IMG/VR virus record: IMGVR_UViG_3300017783_000233
Location: 1-22,432 of that record
Origin: a virus
DNA: 22,432 nt
Strand: one strand, 5' to 3'
Part shown: positions 1 to 22,432 of the stretch, in pieces
Position numbering within the stretch: position 1 is the first letter of the stretch
How the letters are laid out: every line of letters starts with the position of its first letter
The notes under the pieces: model-generated
Database searches by the model: none
Seen by the model: the letters and a program-made list of their open reading frames with translations, nothing else
Told to the model about the DNA's origin: nothing
Made by a program: the position numbers and the translations under genes

Positions 1-79
1 AACCGACAATTTGAACTTCTTCCGCATAAGATGCGCAGGTGAAGATGCCAGCGATGAATCCGATGATTAACTTCTTCAT
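1..79 (-). CDS. Exported protein, N-terminal fragment (runs off the left edge)
   Basis: Only the first 26 codons are inside the window. They read MKKLIIGFIAGIFTCASYA followed by EEVQIVG, a classic signal peptide: two lysines, a hydrophobic core and an S-Y-A cleavage site. The protein is therefore predicted to be exported by Sec. The ATG is at 79, and the stop of the upstream 290-aa gene is one base away, so it belongs to the same late operon. A GGGAAAG-like ribosome site precedes it. The mature part is not visible, so its function cannot be judged. It is the last of three consecutive exported proteins. Confidence 0.7.
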   Translation of the reverse strand, partial: MKKLIIGFIAGIFTCASYAEEVQIVG

Positions 80-80
80 A

Positions 81-953
81 TTACTTTCCCTCGTATTGTT
101 GATCAACCATTTGGTTGTGTAGTGCATCGTTCGCATAATTCAATCGCCGTAACTGTACATTGTCGGGCAATGTCGCATCCTTTAACTCAATCCTCTCCTC
201 ATACCCAGGATCAGGAATAACTCTTTCGTATGATGCTGGCACAAAGTTGAGTGCCAGCATCTGCGCGTGTAACATCTCTGCTGGTCCTTGTAGTTCGTTC
301 AACGAAAACGTGCCCAGCATTTTCTCAAGGTCAGTCAGTACCAACTTCTTCTTCTCTTTGTCCTTTATCCTCTCGAAGTCGCGACGCTCTTGATCATCGT
401 CACGGAATACCTGCTCACGGTCCATCTGGTCTTGGAACGATTCCCCCGCCAGATCTAAATTTGTGTCGTCAGTCTCTGGTATCACTGGTGAGTATCCTGG
501 ACAAGTTGGATTGTTCTGCGGGTTAATACACTTGTCATCATAGCGATAGGTGTATAACACAGAGGGGTCGACAACCTGCCCTTCTCCCTCTACGACGATA
601 GAACCGTCTCCCCAGTACTCAACGGGAATGTAATCAACTGGTACGATCTTATTGATTGTATTCCCTGGAAGTCCAGTCCAGTCGTCGACCTCACGGAAGA
701 TATAACCGCCATCGATCGGATTCTCGTTCTGCACGGAAACGACCATGGGGTCGCTGGGGTCTTTGATGGTTGTGTACTGATACACAACTCCGTTGACCGC
801 CAGTCCCGTGTATTGGGGAATTACATTCTGCATTACCCACTGCTGCCCACTTTGGGCAGCATTACCACTGGATCCGTAGATTACTTCAGAGGAGGAGTAA
901 GAGCAGTAACCCAGCAAGAGCACCGCCACCAGCAGCAGTTTTTTCTCCAGCAT
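81..953 (-). CDS. Exported phage protein of unknown function, 290 aa
   Basis: I do not recognise this protein. The N-terminus (MLEKKLLLVAVLLLGYCSY, then SSSEV) is a signal peptide, so the mature protein should be periplasmic or surface associated. The cysteine at residue 17 is preceded by L-L-G-Y, which is a poor lipobox, so I favour ordinary signal cleavage. Residues about 20-165 are rich in Tyr, Val and Pro and look beta-structured. Residues about 170-215 are highly charged and probably helical. The start is well supported by AGAGGAGGG lying 6 bases before the ATG. That start is inside the end of the upstream 182-aa gene, giving a 68-base out-of-frame overlap. The gene lies in the late module, so a structural or lysis-related role is possible but unproven. 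Confidence 0.8.
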   Translation of the reverse strand: MLEKKLLLVAVLLLGYCSYSSSEVIYGSSGNAAQSGQQWVMQNVIPQYTGLAVNGVVYQYTTIKDPSDPMVVSVQNENPIDGGYIFREVDDWTGLPGNTINKIVPVDYIPVEYWGDGSIVVEGEGQVVDPSVLYTYRYDDKCINPQNNPTCPGYSPVIPETDDTNLDLAGESFQDQMDREQVFRDDDQERRDFERIKDKEKKKLVLTDLEKMLGTFSLNELQGPAEMLHAQMLALNFVPASYERVIPDPGYEERIELKDATLPDNVQLRRLNYANDALHNQMVDQQYEGK

Positions 954-1434
954 CTAAACCCTCCTCTTCGGGTTGTTCTAATTCTTCTCTCTGCCATGCT
1001 GCCTTTGCAGCGTCACCAATCATACCGTCTTTGGGGCAGGGAGTTCCTGCGTTCATCATTGCGTCGAATACTCTCTTGTCTTGGCACATCATCGACACTG
1101 CTGCCACTTTCATGCCCATATCATAGAGAGTTTTAGAATTCTTGAGACGCTCACAGTTTTCGTCTGTGAACTGAGTCCCCGTCGAGATACCAAGTATCTG
1201 AGTTTGCACTGCACCCGCAACTCCAAACGTACAAAGGTCGGAGTTCGACGTGTTGATAGTGGGGGATATAGCGGAAGCAGGCGGTGACTTCAATTCAGTC
1301 TCCGTCTTTCCGTTTGTTGTAATCGTACTGGTCGTTACAGACTCTGAACGAATTAGGTTGGGGTCTACTGGATCTTCTTGTCCAATTGCAATTGTACTAA
1401 AGAAGATTGCAGCAAGTGCAAGCATCCTTTTCAT
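886..1434 (-). CDS. Exported protein with C-terminal hydrophobic tail, 182 aa
   Basis: I cannot assign a family. The protein starts MKRMLALAAIFFSTIAIGQ, a signal peptide with likely cleavage after A-I-G or G-Q. It then has a Ser/Thr-rich linker to about residue 65, and a middle domain with four cysteines (residues about 67-134) that may form disulfides in the periplasm. An acidic stretch (EELEQPEEEG) follows. The protein ends in Gly/Ala followed by seven leucines, which could be a C-terminal membrane anchor. The last 68 bases also encode the signal peptide of the 290-aa protein in another frame, so both products are hydrophobic over the same DNA. About 75 bases separate it from the DUF5824 gene upstream. 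Confidence 0.75.
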   Translation of the reverse strand: MKRMLALAAIFFSTIAIGQEDPVDPNLIRSESVTTSTITTNGKTETELKSPPASAISPTINTSNSDLCTFGVAGAVQTQILGISTGTQFTDENCERLKNSKTLYDMGMKVAAVSMMCQDKRVFDAMMNAGTPCPKDGMIGDAAKAAWQREELEQPEEEGLDAGEKTAAGGGALAGLLLLLLL

Positions 1435-1508
1435 CTTATACCTCAGTTTTATTATCTGTATAAAATTACTCAGGGGTGTTGCATGTACTTCAAATTCGAG
1501 TTATTATT

Positions 1509-1736
1509 TTATGCCAAGTCTTTGTCGTGGTTCAAACCACCTTTCTTCTTCTTAACGATAAAGGCATTGACCCGAGCATGTCCCCACTGCTGGGGAGTGG
1601 TTCCAGGACGGTGCCCCGTCTTCCATGCTGCGACGCCACGGTTGTAAACCTTTTTCAGAGTACCGACGGAGATACCCGATTTATCTGCTTTCGCAGCAAG
1701 TCCCTTTGACTCTTCAATGTAGTCAATAAATTTCAT
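1509..1736 (-). CDS. DUF5824-like phage protein, 75 aa, possibly head-packaged
   Basis: The core, residues about 24-60, has the pattern GTLKKVYNRGVAAWKTGHRP, then GTTPQQWGHARVNAF. This block recurs in proteins of marine T4-like phages and matches my recollection of DUF5824, whose function is unknown. The N-terminus MKFIDYIEES has the form of a T4 capsid-targeting peptide: M-K-aromatic, then I-E-E as a candidate cleavage site for a gp21-type prohead protease. The C-terminus is lysine rich. The start codon overlaps the stop of the 391-aa gene by four bases (ATGA), implying coupled translation. Packaging is an inference from the N-terminus and the neighbours. Confidence 0.8.
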   Translation of the reverse strand: MKFIDYIEESKGLAAKADKSGISVGTLKKVYNRGVAAWKTGHRPGTTPQQWGHARVNAFIVKKKKGGLNHDKDLA

Positions 1737-2908
1737 TTCTTATCTCCATACATCTGTTTAAACTGCTTCGTGTACTTTGATGGTTTAGTCTTTGCGTCGG
1801 CATCTCCAGGAGCAGGTTTGTATGCTTTCGGGTTTGAATCCGACATCTTCGCCTGCTTCTTAAATTGTCTATCTCGGCGGGTCTTCATCGCCTTGGATAA
1901 ACCTTTATGGTATTTAGCGGGTTGTGTGCCCTCGCGGTCCTTGATTTCAGAATCTTGTGCTACTTTTTTCTCGACCACTTCATCGTCTTTCGCCTTTCGC
2001 GAGGTCTTTCGCTTTTTGCGACCAACATCAACCTCTGGTTCGGGAACGTCCACATGTCCAGCGTCCATACCGCCACCGCAGGACTCGTCGAGTTTCTCTA
2101 CAGAATCTAACCACTTGCGGAGGGACTTACCCTCAGCAATCTCAACAACAACGTAGTTGCTACCGAGAACAGTTACCGTTCCGATCTCTTCGGACTCTTT
2201 GACGACCACTTGATCGCCAACAGAGAACAACTCGCCCTTCACAAACTTCTCTCGGGTTTCGCTGACCGATTCTAACTCAACGTGTCTCTTGAATACGGTT
2301 TCCTCTTTGATGCCCATGCCCTTACGGACATCGGTAAACAGTTTCTTGGAATCTTTGGTGTTCATATTTCGACCGAGTCTCTGAGAGAAACTGGCGAAGT
2401 CGTTGTCTGATGCGAAAGAACGTAGTTTAGATGCGGACATACCCTCAACACCTTCGGCGTCGGGATCCCTTGCACCAGCAGAAATGATTTTTATGTCTTT
2501 GAAGTTATAGAAACCGTGCTGCCCTTTCTTGCCGTTGTACTTGCTCAGTAGAGTCTCAAACTCTCGTACTCGGTCTGAACCGACAACCATGGCAATCTTT
2601 CGGTGCCCCTGATCGTACAAATAAGAGGCAGCATCAAATACTGTGCGCACCTTTCGATTAATCATCACCCGCCGAGCATGTCGTGGAAACATCTTACGCA
2701 CGTGCTTGACCTTGGAACTATAATCCAACGGATTCTTCTTGGAGTCTTGACTCTGGGAGAGAAATATGAAGTATGGATTCTTTCCAGACTTTGCAGCGAG
2801 AGTATCAAGCAACTTCTCGTGTCCAGCAGTCGGAGGATTCATCCTACCGAAAGTGAAGTAAGCGACATTTCCTTCTTCAATTAAATAATCGTTAAACGAC
2901 TTTATCAT
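1733..2908 (-). CDS. Cytidylyltransferase-fold nucleotidyltransferase with SH3-like domain, 391 aa
   Basis: Residues 18-33 contain FTFGRMNPPTAGHEKL, the T/HxGH nucleotide-binding motif of the cytidylyltransferase/NMN-adenylyltransferase superfamily. GMSASKLR at 156-163 matches the second signature (ISxTxxR-like). The family transfers a nucleotide to a phosphorylated acceptor; the acceptor here is unknown. Residues about 225-273 look like a small SH3/KOW-type beta domain (VGDQVVVKESEEIGTVTVLG). The tail is very basic and ends KPSKYTKQFKQMYG, a tail I associate with marine T4-like phage proteins. The N-terminus MIKSFNDYLIEEG resembles a T4 capsid-targeting sequence, with L-I-E or I-E-E as cleavage site. 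It lies in the late module between a basic head-like protein and the DUF5824 gene. Confidence 0.85.
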   Translation of the reverse strand: MIKSFNDYLIEEGNVAYFTFGRMNPPTAGHEKLLDTLAAKSGKNPYFIFLSQSQDSKKNPLDYSSKVKHVRKMFPRHARRVMINRKVRTVFDAASYLYDQGHRKIAMVVGSDRVREFETLLSKYNGKKGQHGFYNFKDIKIISAGARDPDAEGVEGMSASKLRSFASDNDFASFSQRLGRNMNTKDSKKLFTDVRKGMGIKEETVFKRHVELESVSETREKFVKGELFSVGDQVVVKESEEIGTVTVLGSNYVVVEIAEGKSLRKWLDSVEKLDESCGGGMDAGHVDVPEPEVDVGRKKRKTSRKAKDDEVVEKKVAQDSEIKDREGTQPAKYHKGLSKAMKTRRDRQFKKQAKMSDSNPKAYKPAPGDADAKTKPSKYTKQFKQMYGDKK

Positions 2909-2916
2909 TACAAATC

Positions 2917-3507
2917 CTACTTCTTATCAGTTGTTGCTTGTGACGCAGATTTCTTCCTATCTCTATCTCTCTTACGAATTTCGGGAGCAAGTTTCTTTGC
3001 TATCCGTTGGATGCGGGGTTTCATTCTATCGAGTCTCTTCTCGAGATCTTGTCGTCGAGCGAATGACAACTCGCCCTTATCCATACCCTTCGTCATCTTC
3101 TTGAGTATTAGTTTACGTGCCGACTTCATTGCTCGCTTCTTTACGACATCAGAGGTCGGAGTTCGCTTCAGTGCGCGCTTACGAGCAATGGCGATTCTCT
3201 TCGACATTCGCCTCATGCGCTGACCCATTTTGATTCTCTGGGCGTGTGAGAGTGCTTCGGTCTCAATTTCTTCGGTTTCTACAGACTCTCCGACAGGACC
3301 GCCAACTGAGTGGGTGTCCTTATGCCGCTTGATTGCCTGATAGTTGATATACTCGCCCATTCCAGGCATATAGTCAACAACTACGAAGTCTCGGAAAGAC
3401 AAATTCTTAGGCAGACCGCCATTGTTGTCCTCGCCCACGTCTTCAGTGGGTTCATTCTTCATGAGGTCTTTGGGCATGTTGCTTGTATTTAAATCTTCTT
3501 TGTCCAC
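2917..3507 (-). CDS. Basic, helical internal-head-like protein, 196 aa
   Basis: The first about 95 residues are acidic and mixed. Residues about 98-196 are dominated by Arg and Lys in long predicted helices (for example MGQRMRRMSKRIAIARKRAL, then MKSARKLILKKMTKG and LSFARRQDLEKRLDR). This architecture is familiar from marine T4-like phages as a putative structural or internal head protein, and would suit DNA binding inside the capsid. The start is GTG at 3507, preceded by TAGGA at good spacing; the next in-frame ATG is 10 codons in. The gene follows the ligase-like gene by two bases. No clear [LI]xE cleavage site lies near the N-terminus, so proteolytic processing is uncertain. Confidence 0.75.
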   Translation of the reverse strand: MDKEDLNTSNMPKDLMKNEPTEDVGEDNNGGLPKNLSFRDFVVVDYMPGMGEYINYQAIKRHKDTHSVGGPVGESVETEEIETEALSHAQRIKMGQRMRRMSKRIAIARKRALKRTPTSDVVKKRAMKSARKLILKKMTKGMDKGELSFARRQDLEKRLDRMKPRIQRIAKKLAPEIRKRDRDRKKSASQATTDKK

Positions 3508-3509
3508 GA

Positions 3510-4748
3510 CTAATTCCTACTTGCTTTGTCCCATCCTTTAAGTACATCGGGCGAAAAGTTGTTATAGGAAAATTCCATCCTATCCACCAATTTCACCGCA
3601 TCACCACCAAGTTTGTCGATTGCGACGAATCCTTCCTGACCCGTCACCTTGTATCCCTTTCGCGTCTTGACGAATGCGTCGATAGAAGCAAGAGAGTTCA
3701 GTTTATTTATAAGGATTAATTTGGCAAGAACTAAATTCTTTTGTAGTTCGAACATTGCTATTAATCCTGCAGTATTTTTCTTGGAGAAGAATTGTAGGAT
3801 AGCATTTAGTTTTGCCTGCTGCGCCTTCTTCCCCTTGTCAGTTTTTCTCTTATCCATTTCTGATTTATACTTTGTGGTCAACCATCTCTGTAGACCTATC
3901 ACGTGTCTGCGCGAGTCAGGGATGACTGTACCCTTGCGCACGAAAGTGTTGTTGTATTGCTCAATCAGTTGTGACAACTCAGTGTGTGCCTCCAACTGCC
4001 GCAGAGTTGTACCAGATATCTTCTGAAACAACCCACCAGCAATAGAAAGATACTCAGTCACCTTCTTTGTCTCTGCCTTGGACATCGTTGCCTTCTTTGA
4101 CACGTCACGCAGCATTGCGTCCTGTGACCAAACCTTTCGACTGTTCTTGAGTGCGCCCACGTTGACGCCATATGAGGCACGCATGTTCTCAAACGCATCA
4201 CCCTTGTAGGTGGTGTGCCATACGATACCGATACGAGCAGCACGTACTTCCTTCGCCCCCTGCGAGTTGAAGGGCAGAGCATAGACGATTGTGTTGGGGT
4301 GGAAGGTGGTATAACCTTGCCCAGCGATCTTCTTGGTCTTGACGTCTCCTGGACCGAACAAGAAGTCTCCCTGAATGACGCCCTTGATGCCAAGAGCAGG
4401 GAGTTCCTCGAGGGCAGCGTTGAGTTTGACGTTTAGGTCGCCTGATGTGTCGGCATCGACATCTGCTTTCGTTTTATAGACTTTGGGATTCTTATTAAAG
4501 ATACCTTTCTTTGCCACGAAGAACTTTCCGTCTCTTGGATCTGTTCCAGCAAAGATGGCAGGAGCACCGTCCCACTTGACAGAGATTGCTTGCTCGTGTT
4601 TGCCTTGGAGCATGTCACGCAATTCCCGCAGGGCATTGATTGCCTGCCTCGTGCCGTCGACTCCACCGTAGAGAACTTTGTCCTCGATGTGTTGCATATG
4701 GGTGTTTTTCTGTTCAGACAACAACTCTTGTTCAAAGAAGGTCTTCAT
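3510..4748 (-). CDS. ATP-dependent ligase-like covalent nucleotidyltransferase, 412 aa
   Basis: Residues 57-61 read VKWDG, matching motif I (K-x-D-G) of DNA/RNA ligases and capping enzymes, where the lysine (K58) takes the AMP or GMP. IQGDFLF (125-131) resembles motif III, VYALPF (155-160) motif IIIa, EGFV (372-375) motif IV and VKLVDR (385-390) motif V. About 200 residues of mostly helical, Lys-rich sequence separate IIIa from IV, which is unusual. It matches my memory of DUF6267-type phage proteins. The N-terminus MKTFFEQELLSEQ resembles a T4 capsid-targeting peptide, cleavable after L-S-E. The start overlaps the stop of the GIY-YIG gene (ATGA). Enzyme class is well supported by motifs; substrate is unknown. 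Confidence 0.75.
   Translation of the reverse strand: MKTFFEQELLSEQKNTHMQHIEDKVLYGGVDGTRQAINALRELRDMLQGKHEQAISVKWDGAPAIFAGTDPRDGKFFVAKKGIFNKNPKVYKTKADVDADTSGDLNVKLNAALEELPALGIKGVIQGDFLFGPGDVKTKKIAGQGYTTFHPNTIVYALPFNSQGAKEVRAARIGIVWHTTYKGDAFENMRASYGVNVGALKNSRKVWSQDAMLRDVSKKATMSKAETKKVTEYLSIAGGLFQKISGTTLRQLEAHTELSQLIEQYNNTFVRKGTVIPDSRRHVIGLQRWLTTKYKSEMDKRKTDKGKKAQQAKLNAILQFFSKKNTAGLIAMFELQKNLVLAKLILINKLNSLASIDAFVKTRKGYKVTGQEGFVAIDKLGGDAVKLVDRMEFSYNNFSPDVLKGWDKASRN
3704..3711 (-). promoter_or_regulatory. Possible internal late promoter TATAAATA
   Basis: A perfect TATAAATA octamer on the minus strand lies inside the 412-aa gene, about 200 bases before the start of the 196-aa head-like gene. T4 late promoters consist essentially of this octamer. 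It is also explained by coding (Leu-Ile-Asn-Lys-Leu), so it may be accidental. It would give extra late transcripts of the basic protein, nucleotidyltransferase, DUF5824 and exported genes. Confidence 0.35.
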
Positions 4749-5272
4749 TTTCGACCCCTCCAGTAACCTTCGGGTTGTGTGCCCTCGGTCACGTATATTG
4801 TTTTCTCACCGTTACAATACCACTTGAGGTTTTGCTCGGCAACAGCACTACGACCATACATCGGATTCTTCTCTCCTTTGGCGCAACCAGACTTTATTCT
4901 CCCTTCACTGGTGACCTTACCTCGTGCTGCTCTTTCTTCTTCGGTATAACTGTCCCAAGATTCTTTTGTGATCGCAGACATATCGGTGTCCTCATGGAAC
5001 CCTGTGTCTCCACCTCGTCCACCTTCGTGTAGGTTGTAGTAATCGGGGGAGGCAACTGCGTTAGTCTCTTCGATAAAGAACTGCTCTGCCTCCCTCAACT
5101 CTTCCTCGGAGGTGCACTCAACCAGTGTGCGTTTGGTGAAGTTATGCTTACCGTATTTCTGCATTGCGTGTTCGATCAACTTGCCTGATCCCATGTAACC
5201 TTTCTTGTTACCGTTGGTCATGCCAATATATTTCTTACCATTCAAGTTGTTGGTGGTCAGGTAGACTTCCAT
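4745..5272 (-). CDS. GIY-YIG homing endonuclease with NUMOD3-like motif, 175 aa
   Basis: The N-terminus has the GIY-YIG nuclease signature as VYLTT at residues 3-7 and KKYIGMT at 13-19, followed by GYMGSG and an EEL-EAE-FFI helix. GEKNPMYGRSAV near residues 133-144 resembles the NUMOD3 DNA-binding motif of phage homing endonucleases. The C-terminal WYCNGEKTIYVTEGTQPEGY segment resembles a small module seen at the ends of such enzymes. The role would be cutting a related phage genome so that the gene spreads. I chose ATG at 5272 (GAGG five bases upstream) over GTG at 5278. Its stop overlaps the next start (ATGA), so it is neatly fitted into the late operon. Confidence 0.88.
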   Translation of the reverse strand: MEVYLTTNNLNGKKYIGMTNGNKKGYMGSGKLIEHAMQKYGKHNFTKRTLVECTSEEELREAEQFFIEETNAVASPDYYNLHEGGRGGDTGFHEDTDMSAITKESWDSYTEEERAARGKVTSEGRIKSGCAKGEKNPMYGRSAVAEQNLKWYCNGEKTIYVTEGTQPEGYWRGRK

Positions 5273-5298
5273 TATCACCTCAGTTTCCGTATTTGTTG

Positions 5299-6360
5299 TT
5301 AGTCATAATATTTCACGTACACTGAAGAGCAGGCACTCGCCGAGGATGCGTACTGATAGATCTTACTCGCTACTGCATCCTTCTTACCTGACTTAACGAT
5401 TGTATGAGCGAAATACACTGACAAGTATTTTGACATCCACCACGTGGGGTCTATCTTTGCCAGTCCCTTTGCCTTTGCCTTGACCTGCTTTTCGGTTTCC
5501 TTTGTACGAGGATTAATCGCCTTGTACATCTTTGCAAACTCGTTGAGTTTGGTATCGGTCGGGGCAACGGTGGCATTGAATTGATTCGGTTTCTTTATTG
5601 AAACGCCAGCATTCAATGCCTGCTCAATCAGGACTCCCCCGCCGATCTTACCACCAGCAGCAGACTTGCCCTTGATCTCCCCCTGCCACGACGAGGTGAC
5701 GGGGCGAGAGGAGAAGTTTCTCAACTGTATATCATATGCTGTGCCACTGTATTGAACGACGAGGTAAACGTCCTTGGAGGAAGTAACGTCATCCATCGGT
5801 TTGACCTGCTTGAACTTGGCATTGACGATCGACTGTCCGTCGTTGTATACCTTGGACTTGACCTCTCCTTTGGGCACTTTCTTGAGCGAGATACCAATTA
5901 GTTTCTTCGCGTCATACTGCTCAAGGAGAAACTCGTTATAACCGCTGAGGTCTTTGCAATTCGTTTTCTGTAGGAAGGTATTTTTTATCGCCCAGATGTC
6001 TGCTGGATTCCACTTATCGTCGCCAGTGATGCCACTGCCTCTTTTATGCTTGCGCCAGTTATTATAGATCGCTTCTACCTTCTGCCCACCACGGTGGAAT
6101 TTGTATCCTTTGGATATGCGGTATTCTTTAAAGAATTTGTTTGCTGTGACGATGATGCTGTATTGATATTCTTCGTCGCCGCTAAACTGGTCCATACACT
6201 GCTTGAGTGTTCGGTCACAGTCTGCGTCCTTTGTATTAGCATCTTTCAACTCAAAAATGGATTCCAAGTCTCTACCCTTGTGCTGCCGAGCAGCACAGGC
6301 ATATGCTTGAAGACTTTCGTAGAGGGCGGTGACTTCTGCACCTGCTCCGGACTGCGCCAT
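5299..6360 (-). CDS. Late protein of unknown function with WNPADIW motif, 353 aa
   Basis: I do not recognise a defined family. The N-terminus (MAQSGAGAEVTALYESLQAY) is non-basic and probably helical. A distinctive DKWNPADIWAIKN segment lies at about residues 115-127. The middle has alternating beta-like stretches (DVYLVVQYSGTAYDIQLRNF), and a Gly-rich turn (GKSAAGGKIGGGVLIEQAL) at about 229-247. The WNPADIW pattern is reminiscent of some nuclease-like folds, but I see no complete catalytic set. It is the first gene after the late promoter at 6394-6401, with an inverted repeat in between and no obvious ribosome site. Position suggests a structural or packaged protein; that is inference. Confidence 0.75.
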   Translation of the reverse strand: MAQSGAGAEVTALYESLQAYACAARQHKGRDLESIFELKDANTKDADCDRTLKQCMDQFSGDEEYQYSIIVTANKFFKEYRISKGYKFHRGGQKVEAIYNNWRKHKRGSGITGDDKWNPADIWAIKNTFLQKTNCKDLSGYNEFLLEQYDAKKLIGISLKKVPKGEVKSKVYNDGQSIVNAKFKQVKPMDDVTSSKDVYLVVQYSGTAYDIQLRNFSSRPVTSSWQGEIKGKSAAGGKIGGGVLIEQALNAGVSIKKPNQFNATVAPTDTKLNEFAKMYKAINPRTKETEKQVKAKAKGLAKIDPTWWMSKYLSVYFAHTIVKSGKKDAVASKIYQYASSASACSSVYVKYYD

Positions 6361-6364
6361 GATA

Positions 6365-6394
6365 AGACCCGTATATAAAATATCCTATGGGTCT
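6365..6394 (-). repeat. Inverted repeat in the late 5' leader
   Basis: AGACCC and GGGTCT form a perfect 6-base stem around an 18-base AT-rich loop. The repeat starts at the predicted 5' end of the late transcript and ends four bases before the ATG of the 353-aa gene. It could protect the mRNA end or control access to the start codon. No Shine-Dalgarno sequence is evident outside it. Confidence 0.6.
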
Positions 6395-6401
6395 ATTTAT
6401 A
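6394..6401 (-). promoter_or_regulatory. T4-type late promoter TATAAATA
   Basis: The octamer TATAAATA on the minus strand matches the T4 late promoter consensus exactly. It lies 34 bases before the ATG at 6360 and between an early-type operon and the structural-type genes. This makes it the natural start of the late module. In T4 it would be read by RNA polymerase with gp55/gp33; those genes are not in this window. Confidence 0.75.
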
Positions 6402-6405
6402 GGAG

Positions 6406-6843
6406 TCAGGATTGGTAATTCCCCCCAACCCATGCATCATAGATGAGATCCTCATACTTCGATGCCTCTACCTCCCAGGGTTGGGTTTCTTCGCAGCGAG
6501 GATTGTACTTGATGGGGGTTCCTCGCCACATAGCAGTTCGTTTGCCTTCCTCGGTGGGAAGCAACTCGCCTTTGAGATACTGCCTTGCGTGTGTCAACTC
6601 ATGGGCGATTGTCATTAGTTTTTCTCGGCGGGAGATCGGGTAACCAAACTGCCTTGATGCGATCTGTATCTCACAATCCTTCTTGTCACCCCAGCACTGC
6701 CCGTAGCAATTATCCTCAAGGGATCCATATTTGTATTCAATCTCGATATTGCCCCGAAGTCGATCAAGACCGAGATAGAGGCAAGCAAATGCCGCAAACT
6801 CGGTCATGTATCGTGGAGCGTTGGTATTGAATGTCAACTGCAT
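6406..6843 (-). CDS. HExxH zinc metallopeptidase-like protein, 145 aa
   Basis: Residues 77-89 read LMTIAHELTHARQ, a clean HExxH zinc-protease motif (H81, E82, H85). A conserved-looking acidic WEVEA at about 123-127 could give the third zinc ligand. Cysteines at 46, 50 and 57 (CYGQCWGDKKDC) may bind a second metal or form disulfides. The length suits small SprT/M-type phage metallopeptidases. A longer frame reaches 6915, but it overlaps the upstream exported gene; the ATG at 6843 has GGGAG just upstream, so I use it. No signal peptide is seen, so it probably acts in the cytoplasm. It is the last gene of the P1 transcript. Confidence 0.8.
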   Translation of the reverse strand: MQLTFNTNAPRYMTEFAAFACLYLGLDRLRGNIEIEYKYGSLEDNCYGQCWGDKKDCEIQIASRQFGYPISRREKLMTIAHELTHARQYLKGELLPTEEGKRTAMWRGTPIKYNPRCEETQPWEVEASKYEDLIYDAWVGGNYQS

Positions 6844-6856
6844 GACTCGCTCCCTA

Positions 6857-7216
6857 TTAATAAATGATCTCTCGGATGTCTTTACCAAGGTCATAGATGT
6901 GACGGTCGATACCATTAGAGATAGAATTCTCTACAGTCTGAGCAGTTTGCTCAATCGCACGGTCAACGATTCGACCAGTCGCGGTGGTCTGCTTCTCAAC
7001 CTTCTTGGAAGGCACGAACAGAGTACCACCCGAAACTTGGGGCAGGTCGCCGCCATAAGGAACAATGCTCCAGTATGCCTGACCTTCGTAACAACCCCAA
7101 ATCTCGACACCTTCGGGACCAGAACAGGTCTCCTCTGCTTCCGCAACGGAAACAAGACCGACTACTGAACCCCAAACAATCAGGTTAAATGCGAAAAATT
7201 TAGCGAAGTCTTTCAT
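6857..7216 (-). CDS. Exported protein of unknown function, 119 aa
   Basis: The N-terminus MKDFAKFFAFNLIVWGSVVG is a signal peptide with probable cleavage at AEA-EE (about residues 26-28). The mature part has two cysteines (ETCSGPEG and WGCYEG) likely to pair in the periplasm, and ends in a helical region rich in Ile, Asp and Asn. A strong AGGAG site lies before the ATG, about 20 bases downstream of promoter P1. It is therefore the first gene made from that promoter. I cannot name a family. An inner-membrane or periplasmic role in exclusion or host take-over is a guess. Confidence 0.75.
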   Translation of the reverse strand: MKDFAKFFAFNLIVWGSVVGLVSVAEAEETCSGPEGVEIWGCYEGQAYWSIVPYGGDLPQVSGGTLFVPSKKVEKQTTATGRIVDRAIEQTAQTVENSISNGIDRHIYDLGKDIREIIY

Positions 7217-7241
7217 ATCGTTCTCCTATTCAACAGAGACT

Positions 7242-7302
7242 ATTATCGTCTATTTAGTGTACAAAGACAAGTTTAAGAATCCGCTGCAAAATCAAGAAGT
7301 TA
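7242..7302 (-). promoter_or_regulatory. Early promoter P1 of the conserved cassette
   Basis: On the minus strand: TTGATTT (7295-7289), 18 bases, TTGTCT as -35 (7270-7265), 17 bases, GATAAT as -10 (7247-7242). The sequences AAACTTGTCTTTGT and GATAATAGTC are shared with the other copies. The upstream box overlaps the TGA stop of the HAD gene. It drives the exported 119-aa protein and the metallopeptidase. Confidence 0.85.
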
Positions 7303-7867
7303 CGAGGTCGTAGATCTCTCTCCAACCCTGTACTCGCTTCGCTGGACCCTTATGCTCGGCGTTATAGGGGTGGGCGATTAGGATTGATTGGAGACCGAAT
7401 CTCGTGCCGACGTCAGCGTTCTCCATCTTATCCTCGACCCAGTAGCACTCCGTGCCCTCATACTCGGCGAGTGCTTCATCCTTATCAGCACCAGTGTCCA
7501 GATACACATACTTCTCGAACACGGTGGGTCCGAAAGTTTCGATCAGGTTCTTGGTGCGCAGGTGTTGTGCATATTGGTCGTTGGACAACGAGGTGATTGC
7601 ATGAAATATGAATCCATGCTCTTGGTGGAGTTTGCGAACGTACTTGATTGCGTCTCTGAGAGGCGGGATCTTTCTGATTGCTGCTGACTCGTTAAACATT
7701 CGAACCAACCGCTTCTTGTCGTGCATCCCGAGTTCGTATCGGTCTGCCACATTGTAGGCATTGGCGTCATAGAGTTTGTAACCATGCCTCTTCATCCACT
7801 GACCGAATGCGTATTCCCAATCGAATATCACTCCATCGCAGTCAGTGAGTATCACTTTATCCTTCAT
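7292..7867 (-). CDS. HAD-superfamily phosphatase, nucleotidase-like, 191 aa
   Basis: The protein begins MKDKVILTDCDGVIFDW. D9 and D11 form the DxD motif I of HAD hydrolases (nucleophile and acid/base). ITSLS at 91-95 is motif II, and YWVEDKMENADVG at 142-154 supplies the motif III/IV acidic pair E145-D146. The family dephosphorylates small molecules. Size and phage context suggest a 5'(3')-deoxyribonucleotidase or similar nucleotide phosphatase, but polynucleotide 3'-phosphatase activity is also possible. The gene overlaps the end of the 93-aa gene upstream by 11 bases, and its stop codon sits inside the P1 upstream box. Confidence 0.85.
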   Translation of the reverse strand: MKDKVILTDCDGVIFDWEYAFGQWMKRHGYKLYDANAYNVADRYELGMHDKKRLVRMFNESAAIRKIPPLRDAIKYVRKLHQEHGFIFHAITSLSNDQYAQHLRTKNLIETFGPTVFEKYVYLDTGADKDEALAEYEGTECYWVEDKMENADVGTRFGLQSILIAHPYNAEHKGPAKRVQGWREIYDLVTS

Positions 7868-8138
7868 CTTGCATTTCCTTTCTCAAAAATAGGTAGTCGA
7901 CATAATCAAGATTTAGTGGTTCTTGGTCGAATGCCTTCATCATATTACACATATTCTCATATGTCTCGTCGGGTATGTCTCCCTCCGGACTCGCGTGCTC
8001 TCCGTAGAGAACAACGTCGCCCTTTTCATCGTACCAGATTTCGGCAATCCAGTAACCGAGCAGGGGTTCGCTTTTTGGTCGGTGAACTAACCTGTACTCG
8101 TTCGTGGCGAACTTATACTTCTCGATTTTCTTCTTCAT
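7857..8138 (-). CDS. Hypothetical protein, 93 aa
   Basis: I do not recognise this protein. It is soluble and acidic after a basic start (MKKKIEKYKF). A beta-rich core contains GYWIAEIWYDEKGDVVLYGE, followed by a helical segment with ENMCNMMKAF. It overlaps the upstream nuclease gene by 26 bases and the downstream HAD gene by 11, so translation is probably coupled. It may assist the nuclease or phosphatase, but only the position suggests this. Confidence 0.7.
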   Translation of the reverse strand: MKKKIEKYKFATNEYRLVHRPKSEPLLGYWIAEIWYDEKGDVVLYGEHASPEGDIPDETYENMCNMMKAFDQEPLNLDYVDYLFLRKEMQDEG

Positions 8139-8805
8139 ATTGATCCCTTAGTACGATGAATTCTCCGATCCATTCGTCACGGTGCTCTACGAATACCTGA
8201 GACCCGCCTTCCTGATCAGTAACAACAGTGACCAGTTGAGTGATGGGTTGCCCCGTCATCTCTTCGTACATGACAGCATATGCTGCTTCCTGCTTGAAAT
8301 AGTTGTAGCATCGGGACCGTGTCTTTCGACGAGTCGAAGTCTTCCAGTCGATTACAGATAGTTTGCCGTTGAATTCAGCAACCATGTCCACGGTGCCAGC
8401 AGTCCGGAGATACTCAGAGTACATCAGACCTTCAACCAGTTTGATGTTGTCGATACTCTCGTTGGCGACATCGCGGAGTCGGGTGAACATGTCAGCAGCA
8501 TTGGGCATGATCTTGCCCTCGGACTCTTTGTTCTGGCAATAGTCCTCGATCAGTTGGTGAACTGACGTGCCCCGCTCACTCGCCTGCTTGGAGATCTTGT
8601 TGGCGGTTTCCGCACCAACTCGTCTACGCCACTCATGTAGTGCCTTCTTGGACTTCTTACAACCCGACAGGATCGTCGTAACAGAAGGGTAGGGGACACA
8701 CTCGCCATCAGCGAGTTGATAGTGCCTCTTGCCATCTACCTGCACCCTTTTGATTTTGGGTAACTCGACAAAGTCGAGGTTGAACTGCTTTCTTGCAAGT
8801 GCCAT
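8113..8805 (-). CDS. RecB/Cas4-like PD-(D/E)XK nuclease, 230 aa
   Basis: The RecB-type motifs appear in order: RGTSVHQLIEDY at 78-89 (H83), LVEGLMYSE at 123-131 (E125), GTVDMV at 137-142 (D140), VIDWKTS at 151-157 (D153 and K155), and QEAAY at 172-176 (Q172, Y176). These form the metal-binding nuclease core. I see no cluster of four cysteines, so an iron-sulfur site like that of Cas4 is unlikely. Such proteins in marine T4-like phages are usually called PD-(D/E)XK exonucleases and probably process DNA ends in recombination or repair. The start is the ATG at 8805, which overlaps the stop of the 125-aa gene. Confidence 0.88.
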   Translation of the reverse strand: MALARKQFNLDFVELPKIKRVQVDGKRHYQLADGECVPYPSVTTILSGCKKSKKALHEWRRRVGAETANKISKQASERGTSVHQLIEDYCQNKESEGKIMPNAADMFTRLRDVANESIDNIKLVEGLMYSEYLRTAGTVDMVAEFNGKLSVIDWKTSTRRKTRSRCYNYFKQEAAYAVMYEEMTGQPITQLVTVVTDQEGGSQVFVEHRDEWIGEFIVLRDQYEEENREV

Positions 8806-9182
8806 TACTGCTCATCTCCCATATAGGTCACATAGATCGAGTCGATCTCTTCCCCATAATACTTATAAACCACCGCACCAGTTCCTACTGCAGCAGCACC
8901 CACTGCGATGAAGGGCAATGCTGCAACTGTGCCCGCAGCAAGTCCCATAGTGCCCGCGACATAACCCGCACCACTATAGAGGATTGCTCCACCTGATGAG
9001 TGCGCTAGTGCCGCAGGTAATGCCCACGATGCCAGTCCTGCCATCACACCAGTTCCTGCTGCAGCACCGATTACGGTGTCGACAGACGCCACTTCCTTTT
9101 CCTTGACGGTGGGTGCTGGACCAATTGCGTTTACACTCATTGGGAGTGTTGCTAATACTGCAGTTGCGATTACTTTCTTCAT
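8805..9182 (-). CDS. Gly/Ala-rich exported membrane protein, 125 aa
   Basis: The protein starts MKKVIATAVLATLPMSVNA, a signal peptide. Residues about 38-107 are almost entirely Gly, Ala, Val, Leu and Ile, with GxxxG-like repeats (for example VIGAAAGTGVMAGLASWAL, then GAGYVAGTMGLAAG). This looks like two or three tightly packed transmembrane helices or a glycine-zipper domain. The C-terminus is acidic and soluble. Glycine-zipper membrane proteins can form pores or channels, so a role in membrane integrity or exclusion is possible. No family was recognised. It is 2 bases from the 104-aa gene in the P2 operon. Confidence 0.75.
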   Translation of the reverse strand: MKKVIATAVLATLPMSVNAIGPAPTVKEKEVASVDTVIGAAAGTGVMAGLASWALPAALAHSSGGAILYSGAGYVAGTMGLAAGTVAALPFIAVGAAAVGTGAVVYKYYGEEIDSIYVTYMGDEQ

Positions 9183-9183
9183 G

Positions 9184-9498
9184 TTATCCTCTCCTCATGT
9201 TGGCAATATCAGTTGCCTGTTCTTGATCAATTACTGGTACTGCATTGGATTTGTGCATAGTTGCAATACCCTTGACCAAAGTTCCTGTGTACTTCTTTGC
9301 TTCGGGTGCCGCACATACACTTGGTGCGCCCATGTCAGCAGACTTATATTCGACACCTGCATCCCGCCTAGGAGGTCCCTGCGTAGGGGATTTGGGACTG
9401 AATGCAGGTGCCTTAAACTTTTTGAAGGTCTCGCCAGTCGCTTTCTTCTTCTTGATCTTACGACCAGTGAAGTCGTGGGTCATTGAACCGTACTTCAT
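9184..9498 (-). CDS. Hypothetical basic protein, 104 aa
   Basis: No known domain is recognised. The N-terminal half is basic and Pro-rich, probably disordered (RKIKKKKATGETFKKFKAPA, then PKSPTQGPPRRD). The C-terminal half has a helical stretch (PEAKKYTGTLVKGIATMHK) and ends in IANMRRG. Its ATG overlaps the TGA of the 51-aa gene (ATGA). The charge would suit nucleic-acid or scaffold binding, but nothing more can be said. Confidence 0.65.
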   Translation of the reverse strand: MKYGSMTHDFTGRKIKKKKATGETFKKFKAPAFSPKSPTQGPPRRDAGVEYKSADMGAPSVCAAPEAKKYTGTLVKGIATMHKSNAVPVIDQEQATDIANMRRG

Positions 9499-9650
9499 AT
9501 GCCTGCTTTCTCCACAGTGGATTTAATCTGGTCTTCAACCATTCGGATCGCAACGAGCAGACCATCTGCTTCGCCGTAGGTATCCATGGTGTCGACCGCA
9601 TGCTCATATTCACCAAGCAGTCGATCGCGGAGTTTCATCAACTCTTTCAT
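9495..9650 (-). CDS. Small helical protein, 51 aa
   Basis: This short frame starts MKELMKLRDRLLGEYEHAV and ends VEDQIKSTVEKAGI. It is predicted to be almost entirely helical and amphipathic. It fills the gap exactly between the UDG-like gene (TAATG overlap at 9650) and the 104-aa gene (ATGA overlap at 9498). That fit is the main evidence that it is real. Function is unknown. Confidence 0.7.
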   Translation of the reverse strand: MKELMKLRDRLLGEYEHAVDTMDTYGEADGLLVAIRMVEDQIKSTVEKAGI

Positions 9651-10282
9651 TATTGCTGCTCCTTGTTTGCGGCATCCGCATACATTCGCGCCACGTTCTG
9701 CTTACCCAGTCGGTTGACTGACAGGGGAGAAGGGTGTGGCAGTTTCACGAAACGACGACCGTTTGCCTCGAACGAGTCAACACCCTTGGCAGCACCGTAG
9801 TGCTTGCGCAAGGAGTCAAAGGCAGCATTACCGAGACACAATACAACCTCAGCGTCGACGATGTTTAACTCTGGTACAAGGTACTTCTCAACCGTGTAGG
9901 CAACATCACGTGCCTTCACAGGAGCAGTCATAGCACCTGACTTGACAAAAGGCATTGCGTTGGTACACCATACGCTCTCGCGGGTCTCGCCCATAGCGGC
10001 AAGGAAGTCAGCAAGGTGATGGTTGGTCTTGACACTATCGCAGTATCCGTGCTCTGCCATAAAGGCAACTTGTGAGTCGGTGCGTGAGTCAATAAAGTCA
10101 GCGGAACAAAAATCCTGCATGACGACCGCGATACGCGCATTCAGGTCACCGCCAACAGAAGGGGGAGAGATACCCTGACCAACGTTGAGGGCAGCAGGAA
10201 CGTGGGCGTACTCGTCACGGAGTGCACTGAGGTCATCAGCGCGGACCGCGTTCTTCAACTCATTTATCAATCGCTTTTTCAT
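9650..10282 (-). CDS. Uracil-DNA glycosylase superfamily protein, 210 aa
   Basis: LPHPSPLSVNR at 181-191 matches the HPSPLS motif of the uracil-DNA glycosylase fold, the loop that enters the DNA minor groove. WCTNAMPFVKSG at 105-116 and the strand AEVVLCLGNAAF at 144-155 fit the rest of the fold. The N-terminal motif (ARIAVVMQDFCSADF) differs from GxDPY-type UDG, so it is a divergent member. The role would be removal of uracil or another damaged base. A longer frame to 10405 exists, but promoter P2 lies inside it, so I start at ATG 10282. That ATG is 6 bases after the -10, implying a leaderless message. Confidence 0.8.
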   Translation of the reverse strand: MKKRLINELKNAVRADDLSALRDEYAHVPAALNVGQGISPPSVGGDLNARIAVVMQDFCSADFIDSRTDSQVAFMAEHGYCDSVKTNHHLADFLAAMGETRESVWCTNAMPFVKSGAMTAPVKARDVAYTVEKYLVPELNIVDAEVVLCLGNAAFDSLRKHYGAAKGVDSFEANGRRFVKLPHPSPLSVNRLGKQNVARMYADAANKEQQ

Positions 10283-10288
10283 ACTACT

Positions 10289-10349
10289 ATTATCGCTAAT
10301 TCGGGACACAAAGACAATGTTTTTAATCCCCTGCAAAATCAACAACTTA
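10289..10349 (-). promoter_or_regulatory. Early promoter P2 of the conserved cassette
   Basis: On the minus strand: TTGATTT (10342-10336), 18 bases, TTGTCT (10317-10312), 17 bases, GATAAT (10294-10289). The TAA stop of the DNA ligase (10349-10347) is at the upstream edge. It drives the UDG-like gene and the genes down to the HAD phosphatase. The start codon follows the -10 by six bases. Confidence 0.85.
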
Positions 10350-11465
10350 CACGTCTCTTCCGTTGGCGAATAGTGCCTTGGCGATAGGGAATCGAGGCAC
10401 CCCATCGGGCGTTCGGGTGAAGTACTGGACGGTCACCTGCCCCCCAACATAATCATCTCGGTTCTTCAGCAACTCTCGGGTGAACTCTTGGTTTCCTGCT
10501 AAACCCGACCCACACTCTCGACCGTCTTCGAGTTTGAACACGACACGCTTGGCATAACCTGCCCAGTTGCCTTGCCCTTCCTCAATACTAACGATCTCGA
10601 ACTCCATATCTTCGAAGTCTTTGCGCTTCATCAGCGTCTTGCTGCGCTTCTGTTCATAGGGTGAGTTCAATCGTATCATGCCACCCTCGTAACCCTCTCC
10701 GATAAATTCTCCGAAGTGCGCGTCAACTTCCTCCTCGTTGTATGCAACCAGAGTCTTAACGACTTCCAGTGCATTGTCTTTAATACCGAATCCCAGCAGG
10801 GCAGATCTCTCGTGGAAGTCAAGGTCCACGCTGGGCACATCATACATGTGGTATTGCACAGTCTCTGCTGCCTCAGCAGTATCTTCCTCTGTAGGTTTGG
10901 TCTTGCGTACCAGACTGATGATCTTGTTGAAGTCGTCCTTCAGGTCATGGTTGTATAACTCACCATCCAGAACCAGATCGGGGCGCGACTCAAACCAAGG
11001 TGCCAGTTGCTCGATGATATGAGGGCACGAGGTGATTGCCTTACCAGTGCGACTCCACATACCCTCTGCATTCACGATGCAACGTACACCGTCCAACTTG
11101 GGTTGGGTGTAGACCGGATACTCAATATTGTCCTTCAGGTCTTCCCACTTAGTGGCAAGCATGGGTTTGTAGAACTTTGCCACCGACGTGGACTCTAGAG
11201 TCTCGTGGTACTCGCCATCCAGTTTCTTGGTGTACTTGGCATCAACCTCGGCAACCGCCTGTTCTTCCGCAGTGGTAGCATTTGAACGACCTACGTTCTT
11301 GGGTTTTGCTTCCTTCCAACCAGAGATAACCTGCTGTCCACCTTGGACACCAGCAACAGTGCGATAGTTGGCACCGTCGATCTCCATACGCCACTCTCGG
11401 ACTTTGCCCTTCGAGTCGACCTTGAATATTGTTTCACCTATAATCACATGGTCCTTCCCAGTCAT
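10347..11465 (-). CDS. ATP-dependent DNA ligase, 372 aa
   Basis: The adenylation-domain motifs are present in order: KLDGVR at 123-128 (motif I, K123 takes AMP), VLDGELY at 165-171 (III), YEGGMIR at 259-265 (IV) and LMKRKDF at 278-284 (V). Residues about 290-372 fit the OB-fold domain. Residues 1-50 form an extra N-terminal beta domain (FKVDSKGKVREWRMEIDG) that resembles a WGR-like module. The enzyme would seal nicks during replication and repair. The start at 11465 overlaps the end of the 72-aa gene by 32 bases and has only a weak ribosome site. The gene ends at the edge of promoter P2. Confidence 0.93.
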   Translation of the reverse strand: MTGKDHVIIGETIFKVDSKGKVREWRMEIDGANYRTVAGVQGGQQVISGWKEAKPKNVGRSNATTAEEQAVAEVDAKYTKKLDGEYHETLESTSVAKFYKPMLATKWEDLKDNIEYPVYTQPKLDGVRCIVNAEGMWSRTGKAITSCPHIIEQLAPWFESRPDLVLDGELYNHDLKDDFNKIISLVRKTKPTEEDTAEAAETVQYHMYDVPSVDLDFHERSALLGFGIKDNALEVVKTLVAYNEEEVDAHFGEFIGEGYEGGMIRLNSPYEQKRSKTLMKRKDFEDMEFEIVSIEEGQGNWAGYAKRVVFKLEDGRECGSGLAGNQEFTRELLKNRDDYVGGQVTVQYFTRTPDGVPRFPIAKALFANGRDV

Positions 11466-11652
11466 GCATACTCATCAGATACACCACATGTGCCTCGGGT
11501 TCCCTATCATCATAGGTTGCCACACGGACCATGGTGGATCCTTTGATTGCCTTCATGCCGCAGATACTCCTAGCGAGTTCTTCATGCTCAGTGGGACGGC
11601 ATACATCCTGCCACTCACCATCTACCTTTCTTTCTATGTGATAGATAATCAT
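11434..11652 (-). CDS. Hypothetical protein, 72 aa
   Basis: No family is recognised. It begins MIIYHIERKVDGEWQDVCRP and has a small mixed alpha/beta character, with a beta-strand pair around MVRVATYDDREPEAHVVYL. It overlaps the DNA ligase start by 32 bases and the exported 155-aa-frame gene by four bases (ATGA), so it sits in one translated chain in the P3 operon. Confidence 0.65.
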   Translation of the reverse strand: MIIYHIERKVDGEWQDVCRPTEHEELARSICGMKAIKGSTMVRVATYDDREPEAHVVYLMSMHDWEGPCDYR

Positions 11653-12113
11653 AATAATTCCTTTTTTAACATTTCTTCAATTCTTTCGCAGGGTTGCTGG
11701 GGACCAAATTGCGGAGCACCACTATAGCAGTGTTCGATAGACTCCTGTAGATCCAGAATACGTTGCCCCTTGCTTCGTGGTTTCATTCTTCGCCTGTCAA
11801 CGGCAAGATTTGCGGTGTCAACGATGTCGCAGATATCCGTGTCCAACCAGTAGATGGCGCAAACGCCAGTCTTTCTGTCGCAGGTGCCAATACTGCCAGT
11901 CAGGTTTCTTCGATGACTCAGTGGACCGTTCCACGCCTGATCTTCGAGGTGGTGGCACATGAGCGTCTCATTGTATGTGATTGGATCCTGCCCAATCTTA
12001 CTGCGGGGATGGTGGTAGGGCAACTCAACTTCTTGTGGGAGTGTCTCGCCCTTAATCTTGCCTGCGTTTGCATCAATGGCAATAACAAGCAGGAGTAGTG
12101 GGAGAAGTTGCAT
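11649..12113 (-). CDS. Exported cysteine-containing protein, 154 aa
   Basis: The N-terminus MQLLPLLLLVIAIDANAG is a signal peptide cleaved after A-N-A. The mature protein contains seven cysteines, including CDRKTGVC and DTDICDIVD, consistent with disulfides in the periplasm, and a basic helix (RRRMKPRSKGQRILDLQE). I start at ATG 12113, with GGAGG seven bases upstream; a GTG lies one codon earlier. The ATG overlaps the stop of the 71-aa gene. No family is recognised. Confidence 0.72.
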   Translation of the reverse strand: MQLLPLLLLVIAIDANAGKIKGETLPQEVELPYHHPRSKIGQDPITYNETLMCHHLEDQAWNGPLSHRRNLTGSIGTCDRKTGVCAIYWLDTDICDIVDTANLAVDRRRMKPRSKGQRILDLQESIEHCYSGAPQFGPQQPCERIEEMLKKELL

Positions 12114-12328
12114 CACTTTGCCTCCAGAGCAAGGTGCAGACCAACCAATTCTTCGAAGTAATCGAAAAACTCATTCAGAGAACCCATGTTCTCAATCACA
12201 GTGTCGACAGTGAACTCAATCATGATGTCTGCCTCCACGAAGTCCCAGTTGGGAGATCCATTCTCGAGATTCGCCGGATCATTCACTGCACGACGAAACT
12301 CTTCTGCAATTGCATTACGAAACCCCAT
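12113..12328 (-). CDS. Hypothetical acidic protein, 71 aa
   Basis: Starts MGFRNAIAEEFRRAVND and contains NWDFVEADIMIEF followed by an acidic helix. I recall NWDFVEAD-type small proteins from marine phages but know no function. It lies one base from the 69-aa gene. It overlaps the exported gene at its 3' end by one base. Confidence 0.7.
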   Translation of the reverse strand: MGFRNAIAEEFRRAVNDPANLENGSPNWDFVEADIMIEFTVDTVIENMGSLNEFFDYFEELVGLHLALEAK

Positions 12329-12329
12329 A

Positions 12330-12539
12330 TTACTTTACCTCCATTAGTCTACGCTCGAGCATGACACTCACCCAGTCCATTGCGCGGGTAGCACCTTCCA
12401 GATACTCGTCAGGATCATACTGATCGTTCGGAAACTCTGCCTGATGATCGAGGACGCCCTGAATGCGCTCGCGTTCTTCGCGGATCTCGTTACGGATGTC
12501 TTGAAGAAGACATTCGATCTCAACTTCGAACTTGCTCAT
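12330..12539 (-). CDS. Hypothetical helical protein, 69 aa
   Basis: Highly charged and predicted to be helical: KFEVEIECLLQDIRNEIREE, then RERIQGVLDHQAEF, ending in VSVMLERRLMEVK. A coiled-coil or four-helix arrangement is likely. Its ATG overlaps the stop of the 158-aa gene. Function is unknown; it may form a complex with its small neighbours. Confidence 0.7.
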   Translation of the reverse strand: MSKFEVEIECLLQDIRNEIREERERIQGVLDHQAEFPNDQYDPDEYLEGATRAMDWVSVMLERRLMEVK

Positions 12540-13015
12540 TACGCTGCCTCCTGCATCTTTGTGAAATCGCGATAGTCAACCCGCCGACCATCCTTCAGGT
12601 CAATCTGAAGAAGAAAGTCGGTGCGCTTACCGTCGACCAAGTTATAGGTCTCGAGTTGACCAACGACAAGTTCGTGGTTGAAGTCAGTCTTGCGATACTG
12701 CTTGGCAGCAAAACCGATGTGAGTGTGCTTGAGGTAAATGGGAGACTCCCAATCCTCGACGTGGTTCGACTCTTCGAAGTCGATGTCATCGACGAAGTCC
12801 CAACCGAGGACATATTCCTCAGCAAAGTCAGACTTATACTCGATGTGATCAAGGATGTGTTTGATGAAGGCATCATCCTGCGCCTGCTGGATAGTGATAT
12901 CCATGATGTAGGTGTCGCCGAACTTGTTCTTCCAATACTGAGGACATACGCCCTCACCGTCCCAGTCGTGGGCACCGTAGTTTTCTTTGAACTGCGTTTG
13001 GAGTACCATCTTCAT
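12539..13015 (-). CDS. Conserved-looking phage protein, 158 aa
   Basis: The protein starts MKMVLQTQFKENYGAHDWDG. It is acidic, with many aromatic residues (EEYVLGWDFVDDIDFEE) and a C-terminal beta-hairpin (DFLLQIDLKDGRRVDYRDF). I do not know a function; the start reminds me of proteins in marine T4-like phages. ATG at 13015 is chosen because GAGG lies eight bases upstream. ATG at 13021 is only two bases from it, and the longer frame to 13033 begins with TTG at the promoter edge. It is the first gene after promoter P3. Confidence 0.75.
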   Translation of the reverse strand: MKMVLQTQFKENYGAHDWDGEGVCPQYWKNKFGDTYIMDITIQQAQDDAFIKHILDHIEYKSDFAEEYVLGWDFVDDIDFEESNHVEDWESPIYLKHTHIGFAAKQYRKTDFNHELVVGQLETYNLVDGKRTDFLLQIDLKDGRRVDYRDFTKMQEAA

Positions 13016-13043
13016 ATTCATAACCTCATTCAACTATGAGACT

Positions 13044-13104
13044 ATTATCGCATATGGAGCATACAAAGACAAGTTTTAAAAACTTGAAGAAAATCAATAA
13101 CTTA
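13044..13104 (-). promoter_or_regulatory. Early promoter P3 of the conserved cassette
   Basis: On the minus strand: TTGATTT (13097-13091), 18 bases, TTGTCT (13072-13067), 17 bases, GATAAT (13049-13044). The TAA stop of the oxygenase gene (13104-13102) is at the upstream edge. The leader ATAGTTGAATGAGGTTA downstream is also found after P4 and carries the ribosome site. It drives the 158-aa gene through to the DNA ligase. Confidence 0.88.
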
Positions 13105-13716
13105 GTAAACCCTACCCCAATTGAAGGATATAGCGAGGCGGGATCTTTCTTTCGGGACTCTCTTCTGGGGTCCAATCTCGTGTTCCATCCATGCTGGCCA
13201 AACATTGATCATGCCTGTTTTGGGGAAATGCTTATATACTGAATCGCGATCCTTGAGACTTTCCTTGTCCCCCTCATCGTTCCAAGGTTCGGCGACTTGT
13301 AGCATGCCACTTGACGGATGCCTGAATCGAATCTCACAAGACTCTTCGTCAGCATATGGGTAGTAAGTCCCTGCTACAATTGCGCGGGGATGATTGTGAA
13401 GAGTATGCCTCTCGCCTTCCAGGTATTCTGAGAACCAGATATGGGTTTTATCACCACAACGGTTGAGGTCGACTCCCCTATCTTTGGCGAACATCTTAGA
13501 AGTTGATTCGAATGCGCGGAGAAGTTCTCTCCCTTGTGGGCATTCCATCAACATTCGATGGTTGAAATCCTGATCGAAGTAACTGGTGTAGTCGGAATGA
13601 CTGCCTAATTTTCCCCGCATGAAGTCTGCGATTTGCTCGTGATTGATGTCAAGGTATCCTGTACAGATCTCTGTCACTCGAGCAAACGGGTTAAAGAATT
13701 TGAAATCAGTAATCAT
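13102..13716 (-). CDS. 2OG-Fe(II) oxygenase-like protein, 204 aa
   Basis: The segment HTLHNHPRAIVAGTYYPYAD at 104-123 matches the first metal-binding region of the putative 2OG-Fe(II) oxygenases common in marine phages (H107 and H109). PAWMEHEI at 174-181 gives the distal histidine (H179), and SRLAISFNW at 192-200 contains the arginine (R193) expected to bind 2-oxoglutarate. Family members hydroxylate proteins or small molecules; the target is unknown. The stop is at the edge of P3. It overlaps the DUF3310 gene by 11 bases at the start. Confidence 0.85.
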   Translation of the reverse strand: MITDFKFFNPFARVTEICTGYLDINHEQIADFMRGKLGSHSDYTSYFDQDFNHRMLMECPQGRELLRAFESTSKMFAKDRGVDLNRCGDKTHIWFSEYLEGERHTLHNHPRAIVAGTYYPYADEESCEIRFRHPSSGMLQVAEPWNDEGDKESLKDRDSVYKHFPKTGMINVWPAWMEHEIGPQKRVPKERSRLAISFNWGRVY

Positions 13717-14053
13717 CCGATTGCTCCAGGTCGTGGATGTGTAATGCGATCAAAGCATAGTGGAGGACTTTAAGCAGATCCTTTCGATTCTTGCCTTCCT
13801 TATTGCCATATCTCTGGGTGTACTTGAGAATATTGCCCAAAGCGAATCCTTCTCCATGTCCAGCATCGATGATGAATTCCGTCGCTTGAAATTTGTTTTT
13901 CGAGTAGTGCTCGTCGTATGTTGACGTGACATAATCTTCTAACTCCCCTATTAGTTGAAACTCATTATAACGATACTCAATTGCTTTGCTTTCAATCTTG
14001 CTCACATTCAATGTTTGATCTTTCGCTGCGCTCATCTTCACAAACTCACTCAT
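13706..14053 (-). CDS. DUF3310-like protein, 115 aa
   Basis: The C-terminal half has the pattern GFALGNILKYTQRYGNKEGK followed by DLLKVLHYALIAL (about residues 69-105). This is the hallmark of DUF3310, often called a nucleotide-kinase-like protein in phages, though its activity is unproven. The first 60 residues are an unrelated extension rich in Lys, Glu and Tyr. The ATG overlaps the TAG of the ribbon-helix-helix gene, so the two are probably co-translated. Confidence 0.82.
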   Translation of the reverse strand: MSEFVKMSAAKDQTLNVSKIESKAIEYRYNEFQLIGELEDYVTSTYDEHYSKNKFQATEFIIDAGHGEGFALGNILKYTQRYGNKEGKNRKDLLKVLHYALIALHIHDLEQSDDY

Positions 14054-14304
14054 TAGAAATCCTCTCCTGGCATATACTGCCCACGGATATCCTCCAGTGG
14101 GTCAAACTGCTCATTTTCTTTGGTCTTGACCAATGCTTCCTCAGTACCATCAACCACTCTCTCCATGTATCCTATCAGGAGATTCGCCATTGAAACGCCG
14201 CGTTCCTTTGCAACAATCTTAAACTGGGAATGTAGGTACTCGGGAACACGGATGTTAAACATCTTGGTATTGCCCTTACGGTACTCGCTCTTCTTCTCTG
14301 CCAT
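14053..14304 (-). CDS. Ribbon-helix-helix DNA-binding protein, 83 aa
   Basis: Residues about 15-46 read MFNIRVPEYLHSQFKIVAKE, then RGVSMANLLIGYM. This is one beta strand followed by two helices, as in Arc/CopG-type regulators that bind DNA as dimers. The C-terminal 35 residues are acidic. I start at ATG 14304 because GTG at 14307 is only one codon earlier and ATG forms a TGATG overlap with the 70-aa gene. It may regulate phage early promoters; that is inference. No operator was identified with confidence. Confidence 0.8.
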   Translation of the reverse strand: MAEKKSEYRKGNTKMFNIRVPEYLHSQFKIVAKERGVSMANLLIGYMERVVDGTEEALVKTKENEQFDPLEDIRGQYMPGEDF

Positions 14305-14516
14305 CACTTCACCGCCAATACGAATAATATTGCAATGAGTAGAATGTTAGTGAATGCAATTTCAATCGCGAGGATGGTATGATACCAAACCCATCTCGCT
14401 TTATAAACTTCATCCACATGACGGTTCTCCCCATCAGGTAGTTTCTCCAATATTGTCTTGTCAACTGGGTTCTCCTCGAGAGGAATACCCATCAACCTAT
14501 CCAACCATTTCTGCAT
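14304..14516 (-). CDS. Small single-pass membrane protein, 70 aa
   Basis: About 45 soluble residues (MQKWLDRLMGIPLEENPV and onward) are followed by one long hydrophobic helix near the C-terminus (TILAIEIAFTNILLIAILFV, then LAVK). The protein would be tail-anchored in the inner membrane with its N-terminus in the cytoplasm. Function is unknown. The gene overlaps the end of the 190-aa gene by 20 bases. Confidence 0.72.
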   Translation of the reverse strand: MQKWLDRLMGIPLEENPVDKTILEKLPDGENRHVDEVYKARWVWYHTILAIEIAFTNILLIAILFVLAVK

Positions 14517-15069
14517 AATGATCCCACCAAACAGGTTCGTCCCTGTTTTTCCATGTTAAACTAAACCGCTCTTTCTTGGTTGCATAGAAGTGACGGTATG
14601 AACCAACTACATCACTATAATTTATACACTCTGGATTAGACCCCATCGCCAGTGGCATCGGAGTTATGTCAAGAGTCATTGGAATGTTATCGGGTGCTCG
14701 ACATAATACTTCGCCCAGTCGGGTCCAAGCACCGTGCTCTCTGCCATACCGAAAGGTGTACTCTTCACAGAGTTCCTCGAACAGAGCATATGCCCACCTG
14801 TAGTTGCCGAGAGTCTCCATTGCCCATACTGTGCATGGATGTTTGTAGTGGACTGCCTTGTACAGATCAAGTTCGCGATCGTCTTCAAGTGCCCAGTACT
14901 TTGCCATTGTCTTGCCTGATGCTGACCGCCGCCGAGTCTCAGTACCATCGAGGATACGATGGACTGTGCTCAGCATCTGTGCTTCTTCGGTGGGCATCTT
15001 CACGATGTGCTTATCACAGTGGGACTGGGCACATTCTTTGGGTGTATCTTCAAGAACAAATCTATTCAT
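14497..15069 (-). CDS. Pyrimidine-dimer glycosylase-like protein, 190 aa
   Basis: The N-terminus MNRFVLEDTPKECAQSHCDK followed by HIVKMPTEEAQMLST resembles a phage family annotated as pyrimidine-dimer DNA glycosylase (PF03013-like): a short strand, then a D-K-H/R-V-V-K-M helix. Conserved-looking HYKHPCTVWAMETLGNYRW at about residues 74-92 also fits. These enzymes start repair of UV damage, which suits a phage of sunlit water. The assignment rests on N-terminal resemblance only, so related nucleic-acid enzymes remain possible. It is the first gene after promoter P6. Its ribosome site is weak. Confidence 0.65.
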   Translation of the reverse strand: MNRFVLEDTPKECAQSHCDKHIVKMPTEEAQMLSTVHRILDGTETRRRSASGKTMAKYWALEDDRELDLYKAVHYKHPCTVWAMETLGNYRWAYALFEELCEEYTFRYGREHGAWTRLGEVLCRAPDNIPMTLDITPMPLAMGSNPECINYSDVVGSYRHFYATKKERFSLTWKNRDEPVWWDHYAEMVG

Positions 15070-15099
15070 AACAAGTCCATATCACGTTGTACATTCTTT

Positions 15100-15127
15100 A
15101 TTATACGCATCCTCGATACAAAGTCAA
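15100..15127 (-). promoter_or_regulatory. Sigma70-like promoter P6
   Basis: On the minus strand: TTGACT (15127-15122), 16 bases, TATAAT (15105-15100). This is close to the bacterial consensus and lacks the TTGATTT box of P1-P5, though CTTTGT after the -35 is shared. The -35 overlaps the TGA of the 345-aa gene. It would drive the 190-aa gene through to the oxygenase at 13102. Confidence 0.8.
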
Positions 15128-16161
15128 CCCCTATTCTTGCGTATTGGATTGGTGGACATCTTCGCCTCACTCGTCCTTTTCGGTTTCGTTCCATCGGGAT
15201 CCTCGTTGAGGTCGATGCCGTGACCAGCATCATCAACCACAGTCTTCATCACCTCATATTCCTCAATGTCGTCGTCCGAGGGCAGGTCGTCGTCGATCGT
15301 CTCTTCCCACTCCTCGTCCTCAACAACTTTATATTGTGACATGTCAACGCTGACAGTCTCGAACTTATCCTCGAGATCCACCACGTTATCTGGATTGAAC
15401 ACCCTCATCTTCTCTTGCTCTCGTTGAGTGAACCCCTGAGTCGCCGCAAGTAGCAGCACAACCGCCAGTGGATCGAACGTAACGATGAGCATTATGATTA
15501 CGAAACGGACTGCCTCGTCGAACATGTCCTCTGCCTTGTCGCCGTAGATGAGTTCGGCGATGTATTTCAGAGGACCAACTTCAACCTCGATTGCGAGTTT
15601 CTCCTGTTGAATCGGCGTGAGTTCCGTTTGGAGTTCCTCAATGCGGATGTACGCAGCATCGATGCCCTCGTTGAGTGCCTGCCTTTCTTCTGCCTGACCC
15701 TTACGAGTTGCAATCGAACCTGAACGACCTCGAATTCTGTCGTAGTCGATAAGTGTTTGAACCTGAGCATCCAGTTGCGCGAGTACCGTTTCTGAATCGC
15801 CAATGATTGATTGCTGGCGAGCAATCTTCCTTTCCAAGTTACTGATTTGAAGTTCATTGGTTCCCCCTGTCGAGATAGAATGCTCAAGGTGTGCTTTGGA
15901 TAGGAAACCGAAGATGCCGAGCGAAGTGATAATCATTAGAACAAACACTGCAGTGGTGAGATATGTCTTCATCCACCATCGTGTCTTCTTCCAGTTTTGG
16001 TGCAACCAAGCAGCAGTGACGAGTTTACCAACCTCGAGCACGCCTCCCATGATTGCAATGGGTATGATGGCACCAGCAAAGATCGCCATGAGTCCGACGA
16101 TGCTGTACCACGCCGCGACTCCTGCAATTGCGAGTGCTGTTATTAGAGTGAGATAGATCAT
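15124..16161 (-). CDS. Membrane protein with periplasmic or cytoplasmic coiled coil, 345 aa
   Basis: Three hydrophobic segments lie at about 1-20, 23-45 and 66-88. A long heptad-like coiled coil follows (about 103-205: LERKIARQQSIIGDSETVLA and further). A fourth membrane segment lies at about 218-245 (FVIIMLIVTFDPLAVVLLLA). The last 90 residues are acidic and disordered. Proteins with this layout and the FDPLAVVLLLAA segment occur in marine T4-like phages, with no known function. GGAAG precedes the ATG. The gene follows tRNA-Pro by 14 bases in the same transcript as the tmRNA. Confidence 0.82.
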   Translation of the reverse strand: MIYLTLITALAIAGVAAWYSIVGLMAIFAGAIIPIAIMGGVLEVGKLVTAAWLHQNWKKTRWWMKTYLTTAVFVLMIITSLGIFGFLSKAHLEHSISTGGTNELQISNLERKIARQQSIIGDSETVLAQLDAQVQTLIDYDRIRGRSGSIATRKGQAEERQALNEGIDAAYIRIEELQTELTPIQQEKLAIEVEVGPLKYIAELIYGDKAEDMFDEAVRFVIIMLIVTFDPLAVVLLLAATQGFTQREQEKMRVFNPDNVVDLEDKFETVSVDMSQYKVVEDEEWEETIDDDLPSDDDIEEYEVMKTVVDDAGHGIDLNEDPDGTKPKRTSEAKMSTNPIRKNRG

Positions 16162-16175
16162 AGTGTCTTCCTTGT

Positions 16176-16252
16176 TGGTCGGAGATGCTGGATTCGAACC
16201 AACGACCCTCTGCTCCCAAAGCAGATGCGCTACCAGACTGCGCCAATCTCCG
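16176..16252 (-). tRNA. tRNA-Pro (UGG anticodon), CCA encoded
   Basis: The 77-base sequence folds into a full cloverleaf. The acceptor stem is CGGAGAT with ATCTCCG (7 of 7 pairs), and the D stem is GCGC/GCGC. The anticodon stem TCTGC/GCAGA carries loop TTTGGGA (anticodon TGG), and the T stem GTTGG/CCAGC carries loop TTCGAAT. The discriminator A and CCA are encoded. It follows the tmRNA on the same strand and precedes the coiled-coil membrane gene. It would read proline codons CCN, particularly CCA. Confidence 0.95.
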
Positions 16253-16267
16253 AAATAGGTGACACAC

Positions 16268-16664
16268 TTTGATTACAAGGCAGTGCCCGCCCCGTCTGTC
16301 AGTTCGCCGTACAGACCTCGCGTGAAGAACCCACCCTTTCGGTAACAAGGCGGTGGGCGTTCCTCGTCAAGACTTATGCTGCGAGAGCAAATTCCTGATA
16401 GTAGTTGTCATCGTTTGCAACTATTGGTTTGAACCCTGTTTTTACAGTCGGCGTTCATCGACTGATTCTCCACTTGCTTTCGGTTGCCCGTCGATTCCAG
16501 AGCACCCCCATCAGATACACACTTGCCGCATTTGGTTCCGATCAGGTGATAGTTCTCACTGTCGCCTGACCTTACACTGTTACAGATACACAAGAGCATA
16601 TTTGGTGGAGGTGTGGGGATTCGAACCCCAGTCCGCACTTCCTAATACAAGTTTCAACGAATAC
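16268..16664 (-). ncRNA. ssrA: Permuted (two-piece) tmRNA, tag ANDDNYYQEFALAA
   Basis: The gene is circularly permuted. The acceptor piece comes first: a T-arm with stem TGGGG/CCCCA around TTCGAAT (16630-16614), then CACCTCC, discriminator A and CCA ending at 16603. A 93-base intervening segment follows (16602-16510). The coding piece begins at 16509 with GGGGGTGCTCTGGAATCGAC, the typical tmRNA 5' end. GGGGGTG pairs with CACCTCC over seven pairs, including the G3-U70 wobble that marks alanine acceptors. The resume codon is at 16418-16416, and the tag ORF (16418-16374) encodes ANDDNYYQEFALAA and TAA. A PK1-like hairpin CAGTCG/CGACTG precedes the tag, and further hairpins (CCCACC/GGTGGG, GTCTGT/ACAGAC) follow. 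CAAGT and GAAT near the 5' end can pair with ACTTG and ATTC in the acceptor piece (P2-like). Outer ends are approximate. Confidence 0.96.
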
Positions 16665-16939
16665 TAAACCTCATCTGCTGCTACAGCACCCATCTTCTTC
16701 AGGTCTTCATGCTCACCAGACATCTTGAACATTCGACCATCTGGTATCATTACTGTTAACTGCTTGCGCAATTCTCGCAAACCGTGCACGCCTGGATATT
16801 TAGGATGAGGGTGATACGTGAAACCAACCCGCACAACCTCTCCGTAAAATAAGTCACTGGATGGATGGGGTCTCCAGCAGATCTTCTTTCCCACTTCGTC
16901 GAGGGGTGGGGGTATCACTTTCTTCTTTGCCTTTGCCAT
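16664..16939 (-). CDS. Hypothetical basic protein, 91 aa
   Basis: No family is recognised. It starts MAKAKKKVIPPPLDEVGKK, has a Trp/His/Pro-rich middle (CWRPHPSSDLFYGEVVRVGF) and a beta-hairpin LTVMIPDGRMFKMSGE. The beginning could be a small SH3-like barrel. AAGGTGA precedes the ATG. The stop codon abuts or overlaps the 5' end of the permuted tmRNA acceptor piece, so RNA processing would trim right up to this coding region. Confidence 0.72.
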   Translation of the reverse strand: MAKAKKKVIPPPLDEVGKKICWRPHPSSDLFYGEVVRVGFTYHPHPKYPGVHGLRELRKQLTVMIPDGRMFKMSGEHEDLKKMGAVAADEV

Positions 16940-17142
16940 TACACATCACCTTCGGTTCTGACCAGGACGTCCCAGTCTTTGTTTTGAATATAGTTGCCAG
17001 TGTTGTATGAGTCGCCAGTCTTGACATAAGACTCGACCTCGCCGTAACTGACAATTGGAAACGACTGCCCGATCTTATCGGCATACCAATACTTTGGATC
17101 ACTACAACTTTCGACCAGCGCATACTCTCTTTCCTTGCTCAT
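16939..17142 (-). CDS. Hypothetical protein, 67 aa
   Basis: Starts MSKEREYALVESCSDPKYWY and contains FPIVSYGEVESYVKTGDSYN. Small, acidic, with no known domain. I start at ATG 17142, which overlaps the TGA of the 93-aa gene (ATGA) and has GGAG eight bases upstream. A longer frame to 17181 would overlap that gene more. Its stop overlaps the next ATG (16939). Confidence 0.68.
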   Translation of the reverse strand: MSKEREYALVESCSDPKYWYADKIGQSFPIVSYGEVESYVKTGDSYNTGNYIQNKDWDVLVRTEGDV

Positions 17143-17420
17143 GTAAACATCTCCAGATTCACATACGTCTTCTTCTCCCACGGATCACTCTGCTTGGGTT
17201 TCACAAACTCCATGGGGATTTCTTCCCGCAGTTCTTTGAACGAGCGGTGCTTCTTGCTGAAGAAGTGGAGTTTGGCAAACTTCATCCACTCATCAGAACC
17301 TGCCTTGCGCATGGCGACCAGACGACCGCCATGTCCACCCTCGACCAGATAGTCGTGGCAGGGTACATCATAGTCCACCTTCGAGTAGGTGGTGGTCTCG
17401 CGCAGTATTTTCATTTTCAT
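17139..17420 (-). CDS. Hypothetical protein, 93 aa
   Basis: Starts MKMKILRETTTYSKVDYDVP. The middle reads GRLVAMRKAGSDEWMKFAKL, followed by a basic helix and an acidic end. I do not recognise a family. I use ATG 17420, which has AAGGAAA nine bases upstream, rather than the longer frame to 17444. It overlaps the small 49-aa membrane protein by 53 bases in another frame. Confidence 0.68.
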   Translation of the reverse strand: MKMKILRETTTYSKVDYDVPCHDYLVEGGHGGRLVAMRKAGSDEWMKFAKLHFFSKKHRSFKELREEIPMEFVKPKQSDPWEKKTYVNLEMFT

Positions 17421-17517
17421 AATCAATTTCCTTCGGTGCTTCACTTGTCATAACTGCAATCAATAGGGCAAACACGATACCCAATCCAATTCCTTCCTGG
17501 ACGTCCTTCGTCATCAT
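17368..17517 (-). CDS. Possible small membrane protein, 49 aa
   Basis: The frame reads MMTKDVQEGIGLGIVFALLI followed by AVMTSEAPKEIDYENENTA. It has one predicted transmembrane segment (about residues 9-23) and an acidic tail. Its ATG overlaps the stop of the 100-aa gene (TAATG), and it fills the gap before the 93-aa gene. The last 53 bases overlap that gene in another frame, which lowers confidence in the tail. Confidence 0.5.
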   Translation of the reverse strand: MMTKDVQEGIGLGIVFALLIAVMTSEAPKEIDYENENTARDHHLLEGGL

Positions 17518-17819
17518 TACTTCTCCTGTATACGAAATCCAAAACCTTCGAAGGCAACGCTCAACAAGAAGTCGCCGACCTCACAAACCTTTTGGTCCTC
17601 GTATTTAATCAAAGCATCACCACATTCTATCGCCCAGAGTTGTTCTGGAGATCGTAAATAATACACTCCATCGAAAGGGTTGGACCAGACGGGATCCTCA
17701 TACGACTGATATTCGCCGCAGGTCTTGCCCTCTTTGGCGACGATGCAAACTTCCTGCCATGGTGGACCGCCATTGAGGATCAACAGCACAGCAGCAAGTT
17801 GTGCAGCAGTGAGATCCAT
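17517..17819 (-). CDS. Hypothetical protein, possibly exported, 100 aa
   Basis: The N-terminus MDLTAAQLAAVLLILNGGPP is hydrophobic, but it has acidic Asp2 and no basic residue, so a Sec signal is uncertain. Four cysteines (CIVAKEGKTC, ECGDAL, KVCEVGD) and a beta-rich body could form disulfides if it is exported. Its ATG overlaps the stop of the 77-aa gene. No family is recognised. Confidence 0.65.
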   Translation of the reverse strand: MDLTAAQLAAVLLILNGGPPWQEVCIVAKEGKTCGEYQSYEDPVWSNPFDGVYYLRSPEQLWAIECGDALIKYEDQKVCEVGDFLLSVAFEGFGFRIQEK

Positions 17820-18052
17820 TACTCCTCCTCCTCTCCTTCCGAGGGATACCGCTCACCACGGACGTTAAAATACTTGACCAACAACTCGGTCATAACCGCA
17901 ACATCACCCTCGCGGTCGTCTTCTCCAACATTCTCCGAATGCTGAAGGGCAAGTGCCGCACCCACAAGGGCATCCAACAGCATGTCCATATCTTCCAACA
18001 TGCTCACGCCCGCACGCTCACGTGGGGTCGGAAACTCAACAACATTGTCCAT
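17819..18052 (-). CDS. Hypothetical acidic protein, 77 aa
   Basis: Starts MDNVVEFPTPRERAGVSMLE and continues into a helix DMDMLLDALVGAALALQHSE. The C-terminus is very acidic and ends in Glu repeats. MDNVVxFP starts are familiar from small marine-phage proteins of unknown role. The frame is open to 18088, but ATG 18052 has GGAGAG six bases upstream; ATG 18064 is the alternative and overlaps the previous stop. Confidence 0.65.
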   Translation of the reverse strand: MDNVVEFPTPRERAGVSMLEDMDMLLDALVGAALALQHSENVGEDDREGDVAVMTELLVKYFNVRGERYPSEGEEEE

Positions 18053-18063
18053 AATACTCTCCA

Positions 18064-18390
18064 TTACAAATAGTTCGGTCCAGTCCATCGAACATCATAC
18101 TCTTCAAAGATGTTACCACGTGCCTTGTTACGGGCAGGTGCGGACCAAGACGCTGCTTTCAAGATGTCGCCTTTCTGAAACTTTGCGTCGTCTTCCTTGA
18201 CAATGAAACCCCATACAATCTTCTGGTTTCCTTGATCTTTGACGACCTTCAGATACTTGCGACCTTCGTCAATACTCAGTTTGTTAAGAAACTCCGAGTA
18301 GTCGCTGGGACTACCGTAATCACCTAGTGCACGCCACTCGGCGAAATCACGTGCGATTGTTTCAAAGAGAGTATTCATTTCAGCGTTCAT
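18064..18390 (-). CDS. Hypothetical protein, first gene after P4, 108 aa
   Basis: Starts MNAEMNTLFETIARDFAEWR. The C-terminal half, with KFQKGDILKAASWSAPARNK, then ARGNIFEEYDVRWTGPNYL, looks like a conserved basic/beta domain that I associate with marine phage proteins of unknown function. I start at ATG 18390 because GAGG lies eight bases upstream; the frame to 18408 would need TTG. It is translated from a leader almost identical to that after P3, but the proteins are not similar. Confidence 0.75.
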   Translation of the reverse strand: MNAEMNTLFETIARDFAEWRALGDYGSPSDYSEFLNKLSIDEGRKYLKVVKDQGNQKIVWGFIVKEDDAKFQKGDILKAASWSAPARNKARGNIFEEYDVRWTGPNYL

Positions 18391-18418
18391 ATTTGTAACC
18401 TCATTCAACTATGGACAT

Positions 18419-18479
18419 ATTATCCCATATCTGAGGTACAAAGACAAGTTTGAAAAAACGTAGGGAAATCAATAGGTTA
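18419..18479 (-). promoter_or_regulatory. Early promoter P4 of the conserved cassette
   Basis: On the minus strand: TTGATTT (18472-18466), 18 bases, TTGTCT (18447-18442), 17 bases, GATAAT (18424-18419). The TAA stop of the exported 18477 gene is at the upstream edge. Its transcript would contain the small genes, the tmRNA, tRNA-Pro and the coiled-coil protein. Confidence 0.88.
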
Positions 18480-19040
18480 CGTGCAAAATCCTGGCGCCAT
18501 TAGGACGTAGTTGCCCGAGGTGCCTCTGGGACAGACCTTGCGGTACTTGAGATTGCCGTTGGTGTCCTCGCACAGTGGATTACCGTATCCAGTGTACCAT
18601 GTTCCACTATAGCAGGGATCGGATTCGGGTTCCTCGTATCCACACTGATCGGAATTGATCGTGGGGCGAGTGTACGTTGCGCCGAAACCATTCGCCACAC
18701 GTTCGATCAGTGTCGTGCCAGTACACCCAGCAGATACCACCGTGCCGTTGGGGAAATACTCCTCTGGTTCCTCGGATGCCTGCACGCCGAGCAAGCATTC
18801 TTCGTCGTATCCATCCCCATTCGTGTCTTTGCATCGGAGGTCCACGTCCACTCCCAGGATTGTGACCGAGAGGTCGCCGTTGGGATATGTCGCCGTCGCC
18901 ACCACCTCGTCCAGTTCCTTCTCAGTCTCGAGAGTGAAGCACTGCCGTCCATTGTTTCCGACAAAGCAGATCTCGTACGAGAGGGCAGAACTTGCAGTGG
19001 GAATCAGCAGAAACAGAAGCAGCAGTCTATTCATCGACAT
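18477..19040 (-). CDS. Exported cysteine-rich protein with calcium-type motif, 187 aa
   Basis: Starts MSMNRLLLLFLLIPTASSAL, a signal peptide with cleavage near A-S-S-A. The mature protein has ten cysteines (for example EICFVGNNGRQC, RCKDTNGDGYDEEC, SDPCYSGT, CEDTNGN, KVCPRG). DTNGDGYDEE matches the DxNGDGxxD calcium-binding loop of thrombospondin type-3 or dockerin repeats, with a partial second copy DTNGN. It is therefore likely a disulfide-bonded, metal-binding periplasmic or surface protein. GAGG lies five bases before ATG 19040. It overlaps the oxygenase gene by 14 bases. Confidence 0.8.
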   Translation of the reverse strand: MSMNRLLLLFLLIPTASSALSYEICFVGNNGRQCFTLETEKELDEVVATATYPNGDLSVTILGVDVDLRCKDTNGDGYDEECLLGVQASEEPEEYFPNGTVVSAGCTGTTLIERVANGFGATYTRPTINSDQCGYEEPESDPCYSGTWYTGYGNPLCEDTNGNLKYRKVCPRGTSGNYVLMAPGFCT

Positions 19041-19623
19041 ACGAACCTCGATGCTCAAACCATCCAGTCAGAATGTACTTGGTCTCCTCGAGATCGGGAG
19101 AACTTCGATGCGGATGCGTGTATGCTGCTGGCCAGATCACCATGGTGCCCTCTGTTGGTTGCATTCGGATTCCCTGCACGGGAAAGTCCGTTCCTCCGTC
19201 TCGATGCACGTCGTTCAGATACAGCATCCACACAGCATATCTTCCTCGAGTGCTGTCTTGGGATCCCTGCTCCTGGTGCCACATACAGAATCCTCCGTAC
19301 GGAGATGTTTTCTGCATTTTATAGACCATGGATTGCCGCTCTGGTCTCCATCGCTCTGTCGCCGTGTGCAGTTCTTGTGGATCCCACTCGCTCTGCCGTG
19401 CAGCGAACCATCCAAAATACTCATCCGCACACTCCTTGAGTATGGAGGCGACTTGGTCTTGATGGGGGTGCAGAGAAGTGAATCTTTCCAGTTCCAGCGA
19501 AATGTCCTCTCGCTTCTGGTCGTCTCGAAAGTACAGACCGTTAATGCGCGTGTCATTCTCGATGGAGCGAGTGCCTCGTTCTTCATAGATTCGCTCCTCC
19601 TTCTCATTGAAGCACGCGATCAT
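19027..19623 (-). CDS. Prolyl-4-hydroxylase-like 2OG-Fe(II) oxygenase, 198 aa or longer
   Basis: The double-stranded beta-helix motifs are present: CMWHQEQGSQ at 113-122 (H116 and E118 as HxE), YAVWMLYLNDVHRDGGTDFP at 129-148, and TMVIWPAAYTHPHRSSP at 160-176 (distal H170 or H172). K182 is a candidate 2-oxoglutarate ligand. HxE instead of the usual HxD is worth noting. The first ATG is at 19623, but the frame upstream (to about 19680) still reads like this family's N-terminus (GDSIGIWKNRVPADTCRE). The real start may therefore be a non-ATG codon. Function: hydroxylation of an unknown target. Confidence 0.82.
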   Translation of the reverse strand: MIACFNEKEERIYEERGTRSIENDTRINGLYFRDDQKREDISLELERFTSLHPHQDQVASILKECADEYFGWFAARQSEWDPQELHTATERWRPERQSMVYKMQKTSPYGGFCMWHQEQGSQDSTRGRYAVWMLYLNDVHRDGGTDFPVQGIRMQPTEGTMVIWPAAYTHPHRSSPDLEETKYILTGWFEHRGSYVDE

Positions 19624-19679
19624 CTCTCTGCAGGTGTCCGCAGGTACTCGGTTCTTCCAGATTCCGATGCTGTCGCCAA

Positions 19680-19856
19680 TTACTTGGATGATCGCATCTC
19701 TCGTTCGAGGATTTCTTCCTGGAGAATACGAACCGCATCGCGAATCCGCGCCTCCTTCGGAGTGATGTTGTCGCTGCGATTCGTGCTCGGGATGGGACCC
19801 AACTCAACGACGAGTGTGTATAGTGCTTCGCGTGGTGACATGTGATGTTTATCCAT
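19680..19856 (-). CDS. Hypothetical helical protein, 58 aa
   Basis: Starts MDKHHMSPREALYTLVVELG and ends with a charged helix (PKEARIRDAVRILQEEILER). No family is recognised. The frame is open to 19928, but ATG 19856 just overlaps the end of the upstream 80-aa gene and gives the usual compact spacing. ATG 19841 is an alternative. The ribosome site is weak for both. Confidence 0.6.
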   Translation of the reverse strand: MDKHHMSPREALYTLVVELGPIPSTNRSDNITPKEARIRDAVRILQEEILEREMRSSK

Positions 19857-20091
19857 GGAAATAGGGGGACTTCGAGTCATATGTATCACACTTCTTCCCA
19901 GGTTTCTGGTGCTCGTGAATGATGTCACACTGTCGCTCTGACAATGCAGGATTCAGACGAAACTGTTTCCATCGGGGTTTACCCTCCGACTCCCACAGCA
20001 CCACGAGGAATGGTATCATTGCGACGAGCAGGATACCCACACATCGATCTTTACTCAGACGTCGAGAGGAGTTGAATTTATTCAACTCCAT
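19849..20091 (-). CDS. Small membrane protein with periplasmic cysteine tail, 80 aa
   Basis: A basic start (MELNKFNSSRRLSKDRCVG) is followed by one transmembrane segment (about residues 19-33, ILLVAMIPFLVVLW). A soluble tail carries two cysteines (ERQCDIIHEHQKPGKKC). The basic flank on the N side predicts the tail outside the cytoplasm. AGGAGG lies before the ATG. It overlaps the 92-aa gene by 14 bases. The small size and topology recall lysis-accessory or exclusion proteins, but nothing identifies it. Confidence 0.7.
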   Translation of the reverse strand: MELNKFNSSRRLSKDRCVGILLVAMIPFLVVLWESEGKPRWKQFRLNPALSERQCDIIHEHQKPGKKCDTYDSKSPYFHG

Positions 20092-20356
20092 ATGAGTCCA
20101 CCTCCTCTTTGGGGTTCCATTGGAACTTACCTGTTGGCAACTCCTTGGGGCGAGGGCGAATCAGAACGCAGGTGGGTTCTGGCAACTCGTCACTGCTCAC
20201 GTAGTTGCTGTTGGCGAGGAGTCGCTCAACGAACAGAAACTCTCGGAGTTCCTTCTCAAACTTCTCTGGAGTGCCGTTCAACACAGGAGTACCATCCTTG
20301 CGGACAATGATCCAGTGGTCGAGCAGGAGTGAAAGGTCATCGGGTTTCTTCGGCAT
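20078..20356 (-). CDS. Hypothetical protein, 92 aa
   Basis: Starts MPKKPDDLSLLLDHWIIVRK. Acidic/basic alternating, with a small alpha/beta pattern and LPEPTCVLIRPRPKELPTGK near the C-terminus. It is soluble and has no known domain. CGAGG precedes the ATG. Upstream lies a 191-base gene-free stretch, so this gene may be expressed from read-through of P5 or from an unseen promoter. Confidence 0.68.
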   Translation of the reverse strand: MPKKPDDLSLLLDHWIIVRKDGTPVLNGTPEKFEKELREFLFVERLLANSNYVSSDELPEPTCVLIRPRPKELPTGKFQWNPKEEVDSYGVE

Positions 20357-20395
20357 GATTTTACCTCGGGAAAAAAATTTTAGAAAACGTGGGGG

Positions 20396-20426
20396 AAACG
20401 TGTCGAGTTTCCGGAAACGTGTCGAG
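20396..20426. repeat. Direct repeats AAACGTGTCGAG around palindrome GTTTCCGGAAAC
   Basis: AAACGTGTCGAG occurs at 20396-20407 and 20415-20426, a 19-base period. A partial copy AAACGTG lies at 20385-20391. The perfect 12-base palindrome GTTTCCGGAAAC (20407-20418) lies between and overlaps both full copies. This is an arrangement typical of protein-binding sites, but no protein is identified. Confidence 0.6.
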
Positions 20427-20508
20427 CGGAGTGGAGCGGAGTCGGATAGTCTATCGGGAGACTCTAACCTGTAACCCCCAAAACGCGGGACTCCTGCTTA
20501 AATCCAAT

Positions 20509-20539
20509 GGGGGGGGGTCAGGTTTTACTCCTCCCCCCC
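20509..20539 (-). terminator. G-run/C-run hairpin, possible terminator
   Basis: Nine G (20509-20517) and seven C (20533-20539) can pair as a 7-base pure GC stem around a 15-base loop. On the minus strand it lies just after the stop of the 64-aa gene. There is no U-run after it, so intrinsic termination is uncertain. It could act as a pause or RNA-stability element. Confidence 0.4.
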
Positions 20540-20547
20540 ACTCGGAC

Positions 20548-20742
20548 TCACATGAACCCATTGTCCTCCATGTACTTGTCCAGTGCGACTGCTGCTTCGT
20601 CAGGAGACATTCCTTGGTCCAGCAGATCCTCATAGACTTTGTCCCAGTCAGTCACGTTTGATCCAGAGAATCGTACTGATCTCTCCTTGACTGCCTTGCG
20701 GATGACTTTGGTCTCACCGCCCACCTTACTCTTACGAACCAT
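20548..20742 (-). CDS. Hypothetical basic/acidic protein, 64 aa
   Basis: A basic N-terminus (MVRKSKVGGETKVIRKAVKE) is followed by an acidic helical half containing LLDQGMSPDEAAVALDKYME, which resembles a small UBA-like three-helix fold. No known family. The start is either ATG 20742 or GTG 20751; GAGG repeats upstream serve both. It overlaps the 76-aa gene. Confidence 0.65.
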   Translation of the reverse strand: MVRKSKVGGETKVIRKAVKERSVRFSGSNVTDWDKVYEDLLDQGMSPDEAAVALDKYMEDNGFM

Positions 20743-20962
20743 CTTCCTCACTTCCTCTTGTGTTGTCCTTAATGAACTTCTTCAGTCCCTCTTCTCCACC
20801 GAGACAGGTGACAGGGAGACCATATTTCTCTGATACTTTATCTATCAGTCCAGCACGATCGAGAGTCCAGTAGTCCTTGGGATGCAGAGGCAGACAGGTC
20901 GCCTTGCCAGTGTCCACCCAACGCTGCATTCTCTCTGCCAGTGGTGTCTTTGCTAATAACAT
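20732..20962 (-). CDS. Hypothetical protein, 76 aa
   Basis: Starts MLLAKTPLAERMQRWVDTGK and contains HPKDYWTLDRAGLIDKVSEK. The sequence is soluble and mostly helical; no family is recognised. ATG 20962 is chosen because GAGG lies eight bases upstream and it sits 18 bases after the stop of the 57-aa gene. The longer frame to 21088 would overlap that gene extensively. Confidence 0.7.
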   Translation of the reverse strand: MLLAKTPLAERMQRWVDTGKATCLPLHPKDYWTLDRAGLIDKVSEKYGLPVTCLGGEEGLKKFIKDNTRGSEEDGS

Positions 20963-20979
20963 ATTGCTTTCCTCTATTT

Positions 20980-21153
20980 CTATTCTACTGATTGGGATTG
21001 AGAAGTCAAGTGGTCGATGTTCTGTTCCACCTGATAAAGAATGGACTGAATGCTGCTCAGTTTGGAGTCGGAGTCGCCGTGATCCCACGCCACTTCGTTG
21101 ATTGCATGATAGGCGTCGATCAGCATTTCTTCGACTTTCAGATACTGGGACAT
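20980..21153 (-). CDS. Small helical protein, 57 aa
   Basis: Starts MSQYLKVEEMLIDAYHAINE and ends SIQSILYQVEQNIDHLTSQS. It is predicted to be almost wholly helical and acidic. GGAG lies seven bases before ATG 21153, and the stop of the 58-aa gene is one base away, so the two are coupled. Function is unknown. Confidence 0.7.
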   Translation of the reverse strand: MSQYLKVEEMLIDAYHAINEVAWDHGDSDSKLSSIQSILYQVEQNIDHLTSQSQSVE

Positions 21154-21154
21154 C

Positions 21155-21331
21155 TTATCGCTCCATGTCTCGTTCACGTTGCATATGCTCGGCATAGGCA
21201 TCGAATGCTGCCAGTACACCCTGTGGAAACGCACCACGATGCATGCCAACATAACCAAGATACTGATTGAACTCCATACCACAGAACTCAGCGTCCTTCT
21301 TCAACAAACTCATTGCTCTCTGCAGAGTCAT
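21155..21331 (-). CDS. Small protein, 58 aa
   Basis: The frame begins MTLQRAMSLLKKDAEFCGME, continues FNQYLGYVGMHRGAFPQGVL and ends HMQRERDMER. GGAGG lies five bases before the ATG. The ATG overlaps the TGA of the 57-aa gene upstream (ATGA). These junctions make it convincing despite its size. No function is known. Confidence 0.72.
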   Translation of the reverse strand: MTLQRAMSLLKKDAEFCGMEFNQYLGYVGMHRGAFPQGVLAAFDAYAEHMQRERDMER

Positions 21332-21501
21332 ACTGCCTCCTTCTGATTGTTACGATCGTCCACTTCCAACTGAATCGCTCGTTGCACGATGTTCATCGCT
21401 GCCTGCAGACCAGACCACTGATGCCGCGCATTACTCTTTGCAAACTCCTTCTGCTTCTGGAGTTCATCACGAATCGTCAAGAGAGTCATTAGATCATTCA
21501 T
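21328..21501 (-). CDS. Small helical protein, 57 aa
   Basis: The frame begins MNDLMTLLTIRDELQKQKEF, continues AKSNARHQWSGLQAAMNIVQ and ends NNQKEAV. It is predicted to be a helical hairpin. GGAGG lies seven bases before the ATG. Its ATG overlaps the TGA of the 63-aa gene (TGATG). Function is unknown. Confidence 0.72.
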   Translation of the reverse strand: MNDLMTLLTIRDELQKQKEFAKSNARHQWSGLQAAMNIVQRAIQLEVDDRNNQKEAV

Positions 21502-21692
21502 CACTTCGCCTCCTGTAACATTGAATACAACTCATTCTGTGCAGCGATACCAAAGGCAAACTCCTTGAACGTCTTGGTCGCCTCTGGACCCAGAGAACCA
21601 CGATACTCTGCAAAGTGCTCTCGGATCCCTTCCCAGTCACGGGCGTCCCAAGACTTCATGCGAGAGATGATTTTGTGATTTTCTACTTTCAT
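21501..21692 (-). CDS. Small protein, first gene after P5, 63 aa
   Basis: Starts MKVENHKIISRMKSWDARDW and ends FGIAAQNELYSMLQEAK. It is helical, charged and soluble, with no known family. TTGGAGAAAC precedes the ATG. The leader from P5 is about 75 bases long and contains a perfect 5-base hairpin. As the first product of P5 it should be made early and strongly. Confidence 0.72.
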   Translation of the reverse strand: MKVENHKIISRMKSWDARDWEGIREHFAEYRGSLGPEATKTFKEFAFGIAAQNELYSMLQEAK

Positions 21693-21732
21693 TGTTTCTC
21701 CAAGGGGCGAGAGACATTCAGTTTCGATCTAA

Positions 21733-21747
21733 CGGGATTCAGTCCCG
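21733..21747 (-). promoter_or_regulatory. Leader hairpin CGGGA/TCCCG downstream of P5
   Basis: A perfect 5-base stem with a 5-base loop lies in the 5' leader of the P5 transcript, about 40 bases before the ribosome site. It may stabilise the message or bind a regulator. P1-P4 have much shorter leaders without it. Confidence 0.4.
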
Positions 21748-21773
21748 ACCAGTTGTCCCTCAACTCAGAGACT

Positions 21774-21834
21774 ATTATCCTATAATAGAGACACAAAGAC
21801 AAGTTTAAGAAAGTGTAAGGAAATCAATAGGTTA
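21774..21834 (-). promoter_or_regulatory. Early promoter P5 of the conserved cassette
   Basis: On the minus strand: TTGATTT (21827-21821), 18 bases, TTGTCT (21802-21797), 17 bases, GATAAT (21779-21774). TAACC at the upstream edge matches the other copies, although here no gene ends at this TAA. It drives the small-gene operon and probably everything down to P4. Confidence 0.88.
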
Positions 21835-21980
21835 TGATAGAGGAGAGAGAACAGTTTCGCAGTAGACATACAGTATAATGACGTGTAGAGAGGCGGTTTT
21901 ATTCCCTGGGAGTTATACCGTTTCCTTCTAACAGAGTGGTGGGGTTAGACTCAGATGGTGGGACAGAGGGCAGTGACCCC

Positions 21981-22070
21981 ACTCGATCCGACTCCATACC
22001 ACTCGATCCGACTCCGAGTGACTCCATACCACTCCAGACACATGCAGACCACTCTCCACCACTCGATCCC
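21981..22070. repeat. 10-base phased ACTC repeats
   Basis: ACTC recurs at 21981, 21991, 22001, 22011, 22021, 22031, 22051 and 22061, skipping only 22041. ACTCGATCC occurs at 21981, 22001 and 22061, and ACTCCATACC at 21991 and 22021. The 10-base spacing is close to one DNA helical turn, so sites face the same side. It resembles binding-site iterons or a bent segment. Confidence 0.65.
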
Positions 22071-22252
22071 ATTGCGTATCTCTCTCCACAGGCGCATACA
22101 CTCTTTCCATACAGAAAACACGCGAGGTATATTATCTGTAGTGTTTTCCCCTAATAATCGATTCGATGTTAGAGTTTTCCTCTCTTATCCTACGAAACGC
22201 TCTCTATGCTTTCTCTCTGCAGTATTTGTTAGGATTGTATATGGTTATAGGA

Positions 22253-22330
22253 GTGTGGAGAACAGATAAGAGAGAGGGAGAGAGGCGCTGTAGAGGGAGA
22301 TATAGAGAGAGGGAGAAAGAGTGTACATAG
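22253..22330. repeat. GA-rich low-complexity tract
   Basis: The plus strand is strongly purine biased here, with runs such as AGAGAGAGGGAGAGAG and GAGAGAGGGAGAAAGAG. There is no coding frame. Such tracts can form unusual DNA structures or arise by slippage. Confidence 0.5.
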
Positions 22331-22353
22331 AGACTATCCTTTACTAGATCGAT

Positions 22354-22432
22354 CTATTTATTATCGTTCTCGAGACCCTGCTTTACCTGTGCGATTAGAT
22401 GGGATTCGAGTTCTGTTAGATCAAGAGAGTGT
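22354..22432 (-). CDS. C-terminal fragment of a protein (runs off the right edge)
   Basis: An open frame enters from the right edge and ends at TAG (22356-22354). It reads HSLDLTELESHLIAQVKQGL followed by ENDNK, a plausible helical C-terminus with the same style as the other small phage proteins. Only 25 codons are visible, so identity is unknown. Confidence 0.5.
   Translation of the reverse strand, partial: HSLDLTELESHLIAQVKQGLENDNK

Follow-up and report, generated by a model that had tools for sequence, protein, structure and literature searches.

Two-piece tmRNAs of the alpha, beta and cyano types are encoded in bacteria by circularly permuted genes, and genes of the same plan have been reported in phages. 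Methylophilales phage Melnitz, a marine T4-like phage, was described in 2022 as carrying a two-piece tmRNA; a count over the phage genomes of a 2021 database gave 53 two-piece tmRNAs, including 50 aquatic ones, and one was present in 17 of 47 contigs related to Melnitz (PMC9004378). A tmRNA database lists 79 phage sequences (PMC11915505), and in Mycobacteriophage Wildcat the tmRNA is the most highly expressed lytic gene (PMC7474061). Here we describe a locus in a 22.4-kb IMG/VR virus record, the whole of which is referred to below as the window. The window gene shares with Melnitz ssrA its permuted, two-piece form, a tag of its own (ANDNYVPVDYALAA in Melnitz) and a marine T4-like phage background without SmpB. 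The two differ in that the alpha model gives the highest score for the Melnitz tmRNA (106.7 bits) and the beta model for the window gene, and in that the Melnitz tmRNA adjoins the late-transcription coactivator gene downstream of an exonuclease, whereas the window gene is located elsewhere. The Melnitz tmRNA has also been reported together with a glutamine riboswitch (PMC9004378).

Complete permuted tmRNA genes scoring above the Rfam cut-off were also found in Stenotrophomonas phage DLP_6, Pelagibacter phage HTVC008M and Ruegeria phage RpAliso (Table 1). Their tags (ANDDSFAPMAIAA, ANFNEYALAA and ANENFAPVEMAVAA, respectively) differ from that of the window, and the intervening segments of DLP_6 (31 nt) and RpAliso (30 nt) are shorter. 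In DLP_6, a tRNA-Pro(UGG) lies just downstream of the tmRNA, as in the window. Since several isolated phages thus carry genes that are missing from their annotations, the trait is under-counted in phages, and isolated carriers such as RpAliso and DLP_6 make it testable in culture. Permuted tmRNA genes are present in dozens of IMG/VR contigs as well. With these cases and the 53 published ones, the view taken in an earlier sequence-only reading of the window, that the permuted form is unusual in a T4-like phage, does not hold, and the window gene is a good example of a kind of phage tmRNA that is already known.

The window contains a two-piece tmRNA gene that is real, complete and apparently intact. 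The general permuted model of Rfam (RF04321, tmRNA_permuted; gathering cut-off 47 bits) matched positions 16374-16662 of the minus strand with 95.8 bits (E = 9e-18), and ARAGORN independently called a permuted tmRNA at 16283-16699 of the same strand, with the tag ANDDNYYQEFALAA. Both results agree with the sequence-only reading, which had proposed a circularly permuted tmRNA with its own tag and a covariance-model search as a check, and which had left the strand unmentioned. The extent given there, 16268-16664, located the gene correctly but probably stopped short of the end of the 3' domain, which appears to reach about 16259, where the second of two predicted pseudoknots closes.

Table 1. 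Coordinates of the tmRNA gene, its parts and its neighbors in the window, and of permuted tmRNA genes in three phage genomes.
Feature	Coordinates	Strand	Basis or remark
Whole permuted tmRNA gene	~16259-16663	minus	Rfam, ARAGORN, stem search
Acceptor piece: 5' pairing region, T-arm, acceptor 3' strand, encoded CCA	16603-16663 (5' end approximate)	minus	Rfam alignment, ARAGORN, comparison with L069
Acceptor stem 3' strand CACCUCC, including U70 of G3-U70	16607-16613	minus	Pairs 7/7 with 16503-16509
Intervening segment, 93 nt	16510-16602	minus	Not expected in the mature RNA
Coding piece: acceptor 5' strand, D-loop-like region, tag frame, 3' pseudoknot domain	16259-16509 (3' end inferred)	minus	Rfam, comparison, stem search
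Acceptor stem 5' strand GGGGGUG, including G3	16503-16509	minus	Rfam, acceptor-stem comparison
Tag reading frame ANDDNYYQEFALAA and stop, resume codon GCA	16374-16418	minus	ARAGORN; differences from L069 mainly synonymous
Predicted H-type pseudoknot A, UGACGAGG/CCUUGUUA with GCCCACC/GGUGGGU	16329-16369	minus	Exhaustive stem search; coincides in part with the 3' region matched by beta_tmRNA
Predicted H-type pseudoknot B, ACGGGGCGG/CUGCCUUGU with GGCAC/GUGUC, one G shared at the junction	16261-16295	minus	Stem search, comparison
tRNA-Pro(UGG), directly downstream, same cassette	16176-16252	minus	Rfam, ARAGORN
Conserved small gene, upstream side of the slot	16664-16939	minus	58% identical in L002, 40% in L003
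Conserved gene, function unassigned, downstream side of the slot	15124-16161	minus	Identity 77% to L003, 54% to L002 (partial) and 47% to Pelagibacter phage Mosig
HTVC008M permuted tmRNA	KC465899.1 145161-145370		No tmRNA feature there in the deposited annotation
DLP_6 permuted tmRNA	KU682439.2 102838-103059		No tmRNA feature there in the deposited annotation
RpAliso permuted tmRNA	OR257569.1 2895-3116		No tmRNA feature there in the deposited annotation

The acceptor piece, with its T-arm and CCA, lies upstream and is followed by the intervening segment and then by the coding piece, which starts at 16509. The stop codon of the upstream gene directly precedes the acceptor piece, whose CCA is encoded (16605-16603). 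The two acceptor strands, GGGGGUG and CACCUCC, pair over their full length and form a tRNA-Ala-like acceptor stem with G3-U70. This perfect pairing, the upstream position of the acceptor piece and the 93-base segment between the pieces had already been read from the letters and are confirmed here. A second helix between the two pieces can be read from the sequence, with ACUUG (16652-16648) opposite CAAGU (16476-16472) and further pairs between AUUC (16662-16659) and GAAU (16468-16465). The T-arm and the resume region are intact, and the tag ends in LAA. The coding piece folds better than each of 200 shuffled sequences (z = -2.6), and according to the stem search its 3' domain could form two H-type pseudoknots. 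The predicted fold of the intervening segment has an energy of -27 kcal/mol (z = -2.4). The segment contains a strong hairpin and, at its two sides, a near-repeat (TTGTGTATCTG, GTGTGTATCTG), and it looks like an insertion.

The closest relative that was found, the IMG/VR contig IMGVR_UViG_3300040856_002803 (L069), has phage genes in common with the window, and the mature parts of its tmRNA gene are approximately 88% identical to those of the window gene (acceptor piece, 56 of 64 bases; coding piece as far as the stop of the tag, 119 of 136 bases). The differences in the T-stem are compensatory, the sixth acceptor pair is U-A in the window gene and C-G in L069, and a hairpin in the coding piece, CAGUC/GACUG in the window, reads CAGAC/GUCUG in L069. 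The tag of L069 is ANDDNYYEDFALAA; six of the 14 tag codons carry silent changes and two carry replacements (Q/E and E/D), both of which are conservative. At the level of the sequence, this comparison shows selection on the RNA structure as well as on the tag, as would be expected of a working tmRNA. Other parts of the two genes differ more strongly, since the intervening segment is only 12 nt long in L069, and the 3' domain of L069 has one pseudoknot, with the shape of pseudoknot B, instead of two. The L069 tmRNA is moreover followed by a cell-wall hydrolase-like gene, and the window tmRNA by tRNA-Pro. The window therefore adds a well-preserved phage two-piece tmRNA for which a close relative reveals selection on both structure and tag.

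The acceptor stem was also compared among the clearly delimited phage genes, leaving out L018, whose coding start was misplaced, and 11 loci with a T-arm off the pattern. G3-U70 is invariant in all of these genes, and compensatory variation is seen at acceptor pairs 5 and 6 and in the T-stem. The shortest of their intervening segments has 4 nt and the longest 229 nt, so that the 93-nt segment of the window gene is ordinary in length.

The slot between two conserved phage genes that holds the tmRNA and tRNA-Pro (16162-16663) has different contents in related phages. The tRNA-Pro starts only a few bases beyond the coding piece. In relative L003, the two flanking genes almost abut and the slot is empty (1554-1565). 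In L002, of which the DNA is approximately 70% alike to the window over the aligned stretches, the slot (8277-8765) contains a Hydrolase_2 cell-wall hydrolase gene; the possibility that a diverged tmRNA is located there was rejected. In L069, positions 10150-10689 hold the tmRNA and then a hydrolase-like gene that resembles the one of L002, as read from sequence and likeness. Because the slot contents vary among relatives, the most fitting view of the tmRNA is that it belongs to an exchangeable cassette set between fixed phage genes, and the empty slot of L003 and the other gene in L002 indicate that it is dispensable in this group. In Melnitz, HTVC008M, L010, L016, L056, L061 and L062, the tmRNA is instead located near a relative of the exonuclease gene, at a distance of a few hundred bases to a few kilobases, thus the position of the tmRNA differs between phage groups. 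No sigma-70-like promoter was found near the window gene, so its expression would depend on read-through or on phage promoters.

The protein matches of the window genes point to a phage related to the T4-like Kyanoviridae, in support of the earlier reading of a T4-like phage. One window protein is 67% identical to a protein of Phage C48C1 (Kyanoviridae) and occurs in Melnitz, HTVC008M and cyanophages as well, an exonuclease is shared with Kyanoviridae, and the nearest relatives of the ligase are those of Rhodobacter and Sinorhizobium phages. No T4-type structural gene was identified in the window, and the label T4-like therefore rests on these phage relatives. In Phage C48C1, a relative at the protein level, no tmRNA was found.

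The sequence-only reading had suggested that the gene may have been captured from an alphaproteobacterium. The window gene clears only the general permuted model and stays below the cut-offs of all three bacterial lineage models: beta_tmRNA (RF01850) scored best with 65.1 bits against a cut-off of 84, followed by alpha_tmRNA (RF01849) with 39.8 against 50 and cyano_tmRNA (RF01851) with 30.3 against 70. The alpha and cyano models had been suggested as checks of the gene. With all lineage models below their cut-offs and the beta model best, alphaproteobacterial capture is not supported for this gene. Melnitz, HTVC008M and RpAliso score above the alpha cut-off, and in DLP_6, L062 and L037 the beta model is best and its cut-off is cleared. 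The window tag appears to resemble that of Caulobacter, and the host of the window phage may still be an alphaproteobacterium.

Pattern searches gave a further view of the distribution of such genes. The exact acceptor-piece and tag patterns had no matches in viral contigs, and looser patterns matched 49 viral contigs for the acceptor piece, which is an upper figure because some of these loci are standard one-piece tmRNAs or have a doubtful or no ARAGORN call, and 15 for the tag. Acceptor-motif matches in six Campylobacterota were rejected as donors, as these have ordinary one-piece tmRNAs, and a blastn match in Synechococcus phage S-CRM01 had a doubtful tmRNA call and a tag of odd form. This tag-type pattern, still a strict one, matched those 15 viral contigs but no genome among 84,980 from bacteria and archaea. 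This distribution hints at a phage lineage, and since the pattern is narrow it is a hint and not a proof. We consider it unlikely that the gene belongs to a phage-specific lineage of two-piece tmRNAs (with ANDDxYYxxFALAA tags) whose tag or structure is adapted to infection and which differ functionally from host tmRNAs; in that case, tagged proteins might for example be routed differently, or SmpB might be won from the host tmRNA while the phage tmRNA remains active.

In line with the sequence-only reading, no match to SmpB (PF01668) turned up in the window, which is a genome fragment. The same holds for four phages with complete genomes and a permuted tmRNA gene, Melnitz, HTVC008M, DLP_6 and RpAliso; ten bacteria used as control were positive. 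As no phage SmpB is encoded, SmpB of the host would be required. The gene most likely yields a functional tmRNA, which during infection would add to the trans-translation capacity of the host. While the anatomy of the gene and the selection on its structure and tag are shown by the sequences, we infer expression, cleavage, charging, tagging and benefit from the tmRNA family. Host tRNA-processing enzymes would cut the transcript in two, and the acceptor and coding pieces would stay joined by the acceptor stem and the second inter-piece helix (16648-16662 with 16465-16476). G3-U70 would let host alanyl-tRNA synthetase charge the molecule, and host SmpB would deliver it where a broken mRNA has stalled a ribosome. 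The nascent chain would then gain the tag A-ANDDNYYQEFALAA, and its LAA end would direct it to ClpXP-type proteolysis. Very probably, the phage thus encodes a permuted tmRNA that is processed by the host, charged, delivered by SmpB and used to tag nascent chains; the likely purpose is that ribosomes remain free in the infected cell.

The phage RNA might instead act as a decoy that captures the SmpB of the host and so blocks trans-translation there. There is precedent in Mycobacteriophage DS6A, which encodes little beyond the tRNA-like domain, a molecule that strongly inhibits tmRNA (PMC4131195; PMC11915505). However, a decoy would have no need of the full tag, stop and LAA end, which are kept here under synonymous-biased change, and we regard this reading as quite improbable. 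Slightly less credible again is that the gene is a hitch-hiking copy of a host gene, or part of a mis-binned bacterial contig, and has no function in the phage. Two syntenic relatives do lack the tmRNA gene, but the window genes match those of phages (Kyanoviridae, Sinorhizobium and Rhodobacter phages), a second phage contig conserves the complete gene with compensatory changes, and the strict tag pattern is confined to viral contigs in the scan described above.

The absence of this pattern from the bacterial and archaeal genomes could also fit selective retagging, in which the phage tag would lead to another protease or adaptor than the host tag and host proteins would be recycled for virus production, as has been proposed for host proteins with Melnitz (PMC9004378). 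The window tag is of the usual AND...LAA form, however, so the same ClpX-type route is expected, and retagging seems to us the least probable of these readings. Both the decoy and retagging are made less likely by a tag that is complete, conserved and ordinary in form; we favor a working tmRNA that supplements that of the host.

Several other features of the window were noted. A GIY-YIG-type homing endonuclease gene (PHROG 314; 4745-5278) adjoins a conserved gene at 3510-4748, and two distinct 2OG-Fe(II) oxygenase genes are located at 13102-13716 and 19027-19623. The final 0.7 kb (21700-22432) is without a convincing gene and contains simple-sequence-like stretches (CACTCGATCCGACTCC, GAGAGAGGGAGAG). 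A DNA repair set comprises a uracil-DNA glycosylase superfamily protein (9650-10405), an ATP-dependent DNA ligase (10347-11465) and a protein with a weak likeness, below the Pfam cut-off, to pyrimidine dimer glycosylase (14497-15069).
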